Positions 1 through 64,000 of a DNA stretch of 64,000 bases are shown in pieces. Position 1 is the first letter of the stretch; every line of letters begins with the position of its first letter. This stretch comes from Cyclobacteriaceae bacterium (GTDB lineage: Bacteria; Bacteroidota; Bacteroidia; Cytophagales; Cyclobacteriaceae), in the NCBI GenBank assembly GCA_016787565.1, contig JAEUUG010000013.1:248001-312000 (forward strand). The letters are read 5' to 3'. A program made the translations under genes and the position numbers. The notes beneath the pieces are model-generated. The model had not been told where the DNA came from. It did not search any database and worked only from the letters and a program-made list of their open reading frames with translations.

Positions 1-1
1 T

Positions 2-508
2 GGCCAGGGGAATTCGAAAGTAAACACCGGTCTTGCATTCTTTGATCACATGCTCGATCAACTTTCGCGTCATGGAAACATTGATGTGTCGATTGAAACG
101 AAAGGAGATCTTCACATCGATGAGCATCACACCATCGAAGACACAGCCCTGGCATTAGGTGAAGCTTTTTTAAAAGCACTGGGCGACAAACGTGGCATTG
201 AACGCTATGGCTTTTGTTTGCCCATGGATGACTGCCTCGCGCAAGTTGCTATTGATTTTGGTGGAAGACCCTGGCTCGTTTGGGAGGCTGACTTCAAACG
301 TGAAAAAATAGGTGAGATGCCTACAGAAATGTTCTTTCATTTTTTTAAATCATTTTCAGACGCAGCCAAATGCAACCTAAACATTAAAGCAGAAGGAACG
401 AACGAGCATCATAAAATAGAAGCTATCTTCAAAGCATTTGCAAAGGCTATAAAAATGGCGGTGAAAAAAGAAGGGAATCAACTACCCAGTACAAAGGGAA
501 TGTTATGA
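2..508 (+). CDS. hisB: Imidazoleglycerol-phosphate dehydratase (HisB), C-terminal part, cut by window start
   Basis: Catalyses dehydration of imidazole glycerol phosphate to imidazole acetol phosphate, step 6 of histidine synthesis, in the cytoplasm. The frame is open from base 2 with no start, so the N-terminus lies outside the window. Visible family motifs are [13 protein letters not shown] near the first codons, then DEHHTIED (metal-binding His/Glu), [21 protein letters not shown] and the second metal site [16 protein letters not shown]. Many Bacteroidota carry a bifunctional HisB with an N-terminal histidinol phosphatase; whether that domain is present cannot be seen here. The gene is followed 62 bp later by hisH and heads the visible part of the his operon. 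Identification is secure; only the 5' extent is unknown. Confidence 0.95.
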
Positions 509-570
509 GAAGAAATCACCATATTATAGTAGGAGCCAACCTTCACAACTTGTAGTTCATAAATTAAAAT

Positions 571-1155
571 ATGAAACTCGCTATCATTAAATACAATGCA
601 GGCAATATCCAATCCGTTTCTTTTGCTTTGGAGCGGCTAGGCGTTGATTTCTCCATAACAGATCATCCGGAAGAAATACGCGCTGCAGACAAAGTAATTT
701 TTCCGGGCGTAGGCGAGGCCAGCACAACCATGCGATACCTCCGGGATAAAAAACTGGATCAGGTCATCATCAGCCTGAAACAACCCGTGTTGGGAATTTG
801 TCTTGGCATGCAACTGATGTGCCGCTACTCCGAAGAAAATAATACCGATTGCCTCGGAATCTTTAACGAAACAGTTAAACGATTTGTACCCCTGGGCGAT
901 ATGAAAGTTCCGCACATGGGCTGGAATAATCTCACGCTAACCAATGGATGGCTTGATCCCGCAATTGAAAATCAATACGCCTATTTTGTGCACAGCTACT
1001 ACGTTCCGGTAAACTCAACAACAATGGCCATTACCGAATACATGCATCCTTTCAGTGCGGCCATACATCAGCAGAATTTCTATGCTGTTCAATTTCACCC
1101 GGAGAAATCGGCTCAAACAGGTAACTTAGTTTTAAAAAGTTTTTTAACCGTATAA
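571..1155 (+). CDS. hisH: Imidazole glycerol phosphate synthase, glutaminase subunit HisH
   Basis: Class I glutamine amidotransferase that releases ammonia from glutamine and channels it to HisF. The 194-residue length is normal. The nucleophile elbow GICLGMQLM places the catalytic Cys at about residue 77, and the His-Glu pair is in the QFHPEKS motif near the C-terminus. FPGVGEA forms the oxyanion-strand region. The ATG at 571 directly starts the conserved strand MKLAIIKYNAGNIQS. It lies between hisB and hisA in the usual Bacteroidota order, with 22 bp to the hisA ATG, and is almost certainly cotranscribed. Confidence 0.97.
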   Translation: MKLAIIKYNAGNIQSVSFALERLGVDFSITDHPEEIRAADKVIFPGVGEASTTMRYLRDKKLDQVIISLKQPVLGICLGMQLMCRYSEENNTDCLGIFNETVKRFVPLGDMKVPHMGWNNLTLTNGWLDPAIENQYAYFVHSYYVPVNSTTMAITEYMHPFSAAIHQQNFYAVQFHPEKSAQTGNLVLKSFLTV

Positions 1156-1177
1156 TATCAACAAGTCATTGAATACC

Positions 1178-1894
1178 ATGAGAATCATTCCCGCGATCGA
1201 TATTATTGACGGCAAATGCGTGAGGCTTACACAAGGTGACTACAACCAGAAAAAAATCTATAACAAAAACCCGTTGGATGTAGCCCGTCAATTTGAAGAT
1301 GCCGATCTGGAATTTATACACCTGGTTGATTTGGATGGAGCCAAACAGGGCAAGGTTGTAAACTGGAAAGTCATTGAAGATATTCAGGGAAAAACATCGT
1401 TGAAAGTAGATTTTGGTGGTGGCGTAAAATCTACAGAAGACCTCGAGCGTTTGTTGGAGTTGGATATTAATCAGGTCAACATCGGAAGCATGGCCGTAAA
1501 AGAACCTGAAAAATTCATTGCCTGGATGAAGACCTATCATGCCGAGAACTTTATTTTAAGTGCCGATGTACGCGATGAAAAAGTTATGATCCATGGCTGG
1601 CAAGAGCAAACTCCGTTAGATCTGTACACGTTTGTCGGACAGTTCGCAACTGCAGGGTTGCAGTACATTGCCTGTACCGACATCAGTACCGATGGCATGT
1701 TGAGCGGACCTAACCTGGGATTATACAAAAAGCTGAAGAAGCGTTTCCCGGAATTGAAAATTATTGCCAGTGGTGGTGTAAGCTCTGTGGATGATTTAAA
1801 GGAACTGCAGTATATTAAAGTAGATGGCGTTATCGTTGGCAAAGCGTATTACGAAGGAAAGATTTCATTGAACGATCTGAAAAATGTTAACTAA
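1178..1894 (+). CDS. hisA: ProFAR isomerase HisA
   Basis: 1-(5-phosphoribosyl)-5-[(5-phosphoribosylamino)methylideneamino]imidazole-4-carboxamide isomerase, a TIM barrel carrying out step 4 of histidine synthesis. The N-terminal strand [16 protein letters not shown] carries the first catalytic Asp (residue 8), and [10 protein letters not shown] carries the second. Phosphate-binding loops FGGGVKS and ASGGVSS are both present. I chose the ATG at 1178 rather than the in-frame TTG at 1169, because the family begins directly with the MRIIPAID strand; the product is 238 residues. The 3' end overlaps hisF by 11 bp, which implies translational coupling. Confidence 0.96.
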
Positions 1895-2645
1895 ACGCAT
1901 CATTCCCTGTCTGGATATTAAAGATGGTCGCACCGTTAAAGGAGTGAACTTTATCGATATCCGCGATGCAGGAGATCCTGTTGAACTGGCTTCCTTATAT
2001 GCACAGCAAGGTGCCGATGAACTTGTCTTTCTGGATATTTCAGCCACCGATGAACAGCGGAAAACATTTGCCACATTAGTGAAAGACATCGCCCGCCATA
2101 TCAATATTCCGTTTACCGTGGGCGGTGGAATAAGTTCTGTTGCCGATGTTGGCCCCTTACTCGAAGCGGGGGCCGACAAAGTAAGTGTGAACTCGGCAGC
2201 CGTACGCAATCCGCAATTGATTGATGAACTCTCAAAAGCCTTCGGGGCACAATGCATTGTACTGGCTATTGACGCTCGAAAAATTGATAACAGCTGGACT
2301 GTTCATACGCATGGAGGTAAAAATCCTACCGACAAAAAATTGTTCACCTGGGCTAAGGAAGGTCAGGAGCGTGGTGCCGGAGAAATCTTGTTTACCAGCA
2401 TGGATCATGATGGAACAAAAAATGGCTTTGCACTTGATCCGTTACATAAACTTCATGACCTGCTCAACATTCCTGTTATCGCTTCCGGAGGGGCCGGTAT
2501 CATGGGACACTTTATTGATGCCTTTATTCTGGGGAAGGCCGATGCCGCACTGGCCGCCAGTATTTTTCATTTTGGTGAGATAAAAATTCCGGACCTCAAA
2601 CTATTCTTACAACAGAATGGAATCAACACGCGGATAGCGAAATAA
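1884..2645 (+). CDS. hisF: Imidazole glycerol phosphate synthase, cyclase subunit HisF
   Basis: TIM-barrel synthase that uses ammonia from HisH to close the imidazole ring, giving imidazole glycerol phosphate and [27 protein letters not shown] at the N-terminus supplies catalytic Asp11; VLAIDARKI supplies the second catalytic Asp. Phosphate loops FTVGGGISS and [11 protein letters not shown] are intact. It is a full-length 253-residue protein. The start lies inside the end of hisA, and hisIE follows 24 bp downstream. Confidence 0.97.
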
Positions 2646-2669
2646 AAACAACACGCATAAAACAAAATC

Positions 2670-3266
2670 ATGAGCAACCTTACAATCGACTTTTCAAAGC
2701 TTAACGGCCTTGTACCCTGTGTGGTGCAAGACGCACAAACACTTCGTGTACTCATGTTGGGTTTTATGAACGAAGAGGCCTATCAAAAAACCATACACGA
2801 GAGAAAAGTTGTTTTCTATAGTCGTTCGAAACAACGACTGTGGATGAAGGGCGAAACCTCCGGTAATATTCTGGAACTTGTCGAAATTAAATTAGACTGT
2901 GATCATGACACGTTGCTGATCACCGTCAACCCAAAAGGACCAACCTGCCATACAGGTGCCGATACCTGCTTCAATGAAAAGAATGACCGTTGGGATTTAC
3001 ATTCACTTGGGTCCATTATCGAGGATCGGAAGAAAAATCCGAAAGAAGGATCGTATACGACCTCTTTATTCAAATCCGGCATCAATAAAATTGCACAGAA
3101 AGTAGGCGAAGAGGCTGTGGAACTGGTTATTGAATCAAAGGATAACAATAAAGATTTATTCTTAGGTGAAGCAGCCGACCTGATGTATCACTATCTTGTA
3201 CTGTTGACAGAAAAAGGATACGCGCTAGGCGATGTTGTGGATGTTTTAAAAAAACGACACAGCTAA
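2670..3266 (+). CDS. hisI: Bifunctional phosphoribosyl-AMP cyclohydrolase / phosphoribosyl-ATP pyrophosphatase HisIE
   Basis: Performs steps 2 and 3 of histidine synthesis. The HisI domain (about residues 1-105) shows LDCDHDTLLITV followed by GPTCHTGADTCF, the Asp/Cys set binding Mg and Zn. The HisE domain (about 110-198) shows GSYTTSLFKSGINKIAQKVG, EEAVELVIES and EAADLMYHYLVLL, the acidic helices of the MazG-like fold. The 198-residue fusion is normal for Bacteroidota. It is the last visible gene of the his operon; the next gene is convergent and only one base away, with no clear hairpin terminator between them. Confidence 0.96.
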   Translation: MSNLTIDFSKLNGLVPCVVQDAQTLRVLMLGFMNEEAYQKTIHERKVVFYSRSKQRLWMKGETSGNILELVEIKLDCDHDTLLITVNPKGPTCHTGADTCFNEKNDRWDLHSLGSIIEDRKKNPKEGSYTTSLFKSGINKIAQKVGEEAVELVIESKDNNKDLFLGEAADLMYHYLVLLTEKGYALGDVVDVLKKRHS

Positions 3267-3267
3267 T

Positions 3268-3630
3268 TTAATACTGCCCGCTTCGTAACATTACAAGCGT
3301 ACAAGCTTCCAGTACCTCAATGCCATTTTCTTCTGCCCGTTTCTCAAACTCATCATTCTCCGTTCCGGGATTGAAAATAATGCGCTTAGGCTTCAGACTC
3401 AAAATATAGTCATACCATTCAGGCTGATGACGCGGGCCGATGTATAGAGTAACTGTATCCACATCCGGAATTGCTGGTTTCGAAGAGATATCCAAAATAG
3501 AATGCCCAAGAACTTCTCCCCTTTTTACACCAACCGGAACAATTTCGTGATGGTATTCCAGCAACATGCCGGCTGCTAAAAAAGCATACCGCGATGGGTT
3601 TGTTGTTGCTCCTATGATAACCGTCTTCAT
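3268..3630 (-). CDS. CoA-binding domain protein (YccU-like)
   Basis: A 120-residue single-domain protein with the Rossmann-like CoA_binding_2 fold. It begins KTVIIGATTNPSRYAFLAAGML, a nucleotide-binding loop with the TxNPSRYA signature, and later has the PEWYDYILSLKPKRIIFNPG segment followed by a conserved acidic/Cys region (ENGIEVLEACTLVML). Family members bind CoA; their physiological role is not established. It is convergent with hisIE and shows no link to histidine synthesis beyond position. Family assignment is good, function unknown. Confidence 0.8.
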   Translation of the reverse strand: MKTVIIGATTNPSRYAFLAAGMLLEYHHEIVPVGVKRGEVLGHSILDISSKPAIPDVDTVTLYIGPRHQPEWYDYILSLKPKRIIFNPGTENDEFEKRAEENGIEVLEACTLVMLRSGQY

Positions 3631-3831
3631 GCGCTGATCAATACTTTTAGGGATTATATACCCACCTGTCGGAAATAGAAATAACCAAACTATCGCATCA
3701 TGCTCCTATGCCAACAGGATGAATGGAAATTTATTCACCCAATTTTCAGTATTTATACCTTCGGAGCAAGATTTGCACTGTAGTGGAAACAAAATAATAT
3801 TACCTTCGTTCCCCAGTACAAACTAAACAAT

Positions 3832-5748
3832 ATGCACGCTAAACGAATACTAATCCTGCTCTTATTTTGGATGGCCACGTCCCTGGTTTTTGCTCAGGCA
3901 AAAAAGGAAAGTGGTTATCACTACACCGTTGACCTTACAAAAGTTGTTGACGACAAGGTCTATGTTGAGTTAACACCACCGCCCATCAAAGGTAACGTTA
4001 TCACATTCTACCTTCCTAAAATTGTTCCCGGAACATACGCCATTGAAGATTATGGTCGCTTTATTTCGGAGTTCACTGCACTTGATAAAAAAGGAATTAA
4101 ACTTCCGGTTGAAAAAACTGACGATAACTCCTGGAAAATAAGCAATGCGTCCAAGCTGGCAAAAATCACATACTGGGTTGAAGATACATATGACACCAAA
4201 CTGGAAGGACCGGAAATATTTCAGCCGGCTGGCACCAATATTGAAGAGAATAAAAACTTTATCATTAATACCAGTGGCTTCTTTGGTTACCTGGATGGAC
4301 TGAAGGCATTACCATTCCAGTTTAATATTATCAGACCTGCTGATTTCTACGGCTCCACCGGATTGATTCCTACCCAATCAGGAAAACCCCTTAGTTCGAT
4401 CAAACTTGAAAAAACATCCAATGACCAGACCAAGCAGGTAGACACCTATAGGGCACTTGACTACGATCAACTGATTGATTCTCCTCTGATGTATTCAAAG
4501 CCTGATACAGCAATTATTCGCGTAGCCAATACCGAAGTATTGATTGGCTCCTATTCACCCAACAACAAGGTGACTGCAAAACAAATTGCTGAAAACATTC
4601 GCGAAGTACTGATGGCGCAAAAAGAATACCTGGGCGGAAAATTGCCGGTTGATAAATATGCTTTCATTTTTTACTTCACAGCCGAGCCTGTTATGAGTTA
4701 TGGCGCGCTCGAGCACTCCTACTCATCATTTTATTATATGCCGGAAGCAACCATTGAAGAAATGGGGCAACAACTTCGTGATTTTGCGGCCCATGAATTT
4801 TTCCACATTGTAACACCACTTACGGTACATTCTGAGCAAATACAGAATTTCGATTTTAACAATCCAAAAATGTCGCAGCACTTATGGATGTACGAAGGCG
4901 TTACTGAATATTTTGCGGGCAATGTGCAAGTCAAATATGGATTAATCTCTCCTGAAGAATATTTGTATGTTCTGCGTGAGAAAATGTTGACAGCAGATCA
5001 GTTCATCAACGATGTACCGTTTACCGACATCAGCAAGTTCACACTCGAAAAATACCACGATCAATACTACAACGTATACCAGAAAGGCGCGTTGATCGGG
5101 CTTTGCCTGGACATTAAACTGCGCAAGCTGTCGGACGGTAAATATGGCCTCAAAGACCTGCTTCTCGATATCTCAAAAAAATACGGAAAGACCAAAGCCT
5201 TCCAGGACGATCAGTTATTTGATGAGATCACCAAAATGACGTATCCGGAAATTGGCGAATTCTTTAAGCGCTATGTGAAAGGCACCGAGTTACTCCCGCT
5301 GGCTGAAGTCCTGACAATGGTGGGTGTTTTGTACAATGAAGAAGAAAAGTTTCAGGACTATTCCCTCGGACTAGCGCAACAGAACATCGGCATTACACAA
5401 ATCGATAGCAAACCAAAACTCCAGATCGCTAACACCAACAACCTTAACCCCATGGGTCAAGCCATTGGATTTCAGGAAGGTGACGTTCTCATCAAAATTA
5501 ATGGAGAGATCATTCCGGATTTAGGCCCTGAACTTGGCTCCTTTCTTCAACGACAAAATAGTGCTTTGCCTGGCAGTAAAACACTCTCGTATACCGTTCT
5601 GAGAAAGGATGCTGATGGAGCAATGAAAGAAACAGAATTGAGTGCACCGGTAAAGCCAGTAGAGCTCGCCCAACGCCATATGTTGGGTTTTAATCCAGCT
5701 GCTACACCTGAACAACTAGCACTGCAAAAAGCATGGCTAAAGCCCTGA
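3832..5748 (+). CDS. M61-family aminopeptidase with PDZ domain, exported
   Basis: Zinc metallopeptidase related to glycyl aminopeptidases. It has a signal peptide (residues 1 to about 22, hydrophobic run ending VFAQA), so it acts in the periplasm or outside. The N-terminal beta domain is followed by the M61-type SYGALEHSYSS motif, the zinc motif HEFFH at residues 321-325, and a downstream Glu in WMYEGVTEYF at about 355, giving the HExxH...E ligand set. The C-terminal part (about 515-600) has a PDZ-like segment, IGFQEGDVLIKINGEIIP. The 638-residue length fits the family. It stands alone, with a clear terminator immediately downstream. Confidence 0.88.
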   Translation: MHAKRILILLLFWMATSLVFAQAKKESGYHYTVDLTKVVDDKVYVELTPPPIKGNVITFYLPKIVPGTYAIEDYGRFISEFTALDKKGIKLPVEKTDDNSWKISNASKLAKITYWVEDTYDTKLEGPEIFQPAGTNIEENKNFIINTSGFFGYLDGLKALPFQFNIIRPADFYGSTGLIPTQSGKPLSSIKLEKTSNDQTKQVDTYRALDYDQLIDSPLMYSKPDTAIIRVANTEVLIGSYSPNNKVTAKQIAENIREVLMAQKEYLGGKLPVDKYAFIFYFTAEPVMSYGALEHSYSSFYYMPEATIEEMGQQLRDFAAHEFFHIVTPLTVHSEQIQNFDFNNPKMSQHLWMYEGVTEYFAGNVQVKYGLISPEEYLYVLREKMLTADQFINDVPFTDISKFTLEKYHDQYYNVYQKGALIGLCLDIKLRKLSDGKYGLKDLLLDISKKYGKTKAFQDDQLFDEITKMTYPEIGEFFKRYVKGTELLPLAEVLTMVGVLYNEEEKFQDYSLGLAQQNIGITQIDSKPKLQIANTNNLNPMGQAIGFQEGDVLIKINGEIIPDLGPELGSFLQRQNSALPGSKTLSYTVLRKDADGAMKETELSAPVKPVELAQRHMLGFNPAATPEQLALQKAWLKP

Positions 5749-5772
5749 TTATTATTTTCTTTAATAAGCATT

Positions 5773-5801
5773 AAAAAGCGAGATTAACAACCTCGCTTTT
5801 T
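5773..5801. terminator. Bidirectional rho-independent terminator
   Basis: A 10-bp perfect stem, AAAAAGCGAG pairing with CTCGCTTTTT across a 9-nt loop, sits between the M61 peptidase and the convergent flavoprotein gene. Runs of T on one strand and A on the other let it serve both genes. Confidence 0.9.
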
Positions 5802-5802
5802 T

Positions 5803-7368
5803 TTAAAGCATACGTACAACTGCTTCGGCACATCGTTCACCATCCATAGCAGCAGAAACAATTCCACCGGCATAACCGGCTCCTTCTCCACAGGGAAATA
5901 AATTTTTGATTTGCGGATGTTGGAGTGTCTCTTTATCGCGTGGAATTTTTACGGGTGAGGATGTCCGACTTTCCACACCCACAAGCTGTGCATCATTCGT
6001 CAGATAGCCCTTCATTTTTTTTCCAAAGTCAAGGAAGCCCTGTTGAAGTGCCTTAACTATATAACCAGGAAGCACATCGTTCATATCAGCCGAAAATAAC
6101 CCGGGTTGATAGGAAGTTTCAAGCAATGAAGAAGAAGTCTTTCCGTTTACAAAATCCAGCAATCGGGTTGCCGGTGCACGTTGCGTTCCTCCCGCACTTG
6201 CGCATGCGCTTTTTTCAATCTCCGATTGGAAATATAACCCGGCCAACGCACCAAATTGTTGGTACGGTTTAAAATCCATCTCGTCCACGGCCACGACAAT
6301 ACCCGAGTTGGCAAACTTGGAATCCCTTCGCGATGGACTCATACCATTTACCACCACCTCACCCGGAGCTGTGGTCGAAGGAACAATAAAGCCACCCGGA
6401 CACATGCAAAATGAAAATACACCACGCTCCTTCCCGTGGATGCGAGCCTGATGTACCAATGCGTACGATGAGGCGGGAAGAAATTCACCCCGGTCGACCG
6501 AACAATGATATTGAATCTGATCGATCAGATTTTGAGCATGCTCTACCCGGACACCCAGCGCAAATGGTTTGGCTTCAAGTAGAATATTCTTCCGATCAAG
6601 CAACTGAAATATGTCGCGGGCAGAGTGACCGGTTGCCAGGATAACAGCTTCTCCGTCCAACTGATCACCGCGTTGTGTTACAATACCTTGTATCCGATCG
6701 CTTTTAAGAATAAAATCTGTAACCCTTGTATCAAAATGAATTTCTCCTCCGGCCTGCAGAATGCTTTCGCGGATTTCCTCGATGAGTTTGGGTAATTTAT
6801 TGGTTCCAATGTGTGGATGTGCATCGAAAAGAATTTCTGCTTTGGCTCCATGCGTTACCAGAATTTCCAGAATTCTTCGAATGTCTCCGCGCTTTTTGGA
6901 ACGTGTGTAAAGTTTACCATCTGAATAGGTGCCCGCACCACCTTCTCCAAAACAATAGTTAGAATCCGGGTTAACAATGTGCTCTTTGTTTATTGCAGCA
7001 ATGTCTCTTCGTCTGGCCTGCACATTTTTTCCGCGCTCAAGAATCACCGGCTTATAGCCCAGCTCAATCAGACGCAATGCTGAAAACAATCCGGCTGGAC
7101 CGCTTCCGACAACCAAAACCTGGCGTGCTTGACTAACATTTTTATAATCTTTAGAATAGGATACTTCTGGCTTGGCTTCACCCGGAGATAATATATCACA
7201 TTGAAAACGAACAATAACTTTTCGTGACCGTGCATCGATTGATCGCTTAACCGGACGAACAATGACGCTGCCATCATTCTTCAATCCAAGTTTTGAGTAG
7301 AGAATATCCGGAAATAAATTTTCCTGAAAAGCTTCCTCGGGCAAAAGGGTAAGTTCAACTGTGCGCAT
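5803..7368 (-). CDS. FAD-dependent dehydrogenase (COG2509 type)
   Basis: NAD(P)/FAD-dependent oxidoreductase of the uncharacterised COG2509 family. An N-terminal alpha/beta region of about 80 residues precedes the FAD-binding GxGxxG loop VLVVGSGPAGLFSALRLIELG (about residues 84-104), which ends at the ribose-binding Glu of VILERG. A second family signature is FGEGGAGTYSDGKLYTR, and a C-terminal FAD contact is FPCGEGAGYAGGIVSAAMDG. The substrate is unknown. The 521-residue length and architecture are complete. The gene is monocistronic: a shared terminator is at its 3' end and the next gene upstream is separated by a short gap. Confidence 0.85.
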   Translation of the reverse strand: MRTVELTLLPEEAFQENLFPDILYSKLGLKNDGSVIVRPVKRSIDARSRKVIVRFQCDILSPGEAKPEVSYSKDYKNVSQARQVLVVGSGPAGLFSALRLIELGYKPVILERGKNVQARRRDIAAINKEHIVNPDSNYCFGEGGAGTYSDGKLYTRSKKRGDIRRILEILVTHGAKAEILFDAHPHIGTNKLPKLIEEIRESILQAGGEIHFDTRVTDFILKSDRIQGIVTQRGDQLDGEAVILATGHSARDIFQLLDRKNILLEAKPFALGVRVEHAQNLIDQIQYHCSVDRGEFLPASSYALVHQARIHGKERGVFSFCMCPGGFIVPSTTAPGEVVVNGMSPSRRDSKFANSGIVVAVDEMDFKPYQQFGALAGLYFQSEIEKSACASAGGTQRAPATRLLDFVNGKTSSSLLETSYQPGLFSADMNDVLPGYIVKALQQGFLDFGKKMKGYLTNDAQLVGVESRTSSPVKIPRDKETLQHPQIKNLFPCGEGAGYAGGIVSAAMDGERCAEAVVRML

Positions 7369-7435
7369 GGTACCGGAAGGTAGCTAACCTTCAATTACAA
7401 AGTGACAAAGATAATGTTTCGGGAAGTGGATGAAT

Positions 7436-9220
7436 CTATCGGAAGGAGAAAATATTGCCGAGATTAAAACCGGCATGTATGCTGGTTGAAAATGGCGATT
7501 GATTAATGCTGTCGAAGTAGGAAGCATAAAACGGGTCCACATCAAAACTGCGATAGCCGATATCCCCTGAAATAAATGCATCAATTGTAAAACCTTTTGA
7601 ATTGTTCTTTTTCATGATGCGATACCCCAGCAACACACCCCACTCGAAACGTTGCTCTGCTGCACTGGCTGTAAACACATTATCGGGGTTGGGCATGGTG
7701 GCAACATTCGTAAAATGACCAATGTTCGTAAACCTGAACTCATGACCGAAATACCATAAACCGGCCTTTAAAGGGTTATACAGTTTTTGCTTTATGGCAA
7801 TATTATAACCGCGCTCAAATTGTTTTCCATTGGGCACGTTCGCATCGGCCTGGAAAAATGGATCTCGAATGGCCACAAATTCAAATTCATGACCAAGTCG
7901 TGCTTGAGAATAGAATTCAACACCAAAAGGAAATCTCCCGGCAAACATGAGTACGGGGTTCCCACCAACAATCACTCCTCTAAACTCATTCACCCGCGGA
8001 ACAAAATACGTAACGCGTTTACCTTTACTGGTGCTTTTCCGCGTATTACTCTTGCCGGCCAGTGTTACTATTTCACTGCTAAGTTTACGGTTATCATAAA
8101 AAGGCCTGTAGTATCCGGATAGCTTTCCGTCCATCTCATAAATTTCCCATGTGCCGGTTTTCAAATCATCCTCCAGCGTACCTTTCGTTTGAAGATTGCC
8201 ATTGGGGAAATATCCGAAATACGTTCCCTTGCCGTTTACAAATTCGCATTCACCCTCCCGCTTTCCATCCTCAAAATAATATTCCCACTTCCCTTCTTTT
8301 TTTTCGTTCACCAATCTTCCTTTTACTTTGAGTTTACCACTAGCGTAATACTCGCGGTAATCGCCACCGGTTGCATCGTACTTGATTTCCGTTAAGGTAC
8401 CCTCAGCACTCGTTATTTTCCAGACTCCACTTTTCTTTCCTTCTTCAAAGACACCGGCAGCACGAAGCTGACCATTCTCAAAAAAATATTCCCATGTGCC
8501 AATCTGATCATCCTGCGCATAGTGCCCGCGCGACTGAATTTTACCACTCGGAAAATAAGTCTGCCACGCTCCACTTTTTTTACCTGCATCATACTCTCCC
8601 TCCGATTGAAGCGTACCGTCCTCTGCAAAAAAACGCCAGTATCCGGCATTACGATTGCCGGCCTTTGGACCTGTTCCTAGAATTTTTCCGGTGTGATAAT
8701 ATTCGGTGTAAGTTCCAAAGTCGCCCTCATAATCAATCTCACCTTTCAGTACACCATCCTCAAAATAATTTCTCCAAAGCCCTTCGCGCTTCCCCTTATT
8801 GTATGAACCCACCTCTTTGAGCTGACCGTTTTCAAAATAGGTTTTCCACTCACCCTCGCGGTTCTTGCCATAGATTATACCCTCCATGTTTTTCTGGCCA
8901 CTTTCATAGAAATATTCCCACATGCCATAGTTAGCACCTTTAAACAAAATGCCGCGCATTTTAAGATTGCCCGTCTCGTAATAAAACTCCCATACTCCGG
9001 AAGTTTCGTTGTTTGTGAATTGTCCTTTTGATTCGATGTTGCCGTTGAGGTAATACGATACATACCGGCCATGCAGAATATTCCGGATGGTGTCTTTAAC
9101 CTGATAAATTTCTTTCAGATTTTTTTTATCCTGATCCTGATAGCGTTGGCGTAGAATACCCTGAGAAAAGGCATCACCAAAAACGAAGACAAAAAACACG
9201 ATGTAAAAAATATTTCTCAT
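7436..9220 (-). CDS. Exported YwqK/MORN-like repeat protein with barrel-like C-terminal domain
   Basis: A signal peptide (MRNIFYIVFFVFVFGDAFSQ) is followed by about 15 repeats of roughly 23 residues of the form GxWxYYxxxGxLxxxGxYxxGxxxGxW (about residues 35-370). These are of the MORN_2/YwqK type. The last 190 residues are different: alternating hydrophobic strands (FEFVAIRDPFF, NIAIKQKLYN, FEWGVLLGYRIM, ISGDIGYRSF) ending in a terminal aromatic, which suggests an outer-membrane beta-barrel or beta-sandwich. I prefer ATG 9220 over the TTG at 9256 because it places the signal peptide at the N-terminus. YwqK proteins are annotated as antitoxins in Bacillus, but nothing here suggests a toxin partner. 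Function unknown. Confidence 0.75.
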   Translation of the reverse strand: MRNIFYIVFFVFVFGDAFSQGILRQRYQDQDKKNLKEIYQVKDTIRNILHGRYVSYYLNGNIESKGQFTNNETSGVWEFYYETGNLKMRGILFKGANYGMWEYFYESGQKNMEGIIYGKNREGEWKTYFENGQLKEVGSYNKGKREGLWRNYFEDGVLKGEIDYEGDFGTYTEYYHTGKILGTGPKAGNRNAGYWRFFAEDGTLQSEGEYDAGKKSGAWQTYFPSGKIQSRGHYAQDDQIGTWEYFFENGQLRAAGVFEEGKKSGVWKITSAEGTLTEIKYDATGGDYREYYASGKLKVKGRLVNEKKEGKWEYYFEDGKREGECEFVNGKGTYFGYFPNGNLQTKGTLEDDLKTGTWEIYEMDGKLSGYYRPFYDNRKLSSEIVTLAGKSNTRKSTSKGKRVTYFVPRVNEFRGVIVGGNPVLMFAGRFPFGVEFYSQARLGHEFEFVAIRDPFFQADANVPNGKQFERGYNIAIKQKLYNPLKAGLWYFGHEFRFTNIGHFTNVATMPNPDNVFTASAAEQRFEWGVLLGYRIMKKNNSKGFTIDAFISGDIGYRSFDVDPFYASYFDSINQSPFSTSIHAGFNLGNIFSFR

Positions 9221-9279
9221 CCGTGCAACCAGAGTTGTCACCACGAAGGTAAGCAATATGTTGTATTTCTCCGATCAGA

Positions 9280-10224
9280 TCAACCGCGAACAAAGGCCGC
9301 TTTGCCCCATTCCGCCCGCTCGACTTCGCTCCATAATTCCGGGAAAAACATGATCTTTTGAAAACGTGGTGGCAAATACTTTTGCCAGTTGGTGCCGCCT
9401 GTGGCCTTAATGTCTTCTGGATCTTTTTGCAAATACCGACCGGCAGATCGCATGTGTGCCAGGGGCCACAACACATTAGCGAGGGTGTCAAATTCGCGCA
9501 AGCAAGAAATCACTTCCGGTGAATTCGGGAAATGGTTCAGGTAAAGCTTACGGAGATTTCGGTCGCGGTATTTCATTCCCGTCTCGAGAAAAAGTCGAAG
9601 GTATTTTTCTTCAAACTGGCGAAGCGTTAACGTTTTCTTTCCTGAAGCAAGCTCTGTGGCACCACTGCGCCAATATAATTTTTCAAGCTGTTGGCCAATG
9701 TCACTGTATTCGAGCATGGCTTCACGCTCGTGCATGGCCACCAGGTTAACCATATCGGTAGAACATATTTCAATTAAGCGGTACTGCGCAGATTGAAATC
9801 CGCTGGCCGGCAATAACGCCATCCGAAACTTCAAAAACTGCTCTTTCTCCATTCCATCTACCATGATGGAAAATGAGTTCTCCAGATTTTGAAAATATCG
9901 AACTATCCGTTTAAGACGATCAACAAAAAACTTCTCTTCAAGGTTTTCATGTTGCGCCAGTTGCTCAATTTCCAGCAACACAAGTTGAAAATACAATTCT
10001 GTAATCTGATGATACAGAATAAAAACCTTTTCATCGGGCAGGCTGGTCTTGGGCGATTGCAGACTTAAGAGCGTGTCGAGGTGAATGTAATCCCAGTAGG
10101 TGAGATAATCCGAATGCAGTAAACCATCCAGATACGATGAAAGGTCCTGCCCCATTACATCATACTTGGCTTGAAGTTTTTTAAGCTGTTCGAGTAAAAT
10201 CGGTTCAACAGAATGATCGGACAT
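9280..10224 (-). CDS. kynA: Tryptophan 2,3-dioxygenase
   Basis: Haem dioxygenase that opens the indole ring of tryptophan to N-formylkynurenine, the first step of the kynurenine pathway. The N-terminal family signature LTYWDYIHLDTLLSLQ is followed by DEKVFILYHQITELYFQLVLLEIEQL, matching the substrate-binding helices. The proximal haem His is expected in WPLAHMRSAGRYLQ, ahead of the family's TGGTNWQKYL motif. The 314-residue length is a little long but usual for Bacteroidota. It is divergent from the acyl-CoA dehydrogenase gene 68 bp away; both may belong to aromatic amino-acid or lysine breakdown. No kynureninase or formamidase is in the window. Confidence 0.9.
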   Translation of the reverse strand: MSDHSVEPILLEQLKKLQAKYDVMGQDLSSYLDGLLHSDYLTYWDYIHLDTLLSLQSPKTSLPDEKVFILYHQITELYFQLVLLEIEQLAQHENLEEKFFVDRLKRIVRYFQNLENSFSIMVDGMEKEQFLKFRMALLPASGFQSAQYRLIEICSTDMVNLVAMHEREAMLEYSDIGQQLEKLYWRSGATELASGKKTLTLRQFEEKYLRLFLETGMKYRDRNLRKLYLNHFPNSPEVISCLREFDTLANVLWPLAHMRSAGRYLQKDPEDIKATGGTNWQKYLPPRFQKIMFFPELWSEVERAEWGKAAFVRG

Positions 10225-10292
10225 TTGTTAAAAAGTAAATGTGAATTACTTGTGTAAATTTACCCGAAAGTTAACCTAATAAACAGAATTGT

Positions 10293-11507
10293 ATGTCGAG
10301 TCATACCGCCTCCGAAACAAAGAAATCACTTAAGCAGGATTTGTTTGAACACCCGGATTTTTATGCCTTGGATGATCTCTTAACAGAAGAACACAAGCTC
10401 ATCCGAAGTTCCGTTCGTGACTTTGTGAAACGTAATATTTCCCCCTACATAGAAGATTGGGCCCAACGCGCTCATTTCCCATATGAAATTGTCCGGAAAT
10501 TCGGAGAGATTGGTGCCTTTGGCCCTACCCTGCCGGAGGAATATGGATGTGGCGGTCTGGATTACATTTCATACGGGCTCATTATGCAGGAAATTGAACG
10601 CGGAGATTCCGGAATGCGGTCTACCGCTTCGGTTCAGGGATCGCTCGTTATGTATCCGATCTATAAATTTGGGAATGAACAACAGCGCAAAAAATACTTA
10701 CCTAAACTGGCATCAGGTGAGTGGCTGGGTTGTTTCGGTCTAACCGAACCGGATCATGGATCAAATCCATCAGGCATGGTGACACATTTTAAAGATATGG
10801 GCGACCATTTTTTATTGAATGGCGCTAAAATGTGGATTTCCAATTCACCCAAAGCCGATGTGGCTGTTGTATGGGCGAAGAATGAAGCCGGCAGAATTCA
10901 GGGGTTGATTGTTGAACGGGGTATGGAAGGATTTTCTACCCCGGAAACCCATGGAAAATGGTCGCTTCGGGCCAGCACCACCGGTGAACTCGTTTTTGAC
11001 AATGTAAAAGTTCCAAAGGAAAATTTATTGACAGGAAAAGATGGTTTGGGTGCTCCCATGATGTGCCTTGATTCTGCACGATACGGAATAGCCTGGGGTG
11101 CCATCGGTGCAGCCATGGATTGTTATGAATCGGCACGCAGGTATGCAGCCGAACGTATTCAATTTGGCAAACCCATAGCCTCCTTTCAATTGGTGCAGAA
11201 AAAACTTGCCGAAATGCTTTCTGAAATTACAAAAGCACAATTACTAAACTGGCGATTGGGCGTGTTAATGAACGAAGGCAAAGCCACAACTCCGCAGATA
11301 TCACTGGCCAAGCGAAACAATGTGCATGTTGCCCTGGAAATTGCACGTGAAGCACGGCAGATTCACGGTGGTATGGGCATCACCGGAGAGTATCCGATTA
11401 TGCGCCACATGATGAACTTGGAGTCGGTGGTAACCTATGAAGGAACACATGACATTCATCTGCTCATTCTCGGAAATAAGATCACAGGAATTCCAGCATT
11501 CGTTTAG
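10293..11507 (+). CDS. gcdH: Acyl-CoA dehydrogenase, glutaryl-CoA dehydrogenase-like
   Basis: FAD-dependent acyl-CoA dehydrogenase of 404 residues. The N-terminal helical domain is followed by the FAD/substrate strand LGCFGLTEPDHGSNPSGM and MWISNSPKADVAVVWAK. C-terminal helices contain RIQFGKPIASFQLVQKKLAEM and the catalytic-Glu motif VVTYEGTHDIHLLILG. That last motif, with ITGIPAF, is typical of glutaryl-CoA dehydrogenases, which convert glutaryl-CoA to crotonyl-CoA and CO2 in lysine and tryptophan catabolism. The position beside tryptophan dioxygenase supports this but does not prove it. A perfect hairpin terminator follows the stop codon. Confidence 0.85.
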   Translation: MSSHTASETKKSLKQDLFEHPDFYALDDLLTEEHKLIRSSVRDFVKRNISPYIEDWAQRAHFPYEIVRKFGEIGAFGPTLPEEYGCGGLDYISYGLIMQEIERGDSGMRSTASVQGSLVMYPIYKFGNEQQRKKYLPKLASGEWLGCFGLTEPDHGSNPSGMVTHFKDMGDHFLLNGAKMWISNSPKADVAVVWAKNEAGRIQGLIVERGMEGFSTPETHGKWSLRASTTGELVFDNVKVPKENLLTGKDGLGAPMMCLDSARYGIAWGAIGAAMDCYESARRYAAERIQFGKPIASFQLVQKKLAEMLSEITKAQLLNWRLGVLMNEGKATTPQISLAKRNNVHVALEIAREARQIHGGMGITGEYPIMRHMMNLESVVTYEGTHDIHLLILGNKITGIPAFV

Positions 11508-11520
11508 TGATCGATCATAC

Positions 11521-11562
11521 ACAGAGCATTGCCAACAGTTGACTTTGGTATGCTCTGTTTTT
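11521..11562. terminator. Rho-independent terminator between convergent genes
   Basis: A 9-bp stem, ACAGAGCAT pairing with ATGCTCTGT, with internal CCA/TGG pairing possible in the loop, is followed by a T run. It lies between the acyl-CoA dehydrogenase and the convergent DUF1573 gene and overlaps the stop codon of the latter. Confidence 0.85.
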
Positions 11563-12647
11563 CAATCTTCTATGTAGGCGGTGAGCGTAACGCGCTGTAC
11601 CGGATTTTGTGGATCGTTTGAGTATATCGTTAACGCTTTCGTCTGGGTTCCCCTTCGGTCTTGTGGATTCAGCGTTACTTTAATCGAACTACTCTCTCCT
11701 GGTTTCACGGTAAGTTTTGATGCCGATGCCGACAAGCATGTACAATTCGGTTGAAGCGCCTTTATCGTCAATTCCTTCTTTCCTGTATTGGTAAATTGAA
11801 CCTCACGAACACTAACATTGCTCTGCTTTACTCTGCCAAAATCAAGGTTATAGCTGGTCAATCGTAAGTGAGCTGCCTTCGCCACCTCATCCGGAGTTAG
11901 TTCAGGGAAATAATCTTCCAATGTGGCGTAAACCGTGATTGATTTAATGGGGTTAAGTTCATCATCGGTGGTAATCTCAACGTTATCCGACTGAAATCCA
12001 TATTGATTTTTCAACTTCCCGTTATAGCTGACTTTCACAATGCCTTTTGTACCCGGAGCCAGTATTGCCGGAACTACATCCACCCGGATATATTTGGGTG
12101 ATACCACCTGACCGGTAAACGATATTGCTTTACTCCCACCGTTTAATACCTGAAATTCCTTCACCATAAATTCATCTCGAACAAAAACCTTCCCCATATT
12201 AAAAGAGGTTGTTTTCATTTTCCAGTTGCCGTTCACTAGCTGAAATTCTTTTTCTGCCGCTGGTCCGGCTATATCAACCTGACCTTTAATCTGAAGTACA
12301 ATGGGGTTAGCATCCAGGTCTGTTGTAACCGTTAGTGACTTGTTAAAATATCCGGGCCGTCCCTGCGGATTATAACTTGCTTGTATAAAGCCTGTTTTTC
12401 CAGGCGCAATGGGTTCGCGTGTCCAATCGGGCGTTGTACATCCACAGGAAGCCTGCACGGTGAGCACTTTCACATGCCTGCCGCTGTTATTTGTAAAAAC
12501 AAATTCATGCAGTACGGATCCTCCGCTCTCATCCACCCTGCCAAAATCAAAAATCTCTTCCCGGAAGGCTAGCAATTTTGATTGCTGCGCAAGCACAGAG
12601 GAGAAAGCCATCATCAACAAGAGGCATCCCAAAAATTGTTTCTTCAT
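11562..12647 (-). CDS. Exported DUF1573 / ASH-like multidomain protein
   Basis: A signal peptide (hydrophobic run ending SSVLAQQ) is followed by about three immunoglobulin-like domains. The first (about residues 28-128) and last (about 265-360) are clear DUF1573 domains: each begins with an FDFGRV or LDFGRV strand, has a SCGCT or NCTCL cysteine pair, and then a PGxxxxIxxxxNPQxRxG hairpin. The middle domain is more diverged. Such domains are common in periplasmic or surface proteins of Bacteroidota; no enzymatic residues are seen. I take ATG 12647; a GTG lies one codon upstream. It is divergent from trpS. Confidence 0.82.
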   Translation of the reverse strand: MKKQFLGCLLLMMAFSSVLAQQSKLLAFREEIFDFGRVDESGGSVLHEFVFTNNSGRHVKVLTVQASCGCTTPDWTREPIAPGKTGFIQASYNPQGRPGYFNKSLTVTTDLDANPIVLQIKGQVDIAGPAAEKEFQLVNGNWKMKTTSFNMGKVFVRDEFMVKEFQVLNGGSKAISFTGQVVSPKYIRVDVVPAILAPGTKGIVKVSYNGKLKNQYGFQSDNVEITTDDELNPIKSITVYATLEDYFPELTPDEVAKAAHLRLTSYNLDFGRVKQSNVSVREVQFTNTGKKELTIKALQPNCTCLSASASKLTVKPGESSSIKVTLNPQDRRGTQTKALTIYSNDPQNPVQRVTLTAYIED

Positions 12648-12719
12648 CACCTTGATTTTAGTTGAGCCAAAGTTAAAACATAATTCACTTCAGCTTTATT
12701 TTATTTTCTTTGCAAAACT

Positions 12720-13691
12720 ATGGCAAGAATTTTAACAGGTATTCAGAGCAGTGGGCGTCCGCATTTGGGTAATCTGCTGGGCGCAATCATTCCGGCAATC
12801 CGTCTTTCACAGCAATCGGGAAACGAGTCATTCTTCTTTATTGCCGACTTGCATTCCTTAACCACCATAAAGGATGCCGAAACCCGCATTCAAAATGTTC
12901 GGGCTGTAGCTGCGGCATGGCTCGCTTTTGGTTTTGATGTTGAGAAGAATTGCCTTTACCGCCAGTCGCGAATTCCTGAAGTATGTGAACTCACCTGGTA
13001 TCTCAACTGCCTTACGCCCTTCCCCATGTTGGCCAATGCCCATTCTTTCAAAGATAAATCGGAACGGCTTGCCGATGTTAATGCGGGACTCTTCACTTAC
13101 CCCGTATTGATGACGGCCGACATTATTCTGTATGATGCGCATTTCGTACCGGTAGGCAAAGACCAGAAACAACATTTGGAGATGGCGCGCGATATTGCCT
13201 CTGCTTTTAATACGCAGTATGGAGAAACATTTGTTGTGCCGGAAGCTAAAATTGAAGAGCACGTTATGACCATCCCGGGCACGGATGGCCAGAAGATGAG
13301 TAAGTCGTACGGAAACATCATTGATATTTTTCTTCCTGAAAAAGAGTTACGCAAGCAGGTAATGGCCATCGTAACCGACAGTACACCATTGGAGTCTCCC
13401 AAGAATCCGGATCAGGATACTACGTTTGCCATCTATAGCTTATTGGCAACCCCAGATCAAATACAATCCTTACGGGAGCGATACCTGGCCGGAAATTTTG
13501 GTTATGGTCACGCCAAACAGGAACTCTATGAACTGATTCTGAAAAAATATAGCCGTGAGCGGGAGGCCTTTAATTTTTACATGTCGAATACAGAAGCACT
13601 CGATCAAAAGCTTGAGCAAGGTGAGGCAAAAGCTCGAGTCATTGCGCGCGAAGTATTGGATCGAGCCAGAAAGAAATTGGGGTTTGTTTAA
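12720..13691 (+). CDS. trpS: Tryptophanyl-tRNA synthetase
   Basis: Class I aminoacyl-tRNA synthetase charging tRNA-Trp. The HIGH-equivalent is SSGRPHLGNLLGAI near residue 12 and the KMSKS loop is GQKMSKSYGN near residue 196. PVLMTADIILYDAHFVPVGKDQKQHLEMARDIA is the family's substrate-binding region. The 323-residue length is normal. It is transcribed divergently from the DUF1573 gene, and the short upstream region ends in a TTTTCTTTG stretch close to the Bacteroidota -7 element. Confidence 0.96.
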   Translation: MARILTGIQSSGRPHLGNLLGAIIPAIRLSQQSGNESFFFIADLHSLTTIKDAETRIQNVRAVAAAWLAFGFDVEKNCLYRQSRIPEVCELTWYLNCLTPFPMLANAHSFKDKSERLADVNAGLFTYPVLMTADIILYDAHFVPVGKDQKQHLEMARDIASAFNTQYGETFVVPEAKIEEHVMTIPGTDGQKMSKSYGNIIDIFLPEKELRKQVMAIVTDSTPLESPKNPDQDTTFAIYSLLATPDQIQSLRERYLAGNFGYGHAKQELYELILKKYSREREAFNFYMSNTEALDQKLEQGEAKARVIAREVLDRARKKLGFV

Positions 13692-13749
13692 TGTTTGATG
13701 AGCAGGTGTTTTTGCTTGTCCATTCTTAACTCCACCTCAACGACTTAAA

Positions 13750-14109
13750 TTATTTAGCTTCCCAGACTACTTGTTGTGTATCCACACCGATAGTGAGCAA
13801 AATCCGTGTGGGATTTGTAGCTAATACCAGCTTCGTGTCCTTCCCCGGCAGCTTGTCTACTTCTACATATACACCCTTTCCCAGGTAAGCAATGGGCATC
13901 AACACATCGCTGTCGGGACAATATTCATCATGAACATGCTGTAAAGCATCCTCCAGGTATTCACCATAGTTTTCTTGAAACACATCTTCGAGATCATGAA
14001 GTTGCTCTTCCAGGTCATCATATTTTGGGTTATTGTAGTCAATCTTGCTGAGCTCATTCCGCTTGGTAACAATTTCCTGAAGCGCTTTATCCAATGCTTT
14101 AACGTCCAT
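13750..14109 (-). CDS. Conserved hypothetical protein, 119 residues
   Basis: A small soluble protein with no family that I recognise with confidence. The N-terminal half is an acidic helical region (DLEEQLHDLEDVFQENYGEYLEDAL) followed by a short DEYCPDSDVLMPIAYLG segment. The C-terminal half alternates beta-type residues (VYVEVDKLPG, KLVLATNPTRILLTIG). It has no signal peptide or membrane segment. It is convergent with trpS and divergent from the HPPD gene. Clean codon use and an isolated frame support a real gene. Confidence 0.7.
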   Translation of the reverse strand: MDVKALDKALQEIVTKRNELSKIDYNNPKYDDLEEQLHDLEDVFQENYGEYLEDALQHVHDEYCPDSDVLMPIAYLGKGVYVEVDKLPGKDTKLVLATNPTRILLTIGVDTQQVVWEAK

Positions 14110-14297
14110 AGAGAAGAAAATTTTCGTAAAGATTAAAGATTTCAGGGAATAACAAAAGAATAGTTTCGGGACGCCTTCATTACAAGTACATTATTTGGCA
14201 ACAACCTCATATTCAGGCGCCCTTGACCAATAAAAATCTATGAAGCGCGATTTCACAGAACTTCCTTTTTATCATACCAAACAGTGCATGGTAAGCA

Positions 14298-14305
14298 CTA
14301 ATTTT
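14298..14305 (+). promoter_or_regulatory. Candidate -7 element for the HPPD gene
   Basis: TAATTTTG matches the Bacteroidota -7 consensus TAnnTTTG exactly and lies 20 bp before the start codon. No good TTG is found at the expected -33 position, so confidence is modest. The rest of 14110-14324 shows nothing else. Confidence 0.4.
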
Positions 14306-14324
14306 GTGCTATATGTAAATCATT

Positions 14325-15419
14325 ATGACAGAAGACTTCCTCCCGATCAATGGCACAGACTACATCGAATTCTATGTTGGTAACGCCAAACAGGCAGCAC
14401 TATTCTATCAGCACTGCATGGGATTTACTCTCGTTGCCTATGCCGGGCCCGAAACAGGTGTGCGCAATCGTGTATCGTATGTACTGCAACAAAACAAAAT
14501 CAGGTTTGTACTAACTACATCGCTCGAAAAAGATTCCGATATCTCTGCGCATGTTAACACACATGGTGATGGCGTAAAAGTATTAGCCCTGTGGGTTGAT
14601 GATGCCCGCAAATCACATTATGAAACCACCTCCCGCGGAGCGGTTTCTTCGCAAGAACCCGTTGTGCTACACGATGAATTTGGTGAGGTGGTTGTTGCTT
14701 CGATCAAAACCTATGGTGAAACCATTCACACCTTTGTAGAAAGAAAGAATTATAAAGGACCTTTCCTGCCAGGATATAAAGCGCGTCAGTCAACCTTGAA
14801 AGTTGAACCCATCGGACTGAAGCATGTTGATCACTGTGTGGGAAATGTAGAACTCGGACAAATGAACACATGGGTAGACTTCTACGAAAAAGTTATGGGC
14901 TTCAAGCTGCTCGTGACATTCGATGATGCTGACATCTCTACAGAATATAGTGCGCTCATGTCTAAAGTAGTTTCGAATGGAAACGGTTATATCAAGTTTC
15001 CTATCAATGAGCCGGCTATGGGGAAAAAGAAATCACAAATTGAGGAGTACTTAGACTTCTATCATGGAGCAGGCGTTCAGCACATCGCCATTGCTACCGA
15101 TGATATTATTCAAACCGTCAGTCAGTTGCGTGAACGTGGTATGGAGTTTCTTTATGTACCTGAAACATATTATGAAGATATTCTGGATCGTGTAGGCGCT
15201 ATCGATGAGGATTTAAAAGAACTGAAAAAACTCAACATCCTCATTGATCGTGATGAGGAAGGATACCTGCTGCAAATTTTTACCAAACCAGTTCAGGACA
15301 GGCCTACACTCTTCTTCGAGATCATTGAGCGAAACGGGGCCCGATCCTTTGGAAAGGGGAATTTCAAAGCCTTGTTTGAATCCATTGAACGCGAACAAGC
15401 GCTGCGTGGAAATCTGTAA
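14325..15419 (+). CDS. hppD: 4-Hydroxyphenylpyruvate dioxygenase
   Basis: Non-haem Fe(II) dioxygenase converting 4-hydroxyphenylpyruvate to homogentisate in tyrosine and phenylalanine breakdown. Two VOC-type domains are visible. The C-terminal one carries the iron ligands: His in LKHVDHCVGNV (about residue 168), His in GVQHIAIATDD (about 247) and Glu in PTLFFEIIERNGARSFGKGNF (about 327). The 364-residue length is standard. Homogentisate dioxygenase, its usual partner, is not within the window. The start codon follows a TAATTTTG -7 element. Confidence 0.95.
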   Translation: MTEDFLPINGTDYIEFYVGNAKQAALFYQHCMGFTLVAYAGPETGVRNRVSYVLQQNKIRFVLTTSLEKDSDISAHVNTHGDGVKVLALWVDDARKSHYETTSRGAVSSQEPVVLHDEFGEVVVASIKTYGETIHTFVERKNYKGPFLPGYKARQSTLKVEPIGLKHVDHCVGNVELGQMNTWVDFYEKVMGFKLLVTFDDADISTEYSALMSKVVSNGNGYIKFPINEPAMGKKKSQIEEYLDFYHGAGVQHIAIATDDIIQTVSQLRERGMEFLYVPETYYEDILDRVGAIDEDLKELKKLNILIDRDEEGYLLQIFTKPVQDRPTLFFEIIERNGARSFGKGNFKALFESIEREQALRGNL

Positions 15420-15498
15420 CCAATCCGAAATTGTAGACGAAAGTTCAGTGTTGTTTGTTGGCTGTGGACTTTCCGCTTCGCATGAACTCACTTTTTTA

Positions 15499-15506
15499 TA
15501 TTTTTG
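15499..15506 (+). promoter_or_regulatory. Candidate -7 element for the phosphohexomutase gene
   Basis: TATTTTTG fits TAnnTTTG and lies 20 bp before the ATG. The -33 position reads TTC rather than TTG. Confidence 0.4.
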
Positions 15507-15525
15507 AGTTTAAAACCATTTTTCC

Positions 15526-17256
15526 ATGTCCGAACTCCTCCAACAGGTACAAACAAAAGCAAACCACTGGCTCGCTAGCACCGTAATTGACAATCAAACA
15601 AAAAAACAGGTACAGGCTCTCCTCGATAAGTCGGATGCAAAAGAGTTGATTGACAGTTTCTACAAAGATCTTGAGTTTGGCACAGGCGGGTTGCGTGGTA
15701 TTATGGGTGTTGGCTCTAACTGCATGAACCAGTTCACCGTGGGTAAAGCCACACAAGGTTTGGCCAATTATCTCAACAAAACATATCCTGGTAAAATCAT
15801 CAAAGTTGCCATTGCCCACGATAACAGGAACAACGGTCGATACTTCGCACAGATTACGGCCAATGTTTTCGCAGCCAATGGTATTCAGGTTTACATGTTT
15901 CCGGAACTTCGCCCCACCCCTCTTCTTTCCTTTGCCATTCGGTACCTGAAGTGTGATTCCGGCATCGTGGTGACCGCCTCGCATAATCCGAAAGAATATA
16001 ATGGGTATAAAGCCTATTGGAATGATGGAGCCCAGGTGGTTCCTCCACATGATCAAAATATTATCGAAGAAGTTAATGCAATTACTTCCTTTGAGCAGAT
16101 AAAGTTTACCGCCATCGCTTCCAATATCCACACCATCGGACCGGAGGTTGAACAGGCGTACTATGCAGAAGTAAAAAGAATCATTCCGAAGCAGGATGTG
16201 ATTGCTCGGCATCACAACATACCGCTTGTCTACACCAGCATCCACGGTACCGGCATAACCATGATACCCGAATGCCTGAAGCAAATCGGATTCACCAACA
16301 TTCACGTAGTAGAAGAGCAAGCTGTAACCGATGGAAATTTCCCAACGGTGAAATCACCAAACCCTGAAGAGCAATCGGCCATGGAAATGGTAATCGAAAA
16401 AGGTAAGGCTGTAGGTGCAACGATGGTTATGGCCACTGATCCGGATGCAGATCGCGTAGGCATTGGTGTTCGTCAAGCGGATGGATCATTCATTTTACTA
16501 AATGGCAATCAGGCGTTTTGTCTGATGATGTATTTTATCCTGAAAAACCTCCAGGAAAAAAAGGATGCCTACATCGCCAAAACCATTGTTACTTCTGAAC
16601 TGGTGGACGCCATGGCAAACAACCTTGGGGTGGAATGCTACAACACGCTGACAGGATTTAAATACATCGCTGAACTGATGGGCAAACTGGAAGGGAAGAA
16701 AAAGTTTATCGCAGCTGGTGAAGAAAGTTACGGCTATATGGCCGGTGACTTTGTGCGCGATAAAGATGCTGTATCGGCTTGTGCTTTCTTTGCAGCCATG
16801 GCGGCCTGCGCCACCGATGAAGGAAAATCGTTGTACGATTGGCTGATTGATATGTATGTTGAATTCGGGTATTACAAAGAAGGGCTGGTCAACGTAGTTA
16901 AAAAAGGACAGCAAGGCGAACAGGAGATCAAAGCCATGATGGAGAAATTTCGAAACAATCCGCCTTCCGATATCACCGGTAGTAAAGTTGAGCGATTTTT
17001 GGATTATAAATCACTGAAAGAAAAAAACCTGCTTACAGGCGAAACGACCTCCCTCCATTTTCCCGTATCCGATGTGCTTCAATTTTACCTTGAAGATGGA
17101 ACCAAAGTTTCGGTGCGGCCATCCGGAACAGAACCAAAAATCAAGTTTTATGTAAGCGTGCATGCCGACCTGCCGGCACGCGAACAGTTTGATGATGTTT
17201 CCGCTGTGCTGAGTAAAAAGATTAAGGATATCGAACAGTACCTGCTCGCGATTTAA
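15526..17256 (+). CDS. Phosphoglucomutase/phosphomannomutase family protein
   Basis: Alpha-D-phosphohexomutase interconverting hexose 1- and 6-phosphates. All four signature loops are present: the phosphoserine loop VVTASHNPKEYNGYK (about residue 150), the Mg loop ATDPDADRVGIG (about 307), the sugar-binding loop AAGEESYGYM (about 405) and the phosphate-binding loop VRPSGTEPKIKFYV (about 532). The 576 residues match the long bacterial PgcA-type branch. The sugar specificity cannot be told from the sequence. The DinB-like gene follows only 4 bp downstream and is probably cotranscribed. Confidence 0.92.
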   Translation: MSELLQQVQTKANHWLASTVIDNQTKKQVQALLDKSDAKELIDSFYKDLEFGTGGLRGIMGVGSNCMNQFTVGKATQGLANYLNKTYPGKIIKVAIAHDNRNNGRYFAQITANVFAANGIQVYMFPELRPTPLLSFAIRYLKCDSGIVVTASHNPKEYNGYKAYWNDGAQVVPPHDQNIIEEVNAITSFEQIKFTAIASNIHTIGPEVEQAYYAEVKRIIPKQDVIARHHNIPLVYTSIHGTGITMIPECLKQIGFTNIHVVEEQAVTDGNFPTVKSPNPEEQSAMEMVIEKGKAVGATMVMATDPDADRVGIGVRQADGSFILLNGNQAFCLMMYFILKNLQEKKDAYIAKTIVTSELVDAMANNLGVECYNTLTGFKYIAELMGKLEGKKKFIAAGEESYGYMAGDFVRDKDAVSACAFFAAMAACATDEGKSLYDWLIDMYVEFGYYKEGLVNVVKKGQQGEQEIKAMMEKFRNNPPSDITGSKVERFLDYKSLKEKNLLTGETTSLHFPVSDVLQFYLEDGTKVSVRPSGTEPKIKFYVSVHADLPAREQFDDVSAVLSKKIKDIEQYLLAI

Positions 17257-17260
17257 CGGG

Positions 17261-17716
17261 ATGGAAAAACTGTTTCTCGACTCACTTTATAAACTCTTCG
17301 AGCGCGACCTCAATAAACTCGAAGAAGAAATAAAACTCTATCCGGGTGAAGAGTTGATCTGGGCCGTTCAGGGAGATATAAAGAACTCCGCTGGTAATCT
17401 TTGCCTTCATCTCTGCGGAAACCTTCAACATTATATTGGAAAAAATATTGGTGGAGCATATTACGTCCGCAATCGCGAGCTGGAGTTCTCCGCCAGAAAC
17501 ATTCCACAAATAGAACTACTCCAACTGATTTCAACCACCCGGGAAATTGTACTGGCAACATTGCTACAAACAGATTCAGCAATCTTAGAAAAGGAATACC
17601 CCGAAAAGGTATTTAGTTACTCCATGTCACATGCCTATTTTCTCATCCATCTGGAGGGCCACCTGAATTATCATTTGGGACAAATCAACTATCACCGCAG
17701 ACTGGTGCAGCAATGA
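17261..17716 (+). CDS. DinB/DUF1572-like protein
   Basis: A 151-residue helical protein of the DinB-like four-helix superfamily. Possible metal-site histidines are seen in NLCLHLCGNLQHYIG (second helix) and in the C-terminal stretch HLEGHLNYHLGQINYHRR. Family members bind divalent metals, and some act as thiol transferases; the substrate here is unknown. The gene starts 4 bp after the phosphohexomutase stop, so it is likely read from the same transcript. Confidence 0.75.
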   Translation: MEKLFLDSLYKLFERDLNKLEEEIKLYPGEELIWAVQGDIKNSAGNLCLHLCGNLQHYIGKNIGGAYYVRNRELEFSARNIPQIELLQLISTTREIVLATLLQTDSAILEKEYPEKVFSYSMSHAYFLIHLEGHLNYHLGQINYHRRLVQQ

Positions 17717-17730
17717 AATAGAAGATTCTG

Positions 17731-17738
17731 TATCTTTA
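17731..17738 (+). promoter_or_regulatory. Candidate -7 element before the small two-gene module
   Basis: TATCTTTA differs from TAnnTTTG by one base. It lies just after the DinB-like gene and 12 bp before the 58-codon gene, so it could give the module its own promoter. Confidence 0.3.
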
Positions 17739-17742
17739 TACC

Positions 17743-17919
17743 ATGCGTGTCAGAAAGACAACATTCGAAGAAGATCTACGATTAAAAGAAGAAGCGTTCC
17801 TGAAGTTAACCGGAGAAGAGCGTTTACAGATGCTTACACGCATTAACGAGCGCTCACGAAAAGACATCGGAAAGGATAAATTCAAAGGATCACGCGTAAG
17901 GGTAAAACGGCTAGAATGA
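17743..17919 (+). CDS. Small charged protein, partner of the downstream nucleotidyltransferase
   Basis: A 58-codon ORF from ATG 17743 to TGA 17919. The product is highly charged and helical: MRVRKTTFEEDLRLKEEAF, then LTGEERLQMLTRINERSRK, ending in a basic GSRVRVKRLE tail. It overlaps the next gene by the ATGA tetranucleotide, the strongest sign of a coupled pair. Small helical proteins encoded just before an AbiEii/MNT-like nucleotidyltransferase often form a toxin-antitoxin-like couple. The family is not recognised here, so the role is inferred from context only. Confidence 0.65.
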   Translation: MRVRKTTFEEDLRLKEEAFLKLTGEERLQMLTRINERSRKDIGKDKFKGSRVRVKRLE

Positions 17920-18392
17920 GTATTTTTAGTCCCTATCACGCTGAATTTATTCGTGCCCTCATTCACAGTGATGTTAAATTCATAGTTGTTGGTGGGCAAG
18001 CTGCAGTGTTTTATGGTGTAAGAAGAGGAACAGGAGATCTTGATATTCTAATCGAGCCAACAAAAGAAAATGGCGAAAGGCTCCTTCAGGCCTTTAAAGG
18101 ATTGAATCTTGAAGTTGATAAAATTGAGCTCGAGGAATTCGAAAAATCTTTATTTCTGGGACTTGGTTTTGAGCCCGATGCTGTGGATATCTTGACCATC
18201 ACACCGGGTATTGATTTTTATTCTTCATTCGATCGAGCTATCGAAATTCAAGAGGAAGGACTTACGATCAAGATTCTGGCCATCGAAGATCTCATCCGAA
18301 ATAAAGAAAGCATGAGACGAACAGGGGAAAAAAGACATTTGGATGAGTACGATGTAACTGTTCTAAAAAGAATTTTGAGCGATCATCCCTGA
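17916..18392 (+). CDS. Nucleotidyltransferase-fold protein (AbiEii/MNT-like)
   Basis: A 158-residue protein with the minimal nucleotidyltransferase core. It reads FIVVGGQAAVFYGVRRGTGDLDILIEP at residues about 22-48, the G-G-x-A...R-x-T-x-D-x-D signature with two metal-binding Asp. A later acidic strand (EPDAVDILTITPGI) could provide the third carboxylate. The C-terminal IEDLIRNKESMRRTGEKRHLDEYD helix is shared with AbiEii-type and related family members. It has no signal peptide. The start overlaps the 58-codon gene. Candidate roles are a nucleotidyl-transferring toxin or its antitoxin, or a solo tRNA/protein modifier; the sequence alone does not decide. Confidence 0.78.
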   Translation: MSIFSPYHAEFIRALIHSDVKFIVVGGQAAVFYGVRRGTGDLDILIEPTKENGERLLQAFKGLNLEVDKIELEEFEKSLFLGLGFEPDAVDILTITPGIDFYSSFDRAIEIQEEGLTIKILAIEDLIRNKESMRRTGEKRHLDEYDVTVLKRILSDHP

Positions 18393-18416
18393 ATCGTTTC
18401 AAAGTCAGCCCGCATG

Positions 18417-18447
18417 TTGGGCATAACGTTACCAGGCCTTATCTTTG
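18417..18447 (+). promoter_or_regulatory. Bacteroidota-type promoter of mtaB
   Basis: TTG at 18417-18419, a 20-bp spacer, then TATCTTTG at 18440-18447, an exact TAnnTTTG. The ATG lies 12 bp further on, so the leader is very short. Confidence 0.6.
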
Positions 18448-18459
18448 CGGCCTTACGCT

Positions 18460-19779
18460 ATGAAAAAAGTCGCTTTTTATACCCTTGGCTGCAAATTGAA
18501 CTATTCGGAAACCTCTACTATTTCCAGAATGTTTGAGCAAAAGGGCTTTCGGAAAGTTGATTTCAGCGATACACCCGACATTTTCATCATCAATACGTGC
18601 TCAGTAACAGAGAATGCTGACAAAAAATGTCACAAAATTGTTCGTGAAGCCAGGGGTATTTCGCCTGAGGCTTACGTTGCTATCATTGGTTGCTATGCTC
18701 AGTTAAAACCAAAGGAGATTGCGGATATACCTGGCGTTGATGCCGTGCTGGGAGCTGCCGAGAAATTCCGGTTAGTGGAATTGCTGGACGGCTTTGTGCG
18801 GAAACCCAAAGCGGAAGTTCATGCTTCGGATGTAGCGAAAGCAAACACCTTCAACACTTCGTACTCCCTTCACGATCGAACGCGAACTTTCCTGAAGGTT
18901 CAGGATGGTTGTGATTACTCGTGTTCCTTCTGCACCATACCGCTCGCACGCGGGAACAGCCGAAGCGATAGCGTTAACAATATCGTGAAAACGGCTGCTG
19001 AAATTGGTAAGAGTGATGTGCGTGAAATTGTACTGACAGGTGTGAACACAGGTGATTTTGGAATTCAGAATGGTGTACGTGTTGAAAAATTCATAGACCT
19101 TGTACAGGCCCTGGATGCCGTGGAGGGTATTGATCGTTTCCGCATCTCCTCCATCGAGCCCAATCTGCTTACCGATGAGATCATCGACTTTGTGTCGCAA
19201 TCACAAAGATTTGTGCCTCATTTTCACATTCCGTTGCAATCTGGTTCCAATAAAATTCTCAAGCTTATGCGCAGACGGTACCAGCGCGAACTTTATGCCG
19301 ACCGCGTTCAGAAAATCAAATCCGTTATGCCCCATTGTTGTATCGGAGTTGATGTCATTGTCGGTTTCCCGGGAGAAACGCAGGAGGATTTTCTGGAGAC
19401 ATACCAATTTCTTAATGAACTGAATATCTCTTATCTCCACGTCTTTACGTATTCCGAGCGTGAAAATACCCTGGCCGCTACACTTCCCGATAGTGTTGAG
19501 GGTAGCACGCGCTCTGATCGCTCAAAAATGCTCCATAATTTGTCGGATAAAAAGCGCAGAAAGTTTTACGAAGACAATTTGAACAGGAAAGCTACCGTGC
19601 TTTTTGAAAATGACATTGAAGACGGTCTGATGTTCGGGTTCACCGAAAATTACATTCGCGTTGCAGCGAAATACGATCCTGTGTTGATCAATGAGCTCCT
19701 GCCAGTAACGCTGACCAGCATCCATGAAAAAGGTTTTGTTGAGGTGGAGGAAGCACAAGCTGAAATACTGACACATTAG
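18460..19779 (+). CDS. mtaB: tRNA t6A37 methylthiotransferase MtaB
   Basis: Radical-SAM methylthiotransferase that converts t6A to ms2t6A at position 37 of tRNAs reading ANN codons. The N-terminal UPF0004 domain has the three [4Fe-4S] cysteines in LGCKLNYSE, INTCSVTE and IGCYAQ. The radical-SAM cluster motif is CDYSCSFC, followed by the family-typical LARGNSRS. VGFPGETQEDF is the usual later motif, and a C-terminal region resembles TRAM. ATG 18460 is chosen over the TTG at 18445 because the protein then starts directly with MKKVAFYTLGCKLN; the product is 439 residues. The CKLNYSET sequence favours MtaB over MiaB. Confidence 0.93.
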   Translation: MKKVAFYTLGCKLNYSETSTISRMFEQKGFRKVDFSDTPDIFIINTCSVTENADKKCHKIVREARGISPEAYVAIIGCYAQLKPKEIADIPGVDAVLGAAEKFRLVELLDGFVRKPKAEVHASDVAKANTFNTSYSLHDRTRTFLKVQDGCDYSCSFCTIPLARGNSRSDSVNNIVKTAAEIGKSDVREIVLTGVNTGDFGIQNGVRVEKFIDLVQALDAVEGIDRFRISSIEPNLLTDEIIDFVSQSQRFVPHFHIPLQSGSNKILKLMRRRYQRELYADRVQKIKSVMPHCCIGVDVIVGFPGETQEDFLETYQFLNELNISYLHVFTYSERENTLAATLPDSVEGSTRSDRSKMLHNLSDKKRRKFYEDNLNRKATVLFENDIEDGLMFGFTENYIRVAAKYDPVLINELLPVTLTSIHEKGFVEVEEAQAEILTH

Positions 19780-20144
19780 ACGCTGTACTTGTCAGGTCAG
19801 CGTAAGTTCTACACAAATCCAAATCAAATCTTTTACAAGGCCATTGCCGGTCACCAATGTACTTAGTGTATCATAATTCACTAAAAAAATGCTTGCGCCA
19901 TTTTTCAACTATACTATTAAGTGTCTGAAAATCAGGTGATCATGAGCGATCCGGAGAAACTTTCACTTTAGTTGGACCACACGTAAATTGATGGTGATGT
20001 ATGGCTAAAAAAGTGCATTTAACAGGCCTAATCCACTTCCTCTATTTGATGCTTACACAACTTGGAACAACAGCGGGATGATCCAAAATAGCAGCTCAGG
20101 CGGCAATACTTTTGTATCACCAAACAATAACAACAACAAAAGCA
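19780..20144. other. Gene-free stretch with a small hairpin and possible coding relic
   Basis: A 365-bp gap. A hairpin ACGCTG/CAGCGT (19780-19803) follows the mtaB stop but lacks a T run. Near 20021-20144 one frame reads plausible protein (PNPLPLFDAYTTWNNSG, then SSSGGNTFVSPNNNNN) without a start codon, suggesting the end of a decayed gene. Nothing else is recognised. Confidence 0.35.
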
Positions 20145-20321
20145 ATGAAAAAAATTACCCTCTTCGCGATCGCATCACTGATCATTGTATCATCAGCCTG
20201 CAGCTTTGAAACCTATTCCGGTTGCCCTTCTTATTCCCACCAGAATAAAACAACCAAGCAGGGCCAAAAAGCACAGACTAAATACACCAAGCACAACAAC
20301 AAAAGGAATTCACTGCTTTAG
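20145..20321 (+). CDS. Very small predicted lipoprotein
   Basis: A 58-residue product starting MKKITLFAIASLIIVSSAC, a signal peptide with a lipobox-like IVSSAC placing the lipidated Cys at residue 19. The mature part is about 40 residues, basic and polar (TYSGCPSYSHQNKTTKQG, then KAQTKYTKHNNK), with a second Cys in SGCPSY. Comparable tiny CPSY lipoproteins occur in Bacteroidota, but no function is known to me. A strong terminator 28 bp downstream supports a real, separately transcribed gene. Confidence 0.65.
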   Translation: MKKITLFAIASLIIVSSACSFETYSGCPSYSHQNKTTKQGQKAQTKYTKHNNKRNSLL

Positions 20322-20348
20322 TAAACGATTTGGATTGAGAGGGGATCA

Positions 20349-20396
20349 GGAGAGAACAGCATGAGGCGCACGGCAGAGGAAGTTCTCTCCTTTTTT
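20349..20396 (+). terminator. Rho-independent terminator of the small lipoprotein gene
   Basis: A 9-bp perfect stem, GGAGAGAAC with GTTCTCTCC, a 24-nt loop and a run of six T. Confidence 0.85.
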
Positions 20397-20451
20397 ATTT
20401 TTCTAATTTACTTTACCTGTTTGATTCCTTTCTACAATCTGGAGCGATTTA

Positions 20452-21105
20452 TCAAAAAGACAACAACCCATCTTTAATCTCCAGTCTGCGGTCAGCCATC
20501 GTAGATAATTCGATGTTGTGGGTAACAATAATAAAAGTCTGATTCAACTCCTGACGGAGTTTAAAAAATAGAGTATGCAATTCAAGTGCGTTGCTAGAGT
20601 CCAGATTTCCACTAGGCTCGTCTGCCAGAATTAAATCCGGTGAATTGATGAGCGCCCGGGCAACGGCCGCACGTTGCTGCTCCCCACCCGACATTTCGGA
20701 AGGCTTGTGATCCAATCGCTCATTCAACCCCAGCATTTCCAACAATTCAACACCTCTCTTTCTAACCATCTTTTCATCATGTCTGGCGATTAACCCAGGA
20801 ATCATCACATTTTCCAGTGCAGAAAACTCGGGCAATAAATTATGAAACTGGAAGACAAAACCGATAGACCTGTTCCTGAATGAGGCAAGTGATGCAGGCG
20901 ATTGCGAAAACACATCCTGCCCATTCATCACTACCTTGCCCTGATCAGGTGAATCAAGTGTTCCCAGAATATGAAGCAGCGTACTTTTACCTGCACCTGA
21001 GGCTCCCACAATAGCAACGATTTCTCCTTTCTGAACCTGGATATCAACATTCTTCAACACCTTCAATTGGCCGTATGATTTTTGAATTCCCGAAGCGTGA
21101 AGCAT
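20452..21105 (-). CDS. lolD: ABC transporter ATP-binding protein, LolD-like
   Basis: A 217-residue ATPase of the MacB/LolD family. Walker A is GASGAGKSTLL (about residue 34), the Q-loop is FVFQFHNLLPEFSALENV, the signature is MSGGEQQRAAVARAL, Walker B is LILADEPSGNLD and the switch His is in IIVTHN. The FHNLLPEFSALENV stretch is typical of LolD, which powers release of lipoproteins from the inner membrane for outer-membrane sorting. The permease LolC/E is not adjacent. The gene is divergent from sucC. Confidence 0.85.
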   Translation of the reverse strand: MLHASGIQKSYGQLKVLKNVDIQVQKGEIVAIVGASGAGKSTLLHILGTLDSPDQGKVVMNGQDVFSQSPASLASFRNRSIGFVFQFHNLLPEFSALENVMIPGLIARHDEKMVRKRGVELLEMLGLNERLDHKPSEMSGGEQQRAAVARALINSPDLILADEPSGNLDSSNALELHTLFFKLRQELNQTFIIVTHNIELSTMADRRLEIKDGLLSF

Positions 21106-21125
21106 GCGTTAATGTGGCTGATTTC

Positions 21126-21156
21126 TTGAAATAAAGGTTTAAATAAACTAGTTTCG
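21126..21156 (+). promoter_or_regulatory. Candidate promoter of sucC
   Basis: TTG at 21126-21128, a 20-bp spacer, then TAGTTTCG at 21149-21156 (one mismatch to TAnnTTTG). It is 18 bp before the ATG and has the same spacing as the mtaB promoter. Confidence 0.5.
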
Positions 21157-21174
21157 CTCCAAAACTAAAAATGC

Positions 21175-22386
21175 ATGAACATTCACGAATACCAGGGTAA
21201 GGAAATCCTTAAGAAATACGGAGTTGCAATTCAGCGTGGGATTGTAGCAGACACTCCCGACAGTGCTGTGGCTGCTGCGAAGGAGTTGAATGCCGAAACC
21301 GGCACAAAATGGTTCGTCATTAAGTCGCAGATTCATGCAGGCGGACGTGGAAAAGGTGTGGTTCGTGAAACAGGTTCAAAAGGTGTGGTACTGGCAAAAA
21401 GCATGGCCGAAGTACCGGATAAGGTGAAAGCTATTTTAGGCGGAACACTGGTGACTCACCAAACTGGCCCGGATGGAAAAAAGGTGAATAAAGTACTGAT
21501 CGCAGAAGATGTCTATTATCCAGGTGAATCAGAACCCAAAGAATATTACATGAGCATTTTGCTTGACCGCTCAAGAGGTATTCCTGTGATCATGGCTTCA
21601 ACCGAAGGCGGGATGAATATTGAAGAAGTTGCCGAGACCACCCCAGAAAAAATTATTAAAGAATGGATCGACCCTGCTGTTGGACTGCAGGCCTTTCAAG
21701 CACGAAAAGTGGCCTTTTCGTTAGGCTGGGAAGGAAATGCCTTTAAGGAAGGTGTGAAGTTTATTCATTCATTGTATAGCGCCTATGTAGGCCTAGACGC
21801 TTCCATGTTTGAAATTAATCCATTGTTAAAGACATCCGATAACAAAATTCTGGCCGTTGATGCCAAGGTTAACCTGGATGATAATGCTCTTTATCGCCAT
21901 AAAGACCTGGCTGAATTGCGCGACCTGACAGAAGAAGACCCATTAGAAGTGGAGGCCGGAAAAGCAGGTTTGAATTATGTTAAGCTGGATGGCAATGTAG
22001 GCTGCATGGTTAACGGAGCAGGTCTGGCCATGGCCACAATGGATATCATTAAACTCTCCGGTGGAGATCCGGCCAACTTCCTTGATGTGGGTGGTGGAGC
22101 GAATGCCGAAACCGTTGAGGCAGGATTCCGCATCATCCTGAAAGATCCTAATGTAAAAGCTATCTTGATCAATATTTTTGGTGGAATCGTGCGGTGTGAC
22201 CGCGTAGCCAACGGAGTGGTTGAGGCCTATAAGAAGATCGGGAACATCCACGTGCCCATTATTGTACGATTACAAGGCACCAATGCCGAGGAGGGCGCAA
22301 AAATCATCGAACAATCTGGGCTGAAAGTATTTTCTGCTATACAATTGAAAGATGCCGCCCAGAAGGTAAAGGAGGTTTTAGCCTAG
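21175..22386 (+). CDS. sucC: Succinyl-CoA synthetase (ADP-forming) beta subunit
   Basis: Beta subunit of the TCA-cycle enzyme interconverting succinyl-CoA and succinate with ATP formation. The N-terminal ATP-grasp domain begins [17 protein letters not shown] and contains [14 protein letters not shown]. The C-terminal CoA-ligase domain has the glycine-rich [28 protein letters not shown] and [10 protein letters not shown] motifs. The 403-residue length is normal. The alpha subunit gene sucD is not adjacent, which is common in Bacteroidota. An out-of-frame ATG 4 bp upstream of the chosen ATG is ignored. Confidence 0.95.
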
Positions 22387-22454
22387 AGTCCGCTTATTAA
22401 CAACATAAATTTTCCTATATTGTTGAGAAATTACCCGTAAAAATCTCATAATTA

Positions 22455-23327
22455 ATGATGAAGAGATTTCTTTTCTTATCCGTTTTTCTGGTTACCCTAT
22501 CTTCCTCATATTGCGTGGTAGGCCAAAGTTTCTATTCATACCGAAGCGAACGGGATCTCATACTAACGGCAGGGTTTAATACTTCCACCTATTACGGTGA
22601 CCTTAAAGATAATTCTGACTATTTAGACGCAAAGCCAAGTATTTCACTAGGCGCGATGTACTACTTCTACCCCAGAATTGCAGCCCGTGCCGAATTTTCT
22701 TGGGTAACATTCTCGGGCGATGATGCTGATTCAAAGGATTCCGGAAAAATAAGAAGGAATCTTTCTTTTAAATCTTCCAACATTGAATTTTCAACAACAG
22801 CAGTCATTAATCTCATCCCAACCTTGCCTAACCGCAGGTTCTACCAACGTCCGAAGTATAACGCCTATGGTTTTGTGGGAATCGGAGGATTGTACTTTAA
22901 TCCGAAAGCCGAACTTGACGGAACAAAATACAACCTCAAACCTCTTCAAACTGAAGGAGTTAATTATTCGAGATTTACATTTATTATTCCCTATGGTATT
23001 GGTGGAAGACTGCAAATTGACCCGTTTTTTAACATCGCTGTTGAGATGGGATGGAGAAAAACCTTTTCAGACTACATCGATGATGTAAGTACAAAATACA
23101 TTGATCACAGTGCTTCTGATCCCATCACCCAACAGTTAGCTGATAGAAGACCTGAGATTGGCCTCCCTCCTTTACCCGTTGGGGCCAAACGGGGTGATCC
23201 CTCTAAAAAAGATGCTTACATGCTATTGAGTGTAAAGGTAGAATACTATCTACCTTTTAAGGTGGGCCTCAATCAACGCAAATTGTACAACACCAAGCGG
23301 AAGTCATATTACAAGAGACGGAGGTAA
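22455..23327 (+). CDS. PorG/DUF6089-like outer-membrane barrel protein
   Basis: A 290-residue protein with a signal peptide (hydrophobic run ending YCVVGQS) and about eight amphipathic strands: ILTAGFNTSTYYGDL, SISLGAMYYFYPRIAARAEF, AYGFVGIGGLYFN, TFIIPYGIGGRLQI, AVEMGWRKTF and MLLSVKVEYYLPF. The YYGDLKD turn, the RNLSFKSSNIEFS segment and the basic C-terminal tail resemble the DUF6089/PorG family, an outer-membrane component of the T9SS. The match is by eye and the family is broad, so a generic small barrel remains possible. The window encodes several T9SS substrates, which fits. Confidence 0.7.
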   Translation: MMKRFLFLSVFLVTLSSSYCVVGQSFYSYRSERDLILTAGFNTSTYYGDLKDNSDYLDAKPSISLGAMYYFYPRIAARAEFSWVTFSGDDADSKDSGKIRRNLSFKSSNIEFSTTAVINLIPTLPNRRFYQRPKYNAYGFVGIGGLYFNPKAELDGTKYNLKPLQTEGVNYSRFTFIIPYGIGGRLQIDPFFNIAVEMGWRKTFSDYIDDVSTKYIDHSASDPITQQLADRRPEIGLPPLPVGAKRGDPSKKDAYMLLSVKVEYYLPFKVGLNQRKLYNTKRKSYYKRRR

Positions 23328-23361
23328 TACTAGTCTAGAAATAAGAGCTATTCTTTTGACT

Positions 23362-25314
23362 TTAGTTGATCTCCGTGTCCAACACTTCAAAACGTGAGTA
23401 ATTACTTCTGAATTCCGGCACCAGTTCTTTCATGACGGCTACCATTTTCAACTCATTGTGGTCATGAATAAGGTCACGCAATAATTCAAGTGTTCGCTCA
23501 ACTTCCTCGTATTGATATTCTTGTACTCGGGCGATCATTATCTTGTGATGATGGGTAGGAATAGTGTTTTCTTTATTGCTCAACAACTCTTCAAATAACT
23601 TTTCGCCATCCCGTAATCCTGTAAAAACAATATCCATATCCTTACCTAATTCTTTACCCGAAAGCATCACCATCTTTTTTGCCAGGTCATAAATTCGGAT
23701 TGGTTTGCCCATATCAAAAATAAAAATCTCTCCTCCATTACCCATAATTCCCGCCTCAATAACTAATTGGCATGCCTCGGGAATAGTCATAAAATAGCGG
23801 GTGATTTCTGGGTGGGTAACGGTCACCGGCCCTCCTTCTTCAATTTGTTTTCTGAAAATCGGGATAACCGATCCGTTTGATCCGAGTACATTACCAAAGC
23901 GTGTTGTGACAAATGACGTTCGACCCATTCCCATCTTCTCCATATGCTCATTAAGCGATCGAACATAAATTTCTGCAATTCGCTTCGAACAGCCCATTAC
24001 GTTGGTGGGATTGACTGCCTTATCAGTAGAAATCATTACAAACTTTCGAACCTGATATTTTACCGATAAATCAGCCAATGCGCGGGTTCCCAGAATATTT
24101 ACAGCAATAGCTTCTGCCGGATTACTTTCCATCATGGGTACATGCTTGTATGCTGCAGCATGGAATACAATCTCTGGACTAAAATCTTTAAAAATCCTTT
24201 CAATCCGAAGTTCATTACAAATATCAGCTATCACTATTATCAAGCGAGTTTGCAACTGAAGGTCACGTAATTCACGCTCAATAGTATACAAAGGTGATTC
24301 TGCCTGATCAATAAGAATTAAAGTATGCGGTTCAAATTGAATTACCTGACGGGCCAATTCAGCTCCAATTGAACCAGCTCCTCCGGTAATACAAATTACT
24401 TTCTGCCCCAATTCATCCAGCAATGCATTGTGCTCTAGCTTAATGACATCGCGCCCTAATAAATCTTCAATATTGATCTCCTTTATCTGCTTCAGATTAA
24501 GCTCACCCCTTACCCATTTTTCCACAGGGGGAACATTTCTGATTTTTAAATGATATTTAAGTGCTTCGTCAACGATTTCATTCTTACGCTCAAACCCAAT
24601 ATCCTTAATTGAAATAATAATCTCCCGTACATCATACTGATCGACCAGATATTGTAATTTATCACTGAAGTAAATCTTTGTTCCATTAATGACTTTATTG
24701 TTCTTCGAAATGTCGTCATCAATAAAGCCAACCAAACGATAACGTCCTGCCAAGTCAGAATCAATCGCCTGTTTTGCCAAAACACCAGATAGGCCTGCTC
24801 CGAAAATAACGACTGGTATTTTGTTGGATACCTCTGACTTGTAAAAGCTGAATATACTTTTTACAATTAAGCGGTATTGATAAAGTATTAAGGCAGAAAT
24901 AAAAAATGAAATCAGGATGACAGAATAAGGAATTAGATTTTTACCAACATTATAGAAGTACAATAAATTTATCAAAACAAGGAAAGCAAGACTTAGTAAT
25001 TCTGTATAGAAAATTCTGACAGCATCCTGAATACCGGTGTAGCGCACAATACCAGCATAAGCCTTTGTAATTAAGGTTGCAATTAATGATGTAACCAATA
25101 CCACCAAAAGTGATAGCAGGGGATGAAACTCAAGAATATCTTCAAGATTAAAATTGAAGCGGAGCAAGAAGGCAAGACTAACAGAAGCGGCCGACACCGA
25201 TAAGTCAATTAAAATGATGACCCAGCGAGGTAGAAAAGTCAGTCTGCTTATAAGGTTTTGAACGCCATCTCTGAACGATACCTTTTCAGTCTCTGGTGTT
25301 TCTGGGTGAGCCAT
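23362..25314 (-). CDS. Membrane-bound nucleotide-sugar 4,6-dehydratase (PglF/WbpM/CapD-like)
   Basis: A 650-residue polysaccharide-biosynthesis enzyme. Four N-terminal membrane helices (about residues 30-150) precede a first Rossmann domain (PVVIFGAGLSGVLAKQAI, about 168) and a C-terminal SDR domain starting KVICITGGAGSIGAELARQVI (about 305). The active-site region is MISTDKAVNPTNVMGCSKRIAE, where the usual SDR Tyr is Met, as in PglF/WbpM dehydratases. These convert UDP-GlcNAc to the 4-keto-6-deoxy sugar. A PglE-like aminotransferase at 34.6-35.7 kb and PglD/PglC-like genes near 58-60 kb could continue the pathway. The T9SS gene upstream is 11 bp away. Confidence 0.9.
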   Translation of the reverse strand: MAHPETPETEKVSFRDGVQNLISRLTFLPRWVIILIDLSVSAASVSLAFLLRFNFNLEDILEFHPLLSLLVVLVTSLIATLITKAYAGIVRYTGIQDAVRIFYTELLSLAFLVLINLLYFYNVGKNLIPYSVILISFFISALILYQYRLIVKSIFSFYKSEVSNKIPVVIFGAGLSGVLAKQAIDSDLAGRYRLVGFIDDDISKNNKVINGTKIYFSDKLQYLVDQYDVREIIISIKDIGFERKNEIVDEALKYHLKIRNVPPVEKWVRGELNLKQIKEINIEDLLGRDVIKLEHNALLDELGQKVICITGGAGSIGAELARQVIQFEPHTLILIDQAESPLYTIERELRDLQLQTRLIIVIADICNELRIERIFKDFSPEIVFHAAAYKHVPMMESNPAEAIAVNILGTRALADLSVKYQVRKFVMISTDKAVNPTNVMGCSKRIAEIYVRSLNEHMEKMGMGRTSFVTTRFGNVLGSNGSVIPIFRKQIEEGGPVTVTHPEITRYFMTIPEACQLVIEAGIMGNGGEIFIFDMGKPIRIYDLAKKMVMLSGKELGKDMDIVFTGLRDGEKLFEELLSNKENTIPTHHHKIMIARVQEYQYEEVERTLELLRDLIHDHNELKMVAVMKELVPEFRSNYSRFEVLDTEIN

Positions 25315-25325
25315 CTCGTATCTAT

Positions 25326-26681
25326 TTACAATTTTAGCAATCGAAAGATTCTGGTGCTTCTATCATGCCTCACTAGTTTCAAGAAATAGATGCCACTTGC
25401 GACAGCATTCAATTCAAATATACCTGTTTTTTGACTTTTTCCTTCATTGAAATGTAGTGACTCGATCACAATTCCTTTGCCATCCAGCAATTGAATTTCC
25501 CGTACCCGGTCATCAAGCCCACTTATCAGTAACTTATCCTGAACAGGATTTGGATATATAGTAATATCTTCCTCATGATCAATTCCCAATACTATAAAAT
25601 CAAAATCATCGCTTGTGCTGCACCCATCAAACTGATTTACCACTGTATAGTGCCCCGGCACCTCTACCTCTAAAAATGCTTGTATTGCTTCAGGGATTTT
25701 GACATTATTATAGTACCATTGATTATTCTCAGGATAACTCGATTGCAATATATTTCCATGCTGGGATATCCTAATTGAGTCAAACGAAATAACCTCAGCT
25801 ATAACCCTCTGTGGTTCGCTTAAACACCCTTGATCTGATTGCGCTGCCACAAAATAATGCTGCGTTTTTTGAAGTAGGTCCGTCTGAAAGGTTGATCCGT
25901 ATGCCACAAAAAAAAGTAATGACTCATCCCGAAACCAATGCAGTCTATCTGTTGATCCGGAGGCCTCAGCTTCCAATGTAGCTACTCCCTGTTGACAGAT
26001 TTTACCATGCTGAATCCGTACAATGGAAGGTGATTGTTTTGTAATCTTTATAGTCTCATCCAGAAAAGAACTAGAACATAGTGCATTTGCTTTGACTCTG
26101 AATTCATGATATCCTTCTGTAATTTCGTTGGCATAGAGGGTGCAGGTGGCGCTTACCAGACGTTCACTTTCCCAAAGTTCATAGCGGACATGCGATTGCG
26201 CATTATCAAGGACAATTTCAAGCGAGTCATTTTTACACAAAAGCGTTCTTGATGGATGCAACGAAATATCTACTAAAATTTCTTTAGGCTTTAAAACGAT
26301 AGCAAACCGTTGCTCCGCAAAGGATAAGTTGTTTTCATCAACATAGAATGTATAACCTGAATCAGGCAGCGGAATAAGCTTTTTCAAAAAAGCATCTTCG
26401 ATCGATACATCAAATTTTTCAAATTCACCATTTGCTGTGACTTTTAATCGGTACTCACCATGTGCCATATCCTTCATCCGTAAGGGTATAATGCTATCGC
26501 AGGGTATGGACGGCAGTACGTTTATTGCAAGCAAAATACTATCAACCGAAAGTGTTGCAAGATCAAATTGTTCGTTGTCCAACTTCGGGCCATCCAATTC
26601 GTCTACGTGAAGTTTACTTCCGGATTTTACTTTAATAAATGCGCGATCAACAGCACTGTTGTGTTCGAGACTGATAGCCAT
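25326..26681 (-). CDS. 3' portion of a frameshifted T9SS surface protein (carries sorting domain)
   Basis: 451 codons with no signal peptide. The start region aligns with an internal part of the neighbouring 1444-residue paralogue: AISLEHNSAVDRAFIKVKSG here against VMSLSNGSVEDKTYVKIVSG there. It therefore is the displaced continuation of the 1045-codon ORF upstream. It contains several beta-sandwich segments and ends in a T9SS type A sorting domain: IYPNPVQDKLLISGL, then LLDGKGIVIESL, then ASGIYFLKLV. On its own the product could not be exported. The intact ancestor would be about 1490 residues. Either the gene is broken, or a sequencing or frameshifting event joins the halves. Confidence 0.85.
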   Translation of the reverse strand: MAISLEHNSAVDRAFIKVKSGSKLHVDELDGPKLDNEQFDLATLSVDSILLAINVLPSIPCDSIIPLRMKDMAHGEYRLKVTANGEFEKFDVSIEDAFLKKLIPLPDSGYTFYVDENNLSFAEQRFAIVLKPKEILVDISLHPSRTLLCKNDSLEIVLDNAQSHVRYELWESERLVSATCTLYANEITEGYHEFRVKANALCSSSFLDETIKITKQSPSIVRIQHGKICQQGVATLEAEASGSTDRLHWFRDESLLFFVAYGSTFQTDLLQKTQHYFVAAQSDQGCLSEPQRVIAEVISFDSIRISQHGNILQSSYPENNQWYYNNVKIPEAIQAFLEVEVPGHYTVVNQFDGCSTSDDFDFIVLGIDHEEDITIYPNPVQDKLLISGLDDRVREIQLLDGKGIVIESLHFNEGKSQKTGIFELNAVASGIYFLKLVRHDRSTRIFRLLKL

Positions 26682-29600
26682 TGTTGATACCGAAGATGTA
26701 TACTCTCATCCTCACGAAAAAACTCAGCAGACTGCGTCACCTTTACACCCTCCCGAATGGTAAGTATGGGATTTTCCGCAGTTGCCCGCGCCCAAAAAGC
26801 TTGCCCGGGTGCAATTCTTCCCTGATCGATGCCAGAGGGATCGCCATCACCATCCCAATAGCGAAAGAATCCTCCGTTACCATTGTCGCGTATAGCTATT
26901 ACGGGAGATATATTTGTCTTTATCCAACCATTGCTGATGATGTCCCAATCAATGGTGCAGGGATATGGATTTCCCACAAGGTTCCAACCTCGCAGGAGAA
27001 TATCTGCATCGGTAGTATACCTTACAGGAAGGTTAATTGATTGCTGATTAATCTCACCCCTCACATCAATAATCGTGGGCTTCTCGCAATCGCGGATAAA
27101 TGCGGCATATCCTCTACCTGGCGTAAGCGGACTTTCAGAGGAATATTTATCCTGTTGGGGATAAGACTCATAACGCAAGGCCTCTTCGCTGTAGTAAAAT
27201 AAATTAGGGCTACGGTTATTTATTCGCCTCCCACAAATCACCTCAACTGGACTAGGATCGTTGAACAAACCAGTTACCGGGAAGTCATCCATCCAATCCG
27301 CTACCGATGCGTTTTTTACAGGACTGCTGATATAGCGATAAATTCGACCTTCATTTTCCATGAAGCGTTCTATATTCACATCACCAGAAATAGTATTTCC
27401 ATTTTGTAAGCGATAAACCATTCCTGTGTTCGGGGGTATCGATACCTCATCCGATAAAGATCGAAGGGTTAGCCAACCATTTGACTTAAAATTAATATTA
27501 GAAGAGGGCGAATTGAATCGCAACAATCCAGTCAGGTTAAGCTTACTTAACAATTCTACTGAAGAGGAGTTTGATTTACTCATGATAATACCTCCCACCG
27601 TTGCTCCCTGAGAAGAGATAAATTGATCGCGACTCCCGCTAAATGTAAGTGTAATACCATCCGTGAATAATTGACCGCCAGAATCAACAATGAGGTCACC
27701 AAACAGAGTGGCATTTCGCCTCAATGTCAACGCTGATTCAGGTCGAACCTGAAGGTGAAAAAAGGCAGCATTGCTGGTACCCTGAATGGAAGTTGTATTA
27801 TAAAAAATAACTGTACCAGTACCATGCCCAAGGTTGCCCGTGTTATCCGACCATGTTGTTCCCTTAAAATGAATTGTATGATGTTGGATATAAAATCTTC
27901 CTCTATTCAGATCAAGCTGGTTTTGAACAACGATATTGCTGTTCAGCACAACTGTATCCGCGGACTGAGCCAGGTTAACGACAAGAGAATTCAAGGCTTC
28001 AGGAGAATCTAGCAACTCAAGACCTGTTTCAAATTTTGCAAAAGGGCCCTCAGCAATTGAATGACTTCTGTAGATTAGCTTATAGCGTGAACCTTCCTGC
28101 AGTATAGGTGACTTCAACAACAATCGGGCATCATTCCAGCGAGAAAGCGTAAGATCATTGGCGATCCTGATCTCACCCTGATTAATTATCGTTCCGCGAA
28201 TAAGGTTAAACTGGCTTATAATCTTGACATCATTTTGTATCGTGACAGAAGCATCTGATGCGGATCGATCGATTGTAAGTATTCCAATTCCTACTGAGTT
28301 GGGATGAATAGACAAATCAAGATTCCCTGACTTGTTGCCGGACAAAACCAACGAAGAGACTGACGAACCATCAAGTGCTCCTTCTTCATAGAATATCTCT
28401 CCACCTAATGTAAGGGTGTGGGGCCCTGTTATGAAGAGAAGACCTCGTTTGAGAAGAAGATCACCAGCTACTGTCGTATTGCCTGCGGTGGAGACTCCGA
28501 ATATATTATCAATTATTGTCGTTGTACCCACCGAAGTAGAAGCACCCGGATTACCAATAAATTGTGGTGCTGTTCCATCATAAATAACCTGACTGCCAGG
28601 ATGAAAAACCCTGTATGAAACAGCCGTACGCAAATTTCCTGCTGTTGTGTTATTTTGTATTGCTCCACCAGACGCTGTGGAGCCAACACGCAGTACACCT
28701 AAAAGAGAAAATTCATTGGCATTTCCATTACCAGTGCCGGTTGGTAAAACAGATGTTCCGAGATCAAGCGTATCATACTGATCAACATAGTAATTAATCC
28801 TTCCAGAAATTGTACCCGCGTCCCCCGAAACACCACGATAAAATGCATGGCGTCTGCCATTTTGAAAAATAAAGTATCCGGCTCCCAGATTGCTTTCTGT
28901 AATCGTACCCTTTGAAATTAGTACGTCTCTCCCCACAACCAGGCGACCAATACCATCTGTAGCAAAGCTCAAAGTACCCGTTGTGTTAATATGAAAATCT
29001 TGATCTACCTGAACAGTGAAATCAAGTGCTGGCTGGTTACTCAGTATAACATTCCCGGAACCTGAAATAATAAAGTTAGAGCCAACGATCAGCGGGCCAC
29101 CAGTTGTTATATCCGAAAGCATCAAGCTTGCCTGACCTGTTGAAAAAACTGAGAAACTTCCCTCAATAAGAACCAACAAGCCATGGAGATTAAACGGAAC
29201 CATTAGTGAAGAAGTATTCCATGCAAAATTGCCAAATGCCTGCGACCAGTTTCCCGTCATGGATGCCTCTGTTACAGTTGTGTATCCAACTATCTCAACA
29301 GTCGATGATACATCCCATGTAGCAAGCGGAATGCTTCCCTCACTGGTAGTATGCTGATGCCGGTAAACCGATCCATTGACGAAAAATAAACTTCCGGATG
29401 AACTGCTAATGACACTCTCCGGGGCACCAATCAGAATCCCTTCAACCCAGGTTGTGCCCTGTGAATCAAAATCAATTCCATTATCATGCGCGATGGTTAG
29501 CGCTCCCGAGGAAGCAATTGTAAGCATGCCACCAGATTGTACCACTACCCCATCAACTGTTCTGGCATCACGTACAGTAACATGAAAACCAGAGGCAATT

Positions 29601-29764
29601 GTAATGCGAAAAGAGTTGTTATATGAAGGCACAATGCCATTCGCCCAGATCAATGGATCATCCCAGAATCCAGACGCGATACACAATACCGATTGTGCCA
29701 TTGCGTTTGTGGTTGTGAATACCATAAAACACAACAGTAAGCGTAGGGTTAGTTTTTGTCGCAT
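26627..29764 (-). CDS. 5' portion of a frameshifted giant T9SS surface protein
   Basis: 1045 codons with a signal peptide (hydrophobic run ending TTNAMAQS) and then a G8-like opening (SGFWDDPLIWANGIVP) and many short beta-helix-type turns (SGGMLTIASSGALTI and similar). A conserved module follows near the C-terminus: GDVNIERFMENEGRIYRYISSPV, then GWNLVGNPYPCTIDW and GQAFWARATAENPILTIREG. The true frame is lost after EFFREDE: the ORF then runs through about 20 unrelated codons to a stop, while the next ORF resumes the homology. It overlaps that ORF by 55 bp. Its paralogues at 30.2-34.5 and 44.7-47.7 kb are intact. Likely a secreted adhesin or surface-layer protein; the ligand is unknown. Confidence 0.85.
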   Translation of the reverse strand: MRQKLTLRLLLCFMVFTTTNAMAQSVLCIASGFWDDPLIWANGIVPSYNNSFRITIASGFHVTVRDARTVDGVVVQSGGMLTIASSGALTIAHDNGIDFDSQGTTWVEGILIGAPESVISSSSGSLFFVNGSVYRHQHTTSEGSIPLATWDVSSTVEIVGYTTVTEASMTGNWSQAFGNFAWNTSSLMVPFNLHGLLVLIEGSFSVFSTGQASLMLSDITTGGPLIVGSNFIISGSGNVILSNQPALDFTVQVDQDFHINTTGTLSFATDGIGRLVVGRDVLISKGTITESNLGAGYFIFQNGRRHAFYRGVSGDAGTISGRINYYVDQYDTLDLGTSVLPTGTGNGNANEFSLLGVLRVGSTASGGAIQNNTTAGNLRTAVSYRVFHPGSQVIYDGTAPQFIGNPGASTSVGTTTIIDNIFGVSTAGNTTVAGDLLLKRGLLFITGPHTLTLGGEIFYEEGALDGSSVSSLVLSGNKSGNLDLSIHPNSVGIGILTIDRSASDASVTIQNDVKIISQFNLIRGTIINQGEIRIANDLTLSRWNDARLLLKSPILQEGSRYKLIYRSHSIAEGPFAKFETGLELLDSPEALNSLVVNLAQSADTVVLNSNIVVQNQLDLNRGRFYIQHHTIHFKGTTWSDNTGNLGHGTGTVIFYNTTSIQGTSNAAFFHLQVRPESALTLRRNATLFGDLIVDSGGQLFTDGITLTFSGSRDQFISSQGATVGGIIMSKSNSSSVELLSKLNLTGLLRFNSPSSNINFKSNGWLTLRSLSDEVSIPPNTGMVYRLQNGNTISGDVNIERFMENEGRIYRYISSPVKNASVADWMDDFPVTGLFNDPSPVEVICGRRINNRSPNLFYYSEEALRYESYPQQDKYSSESPLTPGRGYAAFIRDCEKPTIIDVRGEINQQSINLPVRYTTDADILLRGWNLVGNPYPCTIDWDIISNGWIKTNISPVIAIRDNGNGGFFRYWDGDGDPSGIDQGRIAPGQAFWARATAENPILTIREGVKVTQSAEFFREDESIHLRYQQWLSVSNTTVLLIAHLLK
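26681..26720 (-). other. Frameshift junction in T9SS gene
   Basis: The upstream frame matches the paralogue as far as EFFR. The downstream frame is open only from about 26716, because TGA stops lie just before that in this frame. A one-base loss, or equivalent, in this roughly 30-bp interval restores a single reading frame. No A6G-type slippery heptamer is present here; the nearest homopolymer (TTTTTT on the coding strand) lies before the interval. Confidence 0.75.
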
Positions 29765-29973
29765 AATGCATCTCCATTATTGATAACACACAAAGAGATT
29801 CAGATTTCGTAAAGGAACATGCCCCTACACAACTACAGCTCAAGCCAATACAAAGGGAAACAACAAGACCAACTCCTCAACTTTTTACAACGATAGTTGG
29901 CAGAAAGGTACTGCTCAACTACATTCATCCACAATTATTACAACATGTTCAACTAACTAAAAGTAGTAAAACT

Positions 29974-30183
29974 TTATTTTCTTGTCAACTTTCTTAAATC
30001 AGTAATTCTTTTCACTCCTAAAGCAACACCAGCGGCAATAAGCCATTCAATGCCAGTAATGGGGACTGGCGGGTCAATTTCTCCTGTAGGATTTTGTGGT
30101 TGAGCGCTTGCAAACGTGATAGCAAGCAAAACGAAACTAACCATTACACAACATTTACGCACCAGCGATTTTCTCATCTGCAT
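29974..30183 (-). CDS. Short exported protein with PID-CTERM-like tripartite sorting signal
   Basis: A 69-residue product made of three parts: a signal peptide (residues 1 to about 27, ending ITFASAQPQ), a short proline/acid linker (NPTGEIDPPVP), and a C-terminus with motif PITGIEW, a hydrophobic helix LIAAGVALGV and a basic tail KRITDLRKLTRK. This motif, helix, basic-tail order is that of exosortase or PID-CTERM sorting signals. Almost nothing remains after removing the signals, as in other tiny PID-CTERM proteins of Bacteroidota. It lies between two giant T9SS genes, 5 bp downstream (in the transcript) of the 1444-codon gene. An XrtF exosortase gene is 28 kb away in the window. The link is inferred. 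Confidence 0.7.
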   Translation of the reverse strand: MQMRKSLVRKCCVMVSFVLLAITFASAQPQNPTGEIDPPVPITGIEWLIAAGVALGVKRITDLRKLTRK

Positions 30184-30188
30184 TCAAA

Positions 30189-33100
30189 TTATTTCTTCAA
30201 TACTTTTACAGAAGTAATCTTAGAGGTTTCAAAAATTCTTACCATATACAACCCTGCTGGAAGTTCGCTAAGGTACAAAATATTGGTTTTTATACCAGAT
30301 AAATTTTTGGAGTCATTTCGTGCCCTCACTTCCACACCTTTGTTATCGTAAAGCTTTACGGCATTGATGATTACGTTCGGGTCCAATGACTCTATCGTAA
30401 TATGGTCAGTTGCCGGATTTGGATAAACCCGTATCGCACCAGCCTGCCATTCATTAATCCCGGTGACAAGAAAATCAATTCCAGCTGTTGCTTCACAACC
30501 CTCCACCGTAACAACCACAGAATAATAGCCCGATACATCTGCTGTTAGCAAAGGATCTGTTGCTCCTTCTATTTTTTCCCGGTTCAGGTACCATTGATTT
30601 CCGACAGCATAGCTGGAGATTAAGTTTTGCCCTTCTATGGAGATAGTCGGTGTAGGAACATCATTAATGGTTATTGTTGGCTTTTGGTCAGAGATAACAG
30701 TTGAACAGGCATTCTTGGCCTTCACTTCAATTGCATTGAGGCCTGTTTTTAATTTGCTTGATATAACCGTGAATACTAGTGCATTTCCTGTACCTGTTTG
30801 CTCGGCAGCAAGTAAAGCCCCTTCACTATCAAAAATAGAATACTCGATTCCTTCCTCTGTTTGTGAAAGTGAAATTTCAACTGACGCCACGTCCTTGCAC
30901 ATAGCAGCTGGTGCCTCTATTTCTATAGCTTCAAAAGAAGGACGTTTTGATTGAATGGAAAGACTGAAACGATCGAAGGCAGCGGTCAACGGATCAGCGG
31001 TGACTGAAAAACTATAACCATTGGTATTACTTATTACAACCTCTTCATTCGTGAAATAGTCTAGCAAAACAAAATCGTATTCACCAAAGAATCCGCGATC
31101 ATCAAACTGAATAGAATAATTGCCAGCCACTAAATCTTTTATCCCCAGTTTGACTTCCAGCCCACAGTCAAAGTTATTATATGCATTAATAGCCATTGGA
31201 ATATCGTCCGCTGATATCGTAGAGAAACTAAAGGTAGGATTACTGATTTTAGGAGCATCAAACTCATCAAGCGTGGGAAGTGCTCCTGATACAATTTTTA
31301 CATACGTTTTATCTTCTACCGATCCGTTTGAAAGGGACATTACAAAGGAGGGAATGGTTGGACCGGCCGTTCTGAAGAACTCCGGCACTACATTCGTTTT
31401 AGTGCTCTCATTTATACGTAAGATTGGATTTGCTGCAGTAGCCCTTACCCAAAAAGCCTGTCCGGATGCAATACGCCCTTGCGGAATATCTTCTACCACC
31501 CCGGCATCATAATAGCGCATAAAACCCGAACCATTATCCATCACACTAATCACTGAAGAAATTCGTGTTTTTGTCCAGCCCCCATTAATCCAGCTTACAG
31601 CACAGGGATATGGATTCCCGACCAAATTATACCCGTCCGCACCAATGGTACTCGATGTATACGTTACAGGCAGGTTAATCAAACCAAAATTGATGGGTCC
31701 GGTTACATCTACTATGGTCGGTAGCGCACACTGCCGGATGAAGGTAGCATACCCGAGACCTACCTGAATAGGGCTTGTGGCCGTTGACTGTCCTGGAAAA
31801 GGATATTGTATATAACCGTTATCAACCGTGCCGGGCACAGTTTCATTATAGAAAAAAAGACTTGGACTTGTGGGCGTAACCACAAATCCACAAAGGTTTT
31901 GCCGTGGACTTGGATCCAGAAAATTACCCGTAATCAGGAAATCATCCTTCCATTGCGCAACTGTTGCATTGGTTACAGGTGATGAGATATATCGATAAAT
32001 CCTACCCTCTCCGCTCATGTAACGTTGCACGGTTACATCACCCGTTACGGTATTACCACTCGCCAGGCGATAAATCATGGCGGTTCCACTTCCCGGATTA
32101 TCGGAGGTGGAGACCAACGTTAAATTTCCATTCGAATTAAAATTGACATTAGCTGATGGGGACGTGAACTGCAAAATTCCTATCAGATTAAGCGGACTTG
32201 TTAATGATACACCAGCACCTCCTGATTTTGATACTGTAATGTTGGAGAACACTGCTCCATTTACCGAAATGGTCTGTACATTTCCTCCACCCAATATAAC
32301 CGTGTTATTACCCATGATAAAGGTGCTGCCAGAGGCAAATGTCACATCGCCCTGAAGGCTTACGTTCCGGGTGAATTCCAACGTACGCGTTGCATTCAAC
32401 TGAATGCTGCCAAAGGCCGGTGTACTTGAGCCGCTAACCTGGGTTGTACCATTGAAAACAATCAAACCTCCTGCTGTTGGTGAGAAATTACCGCCATTGT
32501 CAATCCATGAAGCTCCTTGCATCGTGAGTGTCTGTGCATTTGCACTGAATAATCCACGAGTTAGCAGAACAGTACCATTGATGGTTAAGTTTTGGCTCAA
32601 CCTTAAGATATCTGCTGTTTGCGCTAGGTTAACCGTAACATTTCCAATATCCGTTGCATTGTTTGTAAACTCCAGACCAGTAGTAAAATCGGCAAATGGT
32701 CCACCCGCTACTGAAAACGTGCGGTAAACCAGATTGTAAGTTCCAGCAGTAATGATTGGCGAACTCCCTAACAAATTAGCTGGATTATATCGTGTTAAGG
32801 TAGCGCCATTTTCAAGGGCTAATCCTGAAGTGTTGTTCAGGTCACCCCGCAGAAGATTAAACTGGGAGGCAATCACAAGACTACTATTCAAATTCACTGA
32901 ACTACCTGCACTATTGATCGTTAAAATTTCAAGTGTGTTAGCGGATGGTTCAAACACCAGCGTTCCCCAAGATACCGGAGTAGTGGGTTGTATAATCAAT
33001 CTTGATTGCGTGGTTCCGGAGAAAGTTCCACCGGCACTCTGGAGCGTTCCGCCAGAAGTTAGTTGCCGGTTGAGCAGTTCAAAACTTCCAGAAGCAAGGG

Positions 33101-34523
33101 TTAGTATGCCATTGATTGTGGCGTTATTAGCAAGTCTGACGTTGAAAGGATTATTGTCAATCACGGTAGTAAGGTTGGCAGAAGAAGGGTGTGCGCTACC
33201 CAGAAACATGGTATTCTGACCACGAAAAATTACAGTTGACCCCGGATTGTAGGTACGGTTGGCCACAGGGGTGCGGATATTTCCTCGGGAATTATTTTGT
33301 ATTGCTCCTAATGTATCCAAAGAACCTAAAATTATTGTTCCACTTAGTGTAAACGCGCTTGGCGAAGATCCAACAAGAGCCGAAGTCCCAAGATTAACGG
33401 TTGATGTGGAAGGAATGGTATAATTAATAAATCCGGTGATGGTGCCTGTATTGACAAATAGTTGCTCGCCTAATCCAACAAAGTTAATATTCCCTTGCGT
33501 GGGGTTACTTCCAAGTTCATCCAATCGACCCGATATCAAATTAAAATTACTCCTGAGGTTGAGTGTACCAACACCGGTAGTTCCTGCATTGGCAAAGTGC
33601 AATCTGCCAGTCCCAGAATTCATATTAAAATTACCAAATAACTCCACTGTGCATGTGCCGGTAAGCGTTAAATTTGTACCGTTCGTATTGGTTGAACTGA
33701 AATTAAAGTCTCCAAAAATGTTCACGATTGTATTGAGGCCACTTGTTGAGAAGTTTACGCGCGAGGTACCAGAAATAGATACGTCACCCCCAATTGAAGA
33801 TGAGTTAGATCCAATGGTAATGGTTGGGTCCTGATCGGAACTGAGTTGTAAAATATTATTACCCGTACTCTGTACGGTGAAATCACCACGTATGGTACTC
33901 AGAAGTCCACTGAAATCAACAAGACCACGCTGACCCGGACAATTGTAGAGGAAGTTTCCGATTGTTTGATTCCAGGATGCATCGGCTGTAATCGTGATGT
34001 TGTTTGTAAAAGCATTTACCTGAATAGTGGAAAGAGGATCCCAGGTAGCAGCAGGCAGATCCCCGAAGGTAGTAGTATAGTTATGAAGGTATAGAGAACC
34101 GGATGTAAATGTTATTTTGGCTGGGTCAAACAAACTGCTGATAGTAGTGGCATTGCTGCGTAGTAAAGTACCATTTACAGTTAAGGACGCACCTGCGTCC
34201 GTGGCAATTAAATCGACACCCGCTCCATCAGCGAGGGTTAGTTGTCCACCCGAAGCAATCTGAAGTTGAGCTGTGAGCACAAGTTGATCAGCGACCACAG
34301 TGAATCCTGATGGAATAATAACGGGTGAATTAATGTTAATCGTCCCATTCACACTAGCAGGCGTAATAACAGACGGAACCCAGGAAGTTCCATTGAATTG
34401 CTCCCACGTACTTGAAGTATTCCAATCTCCGCCCCCAGCTACTGATCGGAAATCACCGGCAGTTTGGGCATGAATTGAACTGAAAAATGTTAAAGCCACC
34501 AACCAAGACAAGACAAATCTCAT
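30189..34523 (-). CDS. Giant T9SS-secreted surface protein, intact paralogue
   Basis: 1444 residues with a signal peptide (hydrophobic run ending SSIHAQT). A G8-like N-terminal domain (GGGDWNTSSTWEQFNG) leads into a long repetitive beta-helix-like region rich in N, S, T and G (about 100-830). Next is the module shared by all three paralogues (GDVTVQRYMSGEGRIYRYIS, GYNLVGNPYPCAVSWINGG, GQAFWVRATAANPILRI; about 840-1050), then Ig-like segments. It ends in a type A sorting domain: IRVYPNPATDHITIESLD, then LPAGLYMVRIFETSK and VKVLKK. It would cross the outer membrane by T9SS and be anchored on the cell surface. Many long antisense ORFs overlap it, as expected for this composition. Confidence 0.9.
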   Translation of the reverse strand: MRFVLSWLVALTFFSSIHAQTAGDFRSVAGGGDWNTSSTWEQFNGTSWVPSVITPASVNGTININSPVIIPSGFTVVADQLVLTAQLQIASGGQLTLADGAGVDLIATDAGASLTVNGTLLRSNATTISSLFDPAKITFTSGSLYLHNYTTTFGDLPAATWDPLSTIQVNAFTNNITITADASWNQTIGNFLYNCPGQRGLVDFSGLLSTIRGDFTVQSTGNNILQLSSDQDPTITIGSNSSSIGGDVSISGTSRVNFSTSGLNTIVNIFGDFNFSSTNTNGTNLTLTGTCTVELFGNFNMNSGTGRLHFANAGTTGVGTLNLRSNFNLISGRLDELGSNPTQGNINFVGLGEQLFVNTGTITGFINYTIPSTSTVNLGTSALVGSSPSAFTLSGTIILGSLDTLGAIQNNSRGNIRTPVANRTYNPGSTVIFRGQNTMFLGSAHPSSANLTTVIDNNPFNVRLANNATINGILTLASGSFELLNRQLTSGGTLQSAGGTFSGTTQSRLIIQPTTPVSWGTLVFEPSANTLEILTINSAGSSVNLNSSLVIASQFNLLRGDLNNTSGLALENGATLTRYNPANLLGSSPIITAGTYNLVYRTFSVAGGPFADFTTGLEFTNNATDIGNVTVNLAQTADILRLSQNLTINGTVLLTRGLFSANAQTLTMQGASWIDNGGNFSPTAGGLIVFNGTTQVSGSSTPAFGSIQLNATRTLEFTRNVSLQGDVTFASGSTFIMGNNTVILGGGNVQTISVNGAVFSNITVSKSGGAGVSLTSPLNLIGILQFTSPSANVNFNSNGNLTLVSTSDNPGSGTAMIYRLASGNTVTGDVTVQRYMSGEGRIYRYISSPVTNATVAQWKDDFLITGNFLDPSPRQNLCGFVVTPTSPSLFFYNETVPGTVDNGYIQYPFPGQSTATSPIQVGLGYATFIRQCALPTIVDVTGPINFGLINLPVTYTSSTIGADGYNLVGNPYPCAVSWINGGWTKTRISSVISVMDNGSGFMRYYDAGVVEDIPQGRIASGQAFWVRATAANPILRINESTKTNVVPEFFRTAGPTIPSFVMSLSNGSVEDKTYVKIVSGALPTLDEFDAPKISNPTFSFSTISADDIPMAINAYNNFDCGLEVKLGIKDLVAGNYSIQFDDRGFFGEYDFVLLDYFTNEEVVISNTNGYSFSVTADPLTAAFDRFSLSIQSKRPSFEAIEIEAPAAMCKDVASVEISLSQTEEGIEYSIFDSEGALLAAEQTGTGNALVFTVISSKLKTGLNAIEVKAKNACSTVISDQKPTITINDVPTPTISIEGQNLISSYAVGNQWYLNREKIEGATDPLLTADVSGYYSVVVTVEGCEATAGIDFLVTGINEWQAGAIRVYPNPATDHITIESLDPNVIINAVKLYDNKGVEVRARNDSKNLSGIKTNILYLSELPAGLYMVRIFETSKITSVKVLKK

Positions 34524-34602
34524 ATCTCTTAATTGTAATTGTAAATTCTTGTAAAAATAAGGAATAATACCGTAATACTGTCCCTTTATTAAGTCCCGGC
34601 TA

Positions 34603-35742
34603 CTATTGTAACCCCTTGTTTTTCATAACCTTTACCACCCGCAAAAGCTCTTCTTGCGAAAGGTTGCTGCCGGATGGCAGGCAAAGTCCATCTTTAAAAA
34701 GTTTTTCGGAAGTACCATTCACGTATGCGGGACAGTTCGCGAATACCGGTTGAAGGTGCATAGGCTTCCACAAAGGCCTGCTTTCAATGTTTTCAGCGTC
34801 TAATGCCAACCGAATCGATTCACGATCTAATCCACCACATTGTTCAGGGTTAATGAGCATGGTAGTCAGCCATCGATTAGAAAAAGAACCAGATGGCTCT
34901 GCTGGAAACGAAATTCCCGGATGATGTCCAAAAGCAGCTCGATAAAATTCGAAATTGTTTCTACGTTGAGTCACACGCTCACTTAGCACCATAAGTTGCC
35001 CTCGGCCAATGCCAGCAGAAATATTACTGAGTCGGTAATTGTAACCTATTTCGGTATGCTCATAATGTGGTGCAGGGTCACGCGCTTGAGTAGCCAAAAA
35101 TTTGGCTTTTGAAATCCATCCTTGGTTATTGGAAATCAATGCTCCACCACCTGAAGTAGTAATAATCTTATTCCCGTTGAAGGAATAAACACCCATGTCG
35201 CCAAACGTGCCCAGCATTTTTCCCTGGTAGGATGATCCTATTGCCTCAGCTGCATCTTCAATTACCGGAATTTCATGTTTACGGGCAACTGACATAATCT
35301 CATTCACCTTTGCTGGCATTCCGTATAAATGAACCAGTATGATGGCCTTTGGCTTTTTGCCGGTTTTCTCAATTCGGTGGGTTATAGCCTCTTCCAATAA
35401 AAGCGGATCCATGTTCCATGTCTGATCCTCCGCATCTACAAAAACCGGTGCTGCTCCAAGGTAGGCAATCGGGTTGCAGGAGCCTGAAAAGGTAAAGGAT
35501 GAGCAAATTACCTCATCATCGCGCTTAACATCCAGCAAGATCAGGGCTAAATGAATAGCAGCAGTTCCAGAGGAAAGCGCTGCACAATAACCCGTTTTCG
35601 CGTAAGCCGCTAATTCAACTTCAAAAGCATTAATGTGCGGTCCAACGGGTGAAATCCAATTGGTATCAAATGCTTCTTGAATAAATTTAATTTCATGCTC
35701 GCCCATGTGTGGCGATGACAACCAGATTTTTTTCTTTTCCAT
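34603..35742 (-). CDS. PLP-dependent sugar aminotransferase (DegT/DnrJ; PglE-like)
   Basis: A 379-residue DegT/DnrJ/EryC1/StrS aminotransferase. The N-terminus IWLSSPHMGEHEIKFIQEAFDTNWISPVGPHI is typical of the PglE/LegC group. The PLP lysine lies in GVYSFNGNKIITTSGGGALIS (about residue 185), preceded by IEDAAEAIGSSYQGK. It would transfer an amino group to C4 of UDP-4-keto-6-deoxy-GlcNAc, after the PglF-like dehydratase at 23.4-25.3 kb, and would be followed by a PglD-like acetyltransferase. The genes are not contiguous, separated by the T9SS genes. The exact sugar product is inferred, not shown. Confidence 0.88.
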   Translation of the reverse strand: MEKKKIWLSSPHMGEHEIKFIQEAFDTNWISPVGPHINAFEVELAAYAKTGYCAALSSGTAAIHLALILLDVKRDDEVICSSFTFSGSCNPIAYLGAAPVFVDAEDQTWNMDPLLLEEAITHRIEKTGKKPKAIILVHLYGMPAKVNEIMSVARKHEIPVIEDAAEAIGSSYQGKMLGTFGDMGVYSFNGNKIITTSGGGALISNNQGWISKAKFLATQARDPAPHYEHTEIGYNYRLSNISAGIGRGQLMVLSERVTQRRNNFEFYRAAFGHHPGISFPAEPSGSFSNRWLTTMLINPEQCGGLDRESIRLALDAENIESRPLWKPMHLQPVFANCPAYVNGTSEKLFKDGLCLPSGSNLSQEELLRVVKVMKNKGLQ

Positions 35743-36082
35743 CGATTAAAGCAGAGTTACACCGGCATCGAAACGCATTCCGACCCGGTTTCAAGAACAA
35801 TAATAAGGATAAAGATTATTGCCTGATGATTTTTGTGATCACAGTTTTACTTCCTGTAGTTGTACGGATAAAATTTACTCCGGGTGATAGTTCCTAACAT
35901 CTGGGAAACAACCTAGTAAGCTCTGAGCCACTCTTCTATCTGACTGTATATCCGGTCGTTGATTTACACAAGACCAACACATCCAAATATTAACCGAAAG
36001 ACGTATACTTCCGACAATGAACTAAAATATGACCTTTATGCGTGCCTAACACTTCAACACTTACCTGGACAACTATTCGCTC
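35743..36082. other. Intergenic region containing a sorting-domain relic
   Basis: A 340-bp gap between the aminotransferase start and the end of the two-component operon. Apart from the relic at 35816-35893, no hairpin terminator or conserved promoter was recognised. The plus-strand ORF crossing this area is a shadow of the relic and the aminotransferase start. Confidence 0.5.
35816..35893 (-). pseudogene. Relic of a T9SS type A sorting domain
   Basis: Reading the minus strand, 25 codons run from 35893 to a TAA at 35816-35818. They include SPGVNFIRTTTGSKTV followed by the usual Ile/Lys-rich end and RQ-stop. This is the hallmark final strand pair of T9SS sorting domains (compare LPAGLYMVRIFETSK in the 1444-residue protein). 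An in-frame TAG lies directly upstream, so only the last part of a larger gene survives. Confidence 0.65.
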
Positions 36083-36754
36083 CTAAAGTGTAATGAGTCC
36101 GTTTTTTAAGGCATACTTTATAAGTTCAGCATTGTTTTTCAAACCCAATTTATCCAGGATGTGAGCCTTATGGGTTTCTACAGTTTTAACGCTGATAAAC
36201 AGCTCTTCGGCAACTTCCTTATTACTTTTTCCGTTGGCTACGATGGTTAATACCTCCTCTTCTCGCTTGGTAAGGTCTGAAACTTTTGAATGTCTCTCAA
36301 CTTGTACACTGGCTTTCTTTCGTTGATAAAAGTCATCAAAAATCAGTGTCGTGATCGCGTCATTAAAATATTTCATTTGATTATTGACTTCGCGAATAGC
36401 TGTTATCAAAATTTCCTTCTCAACATCCTTTGGCAAATACCCGTCAATACCTGATTGTATCCCAGCTGTTACGAATTCCTTAGTAACCTCCATCGATAGC
36501 AAAATTACTTTAACATTGTTATCGCGCTCCTTTATCCATCGGGTAGCTTCAATCCCGGTCATACCCTTCATGATAATGTCCATAATGATAACATCGGGAT
36601 TCAACTCACGAAAACTATTCACTGCATCTTCACCGCTGGATAAAGAGCCTACAAGCTGAATGTCATCCACTTGCTTTAACATGGCACTGACTCCATCCCT
36701 CATCAGGGCGTGATCATCTACTACTAATACTTTTATCTTACGACTGGCGTTCAT
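36083..36754 (-). CDS. NarL/FixJ-family response regulator (output regulator of the operon)
   Basis: A 223-residue protein with an N-terminal receiver domain (VLVVDDHALMRDG acidic pocket, phospho-Asp in VIIMDIIMKGMTG, Lys in GYLPKDVEKE). A LuxR-type HTH follows at about 155-220 (LTKREEEVLTIVANGKSNKEVAEELFISVKTVETHKAHILDKL). It is the only DNA-binding protein in the eight-gene operon and its last gene, so it is the probable transcriptional output. It overlaps the preceding receiver gene by 17 bp. Targets are unknown. Confidence 0.92.
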   Translation of the reverse strand: MNASRKIKVLVVDDHALMRDGVSAMLKQVDDIQLVGSLSSGEDAVNSFRELNPDVIIMDIIMKGMTGIEATRWIKERDNNVKVILLSMEVTKEFVTAGIQSGIDGYLPKDVEKEILITAIREVNNQMKYFNDAITTLIFDDFYQRKKASVQVERHSKVSDLTKREEEVLTIVANGKSNKEVAEELFISVKTVETHKAHILDKLGLKNNAELIKYALKNGLITL

Positions 36755-37115
36755 CTAAAAATTTTTTTATCGAAGAAAGTAATTCTTGTTCATCAAAAGG
36801 CTTCGTCAAGAATAAATTTGCTCCCGCTTGTATACACTCCCGTTTACTCGCTTCTTCCGCCTGCGCGGATAAAACAATAATCGGTGTTCTGTGCTGCGAA
36901 TCATTCTTTCGAACCCGCTTAATAAATTCAATCCCCCCCATAACAGGCATCCGCAGGTCTGAAATGATTAGATCATGCCGTTGATGTTCCAACACCGCTA
37001 ACGCCTCTAAACCATTGGATGAGAGCGTTACTCTAAGATCCTCCATCCGCAGCATATCCGCTATTGCTTCGGCCAGTATAGCTGTGTCATCCACGATTAA
37101 AATGGAGTAGCTCAT
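36738..37115 (-). CDS. Single-domain response regulator (CheY-like)
   Basis: 125 residues, receiver only: YSILIVDDTAILAEAIADML gives the acidic pair, HDLIISDLRMPVMGG the phospho-Asp (about residue 53), IVLSAQA the Thr/Ser switch (here Ser), and FLTKPFDEQEL the Lys. It overlaps the hybrid-style kinase gene before it by ATGA and the NarL regulator after it by 17 bp. The tight coupling suggests it shuttles phosphate between kinase and output or acts as a phosphate sink. Confidence 0.9.
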   Translation of the reverse strand: MSYSILIVDDTAILAEAIADMLRMEDLRVTLSSNGLEALAVLEHQRHDLIISDLRMPVMGGIEFIKRVRKNDSQHRTPIIVLSAQAEEASKRECIQAGANLFLTKPFDEQELLSSIKKFLDERQS

Positions 37116-39058
37116 TCTGAAGTTGGAATGGTAACGTGAAATACTGACCCCTCCCCTTCATTACTTTGCACGTCAATTGATCCGCCCAGTAAGTCAACGG
37201 CTCTTTTTACAATTGACAATCCCAATCCTGTTCCTTGAATTATCGTTGCATTAGAAGCACGAAAGAACGGTTCAAATATTTTTCTTGCATCATCTGCTGG
37301 AAACCCAATACCTTCATCCTGCACACGCACGCACCATCCCTCTGCATTCTGGGCTACGCGTACCTTCACAACTGATTTGCCTGGTGAAAACTTAATCGCA
37401 TTATTGAGCAGGTTAATAAAAATATTGCGAAGCAAATCGGGATCTGTATAAAGTACGGGTTGCAATAAATCAAATTGAAGCTCAACCGTATGCGTTTCAT
37501 TATTCATCCGCTCAACCTGGTCTTTTAGTATGCTAAAGAATTCAACAAGAACTACTGGTACTTTAGCGGTTTTAATTTTGGTTCCTTCGGCACGGCTAAT
37601 GGTGAGTACATCTTCCAATAAATGTGTCATGTGCTCAACTTGTTTTAACATCACACCAATTTTAGCGTCTATATCACTGTCTGTCATCCTGGTTTTGTAT
37701 TTCCGGATGTGATTAGCCGAAAGTTTGATAGTAGAAAGCGGTGTTCTGAACTCGTGCGAAACAGTAGAGGCAAACTGTGACTTGATAGCAGCTAGTTCCT
37801 TTTCCTTTTCGAGCGAACGATTTAATTCCTGGGTGCGTTCGGCTACTTTCTTTTCTAAAGATTGCCTATACTCAGTAAGCTCTGTAATATCCTGCCCCAC
37901 GGCAATCAGACCGACTATTTCTCCCGTAACATTTTTACGGGGAGTTGCACTTATCAATAGCATATTGTGTGCACCTTTTCGGTTTATGATTTCAAACTCC
38001 TTTAAATTAATGGTGTTCCCTTTAAGAATATGGTCTGTATATTTTTCAACGAAATTTTGCCGGGCTGAACCAACAACAATATTTGTTAGTTTCTTTCCGA
38101 GAAGTTCATGTTTGGAGTATCCTGTTACAACGGTAGCTTGTTTGTTCCATTCATTGACTAACCCATTTTTATCCACACCAATAATTACGGCATTGGCATT
38201 TTCAATTAAGCTAGACAACTCGAGCGCACTTGCAATAATTTTGTTTTCATATTCCTTATGTACGGTAACATCCGTTTCTACTGCGACAAATCTGTGGAGT
38301 TTATTGTATTCATTGAATACAGGAGTAATATTCATCTTAATCCAAAATTTGCTCCCCTGTTTGGTATAATTTATAATTTCCTCCGTACACGATTCTCCAC
38401 GAACAATAGATGCTCTGATTCTATCTAATACCTCGCGACTGGTTTCAGGGCCCTGCAGAAATCGGGGTGTTTTTCCTACAACTTCCCGTAGTGTATATCC
38501 TGTTCTTCTCACAAAACCCTCGTTTACCCATTCAATATTTTCATTTGCATCGGTAATAATTACCAGGTTTTCAGTTTTACTAGCTACCAGCGAAAGCTTT
38601 TCAATCTCCTGCAGTGCAAGCATACGCTCATCGATATCCTGCATTGCACCGATCACGCGAACGGGCATTTCGTTCTCATATACGATATACGCACGGTCAT
38701 AGGTGTACTTATAGGTTCCGTTCGAGCATCGATACCTATAAATAGCGCTCCAGTTTAATTTGTGCTCTCCCACAGCCTTGTGCCAGCCATCTAGAACTTC
38801 TTCTCTATCCAGCGGATGAAGTTGATCGATCCATATCGCCCTGGGAATATTATTTTCTTTGTGGCCATAAATTATTTGCCATCCATGATTCCATTCGATA
38901 CAATCGCTAAGAATATCCCAATCCCAAATTGCATCATTCGTTGCTCTGCTCAGAATCTCATACTTACGACTCATAGCCTGAACAGCACGTTCAAGCATTT
39001 CAATTTTCTGATCCTTACTAACCATCAGTGTGGCCTGGTTCTTCGCTGTGCTGTTCAT
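37112..39058 (-). CDS. Soluble triple-PAS sensor histidine kinase
   Basis: 648 residues with no membrane helix. Three PAS domains lie at about 30-150, 155-275 and 280-400. The second reads GKTPRFLQGPETS, resembling LOV domains but with Pro in place of the photoactive Cys. A coiled coil (YRQSLEKKVAERTQELNRSL) leads to HisKA with phospho-His in STVSHEFRTPLSTIK (about 430). The HATPase domain has NLLNNAIKFSP (N box), QDEGIGFP (G1) and GTGLGLSIVKR (G2). It would sense an intracellular or redox cue. It is cotranscribed with receivers on both sides. Confidence 0.93.
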   Translation of the reverse strand: MNSTAKNQATLMVSKDQKIEMLERAVQAMSRKYEILSRATNDAIWDWDILSDCIEWNHGWQIIYGHKENNIPRAIWIDQLHPLDREEVLDGWHKAVGEHKLNWSAIYRYRCSNGTYKYTYDRAYIVYENEMPVRVIGAMQDIDERMLALQEIEKLSLVASKTENLVIITDANENIEWVNEGFVRRTGYTLREVVGKTPRFLQGPETSREVLDRIRASIVRGESCTEEIINYTKQGSKFWIKMNITPVFNEYNKLHRFVAVETDVTVHKEYENKIIASALELSSLIENANAVIIGVDKNGLVNEWNKQATVVTGYSKHELLGKKLTNIVVGSARQNFVEKYTDHILKGNTINLKEFEIINRKGAHNMLLISATPRKNVTGEIVGLIAVGQDITELTEYRQSLEKKVAERTQELNRSLEKEKELAAIKSQFASTVSHEFRTPLSTIKLSANHIRKYKTRMTDSDIDAKIGVMLKQVEHMTHLLEDVLTISRAEGTKIKTAKVPVVLVEFFSILKDQVERMNNETHTVELQFDLLQPVLYTDPDLLRNIFINLLNNAIKFSPGKSVVKVRVAQNAEGWCVRVQDEGIGFPADDARKIFEPFFRASNATIIQGTGLGLSIVKRAVDLLGGSIDVQSNEGEGSVFHVTIPTSE

Positions 39059-39086
39059 CGTAAATTGTGATGAAAAATCTTATATA

Positions 39087-39491
39087 TTAATCCTGAATTA
39101 GATTTCTTAGTTTATCAGGCGTGAGTGGTTTGGATATAAATTCACTAACCACAGGATACGTTTTCGCCTTTTCAATATCTTCTCCATCAATGGATGAGGT
39201 TAACATAAATATTCTGGACTTTTGCTGTGCAATGCTAGGTAGTTTTTGAAACTCCTCTAAAAATTCCCAACCATCCATAACGGGCATATTGATGTCCAGA
39301 AATATTATAAAGGGTAGCTTTTCTGGAAACGATTGACACCATTGCATAAGTTGCTCCAAAGCCAATTGAGCGTTAACATAGTCATGCACATCAAAACTAA
39401 AATTTAGTTTAATGACTTTTGTGTTTATAAAATTAGTGATGGCGTCATCATCAATGAGCATTACCGCCTTGTTATCTACAGTTGTTTCCAT
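39087..39491 (-). CDS. Single-domain response regulator (Rcp1-like)
   Basis: 134 residues, receiver only. VMLIDDDAITNFINTKVIKL provides the acidic pocket, [20 protein letters not shown] the phospho-Asp, MLTSSIDGED the switch Thr/Ser and FISKPLTPDKL the Lys. The INMPxMDGWEF wording marks the Rcp1-like type often paired with PAS kinases in Bacteroidota. It sits between two PAS-kinase genes in the operon (73 and 28 bp gaps). Confidence 0.9.
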   Translation of the reverse strand: METTVDNKAVMLIDDDAITNFINTKVIKLNFSFDVHDYVNAQLALEQLMQWCQSFPEKLPFIIFLDINMPVMDGWEFLEEFQKLPSIAQQKSRIFMLTSSIDGEDIEKAKTYPVVSEFISKPLTPDKLRNLIQD

Positions 39492-39564
39492 AATGTTGCG
39501 TTAGAAATATGCGTTAAATACATTTACCGTTCTTCTACTTTATTCTGAATGTCATCGATTAGTG

Positions 39565-42186
39565 CTATGCGTTTATGCTGTTTTTTTCTTCATATTTTGG
39601 AATGTAAACCCGGAACGTAGTTCCGATAGTCAGTTCACTTTCTATTTCTACACGACCACCGAGTGATTCAGCATGAGTCTTTACTAAGTTGAGTCCAATC
39701 CCTTTTCCAGAAACGCTTCCAGTATGGAATCGTTTGTACAAGCCAAATAGCTTACTTCCGTTTTTAACGAGATCAATCCCCTCTCCATTATCTTTCACGG
39801 ATAAGCAAATAAATTTTTCGTCCTGCATACTTTTAACTTCAATATACGGTGGCACGTCTGTCTTTCTGTACTTGATAGAATTTGAAATCAGGTTATACAA
39901 AATGCTGTAGATATAGCTCTTGATGCTACAAAGTTCAGATACAGCTGAGAAATCCGTAACGATGGAAGCCCGGCTGTCGGCAATTTGATCCTCCAAAACT
40001 TGTTTTATGAGATTGAGTGTTACCTCAAGCGAAACCGGCTCCATTTTTTCTTTTGCTGAATTGCGAGCCGAAACAATCGTATTAATATCTTTCACCACAA
40101 CGTCCAACCGCGTTGCTTCTTCGGCAAGTTTTTCTAACAGGAACTTGCTTTCATCCGATTCGCTCTCCATTACACTTACCAGACCCATGATTTTTGCAAG
40201 GGGTGCACGAAGGTTATGGGATACGATATAGGAAAACTGTTGAAGTTCTTTGTTCCTATTTTGAAGGCTGTTAATCAGGGCCAGTCTTTCAAGCTCAACC
40301 GTTTTCTTCTCGGTAATGTCCTGTTCAATGGCCATGAAGCCCGTAAGCTTGTTCTGACTATTATGCAATGGTCTAACCTCAATATCCAACCAATATTCAC
40401 GGCCAGACTTACTATAATTTAATATTTCTACCCGGAAGCCCTGCCCACTTCTAATACACTCGCTCATGTATTTGCCTGTTGCGCTATCGGTTTTGGGGCC
40501 TTGTAATATATGTCCTGGCTTGTTACCTATTACTTCAGCTAAGGTATATTCAGTAATTCGCTCAAAACCCCTATTCACCCACGTAATCCTGGCTTCCGGG
40601 TCTGTAACAATTACCGCGTTTACTGTAAGACTGGCTACATCAGATAGCTTTTTATTTTCTTCTTCTATTTTTTTCTGTTCGGTGATATCTGTAATCATAG
40701 CAAGTGCACCTTCATAGGAACCATCATCCCCAAATAGGGGATTAGCAGAAATATTTGTCCAGATTTCTCTACTTGTTTTAGATATATATTTAAAGTGACC
40801 ACGCCCTGACCTTCCGGCTCTTATTTCTTGCATTAGGTTAACAGCAATTTCTTTGCCTTCCGCATCCATAAAGGCATAAATATCTTTCCCCATCATTTCC
40901 CCGTACGTGTATTCAAAAAGCTCGCACATCTTGCTATTTACAAAAGTGGTTTTGTCGTGTTCATCAACCACCCAGATACCCTCTTGTGCTGTCTCTACAA
41001 TCTGGCGGTAACGTTTTTCGGCTTCCTCAATCTTCTTCCGTGTCAATACTTGTTCCGTCACATCCACAGAGAAAAAGAACACTCCTTCCACTTCACCTTG
41101 TTCATTGCGATATGGCTGCACCACATAGTTGCAGTACACATCGGAGAACTTGCCGGAATTATCTAAGTGTATTTTTAAGAGTACTTCTTTTCTGTTGATT
41201 GTTTTTCCTGTTTGGTAAACCTTATCAAGTAGCTTGATGAGTCCCTGCGATTCTAATTCAGGAAAAACCTCTGCCACGGTTTTGCCAATAATATCTTTTC
41301 TGCCGGTAAACCGCTGATATAAAGGATTAAATAATTGATACACGTGCGTAGGCCCTTTCAAAATACCAATGGCCGCAGGTGCTTCCAGAAACAAATCGAT
41401 AAACCGCTGCTGCTCACTTCGATGCGCATATTCTAATTTCCTAATTTCAGTCACATCCCTTGCCACTCCATAACGAACGCGATCCTGTTCATCCCAGCGG
41501 GCAGACCAGGAGAGTGTGACCAACGAACTATCTTTTCGTACGTAACGATTTTGAAAGTTAGTCAGCACATTGCCAGACATAACATATTCAGCTGCCTCAA
41601 TTGTTTTTTGTACGTCTTCTGGGTACAGCAAATCATAGGGTCTTTTCCCAATAAGTTCTGCGGGCGTATAACCTAAAATAGCTTCGCTGGCTGCGCTCAC
41701 GTGAAGGAAGTAGCCTGCCTCGCTCACGCTGCAAATCATATCCAATGAGTTAGCGTCAATATTTCTTAGTAGGGTGTCTGACTTTATTTTTTCTTGTGCC
41801 AATCTGTATTTTTCCAGCACACGTTGTATGGCCACGGGCAATCGTTGCAGGCGATCTTTTAAAATGTAATCGTCCGCCCCGGCCAGCATAGCCTCTACTG
41901 CAAACTCTTCCGAGACTGTGCCCGTAACCAAAATAAATGGGATTTTTAGATTTGACTTTCGCAAGATCTTTAAGGCCTCTATGGAATCAAAAGCAGGCAG
42001 GTTATGATCACTAAGGATTAGTTCAGGAACAAATTCTTCCAACGCCAGGATGTAGTCCTCACGGCTAGAAACTAGCTTTAGCTCTGACTCAATGTTTGCT
42101 CTGTTTAATATGCGCTCAACTAGAAATGCATCGGAAGACTGATCTTCCAGGTGGAGTATTTTTGTTTTAGTGCTTGCTGCTATCAT
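39565..42186 (-). CDS. Receiver - 4x PAS - histidine kinase
   Basis: 873 residues. An N-terminal receiver (ILHLEDQSSDAFLVERIL; phospho-Asp in LILSDHNLPAFDS; Lys in YILKDRLQRLP) precedes four PAS domains at about 140-260, 265-385, 395-510 and 520-640. The last has a LOV-like loop GNKPGHILQGPKTD without the cysteine. HisKA has QFSYIVSHNLRAPLAKIMGL (about 662) and the HATPase ends at YIPKYEE. With its receiver at the input end, it can be regulated by phosphorylation from another kinase. It overlaps the preceding receiver gene by ATGA, consistent with a relay. Confidence 0.92.
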   Translation of the reverse strand: MIAASTKTKILHLEDQSSDAFLVERILNRANIESELKLVSSREDYILALEEFVPELILSDHNLPAFDSIEALKILRKSNLKIPFILVTGTVSEEFAVEAMLAGADDYILKDRLQRLPVAIQRVLEKYRLAQEKIKSDTLLRNIDANSLDMICSVSEAGYFLHVSAASEAILGYTPAELIGKRPYDLLYPEDVQKTIEAAEYVMSGNVLTNFQNRYVRKDSSLVTLSWSARWDEQDRVRYGVARDVTEIRKLEYAHRSEQQRFIDLFLEAPAAIGILKGPTHVYQLFNPLYQRFTGRKDIIGKTVAEVFPELESQGLIKLLDKVYQTGKTINRKEVLLKIHLDNSGKFSDVYCNYVVQPYRNEQGEVEGVFFFSVDVTEQVLTRKKIEEAEKRYRQIVETAQEGIWVVDEHDKTTFVNSKMCELFEYTYGEMMGKDIYAFMDAEGKEIAVNLMQEIRAGRSGRGHFKYISKTSREIWTNISANPLFGDDGSYEGALAMITDITEQKKIEEENKKLSDVASLTVNAVIVTDPEARITWVNRGFERITEYTLAEVIGNKPGHILQGPKTDSATGKYMSECIRSGQGFRVEILNYSKSGREYWLDIEVRPLHNSQNKLTGFMAIEQDITEKKTVELERLALINSLQNRNKELQQFSYIVSHNLRAPLAKIMGLVSVMESESDESKFLLEKLAEEATRLDVVVKDINTIVSARNSAKEKMEPVSLEVTLNLIKQVLEDQIADSRASIVTDFSAVSELCSIKSYIYSILYNLISNSIKYRKTDVPPYIEVKSMQDEKFICLSVKDNGEGIDLVKNGSKLFGLYKRFHTGSVSGKGIGLNLVKTHAESLGGRVEIESELTIGTTFRVYIPKYEEKNSINA

Positions 42187-42638
42187 GATACCTTACTTTG
42201 TTGTGGAAATTGATTTAGCATAACCCAATACATACCGGAATGGGCGATTGCCTCCATGAATCCGGCAAAGTCAACAGGCTTAACGATGTAACTGTTCGCA
42301 CCCAGCGCATAACAGGTGTCGATATCCGGATTTTCCTTTGAAGAAGTAAGCACCACCACCGGTATTTTTTTTGTTAACTCATTGGATTTAATCTGCTGTA
42401 GAACTTCGATCCCATCAACTTTGGGCATCTTTAAGTCTAATAATATAACCTTGGGTTTCATGTTTACATTTCGGCCGGCAAACTCACCGGTACCGAATAG
42501 AAATTGTAAAGCCTGCGAGCCATCCTTTAGATGGACTACCCCATTGGTTATCCTGCTCTTCTGTAGAGCCCGGATTGTCATTTCCGCATCGTGCTCGTCA
42601 TCTTCAATTAATAAAATTTCAACAATGGAATTATTCAT
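42183..42638 (-). CDS. Single-domain response regulator (Rcp1-like)
   Basis: 151 residues, receiver only. EILLIEDDEHDAEMTIRAL gives the acidic pocket, KVILLDLKMPKVDGIEVLQ the phospho-Asp, VVLTSSKENPD the switch residue and YIVKPVDFAGF the Lys. The ATG at 42638 is used; a GTG directly precedes it. The gene ends in an ATGA overlap with the receiver-PAS kinase and starts 10 bp after the membrane kinase, so it probably couples the two. Confidence 0.9.
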   Translation of the reverse strand: MNNSIVEILLIEDDEHDAEMTIRALQKSRITNGVVHLKDGSQALQFLFGTGEFAGRNVNMKPKVILLDLKMPKVDGIEVLQQIKSNELTKKIPVVVLTSSKENPDIDTCYALGANSYIVKPVDFAGFMEAIAHSGMYWVMLNQFPQQSKVS

Positions 42639-42648
42639 CACTTTTCAA

Positions 42649-44121
42649 TTATGCTACACCGAATTTTGCTTCACCGAGAAACCTTGTTCTTTCTACTATA
42701 TACTCCTCTTTGCCATCTGTTTGCTTAGTATCTGCATTTTCCGTAACAATGGGTAAACTAAAATAAAATGCTGCACCTTCGCCTTCTTTCCCTTCCGCTC
42801 GCATCTTACCTCCATGTTTTTGAATGATTCGATGTGCAATGGCTAACCCAACACCTGTGCCTTCAAATTCGCTTGCAAGGTGCAGGCGCTGAAAGACACC
42901 AAACAGTTTATTGACATACTTCATGTCGAAACCCACGCCATTATCGCGCACGCAAAAAATTATTTCATCTGGCTCTTCGACACAACTTATTTGAATCATT
43001 GGCTTTTCACGTTTGGATGAATACTTAATGGCATTGGACAATAAATTAGTCATCACATTACCCATCAGAGATTTATCTGCCATTACCGTGGGCAAGGGTT
43101 CGATACTGACGTGTGCGTCATTTATCGACCCGGATAATTCTGACAGTGCTGCTCCAGCTACCTCGTACATATTGATCATACTCTTGTGAACTTCTTTTCT
43201 ACCAAGACGGGAGAATGTAAGTAAATCATCAATTAATGAACCCATACGCCTTGCGTTACTTTGAATATTATGAAGCAACCGATTTGCTTCTTCATCGAGG
43301 CGTCCCGTATAATCTTCCGCCAACATTTGAGCATATCCACCCACTGCGCGCAACGGTGAGCGTAAATCGTGCGAAACTGAATAGGAAAAGGACTCCAACT
43401 GCTGATTCACAATTTCCAATTCGCGCTTTTGCATCAACAGTTTTTCCTCATCAGCATTTCGCTGGGTAATGTCTGTTATGAAGTGTACTATGTACAACTC
43501 ATTACCAGATTGATATTGATTATCACTTACCTCGATGGGGAATTCACTACCATCCTTTCGGAATGCACGTAGCTTTTTTGGAAGACCTTCACAGTAACCG
43601 GATAGTCCGATGTTCGCACTCTGTCGAAATAATTTGGTGCTGTCATACCCAATTAATGTATGGGGCTTAAAGCCAAAAAGTCGTTCAGCAAATGGGTTGA
43701 CCATTACAATCTGTCCGGTTTGCCTGGTTAGGATTATTCCTTGTGTGCCATGCGAAAAAATACCGGACATCAGTGTTTTTTCGTTTACCGTTTTCATCTC
43801 TCGTTTTATGTAGCGTACCACAAAATAACCCATGAAGCCAAGGCCTAATAGTGCATAGGCTCTGGTTATCAAAATTGTGCGGAGAGCTGCCGCATCCTCA
43901 ATCCGAAAGAATGAAATACTGACAAAGACTAGGGACAGCATTACGGAGAGGATAATGTCGCCCTTATTTTCGGATATCAGTGCCACTAAAACTCCTACAA
44001 TGTATCCCCATGAAAGAAATACACCCTCCGGACTAACCAGCTCAAGGAAGCCTGTGCTCAGTATAATTGTCAGGCTTAACCACCTTAATATTCCGCCTGA
44101 TAAGGTTTTTATATTACCCAT
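42649..44121 (-). CDS. Membrane-bound PAS histidine kinase
   Basis: 490 residues. The N-terminal 95 residues form about three to four membrane helices (LSLTIILSTGFLELV, WGYIVGVLVALI, ILSVMLSLVFVSISF, YALLGLGFMGYFVVRYI). A PAS domain follows (about 115-225), then HisKA with SYSVSHDLRSPLRAVGGYAQML (about 250) and a HATPase ending AAFYFSLPIV. It overlaps the first receiver gene of the operon by 8 bp. It is the only clearly membrane-embedded sensor of the set. Confidence 0.92.
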   Translation of the reverse strand: MGNIKTLSGGILRWLSLTIILSTGFLELVSPEGVFLSWGYIVGVLVALISENKGDIILSVMLSLVFVSISFFRIEDAAALRTILITRAYALLGLGFMGYFVVRYIKREMKTVNEKTLMSGIFSHGTQGIILTRQTGQIVMVNPFAERLFGFKPHTLIGYDSTKLFRQSANIGLSGYCEGLPKKLRAFRKDGSEFPIEVSDNQYQSGNELYIVHFITDITQRNADEEKLLMQKRELEIVNQQLESFSYSVSHDLRSPLRAVGGYAQMLAEDYTGRLDEEANRLLHNIQSNARRMGSLIDDLLTFSRLGRKEVHKSMINMYEVAGAALSELSGSINDAHVSIEPLPTVMADKSLMGNVMTNLLSNAIKYSSKREKPMIQISCVEEPDEIIFCVRDNGVGFDMKYVNKLFGVFQRLHLASEFEGTGVGLAIAHRIIQKHGGKMRAEGKEGEGAAFYFSLPIVTENADTKQTDGKEEYIVERTRFLGEAKFGVA

Positions 44122-44542
44122 GGCTAAGGATATTTAGTCCAGCTAATGGTGTGAACCCACCTACGATCTCCGCTATTTTGTCAAACTCATTTGATTTGTC
44201 TAAAAAGTAATCTGCTCCATGAACGAGGCATGTATTGCGATACTGTTCGTGGGTAAGGTTGGTGAGCATAATGATTTTGATGCCGATATATTTTTTTCGC
44301 AGCATAATTAATAAGTTAATGCCGTTGAGCATGGGCAAGTCAGCTCTCAGGTTGATATCCAGAACCACTACCTGGGGCTGTTCACGTTCGATCAACGCAA
44401 GCGCGGTAGCAATGTTGGTCGCGTTACCTGCAAACACTACTTGTTCAATTTGATCAAGTATGGTTTGCAATCGCTCTGCAATTATGGGTGAATCGTCTAC
44501 AGTAACTACTTTAAGACTAAATTGTGCCTGCTGTTTTGTCAT
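44114..44542 (-). CDS. Single-domain response regulator, first gene of the operon
   Basis: 142 residues, receiver only. LKVVTVDDSPIIAERLQTIL provides the acidic pocket, QVVVLDINLRADLPMLNGI the phospho-Asp, IIMLTNLT the switch Thr and YFLDKSNEFDK the Lys. The ATG at 44542 is preferred to the TTG at 44563. It overlaps the membrane kinase by 8 bp and is the promoter-proximal gene of the eight-gene cluster. A motif shared with the 49.1 kb promoter region lies about 80 bp upstream. Confidence 0.88.
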   Translation of the reverse strand: MTKQQAQFSLKVVTVDDSPIIAERLQTILDQIEQVVFAGNATNIATALALIEREQPQVVVLDINLRADLPMLNGINLLIMLRKKYIGIKIIMLTNLTHEQYRNTCLVHGADYFLDKSNEFDKIAEIVGGFTPLAGLNILSHG

Positions 44543-44618
44543 AGTTGATTTATCATGGTGCAAAGAACAACTGAACGAGGCTTACTTACTATAGAACAAA
44601 TTATGAAAGCAGTGTCGA

Positions 44619-44631
44619 TGTTTGTACTACA
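44619..44631 (-). promoter_or_regulatory. Candidate regulatory motif, copy 1
   Basis: The 13-mer TGTTTGTACTACA (plus strand) occurs here and, identically, at 49349-49361. Here it forms part of an inverted repeat TTGTACT...AGTACAA (44622-44650). It lies upstream of the first two-component operon gene. Confidence 0.4.
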
Positions 44632-44742
44632 CGTAAGGGTTGCAGTACAAGGCAAGTTTCAGACTACAATTTAGCATTCGTGCTTTCCAGGATTCTTAAG
44701 GTAAGATGGGGAGCAGATAAGGATTGCGTTAGGGAAACCATC

Positions 44743-47700
44743 CTATTCTTTTACTATTTTCTTTACAAAGGTATTACCATCAGCCGTTATCGTAAGAAAA
44801 TAGACACCCGCAACGATATTTTCCATATTGAGCCCTACTACCGAACTTCCAGCGGCCTGATCAAACCTAATTTGCCCTATACTATGTCCGAGGGAATTCA
44901 GCAAAATGATTGACTGGATTTGTGCTTTTTCAACGCGAACAAAAACAACATTTCCTACCGGATTGGGATAGATGGTTAAACCCCCCACCATGCTTTCTTC
45001 AATCGCTGTTACTAAGAATTCAATAGATCCTTTTACTTTACAGCCACCATCATATATAACAACGCTGTAAGTACCGGTTGATTCAGGTTTAATACTCGAT
45101 TGGGTAGCACCCAATATTGGCAGGTCATTAAAAAACCATTGAATTCCATCGGTATAAGGTACAGAAAGAGTATTACCTGTTATCTGAATAGTAATGGGTA
45201 TGGGCGGCCCTGTTATGATTACCGCAAACCGGTCAGCCCCAAATGTAGCCGTATTGTCTGTTACGGTAAAGGCATAACTGCTCTCATTTTCAAGCAGGAT
45301 TGTTTGATTGGTAAATTTATCTCGCAGCTGAACTATTGTTCCAGCTGTAAATGAACTTAATTCTGAGAATGTAAGGTGGTAAGACCCCGGTAACACATGC
45401 TCAACCACCAACCTGATCTCCTCATGACAACCGAGGGAATTGAGAGAGTTAATTGCCAATTTCATTCCATCGGAAATCATGGATGAGAGATTGAAAGTTC
45501 CATTGGCAAATTTGACCGCATCGGCATGTGAATCAAAAATTGATGTGGCATCGTCTCTAAAATGGATCACCGTTTCATCACGTACACTTCCCTGTGTCAG
45601 CGTAATGCGCAAGAGATTTTCAGGTGCACCTACACGGAAAAAAGTTGTCTGTGTTCCCGGTTTTTTCACATTCTCATCTGCTTGTAGTACCGGAGTGCCT
45701 GACCCATTGGCCTTCACCCAAAAGGCCTGGGCCGTAGCAATGTATTGTGTTCCTCCATTTGTTCCGGTCACACCGTTCCATGTAGCATATTGCAGGGCTG
45801 TAGAACTACCATTATCTGTTATATAAATGGCGCCATCAACATTGCTCTTCGTCCAACCATTCGATGAATTCCAATCGATGGTAGAAGGAAATGGATTTCC
45901 TACCAGGTTCCAACCATCATCTACACTAGAACCTGATGAAGTATACGAAACGGGCAAGGTAACCGGGGCAATGTTGCCTGCATTGATGATCCCCCTCAAA
46001 TCCCACAGTGTGGAGGTAAGTATGTCACCGCGTGTATACAGTGCATACCCCAAGCCTGGAACAAATGTTTCTATATTTTCCACATCGGGAAATGCGATGT
46101 ATCCATCATTAAAATCAGCTGTACCACTTCCGTTGAGATCAGTAATTACTGTTTCCTCATAAAAGAATAGCGAAGGATTGGTGGAACATCCTGAACAATT
46201 ACTGGAACCGGTGAATGATCCTGTTACCGGAATTTCATTTTGAATATCCGCTATGGTTCCTTGTTGCACCGGAGCAGATATGTAACGATAGATGCGTTGA
46301 TTAGTCCCACCTTGCCGCGTCATAAATCGTTGTACGGTTACATTCCCCGTAACGTGGGCACCCGTTGGAAGTATGCCAATGGCAGCATCGTTAGTGGGTT
46401 CGTCATCACTTGAAAGCAAGGTGAACACTGCGTTGTTATTGCTTCCGTCTGCATCAAAAACCACATTATTGTTTAGAGAAAGCACACCCAACAGGTTTTG
46501 GCTGCTTTCAATGCTTACGCCAGGGTTAGCTGTAGTATTTGTTACGAGAATGTGATTAAACGTATTCTCTACCAACCCGCTAATATGTTGCATAGCAGTG
46601 CCAGAAAAATTTACCGTTCCATTATTATGCGCAAAGCTGCCGCCATTCACTATTAAATTTTCCTTTAGTTCTAACGTAGCGGAGGTTGAGGTGAAGTGAG
46701 TTCCTGACAGGGTAAACTCTCCGTCTATAACAATGTCAGCCGTTCCACCTGAAAAAGTTCCGCCTGAAAAAGTAGCTGTATTGGTTAATGCGATTTTACT
46801 CCCACCTTGTGAAATATTACCGGTGTACCCAGCATCAATAACTAAGTTAGCAACTGTTAAATCCACATCAATTGTGCTGTTGGCGGTGCTGTTGCCATCA
46901 AAGATCAGCACATCTACTAAGCTTGGAATGCCTGCATTGCCTGAACCTCCAGAGTTTAGCGACCAGTTGGCTGAAAGGTTTGAGGTAGAATTAGAAGGCG
47001 CCACCCAATAAAGCCTTGTACCCAACATACCCACCACCCACCAGTCGTATAGGTTATCGATATCTACTGATGTAACCGTAACGGTATTACTAACTGTGTT
47101 AAGCGCGCTTTCCAGAATAACATCTGTCCAACTGGCAAGACTGGTATTAAAGCGGTTGGCTCTTAAACTATTTTCGTTGATAGTATTACCTGTAGCGGAG
47201 AGTTCAGCATCGATATACGTAAATTCAAGAGAAGAGAGCATTGGCTTGGTAGTGTAGTTCTGTGCTTTGATTTGCCAAAAGCGGTCCGCAGCAAAGACAG
47301 AATTATCCGTGCCGGATGCACCATTCATATTACTAACATCGGTGGGTAATTCCGCACTGTTCTGCCAGCCTGTATGATAGGTTGAGAAAAGAAAATCACC
47401 ATTTCCACTACCAGCTGTTTTGGTGAACGTGAGTGGAATATAAGCTGCCTCATAGCCCCAGGGAATTGTATAGGTACCGGTGCTCGTGCCGATATTCCAT
47501 TTAACGAAGTTGTGTTCGCCCTCACTCACAAGGAAACCTGTGTTGCGGGTGATGGCATCTGTGGCAGGGTTGTCAACGACTAAGTACGCACCTTGCGCTA
47601 TAACAACAGAAGCACCTTGGAGTATTAGCCTCGCCTGGCCGTAGCTATCGTTGCAATACCAACTTAATGCAAAGCAGAGGATAAAGATAAATTTTTTCAT
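44743..47700 (-). CDS. T9SS-secreted surface protein, third paralogue
   Basis: 985 residues with a signal peptide (hydrophobic run ending YCNDSYGQA). A beta-rich N-terminal region precedes the module shared with the 26-34 kb proteins (GNVTVQRFMTRQGGTNQRIYRYIS, GWNLVGNPFPSTIDWNSSNGW and QAFWVKANGSGTPVL). It ends in a T9SS type A sorting domain: GLTIYPNPVGNVVFVRVE, then AGVYFLTITADGNTF and VKKIVKE. It is shorter because the beta-helix region is reduced. It starts 5 bp after the 474-codon gene, so the two form an operon. Confidence 0.9.
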   Translation of the reverse strand: MKKFIFILCFALSWYCNDSYGQARLILQGASVVIAQGAYLVVDNPATDAITRNTGFLVSEGEHNFVKWNIGTSTGTYTIPWGYEAAYIPLTFTKTAGSGNGDFLFSTYHTGWQNSAELPTDVSNMNGASGTDNSVFAADRFWQIKAQNYTTKPMLSSLEFTYIDAELSATGNTINENSLRANRFNTSLASWTDVILESALNTVSNTVTVTSVDIDNLYDWWVVGMLGTRLYWVAPSNSTSNLSANWSLNSGGSGNAGIPSLVDVLIFDGNSTANSTIDVDLTVANLVIDAGYTGNISQGGSKIALTNTATFSGGTFSGGTADIVIDGEFTLSGTHFTSTSATLELKENLIVNGGSFAHNNGTVNFSGTAMQHISGLVENTFNHILVTNTTANPGVSIESSQNLLGVLSLNNNVVFDADGSNNNAVFTLLSSDDEPTNDAAIGILPTGAHVTGNVTVQRFMTRQGGTNQRIYRYISAPVQQGTIADIQNEIPVTGSFTGSSNCSGCSTNPSLFFYEETVITDLNGSGTADFNDGYIAFPDVENIETFVPGLGYALYTRGDILTSTLWDLRGIINAGNIAPVTLPVSYTSSGSSVDDGWNLVGNPFPSTIDWNSSNGWTKSNVDGAIYITDNGSSTALQYATWNGVTGTNGGTQYIATAQAFWVKANGSGTPVLQADENVKKPGTQTTFFRVGAPENLLRITLTQGSVRDETVIHFRDDATSIFDSHADAVKFANGTFNLSSMISDGMKLAINSLNSLGCHEEIRLVVEHVLPGSYHLTFSELSSFTAGTIVQLRDKFTNQTILLENESSYAFTVTDNTATFGADRFAVIITGPPIPITIQITGNTLSVPYTDGIQWFFNDLPILGATQSSIKPESTGTYSVVIYDGGCKVKGSIEFLVTAIEESMVGGLTIYPNPVGNVVFVRVEKAQIQSIILLNSLGHSIGQIRFDQAAGSSVVGLNMENIVAGVYFLTITADGNTFVKKIVKE

Positions 47701-47705
47701 AGCGA

Positions 47706-49130
47706 TCAGTCGGTAACCCGAAATTGTAATTCCTCCACCGTGAGACTAGATGTATTGTTATTATTTCTTCTTATGAAGACCTCGATATAATCGTTTGTCA
47801 TCAAGTCCACTTCCGTCTCGAGTGTAATTTGGAAGCTTTGATTACTGTTGGTGGCAGCCATAGATCCATTGGGGATGGATATGACTGTACCGTTCTTAGC
47901 AATAGCAATTGAGAAATCCGAATTGTTGCTGGGTGCTTTTGCGCCAATGACCACCAATATTTTGGCCGTGATCATATCTTTGCCGGTATAGGTAAACCTG
48001 TTATTGGTTGCCGTAAAACGCTTTTGATTGATTGAGGTAGTTGCCCCTGCTATCTTATAAAATGTACTGAGTGTGGGGATTGAAGTAGAGGCTGAATTGT
48101 TGTTCACATACAATGAGCCGATTGCTCCGGAATTTGGAACATTTGTATTTTGTCGCATTTCCCATTCCGGAGTGTAGGAGTCAAAACCTGTTATATATGT
48201 TGTAACTCCGCGGAACATATTGGTAGTCATCCGTCCACGATCAATCGTTGCCCCAGTATTTACTTTTACGCCTGTTTGGCCTGTGTAAACAAAATAATTA
48301 TTGGAAAGATCGATATCGTCAACGGTGAGTCCTGAAAGAAACTCAATACCTGCGCCACCATTGGTGATACCTGTAATGAAATTATACGCTGAAGCAAATT
48401 TACCCATTGTACCCGTTACCTTTATTCCATCGGTACAGCTCCAATAATTTTTTACCATGGTGATGGCCTTAAAACCACTGACTTGCCCTACGCCTAAACT
48501 GGGTACACCAATCTCTACCACTGAGCAGCCGGAAAATATATTACAAAACTTTGTGCCTGAGGCATCGGCTAAATCATACGCTTTTGTGCTCCCACTAAAC
48601 GGAATCACTGCTAAATTTTCAATAAATACAGAAACACCGGTGCTTCTCAACACGCCTCCACTTACGGATGACATAACCCCGTCTTTACCAGGATCTGTAC
48701 CTCTAAGACCCGCACCATTCAGATTAAGGTAGTTGGGTGAAATGTTTACAATGCCTGAAAAAATGTACATTTTGTTTGCATCCAGCGTGATCGCACCACT
48801 AGCAGGAGAAGGGAGATCAGTAAGGGAATACACGTAGACCAGGTTTGAACCCGAATTAATTGAAGCCATGGATTCCCATTGCGTACTTCGGTAAATTTCC
48901 AGTCTGTTCGTGGTAATGTTATAAATCTGCAACCCATTGGGAGGCGAGGTGATGGCATTACGCTGCGAAGTAGTCATACGCGGAATAAGTAAGCCACTGG
49001 TCGTGGAAGCAATGTCAAGCATAGCCCTAGTGTCAGGCAATGCACCGGTAGCGTTTATTCCAATATTTTGACCAACGGATAAAAGGCTCACACAACAGGT
49101 GAGTAACATGACCAGGATTTTTTTTATCAT
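47706..49130 (-). CDS. Exported beta-helix-like surface protein
   Basis: 474 residues with a signal peptide (hydrophobic run ending SLLSVGQN). The start of the mature protein, NIGINATGALPDTRAMLDIA followed by TTSGLLIPRMTTSQRNAI and NGLQIYNITTNRLE, is the stereotyped opening of many Bacteroidota surface proteins. The middle has short regular turns suggestive of a right-handed beta-helix (GITNGGAGIEFLSGLTVDDI, NNYFVYTGQTGVKVNTGATI). The C-terminal 110 residues look like a beta-sandwich, with no YPNP sorting motif. How it stays on the surface is unclear; it may associate with the T9SS protein encoded 5 bp downstream. Confidence 0.75.
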   Translation of the reverse strand: MIKKILVMLLTCCVSLLSVGQNIGINATGALPDTRAMLDIASTTSGLLIPRMTTSQRNAITSPPNGLQIYNITTNRLEIYRSTQWESMASINSGSNLVYVYSLTDLPSPASGAITLDANKMYIFSGIVNISPNYLNLNGAGLRGTDPGKDGVMSSVSGGVLRSTGVSVFIENLAVIPFSGSTKAYDLADASGTKFCNIFSGCSVVEIGVPSLGVGQVSGFKAITMVKNYWSCTDGIKVTGTMGKFASAYNFITGITNGGAGIEFLSGLTVDDIDLSNNYFVYTGQTGVKVNTGATIDRGRMTTNMFRGVTTYITGFDSYTPEWEMRQNTNVPNSGAIGSLYVNNNSASTSIPTLSTFYKIAGATTSINQKRFTATNNRFTYTGKDMITAKILVVIGAKAPSNNSDFSIAIAKNGTVISIPNGSMAATNSNQSFQITLETEVDLMTNDYIEVFIRRNNNNTSSLTVEELQFRVTD

Positions 49131-49447
49131 AACGTTCTTAAAAAAAAATTGAATACAAAATTTCCATTATAGGTTTATTAAATTCAGTAGCGTGCCTAGC
49201 CCTTACTAAAAGGGTAATCTTAAAGCCGAAAGAACTTTGTAGCCAGTTACAAAGCTTTTAGATGCTGTTTAAGCAGGTTTAATTGAAATACAAAAATGGT
49301 GGGTTATGAAGCAGTATCCTTTAGGATGAAGTGTGAACGTGCTGTAGTTGTTTGTACTACATCGCTATTCCCCGAAGCGAAGAAGTAAGTATTTTATATA
49401 TAGTAGATTTTTTAGGAATATATATTCCGATCATGGCCTACAGCATG
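49131..49447. other. Intergenic region with hairpin and shared motif
   Basis: A 317-bp gap before the 474-codon gene. It contains a perfect 7-bp hairpin CTTTGTA/TACAAAG with a 6-nt loop (49235-49254) and the 13-mer motif copy at 49349-49361. No coding potential is seen. Confidence 0.5.
49349..49361 (-). promoter_or_regulatory. Candidate regulatory motif, copy 2
   Basis: Same 13-mer TGTTTGTACTACA as at 44619. Here it sits in a local dyad TGTAGT-N7-ACTACA (49343-49361), about 220 bp before the secreted-protein operon. Confidence 0.4.
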
Positions 49448-50074
49448 CTATACCAGTCCATGATCGACTGCATACCGAATAAGCTCCGCGTTGTTTTTGA
49501 GCGACAACTTTTCTAAAAGTCGTGCGCGGTATGTACTGATGGTATTCACACTAAGTGATAATTGTTCACCAATTTCTGAAACCGTCCTTCCTGAGCCAAT
49601 CAACTGAAGCACCTGCATTTCCCGATCTGAAAGTAGTTCGTGTGCAGGCTTGTTACCGGTATCAGTGTGAGCTTCGGCTAATATATCGGCTACAGTAGCT
49701 GATATATATTTCTTGCCAGCCATTACTTTGCTTATTGCTATAAGCAGTTCATCGACTGCGCTCTCTTTATTTAAAAAACCAGAAGCCCCAGCTTTGAGCA
49801 CACGCAGTGCATATTGATCTTCCGGGTGAGCGCTCAGCATGAGAATAGGTGTTTGGACCCCATTCGCACGAATTTGTTTCAACGTCTCTACACCATTTCT
49901 GCCTGGCATGGAAATATCCATTAAGATTATGTTCCATGATTGTTTGTTTACTTGCTCAAGGACTCCATGACTATTCTCTACCTCTGCAATGACAGCGTCC
50001 GGGTAGGCTTCGTGAATCAGCTCTACTAAGCCCTTACGGACTATTGCATGGTCGTCTGCAATTAAGATGTTCAT
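49448..50074 (-). CDS. NarL/FixJ-family response regulator
   Basis: 208 residues: a receiver (NILIADDHAIVRKGLVELI; phospho-Asp in IILMDISMPGRNG; Lys in GFLNKESAVDEL) and a LuxR-type HTH (LLSDREMQVLQLIGSGRTVSEIGEQLSLSVNTISTYRARLLEKL). It overlaps the CHASE-PAS kinase gene by ATGA and is its cognate regulator by position and type (HisKA_3 kinases pair with NarL regulators). It is similar in layout to the 36.1 kb regulator. Targets are unknown. Confidence 0.92.
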   Translation of the reverse strand: MNILIADDHAIVRKGLVELIHEAYPDAVIAEVENSHGVLEQVNKQSWNIILMDISMPGRNGVETLKQIRANGVQTPILMLSAHPEDQYALRVLKAGASGFLNKESAVDELLIAISKVMAGKKYISATVADILAEAHTDTGNKPAHELLSDREMQVLQLIGSGRTVSEIGEQLSLSVNTISTYRARLLEKLSLKNNAELIRYAVDHGLV

Positions 50075-53000
50075 TCTATTGGCTGAGATAGTAAAGCTAA
50101 TGGAATTTGTAGCTTAACAATCGTTCCGGCACCTTTTTTACTCTTTATATTCAATTCAGAACCCACCATGAGTGCCCTTTCCCGCATACCGATTAAACCC
50201 AGCGTACCCTTATTCCTCACCTCCTTGTCGTCAAACCCCTGCCCATTGTCTTGCACCGTCAATATCATATGAGTAGAAGTTTTTTGAAAGGTTGATTCCA
50301 CCTGAGTAGCTTTTGCATGGCGCGCTACGTTGGTTAGTGCCTCCTGATAAATTCTAAAAACGGTTGTTGCAAGTTGCCTTTCTGTCTTCAGATCGTCCAC
50401 TTCCGATTTAAAAATGCAGGCTATTTCATATTTCTTTTCAAACTCAGCACTCTGCCACTCGAGGGCCGCTACTAATCCAAGATCATCCAAGATACCCGGT
50501 CGCAAATCACTTGAAATTCTTCTAATGGTCTTTACTGTGTGATCCATGAGCGAAAGCATTCCTGATAATTTATCCTGTATGATAGTTTGCTCGCTGCTAA
50601 TTTTTTTTGACAGCCACGAAGCATCCATCTTTAGTCCGGTTAGTTGCTGGCCTAACTCATCGTGCACCTCGCGTGCAATGCGTGTTCGCTCGTCTTCGCG
50701 CACCTGCTCTAAGTGTGCAGTAAGCCTTTTAATCTCTTCTGTATACACCAGTAGCTCTTTCTCTGCTTTGATGCGATCGGTAATATCAATGCCTACCCCA
50801 ATCAGGTAGTTGTTTCCATTGCTTTCTATTTTGTGACAACTGAAAAAGTAGGGGATTTTCTTTTTGTCTTTCGTGAAAAAATGAGCCGTTCCTGACTCCC
50901 AACCCGCGGTAAAAGCAGTATCTATTTTCTTCTTTAACAAAGGTTTTTCGTCTTCATCATAAAAATCAAGTAAGTGCATACTCCTGATTTCTTCCGGACT
51001 GTATCCGGAAATGTCTTCATAGTTTTTATTCCACCTGGAAAAAGCACCTTTATCATCGCATAAATAAAAAATACCGGGCAGGCTATTAATGAGTGAATCG
51101 GAGAAAAATTTTTCTGTTTGGATAAGCACTTCTGCCTTCTTGCTCTCCGTAATGTCGTGCGCAGTAATAAACACACCAATTATTTCATTTTCTTCATTCC
51201 GTGATGGCTTATATTTTGCAAAAAATGTATTGACAGACCCGTCACTGGAAGGAAGTTCAAGCTCTATCTCTTGCGTTTTCCCCGACAATACGTTGTCATA
51301 GATATTTTTAAGAATCTCTCTGTGCTCCGGTCTAACATATTCAATAATTGATTTGCCCTTTTCTACGGTATAGCCTAAGTACTGTTCATTTAATGTATTA
51401 AACTGCTTGTTAAAGGAAACGATATGAAGATTACTATCCAGAAGTACAAATATCTCTTCTGTATTGTCCATCAAAAGAGCCTTTTCAATTTCCGCTATTT
51501 TGCGCTCCGTAATATCCTGACAGGTTCCAGCTGCCCGATACGGTTCATGTTGAACTCTCCACCGTTCCTCTACCCATTTCACCTGACCGCTTTGTGTAAT
51601 GATCCGATGTTCGATCACACATTTGTCTCCACACTGAAAGGATTCACCAAATGCCTGATCTACTTTATCCCGATCGTGAGGGTGAACGAAATCTAAAAAG
51701 GTAGTGTGTGTTGGCTTAAAGGTAGCGGGATCCAACTCAAAAATGTGATAGGTTTGCAGCGACCAAATTACCTGCAGGGTTACCAAATCTGTTTCCCAAC
51801 TGCCAACGTTGGCTACGGATTGTGCTTCAATCAGCCGGGCTTCATTTATTTCAATTAACTTATCCTTTTCTCTTAACTCTGTAATATCCTGGTAAAAAAC
51901 AGTGAGTCCATCCACTGAGGGGTAGCATTTTACAGCAAACCATTTTTTCATGTGTGCATAAAAGCTTTCAAAAATTACTGTCTTCTTATCCTTCCAGGCT
52001 TCGTGATATTTATCCCAAAAAATAGTTCCACGCAGTTCAGGATGTACATCCCAAATTACTCTTCCCAGCGTAGCTTCGCGGCCAGCATGATGGTCTACCA
52101 AGGCAGCATCATTTAAATAAGTATAGCGCCACTCGGTATCCAATGAAAAAAACTTGTCGCTGATACGCTGTAGAACAGCTTCTTTTTCCTTGTAAGCCTT
52201 TCTAATCTCATGCTCTGACTTTTTTTGCTGGGTGATATCCCGAAAGAAAACGGATAATCCGTCTGCAGCCGGGTAGAGGTGAATGCTAAGCCACTTCTCC
52301 TGGGTGGGCAAATAGAATTCAATATCCGCATAGCGCTGATCGGCAATTGCTTTTTGATAGGCGTTATAGATCGACTCGTTTTTTAGTTCGGGAAACTCTT
52401 CCCAAATATTTTTTCCTATCAACTTACTCGCGTTTAACCCGAGTGCCAGTTCTGCTGCTGTATTTATGTATCGAAAATGCCATTCGCGGTCATACGAAAT
52501 GAATCCATCACTCACGCGCTCCAATGTAGTTTTAAATTGATTTTGAGAATCAATTGCCATGGCTGTTTTTTCATTTACCAATTGTCGCAGTCTGGCCGGT
52601 TGTTGCACTAAATGCCAGGCAAATACGCCCCCGGTTAAGGATAAGAGCAAACCCACAACAGAAAAGGTGATATTGAAAAAAAGTCTATCGTATTTTTTCG
52701 GCATCACCATTACTTTCCAATCCCCGGCAGGCACATCTATATTGGCATAGACCCATCGATCTTCATCAACAGGGTGCGACAAAAAATATTCTTCCCGTTG
52801 CGTAGTGGGGTTTGTTTTTGATAGCTGATAGTAAAACGCACTTTGCTGTGTGGTGTCAATGCCAATAGCCTTCACTAGTGTACTTAGTCTGAGGATCACC
52901 GCTGCAAAGCCCTGAAATTCATTCTTTTTAAATATTGGAAGCCTCGCTATTATGCCACGACCGCCTTGCTTTAACGTATATGGTCCTGCAAAGAAAATCT

Positions 53001-53406
53001 CTTCATTTTCTATATGCCTGTACGCTTCACGACCCCTTATACTGTCACTAAAAATATCAAATCCCATCGCGGCCTCATTGCCCGCGGATGGATAGGTGTG
53101 TGTAATGACTCCTTTATGGGTGAGCTGTAGGGCATCAATATAAGGCGATGATTGTAATATGGTATGAGCGATACTGTCAAATTGTGCTGGCACACCATAT
53201 TCGGTAACAATAAACCCGAGCGTTTTTATAGCTGACAGGCTATAGGTAATGACAGAATTCAGTCGATCTTTCACATCCTGAAGTTCCCGCAACACATATT
53301 GCTCTTCAGCCTCTTTACGGATAAGATATCGTTGGTATGATAGAAACTGTGTCAGCAGCAGCAGACAGCTAAAAACAGTAATTCCGATAAAGCCTGATCT
53401 TATCAT
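50071..53406 (-). CDS. CHASE - 5x PAS - HisKA_3 sensor kinase
   Basis: 1111 residues. The first membrane helix is at about 5-23, followed by an extracytoplasmic CHASE domain at about 40-225 (ALQLTHKGVITHTYPSAGNE, then FAGPYTLKQGGRGIIARLPI). The second helix is at about 240-262. Five PAS domains fill about 290-895. HisKA_3 has the NarX-type REVHDELGQQLTGLKMD (about 915), and the HATPase has HAKATQVE and DNGQGFD, then GTLGLIGMRERA. CHASE domains bind small extracellular ligands such as cytokinin-like or peptide molecules; the ligand here is unknown. It is coupled to the NarL regulator downstream. Confidence 0.93.
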   Translation of the reverse strand: MIRSGFIGITVFSCLLLLTQFLSYQRYLIRKEAEEQYVLRELQDVKDRLNSVITYSLSAIKTLGFIVTEYGVPAQFDSIAHTILQSSPYIDALQLTHKGVITHTYPSAGNEAAMGFDIFSDSIRGREAYRHIENEEIFFAGPYTLKQGGRGIIARLPIFKKNEFQGFAAVILRLSTLVKAIGIDTTQQSAFYYQLSKTNPTTQREEYFLSHPVDEDRWVYANIDVPAGDWKVMVMPKKYDRLFFNITFSVVGLLLSLTGGVFAWHLVQQPARLRQLVNEKTAMAIDSQNQFKTTLERVSDGFISYDREWHFRYINTAAELALGLNASKLIGKNIWEEFPELKNESIYNAYQKAIADQRYADIEFYLPTQEKWLSIHLYPAADGLSVFFRDITQQKKSEHEIRKAYKEKEAVLQRISDKFFSLDTEWRYTYLNDAALVDHHAGREATLGRVIWDVHPELRGTIFWDKYHEAWKDKKTVIFESFYAHMKKWFAVKCYPSVDGLTVFYQDITELREKDKLIEINEARLIEAQSVANVGSWETDLVTLQVIWSLQTYHIFELDPATFKPTHTTFLDFVHPHDRDKVDQAFGESFQCGDKCVIEHRIITQSGQVKWVEERWRVQHEPYRAAGTCQDITERKIAEIEKALLMDNTEEIFVLLDSNLHIVSFNKQFNTLNEQYLGYTVEKGKSIIEYVRPEHREILKNIYDNVLSGKTQEIELELPSSDGSVNTFFAKYKPSRNEENEIIGVFITAHDITESKKAEVLIQTEKFFSDSLINSLPGIFYLCDDKGAFSRWNKNYEDISGYSPEEIRSMHLLDFYDEDEKPLLKKKIDTAFTAGWESGTAHFFTKDKKKIPYFFSCHKIESNGNNYLIGVGIDITDRIKAEKELLVYTEEIKRLTAHLEQVREDERTRIAREVHDELGQQLTGLKMDASWLSKKISSEQTIIQDKLSGMLSLMDHTVKTIRRISSDLRPGILDDLGLVAALEWQSAEFEKKYEIACIFKSEVDDLKTERQLATTVFRIYQEALTNVARHAKATQVESTFQKTSTHMILTVQDNGQGFDDKEVRNKGTLGLIGMRERALMVGSELNIKSKKGAGTIVKLQIPLALLSQPIE

Positions 53407-53721
53407 AGGAGAATAGATTTACGCAAATAATGACAACAAAGGGTAGTCTATAAAAACACAACTGTTCAGAATCCGGAAAACCCCCTTGAAATGATCTATT
53501 TCGATAGAAGGTTTTGATATGAAGCTAATTTAGTAATTATTATGAATTGGTAGTCGAATAGTAATGTTGAATTCGCTCAACGAACTTTTGTTGATGTGTA
53601 CAGTAATATAGGACTTTGGACTATCGGCTGTAAAAGTTGAGAAAATTCCTTCCAAGCTTGTGTTGGTTGTCTTGTCAAGGACTGTGATGCAGAAAATGAA
53701 GCGTGAATTTTCAAACTAAAA
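53407..53721. other. Intergenic region with an imperfect hairpin and a coding relic
   Basis: A 315-bp gap. An imperfect hairpin with AAAACC/GGTTTT ends spans about 53477-53517 and may act as a weak terminator. The remainder holds the possible relic at 53530-53715. Confidence 0.4.
53530..53715 (-). pseudogene. Possible gene relic, 61 codons without a start
   Basis: On the minus strand a frame bounded by TAG (53716-53718) and TAA (53530-53532) reads RFIFCITVLDKTTNTSLEG, then ADSPKSYITVHINK and SEFNITIRLPIHNNY. The alternating hydrophobic pattern resembles beta-strand protein. No ATG exists and I do not recognise the family. It may be the tail of a lost secreted protein, or chance. Confidence 0.3.
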
Positions 53722-54147
53722 TCATTCTTCCCCGGGTAGTGAACAATATCGGCTAATAACTTCGTCAAGCATTTCTTTTGTAAGGGGTTTTGTTCTAATC
53801 TCAGCCAATACCTCCTCCTTGCTTGCCAAGGCTTTGTCATCTGGATTGTCGGATGTTGTGAGCATAATGATTATCATCTTTTTTTGAAAGTCTTTATCCA
53901 GTTTCTTGTACTCCTCAATAAACTCCCATCCATTCATGCGTGGCATATTGATATCAAGAAAGATTAAATCAGGATGGTTATTTGGCTGATTGTGTTGACT
54001 TGTTTTTAAATGGGTAATCGCTTCTTCTCCCGATTCCTTAATCACAATACTTTGTGCTGCTGCGCTTTTCAAGATGACTCTTTTGTGAAAGAAGTTGTCA
54101 TCCCTATTATCATCTATAAGCATAATACACGGTACTTTCTTTGCCAT
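53722..54147 (-). CDS. Single-domain response regulator (Rcp1-like)
   Basis: 141 residues, receiver only. [20 protein letters not shown] gives the acidic pocket, [20 protein letters not shown] the phospho-Asp, [12 protein letters not shown] the switch Thr, and [12 protein letters not shown] the Lys. It follows the PAS-PAS kinase with a 2-bp gap, so it is its direct partner. There is no output domain. Confidence 0.92.
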
Positions 54148-54149
54148 GA

Positions 54150-55586
54150 TTAAATGGTTTCAACTGTGAATCTAAACGTGCTTCCTATTCCTGGCGCTGA
54201 CTCTACCCATATTTTGCCCCCATGCATTTCCACTATTTTTTTGCAATTGGCTAATCCTATTCCATACCCTTCTGCCTCCTGGTCTGTATTTAGTCGTTGG
54301 AAGATCTGAAATATCCGATCGAAATGGTGCTCCTCAATTCCCTTCCCATTGTCGGATACATAAAATTCATGATGTCCTTTTGAATTTAAGCTACAACCTA
54401 TTTTTATTTCAGGCTGGGTATCTTTTTTTCTAAACTTGATCGCATTGTTAATCAGGTTAAGGAACAATTGCATGAATTCAGTTTCATAGGCTTGTATAAC
54501 CGGTAAATGTTCAATGATGAGTACCGTACCTGATGTTTTTATGAGGCTGTTCAGGTCAGATACCACATTTTTTACGACTTCATTACAATCTACAGAAACC
54601 AGTTTATTGTTTTTTCCAAGTCTTGAAAATTCCAGTAATGTTCGCACCAACATACTCATGCGTACGGTGGCACGTGAAATGGTTTGTAAATGATTTTTTG
54701 CTTCCGGGTCTAATTTATCCGAAAAATCTTCTTCTAGAATTTGAATGTAGTTGGATACGGTGCGTAAGGGTTCCTGTAAATCGTGTGAGGCAATATAGTT
54801 AAACTGCTCGAGTTCTTTATTTTTTGACTCGAGGGCTATCAATACTTCATGTTTTTTTCGTTCTGTGATGTCAATAATGGATGCGAGCACCACAGTTTCC
54901 TGGTCAGTTTCAATAGGGTTTAAACCAATTTCCACTGGAAATTGAGTCCCATCTTTGCGAAGGGCAAACAACTCTCTTCCGGCACCCATCGAGCGCACAG
55001 ATGGAGAATGGAAATAAGACTCCCGCAAATGAGGATGATTTTCACCAAATTGTTTAGGAATCAGTATTTCTAATTGGTTGCCAATAAGTTCATTCCGGTG
55101 ATAGCCAAATAATTTTTCAGTCTGTGCATTGATCAGCGTGATCTCGCCATCCTTATTGGCAAGTATCATGGCATTTGGAGCCGATTCGACCACCAACTTG
55201 AACCGCTCTTCTGCTTTCTTTCTTGCCGTGATATCAATAATGGAAATGAGTACCATGGTTCCGTCTATTGTGGTCAGGGGATTCAACCCTACTTCAACCG
55301 GAAATTCTGATTTGTCTTTCCGCATGGCAAATAGCTCCCGACCTGAACCCATTGCTCGGGTTTCCGGTTCGGTAAAAAAATGATTGCGCAAGTGGGGGTG
55401 ATGTTTGTGGTATCGGCTTGGAATTAAAATTTCTACTGTTTGGCTAATTAATTCAATCTTACTAAATCCAAATAATTTTTCTGTTTGATGATTAGCATAG
55501 GCAATCTTCCCTTCTTTATTGACAAGTATAATGGCATTAGGGGTTGCTTCTACAATAGCTTGAAAGGTAAGTTCTGAGTGTTTCAT
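54150..55586 (-). CDS. Tandem-PAS histidine kinase
   Basis: 478 soluble residues. The two PAS domains (about 5-125 and 125-245) are close copies: both read ATPNA or SAPNA, then QTEKLFG, ILIP, HPHLR, GRELFA(M/L)RKD, FPVE(V/I)GLNP and IIDIT. They arose by internal duplication. HisKA has [22 protein letters not shown] (about 265), and the HATPase has [28 protein letters not shown] and [11 protein letters not shown]. The kinase is coupled to the receiver gene downstream. Its 5' leader contains two crossing base-pairing possibilities. Confidence 0.93.
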
Positions 55587-55591
55587 CTTTG

Positions 55592-55713
55592 ATTCACTTT
55601 ATGGGGTACTTTTTTAAGCCTGTCGGTAACGTGAGCGTTAGTTATGATTCGTAAAGGAATACAGGGAGACCAGCATGCCACCAGGTAGGTATAAAGTGAA
55701 TTCAACTCCCTGT
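55592..55713 (-). promoter_or_regulatory. Structured 5' leader of the tandem-PAS kinase gene
   Basis: In transcript order the leader holds arm A (ACAGGGAG), arm B (ATTCACTTTAT), arm A' (CTCCCTGT) and arm B' (ATAAAGTGAAT). A/A' (8 bp, 55706-55713 with 55661-55668) and B/B' (11 bp, 55691-55701 with 55592-55602) are perfect and cross each other. B' ends 6 nt before the start codon. Only one pairing, or a pseudoknot, can form. Confidence 0.45.
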
Positions 55714-55721
55714 TTGTCATT

Positions 55722-55729
55722 CTAAATTA
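55722..55729 (-). promoter_or_regulatory. Candidate -7 element of the tandem-PAS kinase gene
   Basis: The minus strand reads TAATTTAG, one mismatch to TAnnTTTG. Transcription would start near 55715, exactly at the first arm of the structured leader. Confidence 0.35.
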
Positions 55730-55808
55730 TGAAAATACTTTTAATACTTTCATTTAATTCCACTATCTGTTCATTTTGTCGCACACGAGATCTTCCTATC
55801 TACCAAAT

Positions 55809-55838
55809 AAAAAGGGCCGGTCCATACGGCACCGGCCC
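55809..55838 (-). terminator. Rho-independent terminator of the PD40 gene
   Basis: An 8-bp GC-rich stem GGGCCGGT/ACCGGCCC with a 9-nt loop, followed on the minus strand by TTTTTATT. It lies about 30 bp beyond the PD40 stop codon. Confidence 0.9.
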
Positions 55839-55864
55839 GACCCAAAGGCCCAACAAACAAAAGA

Positions 55865-56938
55865 TTACAGAGAAGCCAACGCTGAAGCGATGCCCGTAGA
55901 TTTCTTTTCCTTCCGTTGGAAGAATAAATCTTCCATGGAAATTTTATACAAGTTCACATTGTGCACATTGACTTGCTTGGAGAATGTAGCCACTGAACCA
56001 CATGAGGAAATGCTGAAAAACTCATCGTCCATTATGCCATTAACTGCGGGGCCAAGGTTTTCCGGTTCACTCCAGTTGGTCCACGAGTCATCCAGCCTGC
56101 GCGTAACAAAGATATCATACCCACCATAACCGTTATGGCCTTTTGAAGCAAAGTACAGCGACTTCAGGTCATCGGCCAGGAAAGGAGATGATTCTTCATC
56201 TTCTGTATTGATAACACCGCCCATGTTGATGGGTTGACTACCATGCGTTCCATCCCAGAAACTCACGTACAAATCACGGCCTCCATAGGCGTCACCACGC
56301 TGCACGGAAGAGATGATCACACCACTCTTTAGCGACACGTAACGGTTTTCGTGTTGCGACATGTTGTAGTCATCATGTATTGTAATGGCGATGGGTTGTG
56401 ACCACTGGCCGCGAACATTGACACTATAAGAAAGTCCGGCTTTCATCTTCCCGTTCTTATGGTATCGGTTGCCCAAGATGATGGTGTCACCTGTTGTGCT
56501 AACATTGTTGACGAAGTTGGGGCCACTATTGTTTAAAAATCCTGGTAGGCGAATCGGCTCTGACCACACCTGTGTTTCTCTGTCATACCCTGAGTACCAG
56601 ATATCTTCCTGATCGGAGATGCCGCCTGTGTTGAGTGGATGGTTTACACGGCTGAAGTATAGTCGGTTACCGCAGGGTGCCAAGGCAGGCTTGACCTCAT
56701 GATAGGCACTATTAATAGATGCCTGCAGTGGTGTAGCCTCCGCTTCAAGGTTTATACCTTGAATATGACGGATATTGTTACCGGCATTTTTTATACGATT
56801 GATTGGGTTTGCGTCCGTGTAGTTGACGGAGCTGAACGCGGGCTGAGCGAAGCAGGAATAAATTCCAGTCGTCAAGAAGACCAGGCATATCAACAAGGTG
56901 TTGGTAGCGCGTACTTTAATTTCATTGCAGAGTGTCAT
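55865..56938 (-). CDS. Exported PD40-type beta-propeller protein
   Basis: 357 residues with a signal peptide (hydrophobic run ending GIYSCFAQP). At least four PD40/WD40-like blades follow, each with a strand such as ALAPCGNRLYFSR, DTIILGNRYHKNG, SPFLADDLKSLYFASKGHNGYGGYDIFVTRR and FFSISSCGSVATFS. These blades resemble the propeller of PorE/PorW-type proteins, but no OmpA or TPR domain is attached. There is no lipobox or sorting domain at the ends. The gene has its own terminator and a promoter region full of palindromic sites. Likely an envelope protein of unknown role. Confidence 0.8.
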   Translation of the reverse strand: MTLCNEIKVRATNTLLICLVFLTTGIYSCFAQPAFSSVNYTDANPINRIKNAGNNIRHIQGINLEAEATPLQASINSAYHEVKPALAPCGNRLYFSRVNHPLNTGGISDQEDIWYSGYDRETQVWSEPIRLPGFLNNSGPNFVNNVSTTGDTIILGNRYHKNGKMKAGLSYSVNVRGQWSQPIAITIHDDYNMSQHENRYVSLKSGVIISSVQRGDAYGGRDLYVSFWDGTHGSQPINMGGVINTEDEESSPFLADDLKSLYFASKGHNGYGGYDIFVTRRLDDSWTNWSEPENLGPAVNGIMDDEFFSISSCGSVATFSKQVNVHNVNLYKISMEDLFFQRKEKKSTGIASALASL

Positions 56939-56998
56939 ATTCTTTTTTGTTTTATTGTTTGTTTGATGCTGTAAAGGTGGTGTCGATTTCAGCGCCAG

Positions 56999-57019
56999 AA
57001 ATCAGGGAAAACCTGATTT
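56999..57019. promoter_or_regulatory. Palindromic operator-like site, copy 1
   Basis: AAATCAGG-GAAAA-CCTGATTT, an 8-bp perfect dyad with a 5-nt centre, about 60 bp upstream of the PD40 start codon. Confidence 0.5.
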
Positions 57020-57115
57020 GAAAAAAATCAGGCATAAACCCTCCACACGCTATAGTAGATAGGATATTGCTGATTGTTTGAGGTAGTATTTAGGCACAAT
57101 GCTTAGTCCGAAGGT

Positions 57116-57149
57116 CTTACACTATCAGGGAAATCCCTGAGGGTGTAAG
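57116..57149. promoter_or_regulatory. Palindromic operator-like site or hairpin, copy 2
   Basis: Nested dyad: CTTACAC/GTGTAAG outside and TCAGGGA-AA-TCCCTGA inside. It shares ATCAGGGAAA with copy 1. It could be a repressor site or an RNA hairpin. Confidence 0.5.
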
Positions 57150-57264
57150 GTTAAACCCTGAGGCACAGGAGTAACCGCGGTGAGTTGAAACCGGATTCGT
57201 ATGAGGTGTCATTGGCTCTCTTACGAAATATTATTTGAGAGAGTATGCTGCCTTTTGTAAACAA

Positions 57265-57660
57265 TTACCTCGATTTAATCTGTGCGTAGAAAGCCGGAAT
57301 GAGCAACAGCAATACGATAGGGTTCAGTATAAGACGATGCAAAAAAGATATCATCGGACCGTTGTACCCTGGAAAGTAGAGTTTCAAAATAAAGTACGGG
57401 ATAAGAATAAACACCGTGCCGGCCACCTGAACCCAGATTGAAAAAACGACATACTTCCGTTCTACAAACAAGGCATAGATCAACCCGATGGCAAACAAGT
57501 CATTAAGAAAAAACCGTATCGTGCGGTTGACGAGAAAAGCATAGACCGGCTTAACTTCGGGCATACATAACTTCGCGAGATTTGTTTGTTGAAACAGAAA
57601 TACTGTGAGCAAACCCATTACACATATTCCTCCTATTATCCAGCGGCTGGTAACTTTCAT
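57265..57660 (-). CDS. Exosortase F system-associated membrane protein
   Basis: 131 residues with about four membrane helices (WIIGGICVMGLLTVFLF, FFLNDLFAIGLIYALFV, FSIWVQVAGTVFILIPYFIL, LILNPIVLLLLIPAFY). The YxPGYNGPMISFLHRLILNP stretch matches the small protein that accompanies XrtF in Bacteroidota. ATG 57660 is chosen over the GTG at 57693: it gives an ATGA overlap with the xrtF stop codon. Its role in the exosortase system is unknown. Confidence 0.8.
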   Translation of the reverse strand: MKVTSRWIIGGICVMGLLTVFLFQQTNLAKLCMPEVKPVYAFLVNRTIRFFLNDLFAIGLIYALFVERKYVVFSIWVQVAGTVFILIPYFILKLYFPGYNGPMISFLHRLILNPIVLLLLIPAFYAQIKSR

Positions 57661-58193
57661 GGTTTTGAAAATTTCTTCAGCCACACCATCCACAAACCAA
57701 AAATCACAGCATACAAAAAAGCCGTGAACAAATATTTATGGGTAATGTACATATATCGAGGGATGTACTCTGAAACCACAAACAACAATGCTATCCGAAG
57801 CAGGTTCATCAGGTGTATAATGGCGATACCTGCCGGAATGAACCACAGCATAGAAACGCGCCATGAACTGAAGGCAATAATAAAGGCTACAAAAATGATC
57901 ATGGTATTGATGCCATTGCAACCTTCATAAATCGCCAGGGCGTTGTGGTCGTGATAACGCAGGAGCGTATTGGGTTTGTGTTCATGATCTACCACTTCCG
58001 TTTTCCACCCTGCAACATTCAGCACAGTGGAGGTATGTCGGGCTACGAGATGAGTAACCGGATCAGGCTGCGGATTAAAATTCGTAATAAAAATCCCGTA
58101 CAGAAGATTGCCCACCAGGTAAATACCAACAAACTTCAACAGAAAAAAAATAGTTGGCTTAAATTCCTGAATTGAAAATCCTTTCATCTGCAA
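57657..58193 (-). CDS. xrtF: Exosortase family protein XrtF
   Basis: 178 residues with about five membrane helices. The exosortase/archaeosortase catalytic triad is visible: Cys in AIYEGCNGINTMIIF, Arg in LMNLLRIALLF and His in YMYITHKYLFTAFLYAVIFGLW. The short length and partner gene identify the XrtF subgroup. Exosortases cut proteins bearing a motif-helix-basic C-terminus and may join them to a surface glycan. It lies directly beside glycan biosynthesis genes, as is usual for exosortases. A candidate substrate is the 69-residue protein at 30.0 kb. Confidence 0.88.
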   Translation of the reverse strand: MQMKGFSIQEFKPTIFFLLKFVGIYLVGNLLYGIFITNFNPQPDPVTHLVARHTSTVLNVAGWKTEVVDHEHKPNTLLRYHDHNALAIYEGCNGINTMIIFVAFIIAFSSWRVSMLWFIPAGIAIIHLMNLLRIALLFVVSEYIPRYMYITHKYLFTAFLYAVIFGLWMVWLKKFSKP

Positions 58194-58227
58194 TAATTAA
58201 GAAAGACTATAATCCGACACACCAACT

Positions 58228-58857
58228 TCATTTGATCTTATTAGCAGGAACACCCGCCACTGTTGTATGAGCTTCAACATCCCACAGCACAACCGATCCC
58301 ATTCCAACCCTGGAACTGTTGCCCACCTGGACTCGGTTAAGAATACTAGCACCCGATCCGATCATCACACCTTCACCAATTTTTACTTCCCCTGATATAT
58401 TCACTCCGGGCATGACAGAAGAAAAATTACCAACAGTCGTGTCATGTCCAATAGTTGCATTCAGGTTCAACAAAACATGCTGGCCTATCTGGATATCACA
58501 TGTCAGGACTACTCCCGCTGTTACAATTGTTCCTTCTCCGAGTGCAATGGTGCTTTCTTCCTGCAGGATGGCGGCTGGGTGCACCACTGTAGCAAATCGT
58601 TTACCTGAAACACTTATTTTTTCAACCAACTCCCTTTTGAGTTGTGGATTGCCAATCGCTAGAATAAGGAAGTCATCATCACTCAGATTAGCAACTTCTC
58701 TCCATCCACCCATCACCGGCAGGTTTTTAACGGAAGAACCTCTTGTTTTTCCATCATCAAAAAATCCACGTGGCTCCCAATCCTCAAGCACTTTCATCAT
58801 GGACAATACTTCCTTGCCCAAACCTCCGGAACCATAAATGAACAATGGCTTTTTCAT
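58228..58857 (-). CDS. PglD-like sugar O/N-acetyltransferase
   Basis: 209 residues. An N-terminal Rossmann-like PglD_N domain (PLFIYGSGGLGKEVLSMM; FLILAIGNPQLKRELVEKI) is followed by a left-handed beta-helix of hexapeptide repeats (about 95-205: VHPAAILQEESTIALGEG, HVLLNLNATIGHDTTVG, ending AGVPANKIK). The catalytic His is expected in NATIGHD. It overlaps a second PglD-like gene by ATGA. The two presumably acetylate different amino sugars or positions. Confidence 0.88.
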   Translation of the reverse strand: MKKPLFIYGSGGLGKEVLSMMKVLEDWEPRGFFDDGKTRGSSVKNLPVMGGWREVANLSDDDFLILAIGNPQLKRELVEKISVSGKRFATVVHPAAILQEESTIALGEGTIVTAGVVLTCDIQIGQHVLLNLNATIGHDTTVGNFSSVMPGVNISGEVKIGEGVMIGSGASILNRVQVGNSSRVGMGSVVLWDVEAHTTVAGVPANKIK

Positions 58858-59465
58858 GCATTTTTTTTCTTTATAACCCTGGCCGGATTACCAACCACCA
58901 CGGCATGCTCCGATACGTTCTGCCGCACAACTGCTCCCGCACCAACGGTAGCTCCTGCTCCGATAGAAATGCCTGGAATAATTACCGCTCCAGCTCCAAT
59001 CAGTACACCTTCGCCCACGGTTACAGCACCGCATAGCACGGCACCAGGTGCAACGTGTACAAAATCTCCAAGCACACAGTCGTGATCGATTTGTGCTCCG
59101 GTATTAATGATAATGTGATTGCCGATGACGGTCCGAGCCTGAACAATGGCTCTGTGAATAATCATGTTACCTACACCGAGTTGAACTGAATCTGATATCA
59201 ATGCTGAGGGATGGATAACATTAATAAACGCATGCTTAACAGTTTGCACCACGCGCTTCCGTACACCATTATCACCAATGGCTACAAGGGCATGAGCATC
59301 AGGAAACATATCGGGTTGGTAGCTTTTTATCCGCGGAACACCCATCAGGTCGCCAGCGTTCTGTGAATCAAAAATAGACGTGACGTGTACCCGCATTGCG
59401 TTCAGGCAATCCAGTACAACACTGGCGTGTCCGCCACCTCCGATGATGATGATTTCAGTTGCCAC
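58854..59465 (-). CDS. PglD-like sugar acetyltransferase, second copy
   Basis: PglD_N domain (TEIIIIGGGGHASVVLDCL; ALVAIGDNGVRKRVV) and hexapeptide beta-helix (VIHPSALISDSVQLGVGN to VVGNPARVIKK), with the catalytic His in GAQIDHDCVLGDF. No in-frame ATG lies upstream; GTG at 59465 starts right before the first strand, and another GTG exists at 59495. The chosen start overlaps the PglC-like gene by 11 bp. In Campylobacter the PglD enzyme acetylates UDP-4-amino-bacillosamine, and this copy has the closer overall look. Confidence 0.87.
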   Translation of the reverse strand: MATEIIIIGGGGHASVVLDCLNAMRVHVTSIFDSQNAGDLMGVPRIKSYQPDMFPDAHALVAIGDNGVRKRVVQTVKHAFINVIHPSALISDSVQLGVGNMIIHRAIVQARTVIGNHIIINTGAQIDHDCVLGDFVHVAPGAVLCGAVTVGEGVLIGAGAVIIPGISIGAGATVGAGAVVRQNVSEHAVVVGNPARVIKKKNA

Positions 59466-60057
59466 GAAATTTTTCCATTGTTGCCGAGTTTTCACCAGAG
59501 ATACCCTCCGCTTTGAAAACCTTTATGACGGTTAAAAGTAAGATTTTAATATCAATCCAAAAGCCGATGTGATCGGCATACCAAACATCGAAAGCAAATT
59601 TTTGTTGCCAGGAAATAGCATTCCGTCCGTTAACCTGGGCCCAGCCGGTGATGCCCGGCTTCACATCATGCCTGCGTTTTTGATCTGCATTGTAGAGGGG
59701 AAGGTACTCCATCAGCAAGGGTCGTGGCCCGACAAAGGACATATCTCCTTTCAGTACATTCAAGAGTTGTGGCAACTCATCGATGGATGTTTTTCGAATG
59801 AATTTACCGATGGCAGTGAGGCGTTGAGCGTCAGGTAACAGGCTTCCCTGCTCATCTTTTTCATCGGTCATGGTTTTGAACTTGATAACCGTAAAGGCTT
59901 CTCCGTTTAAACCGGGTCGCGGCTGCAAAAACCAAATCTTCCCGTTGTTGGCAACTGCTAATGCCACGGCTGCCAGCAGTATGAAGGGTGAGGCTACCAA
60001 CAACACGACAATAGCAGTAATGAAATCAAAAGCGGGTTTGATCAGACCTCTATACAT
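59455..60057 (-). CDS. PglC-like initiating sugar phosphotransferase
   Basis: A 200-residue monotopic phosphoglycosyl transferase. An N-terminal re-entrant membrane helix (FDFITAIVVLLVASPFILLAA) is followed by PRPGLNGEAFTVIKFKTM, the catalytic Asp-Glu pair in TSIDELPQLLNVLKGDMSFVGPRP, and GITGWAQVNGRNAISW. It would transfer a phosphosugar to undecaprenyl phosphate to start glycan assembly. ATG 60057 replaces an upstream GTG/ATG-type start, which would read into the repeat array. The length is that of PglC rather than the larger WcaJ type. It is followed by two acetyltransferase genes. Confidence 0.9.
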   Translation of the reverse strand: MYRGLIKPAFDFITAIVVLLVASPFILLAAVALAVANNGKIWFLQPRPGLNGEAFTVIKFKTMTDEKDEQGSLLPDAQRLTAIGKFIRKTSIDELPQLLNVLKGDMSFVGPRPLLMEYLPLYNADQKRRHDVKPGITGWAQVNGRNAISWQQKFAFDVWYADHIGFWIDIKILLLTVIKVFKAEGISGENSATMEKFRGN

Positions 60058-60080
60058 GTTGGCAAAATACAGGAAATTTT

Positions 60081-61264
60081 CGTCATGCAGGAAATAGGTG
60101 AGGCCAGTGCATGGCGTGACGAAGCCAATTCGCAATCGAGGAATCATATTAGGATTGCTTCGTCATTCCTAACCATAATTCAGCCCTTCAGTCCTCGCAA
60201 TAACGGTTTATTTTATACCGTCATGGCGAGGAACAAGCGAAGGCAAGTGCACAGCGTGACGAAGCCATCTGGTAATGGAAGAACAATTCTTTTCATTGGG
60301 ATTGCTTCGTCATTCCTAATCATATCCAAGCCCCTCATTCCTCGCAATGACGGTTTACTTTATACCGTCATGGCGAGGAACAAGCGAAGGCAAGTGCATA
60401 GCGTGACGAAGCCATCTCGTAACCGAAAGAAAAATTCTTTTCAAGGGGATTGCTTCGTCATTCCTAACCATATCCAAGCCCTTCATTTCTCGCAATGACG
60501 GTTTACTTTATAACGTCATGGCGAGGAACAAGCGAAAGGCAAGTGCACAGCGTGACGAAGCCATCTGGTAATGGAAGAACAATTCTTTTCATTGGGATTG
60601 CTTCGTCAGCCAACTCAACATCCCTCACTTCCTTCCTCGCAATGACGGATTTACTATCTTCGGGAATGGCAAAAGGAGGATGTATTTATATGATGGCAAA
60701 TAATCGAAATACCACGATTTACACTGGGGTAACTTCTGATTTATACAGCCGTGTTGTTGAACATCGTGAAAAGAAGTACGACAATAGCTTTACTGCCAGA
60801 TACAACTTAACAAAGTTGGTGTATTACGAGACCTTCCACTCTATTGAGGAAGCCATTGACCGTGAGAAGCAAATCAAAGGAGGATCACGGGCAGACAAAG
60901 AAAAACTTATCAGAACGATAAATCCACATTGGAAAGATCTCTTTGATGAGATTAGTCGTTGGTAAGTTGGTAATGATACTCTGGTTATGGTGAGGAACAA
61001 TTCTGCTCAAGGGGATTGCTTCGTCATTCCTAACCATAACCCAACCCTTCATTTCTCGCAATGACGTAATAAACCGTCATGGCGAGGAACACGAGAAAGG
61101 CAAGTGCACAGCGTGACGAAGCCATCTCGTAACCGAAAGAAAAATTCTTTTCATTGGGATTGTTTCGTCATTCCTTCTCACAATCCATTTTTTCACTCCT
61201 CGCAATGACGTATACGCTTCGTCATTCCTTACTCCTATCCTCCCTTTATTCCTCGCAATGAACG
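60081..61264. repeat. Array of palindromic ~147-bp repeats
   Basis: Units start at 60081 (diverged), 60219, 60366, 60514 and 61075, each opening with CGTCATGGCGAGGAAC (the first is altered) and closing with CTCGCAATGACG. Each unit is a long imperfect dyad: CGTCATGGCGAG pairs with CTCGCAATGACG, and TGACGAAGCCATC pairs with GGATTGCTTCGTCA. The centre is a variable AT-rich loop. Two further half units (about 60985-61066 and 61211-61264) contain only the right arm. The array fills the gap between the GT4 and PglC-like genes and encloses the GIY-YIG gene. Confidence 0.92.
60666..60965 (+). CDS. Small GIY-YIG nuclease-family protein
   Basis: 99 residues forming a single GIY-YIG domain. The sequence MAKGGCIYMMANNRNTTIYTGVTSDLYSRVVEHREKK gives the paired tyrosines and catalytic Arg region, and ETFHSIEEAIDREKQIKGGSR gives the Glu. 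It is of the UPF0213/YhbQ-like short type. The only plus-strand gene in this minus-strand cluster, it is embedded in the palindromic array: one repeat unit ends 17 bp before it and a half unit begins about 20 bp after. Longer in-frame starts read into repeats and are rejected. This type is often multicopy in Bacteroidota; a role in spreading the repeats is speculation. Confidence 0.85.
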   Translation: MAKGGCIYMMANNRNTTIYTGVTSDLYSRVVEHREKKYDNSFTARYNLTKLVYYETFHSIEEAIDREKQIKGGSRADKEKLIRTINPHWKDLFDEISRW

Positions 61265-62437
61265 TTACGCATGACGTTGAATGCCTTCCTGATATTCTTT
61301 TAACAAGGAACTCCAAACGTGTGCGCGACTAAAATGTAATTGCACAAAATCTCGTGCCCGCTCAGCCTTTACCCGGGCAGCCGGGTAATCTTTAACTACC
61401 TCTTCCATCGCCTTACCCAAAGCATCTTTATCTTTTGGCGGAATAATCCATCCGGTATTTACGCGATCAATGATCTCGTTACACCCATTGATATCCGAAA
61501 CAATGCAGGGAATCTCCAGACAGGCTGCCTGCATCACCACGTTCGGGAAGCCTTCGCGATAACTGGGGAATACAAAAACATCGGAAGCCAACATCCAAGG
61601 CCGTACATCGTGTTGAAATCCAGCGCGAATACACTGCGGGTGTGAATGAATGAACTCAAAGACTTCAGGATCAAGCGGATCAAGTTTCTCTTCAAGCGGT
61701 CCGACCAACAAGAGAAAGAAAGTACGATCGGGATGCGTTGCCTGCACCTGACGAAAGGCCCCCGTCAACTCCCCTATTCCTTTATCCTTCACAATGCGGC
61801 CTACAAATGAAAAGACAATAGCATCTTCCGGAATATTGTGCTTCTTACGAATAGCGCGTGCCGCCTCTACCAATGCAGGGGTTCGACTAAAATATTGAGT
61901 ATCGATACCATTGCTGCTGCCGTTGCCGATCATGTTGAGTTTACTCGATTTTACATTCCACGATTGCTGAATAAAATCTGATAATCCTGTGGAGTTAGGA
62001 AACACAGCTGTAGCACATGCAAATGTTATTTTTTCTGTAAGCCATAAAATTCTCCTTTTCCAACCGGTAGCTTCCATGAGCGGTAAGCCTGCTACGGTGT
62101 GCATGCGCACCGGTACGCGACAAAGCCAGGCTGCCATCATGCCCAATAGGCCCGCCTTGGGTGTGTGGGTGTGAACAATAACGGGTTTAAATTCTCTGAT
62201 CACCTGAATGAGTTTTACCAACGCTATCACGTCCTGCAAGGGCGTGATCTTACGCGTCAGGTTCACTACCCTGTGCGGAATATTCTGTTTACGGAGTGTT
62301 TGCACTTCCGGACCATCTGCGCTAACGGCCAGAACTTCGAAACCCTGCGATTGAAAAAAATTCAACTGTCCTGCTAACAATAGCGTAAGCGATTGTGGAA
62401 CCGTGGTGATGCGGAGGAGACGGATTGAATCAGCCAT
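61265..62437 (-). CDS. Family 4 glycosyltransferase (PglA-like)
   Basis: 390 residues of GT-B fold. The N-terminal domain reads IRLLRITTVPQSLTLLLAGQL and VIVHTHTPKAGLLGMMAAWLCRVPVRMHTVAGLP. The C-terminal donor domain has FVGRIVKDKGIGELTGAF and the ExxxxxE motif in FPSYREGFPNVVMQAACLEIPCIVSD. ATG 62437 is chosen over the GTG at 62461; it overlaps the deacetylase stop by 8 bp. It likely adds the second sugar to a lipid-linked glycan after the PglC-like step. The stop codon abuts the repeat array. Confidence 0.9.
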   Translation of the reverse strand: MADSIRLLRITTVPQSLTLLLAGQLNFFQSQGFEVLAVSADGPEVQTLRKQNIPHRVVNLTRKITPLQDVIALVKLIQVIREFKPVIVHTHTPKAGLLGMMAAWLCRVPVRMHTVAGLPLMEATGWKRRILWLTEKITFACATAVFPNSTGLSDFIQQSWNVKSSKLNMIGNGSSNGIDTQYFSRTPALVEAARAIRKKHNIPEDAIVFSFVGRIVKDKGIGELTGAFRQVQATHPDRTFFLLLVGPLEEKLDPLDPEVFEFIHSHPQCIRAGFQHDVRPWMLASDVFVFPSYREGFPNVVMQAACLEIPCIVSDINGCNEIIDRVNTGWIIPPKDKDALGKAMEEVVKDYPAARVKAERARDFVQLHFSRAHVWSSLLKEYQEGIQRHA

Positions 62438-63464
62438 GTCGAAGTACCGCTGAAAGCTCACCCATATTCAAACTATCCATGCCATGCCGGGTTTTGCATC
62501 GCTGGAAATTATGCAGAATTTTTTCCAACGCCTGAAGGCTCTCTTCGGGATAGTTGCCAAAGTTATGAGGATGCCACCACACGTGATATACCTCACCACG
62601 CTGTGCCGCCCGGTTCATTTCGGCCATGATACGCTGAATTTTAAAATCGTTCAGAAAAAATTCTTTCGGATTGTAGGGACGTAACAGCCTGCTGGCTGGA
62701 ACACAAATCGGAAATCCGTCACGTATTTGCAATGACTTTATCGGATAGGTATTTTTCTTGCCGATAGGAAAGTATGCATCCAGTCCGCGGTTCAGGCGCT
62801 TCCATGCCGATTCATGCTGTGTGCTCTCAATGTGCCAGAACCAATCCAGCGGATTAGACCGGACCGAGGTTATGCCCTCTTCAAAACAGACTTTTAAATA
62901 CTGATCATTGAACTGATTGCGTGGAAATACCAGTGACCGAAGTGAACATCCGTATTTTTCTTTTGCCACACGCTGGGCCGCACGCAAGTCTTCCTGAAAC
63001 TGCAAGATGTTTTGCCCCGCCTCATTACAATAATAGTGCGCAAAAGTATGTGTGCCCACCTCCTGATGTGGCGTAGCCAAAATCTGACGGATGAGGGAAG
63101 GTGCAAAATGGAAAGGATCGCTCTCTTCCTCATCGCCAATGCCCACATGATTAATGTAGTGGTAGGCACTTAGCTGCTGCTCCACATAAGCTGGCTTATG
63201 TTCAGGTGCATTCGCAAGCAATTCCCTTTTGGTTTCATGAAACAACATGCCCACCGTAGCCCAAGTTACATGTACGTTGTACTTCTCAAATAAGGCCAGC
63301 ATCTGGGGGATCACTTGTCTTGTGTTTAAAAAGTATTGGTTGTAGGCGCCAGTTCCGGGTTGCCGGTTATCAGTTACCGGTAACTGGCCCGCTAACGGCC
63401 ACTTCTCAAACCCTCCCCAGTGCAATTCAAAATCAAGCGATATCGTAAAGACCCCTTTTCCCAT
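62430..63464 (-). CDS. Polysaccharide deacetylase (CE4-like)
   Basis: 344 residues. The NodB-like fold begins FTISLDFELHWGGFEKW with the catalytic or metal Asp, and the metal-binding HxxxH occurs in EVGTHTFAHYYCNEAG. Later conserved regions include SLVFPRNQFND and VYHVWWHPHNFGNYPEE. It would remove N-acetyl groups from a glycan; cytoplasmic or lipid-linked substrates are possible since there is no signal peptide. ATG 63464 is chosen because it follows the upstream stop by one base; the 26-residue upstream extension is basic and unconserved-looking. Confidence 0.85.
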   Translation of the reverse strand: MGKGVFTISLDFELHWGGFEKWPLAGQLPVTDNRQPGTGAYNQYFLNTRQVIPQMLALFEKYNVHVTWATVGMLFHETKRELLANAPEHKPAYVEQQLSAYHYINHVGIGDEEESDPFHFAPSLIRQILATPHQEVGTHTFAHYYCNEAGQNILQFQEDLRAAQRVAKEKYGCSLRSLVFPRNQFNDQYLKVCFEEGITSVRSNPLDWFWHIESTQHESAWKRLNRGLDAYFPIGKKNTYPIKSLQIRDGFPICVPASRLLRPYNPKEFFLNDFKIQRIMAEMNRAAQRGEVYHVWWHPHNFGNYPEESLQALEKILHNFQRCKTRHGMDSLNMGELSAVLRHG

Positions 63465-63465
63465 G

Positions 63466-64000
63466 TTACGCTTCTTCCGTTTTTGGTTGTTGACTTTTTT
63501 TGAATCTTTCCTGCCTGCGCCAGGCCAGTAATTTCTGTTCATCTAAAAAAAGCATGATTACCAGCATGAAAAGAATCATGACCTGGCTTTTCTGACGGAT
63601 GGCCAATCCAAGATTTCCGGAAATCTGCGCCAGCGCTATGGACACCGTAAGGAAACTTAAAAAAGCCGACTTCACCATAAAATTTCCACGAATCAAAAAG
63701 TTCACACCGCGCCAATTGAAAAGCTTGAGCGTTAACAACAGGTAAAATACATTTTCAACTGACACCACCAATCCCAACGCACCCGGTGCATCCACAAACA
63801 GCGGGCGAAATAGAAACGTAAAGAGCTGCAAAGGCAAACTGTAGCTTGTAATATCAACACCCGAAGTAGCTTTGCCCAGTTCACTGGCCCGGTGAGTAAG
63901 GTCAAGACCCTGGGTTAAAAATTCTTCTTCATCAATACCTACCAGCGTCAGCACGTCACGATAAATAAAAAAGAATGCCGCACCCGCTGCCGCCAGAAAA
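63466..64000 (-). CDS. Polysaccharide-cluster membrane protein, C-terminal part, cut by window end
   Basis: The frame is open to the window end at 64000, so the N-terminus is missing; an apparent GTG start at 63954 is internal. Helices are visible at the beginning (LAAAGAAFFFIY), in ALGLVVSVENVFYLLLTLKLF and SAFLSFLTVSIALA, and in SQVMILFMLVIMLFL, with a basic cytoplasmic tail (WRRQERFKKSQQPK). The position upstream of the deacetylase and GT4 genes and the helix pattern fit a Wzy-like or other O-antigen/EPS membrane protein, but no decisive motif is seen. Confidence 0.6.
   Translation of the reverse strand, partial: FLAAAGAAFFFIYRDVLTLVGIDEEEFLTQGLDLTHRASELGKATSGVDITSYSLPLQLFTFLFRPLFVDAPGALGLVVSVENVFYLLLTLKLFNWRGVNFLIRGNFMVKSAFLSFLTVSIALAQISGNLGLAIRQKSQVMILFMLVIMLFLDEQKLLAWRRQERFKKSQQPKTEEA

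Follow-up and report, generated by a model that had tools for sequence, protein, structure and literature searches.

We found that a 99-residue GIY-YIG protein is encoded inside an array of CGTC-tagged hairpin repeats in the analysed window (64,000 nucleotides, C18:248001-312000 of a draft genome of 4.06 Mb and 18 contigs), that this association of gene and repeat is present in several phyla, and that residues 72-74 of the protein covary with the letters of the hairpin stem. From these sequence comparisons we propose, with a probability of roughly three in four, that the locus is a REP-nuclease pair in which the GIY-YIG protein recognises CGTC REP hairpins through the loop of residues 72-74. 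The protein is best read as a single-strand nuclease that is specific for hairpins and matched to the CGTC REPs, which it probably cuts. The features of the locus, in positions of the window, are the following:

60081..61264, no strand assigned: whole block, extra between the sugar-transferase and glycosyltransferase genes, which are adjacent in two relatives
60081..60213, no strand assigned: degenerate repeat unit at the left array edge, 75% identical to the consensus unit; repeat families D2, D3
60219..60271, + strand: CGTC REP hairpin, stem ATGGC/GCCAT
60298..60352, - strand: CGTC REP hairpin, stem ATTGC/GCAAT, tail-to-tail with 60219..60271
60366..60418, + strand: CGTC REP hairpin, stem ATGGC
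60446..60500, - strand: CGTC REP hairpin, stem ATTGC
60514..60567, + strand: CGTC REP hairpin, stem ATGGC
60594..60647, - strand: CGTC REP hairpin, stem ATTGC, closest to the GIY-YIG gene on its upstream side
60666..60965, + strand: GIY-YIG gene, 99 aa (MAKGGCIYMM...EISRW), ATG at 60666, TAA at 60965, PF01541
61012..61066, - strand: CGTC REP hairpin, stem ATTGC, closest to the GIY-YIG gene on its downstream side, no + strand partner
61075..61128, + strand: CGTC REP hairpin, stem ATGGC
61156..61210, - strand: CGTC REP hairpin, stem ATTGC/ACAAT, one mismatch
61211..61264, no strand assigned: truncated REP at the right array edge, directly after the glycosyltransferase stop codon
61265-62461, - strand: glycosyltransferase gene

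The array holds nine clear hairpins and degenerate ends. Its unit of about 147 bp consists of two CGTC-tagged hairpins placed tail to tail, with the CGTC tags outermost. In each hairpin the CGTC is followed by a stem of 5 bp, the loop, the complement of the stem and a C. The + strand hairpin of the unit reads CGTC-ATGGC-GAGGAA...GACGAA-GCCAT-CTG and the - strand hairpin CGTC-ATTGC-GAGGAA...GACGAA-GCAAT-CCC. An earlier note on this DNA had placed the gene inside hairpin-forming repeats of about 147 bp, and the anatomy bears this out: the repeats start 144-148 bp apart (147-148 bp 5' of the gene, 144 bp 3' of it), and single units folded as DNA gave z scores of -4.0 to -4.6, with 0 or 1 of 200 dinucleotide shuffles folding equally well. 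It was likewise right that the gene, on the + strand, opposes its neighbours, which are all on the - strand, and that it sits in the place of a left arm, since it is flanked on both sides by - strand hairpins where a + strand hairpin is expected. The claim that the unit after the gene keeps only its right arm stands as a description of the layout, but the "right arm" downstream forms a complete hairpin of its own. Outside the array the repeat is rare, with only about five degenerate copies elsewhere in the genome; the matches at C6:366853, C14:522596, C6:295645 and C18:322428 are isolated half-motifs without the remaining hairpin and were dismissed as chance. The start of the sugar-transferase open reading frame (60147) runs into the array (window 60057-60147), and alignment to relatives suggests a true start near M31 (~60057).

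Strong hairpins located between genes could also be RNA terminators or stability elements for the neighbouring operons, with the GIY-YIG gene there by chance. We hold this to be the most improbable of the readings considered here: no Rfam family was found above threshold in the array, and tandem dimers whose stems covary with a protein loop would be left unexplained. The whole block is an extra segment between the sugar-transferase and glycosyltransferase genes. In two relatives these genes lie 1 bp and ~110 bp apart, with no repeats between them; as these relatives belong to different genera, the comparison makes the block lineage-specific without demonstrating an exact empty site. With the gene nested in its own repeat cluster, as in Bacteroidota, and the block extra, the locus looks element-like.

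The protein matched PF01541 alone (55 bits, cut-off 22.6) and carries the GIY and YIG motifs and the catalytic Arg, Glu and Asn of the GIY-YIG superfamily. The catalytic set is intact, Y8, Y19, G21, R29, H33, E67 and N86 being shared by all of 18 diverse homologues. The closest named homologue, 73% identical, comes from a Cyclobacteriaceae MAG. The AlphaFold model is a plain GIY-YIG domain (pLDDT 95), in which residues 72-74 form the loop joining helix 60-71, which bears E67, to helix 75-85; here the putative specificity motif is K71-G72-G73-S74-R75. The best fold matches were Slx1 (VIA Z 7.6, rmsd 3.1, 96 residues; a Z below 8 can mean merely a common arrangement), which cuts branched DNA and has a partner protein, the UPF0213 protein 1zg2, UvrC and I-TevI. 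A sequence match to 1zg2 (E 9e-7) agrees with the fold match, and the UPF0213/YhbQ-like GIY-YIG proteins (1zg2, 1ywl) and Slx1, of the same fold, are the best matches by sequence and fold. A search of PADLOC-DB for known anti-phage defence matched 0 families at E up to 1.

The linkage between gene and repeat was examined in 234 distinct homologue loci, gathered from whole-genome searches of the family and the phylum plus a named genome scan, in which Pedobacter and Algoriphagus strains were among the carriers. For 70 family homologues, the 8-mers most enriched de novo within 400 bp of the gene relative to 1100-1500 bp away, with no motif assumed, contain CGTCATT, and AATGACGG occurred at 34 loci near the gene and at 5 far from it. 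CGTC ranked first of the 256 tetranucleotide tags before a 5-bp hairpin and was found at 170 of the 234 loci, with 732 CGTC-tagged hairpins within 500 bp of homologues versus 100 at 1000-1500 bp. Loci seemingly without CGTCATT often show the same architecture with other stems (CGTC-ATCCT, CGTC-ACTCT, CGTC-ATCGC); the hairpin consensus is CGTC-A(T/C)NN(C/T)-GA...loop...-complement-C(T/C), and Pseudomonadota loci bear CGTCATTCCCGCGAAGGCGGGAATCCA. Some homologues, for example L076, L087 and L095, have no CGTC hairpins nearby.

Across genomes, the number of repeats also correlates with the presence of the gene, a test that the earlier note had proposed. Among 118 family genomes (homologues being the fetched loci, and copy counts including the arrays beside the gene), CGTCATTGCGAGG was present in 15 of the 17 with a glycine-73 homologue versus 20 of the 101 others. 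Among 299 Pseudomonadota genomes, at least 10 copies of CGTCATTCCCGCG were found in 13/70 with a strong homologue and in 10/229 without. The same counts partly bring about what the note had named as evidence against its idea, abundant repeats in genomes lacking the gene: 10 of the 23 repeat-rich Pseudomonadota genomes have no strong homologue, and one Bacteroidota genome has 12 repeat copies and no homologue match. Gene and repeats are thus linked, but repeats can persist where the gene is absent, and a strict model in which copy number requires the gene is ruled out, the association being a statistical one. Repeats without the gene can come about through gene loss, missing contigs or another route. 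Several homologues (L039, L066, L070, L119, L127) have one in-frame stop, some of them within arrays that still look intact, which suggests that the gene often decays while the repeats stay. Moreover, many gene-repeat loci of draft assemblies lie at contig ends (G018:C92, C102; G094:C12, C16; L031, L048, L051), so gene counts from drafts are probably too low, including for cases of repeats without the gene such as G094.

The stem letters of the hairpins differ between repeats yet stay paired. Every CGTCAYNNYGA near a gene was taken, pairing not being required. Of these 526 motifs, 434 were followed within 75 nt by the complement of their own stem, whereas the complement of another stem from the pool followed in a mean of 36 and a maximum of 51 (200 draws). 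At the same time, the stem letters follow the protein. In a column scan of 115 loci, each with two or more hairpins of a single stem type, stem base 4 was tied most closely to residue 73 out of all 99 columns, with 0.87 bits over shuffle (z 41); columns 74 and 72 ranked after it, and no protein column was nearly so well tied to any other stem base. Glycine at position 73 goes with G at stem base 4, whereas C, T or A at that base goes with an aromatic residue. Residue 73 and stem base 4 were concordant in 56/59 and in 52/56. The motif K-(G/A)-G-(S/N)-R accompanies GC at stem bases 4-5 (54/55); for K-(G/N)-aromatic-x-R these bases are mostly CT, and for K-K-aromatic-(K/N)-R they are mostly CC.

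Kinship can mimic covariation of this kind, and four further checks were therefore made. Across 18 independent pairs differing in stem base 4, 15-16 agreed with the rule, 0 opposed it and 2-3 were unchanged, column 73 again ranking first; the tree behind these pairs was built without columns 69-78, and its branch support was mostly poor, one pair being left on starred branches. Paralogues of the same genome had 67 hairpins of their own type versus 1 of the paralogue's type, and the glycine/aromatic pairs among them were concordant in 6/6. Pseudomonadota loci sampled after the rule was set fitted it in 28 of 30 typed cases, with only one glycine-73 protein among them. Finally, protein pairs less than 50% identical had stem bases 4-5 in common in 82% of cases if residues 72-74 were the same and in 20% if they differed. 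The inference of the earlier note that the protein acts on the repeats gains strong support from the covariation of loop 72-74 with the stem together with the multi-phylum association. The gene might instead be a small selfish element that persists in neutral repeat arrays without recognising them, and in keeping with this gene and repeats are found apart in some genomes and the other GIY-YIG genes of this genome adjoin tRNA genes instead. A bystander, however, predicts neither a match of residues 72-74 to stem bases nor paralogue-specific stem letters within one genome, and we consider it unlikely.

The other GIY-YIG matches of this genome are located by tRNA genes or at contig ends; none adjoins repeat copies and no CGTC hairpins were found at their loci, and action of these genes on the array was ruled out on that ground. 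Small GIY-YIG genes at L001, L002/L006, L004 and L007 directly adjoin tRNA genes (Leu, Pro, Pro and Met), as if they were small elements inserting at tRNA genes. At L001 the gene (1376-1758; C11 ~246.9-247.3 kb) lies between tRNA-Leu and a perfect 25-bp copy of the tRNA end, and at L002/L006 a 186-bp segment is duplicated. At L005 (C18:1-200) and L007 (C6:1-80) the contigs break within apparently one GIY-YIG gene near tRNA-Met, and as the ends of C18 and C6 overlap in sequence, the two contigs probably join there.

The layout had reminded the earlier note of REPIN/RAYT systems (REPtrons), and as a likeness in the way of working this holds: in both, a matching repeat flanks a nuclease-type gene of single copy, its inverted dimers are scattered, and the hairpins are tagged with a tetranucleotide. 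It does not extend to the enzyme, which is not a RAYT. RAYTs are HUH tyrosine transposases with a GTAG tag, whereas the window protein matches PF01541 only, with no HUH Y1_Tnp domain, and its flanking REPs are tagged with CGTC; the two enzymes are non-homologous. RAYTs are described as acting on single-stranded GTAG REPs (PMC3733652). The genome does contain four Y1_Tnp (RAYT-like) genes, one of which could mobilise the repeats while the GIY-YIG gene is incidental, but none of the four loci (0/4) has a CGTC hairpin, and RAYTs are linked to GTAG-tagged rather than CGTC-tagged REPs in the 2013 survey (PMC3733652). We therefore rejected a RAYT as mobiliser of the array, a very unlikely reading.

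That survey described CGTC-tagged REPs as lacking a dedicated transposase and named no associated enzyme (Di Nocera et al. 2013, PMC3733652). They include the neisserial dRS3 and the rickettsial RPE-4/RPE-6, were reported in Bacteroidetes too, and are defined by CGTC at one hairpin end, a stem starting with AT and an unpaired tail (PMC3733652). The window hairpins share the terminal CGTC, the AT-starting stem, a short unpaired tail starting with CC or CT, and the occurrence in dimers and clusters. The named families CGTC-1 to 4 have an 8-9 bp stem and a 4-5 nt loop, and CGTC REP dimers are usually head-to-head (PMC3733652), whereas in the window the outer stem is 5 bp long, the loop is long and partly paired, and the units are tail-to-tail dimers that combine two stem types and are arrayed in tandem. 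With such stems and loops the window repeats are CGTC-REP-like, outside the four named families. The Pseudomonadota repeat CGTCATTCCCGCGAAGGCGGGAATCCA, on the other hand, fits CGTC-1 with its 8-bp stem, 4-nt loop and CCA tail.

The closest studied relative of the window protein we take to be the Neisseria Ssn nuclease, reportedly a site-specific single-strand GIY-YIG nuclease tied to a repeated sequence, which it is said to bind, and to modulate transformation. Thousands of Ssn homologues reportedly exist, each with its own target sequences, and the group is said to be defined by a cognate genomic repeat near the gene; a cognate repeated sequence is indeed present near the window-type gene. 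Both are small single-domain GIY-YIG proteins linked, on the Ssn side reportedly, to a genome-wide repeated sequence, and by this analogy the window enzyme may work like Ssn and belong to the Ssn family. We know of no code from residues 72-74 to the stem in the Ssn work. Two things may be new here, the three-residue code and, across Bacteroidota, the link of GIY-YIG enzymes to CGTC REPs; we did not see either described in the literature examined, a scope outside which the Ssn work lies.

We hypothesise that the protein would bind the CGTC REP hairpin as single-stranded DNA, with loop 72-74 (K-x-x-x-R) beside the catalytic helix reading stem bases or pairs 4-5. The hairpin covariation points to action on a single strand, as do the precedents of RAYT on single-stranded GTAG REPs and, as reported, of Ssn. 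The single-stranded state could be offered by replication forks or incoming DNA, and by analogy the strand may be cut at or near the CGTC tag while the repeat is in that state. Cut and repair at REPs could then let arrays expand and REP dimers move, with the gene kept inside; alternatively, the enzyme might use REPs as marks that limit or shape DNA exchange. GIY-YIG nucleases are hydrolytic, with to our knowledge no strand-joining or transfer step, and as a hydrolytic nuclease cannot join strands alone, we do not claim a RAYT-like transposition of the repeats by the protein itself. It is possible, though we hold this view only tentatively, that the enzyme acts on REPs purely as a host function, cutting incoming or exposed single strands with no spreading, while the REPs multiply by recombination and replication slippage. 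The reported binding and modulation of transformation by Ssn, the lack of any strand transfer known to us in hydrolytic GIY-YIG enzymes and the persistence of repeats in genomes without the gene are compatible with this, but the gene nested in its own cluster in Bacteroidota and the extra block between genes adjacent in relatives are element-like and argue against it.

Recognition of CGTC REP hairpins through loop 72-74 could be part of something wider, a view for and against which we find the balance about even: such GIY-YIG proteins would be dedicated partners of CGTC REPs across bacteria, a non-homologous counterpart of RAYT and GTAG, with a three-residue loop that specifies the stem, a specificity that has often switched (stem base 4 changes 18 times on one tree) and several independent pairs coexisting per genome. 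For CGTC REPs, which were catalogued in 2013 without an enzyme, the linkage together with the residue-to-base covariation points to a candidate. If the code is true, these proteins of about 100 residues would make up a family of nucleases that act on single strands, read hairpins and have a specificity predictable from sequence, and the repeats of each genome would be a natural target library of its nuclease.
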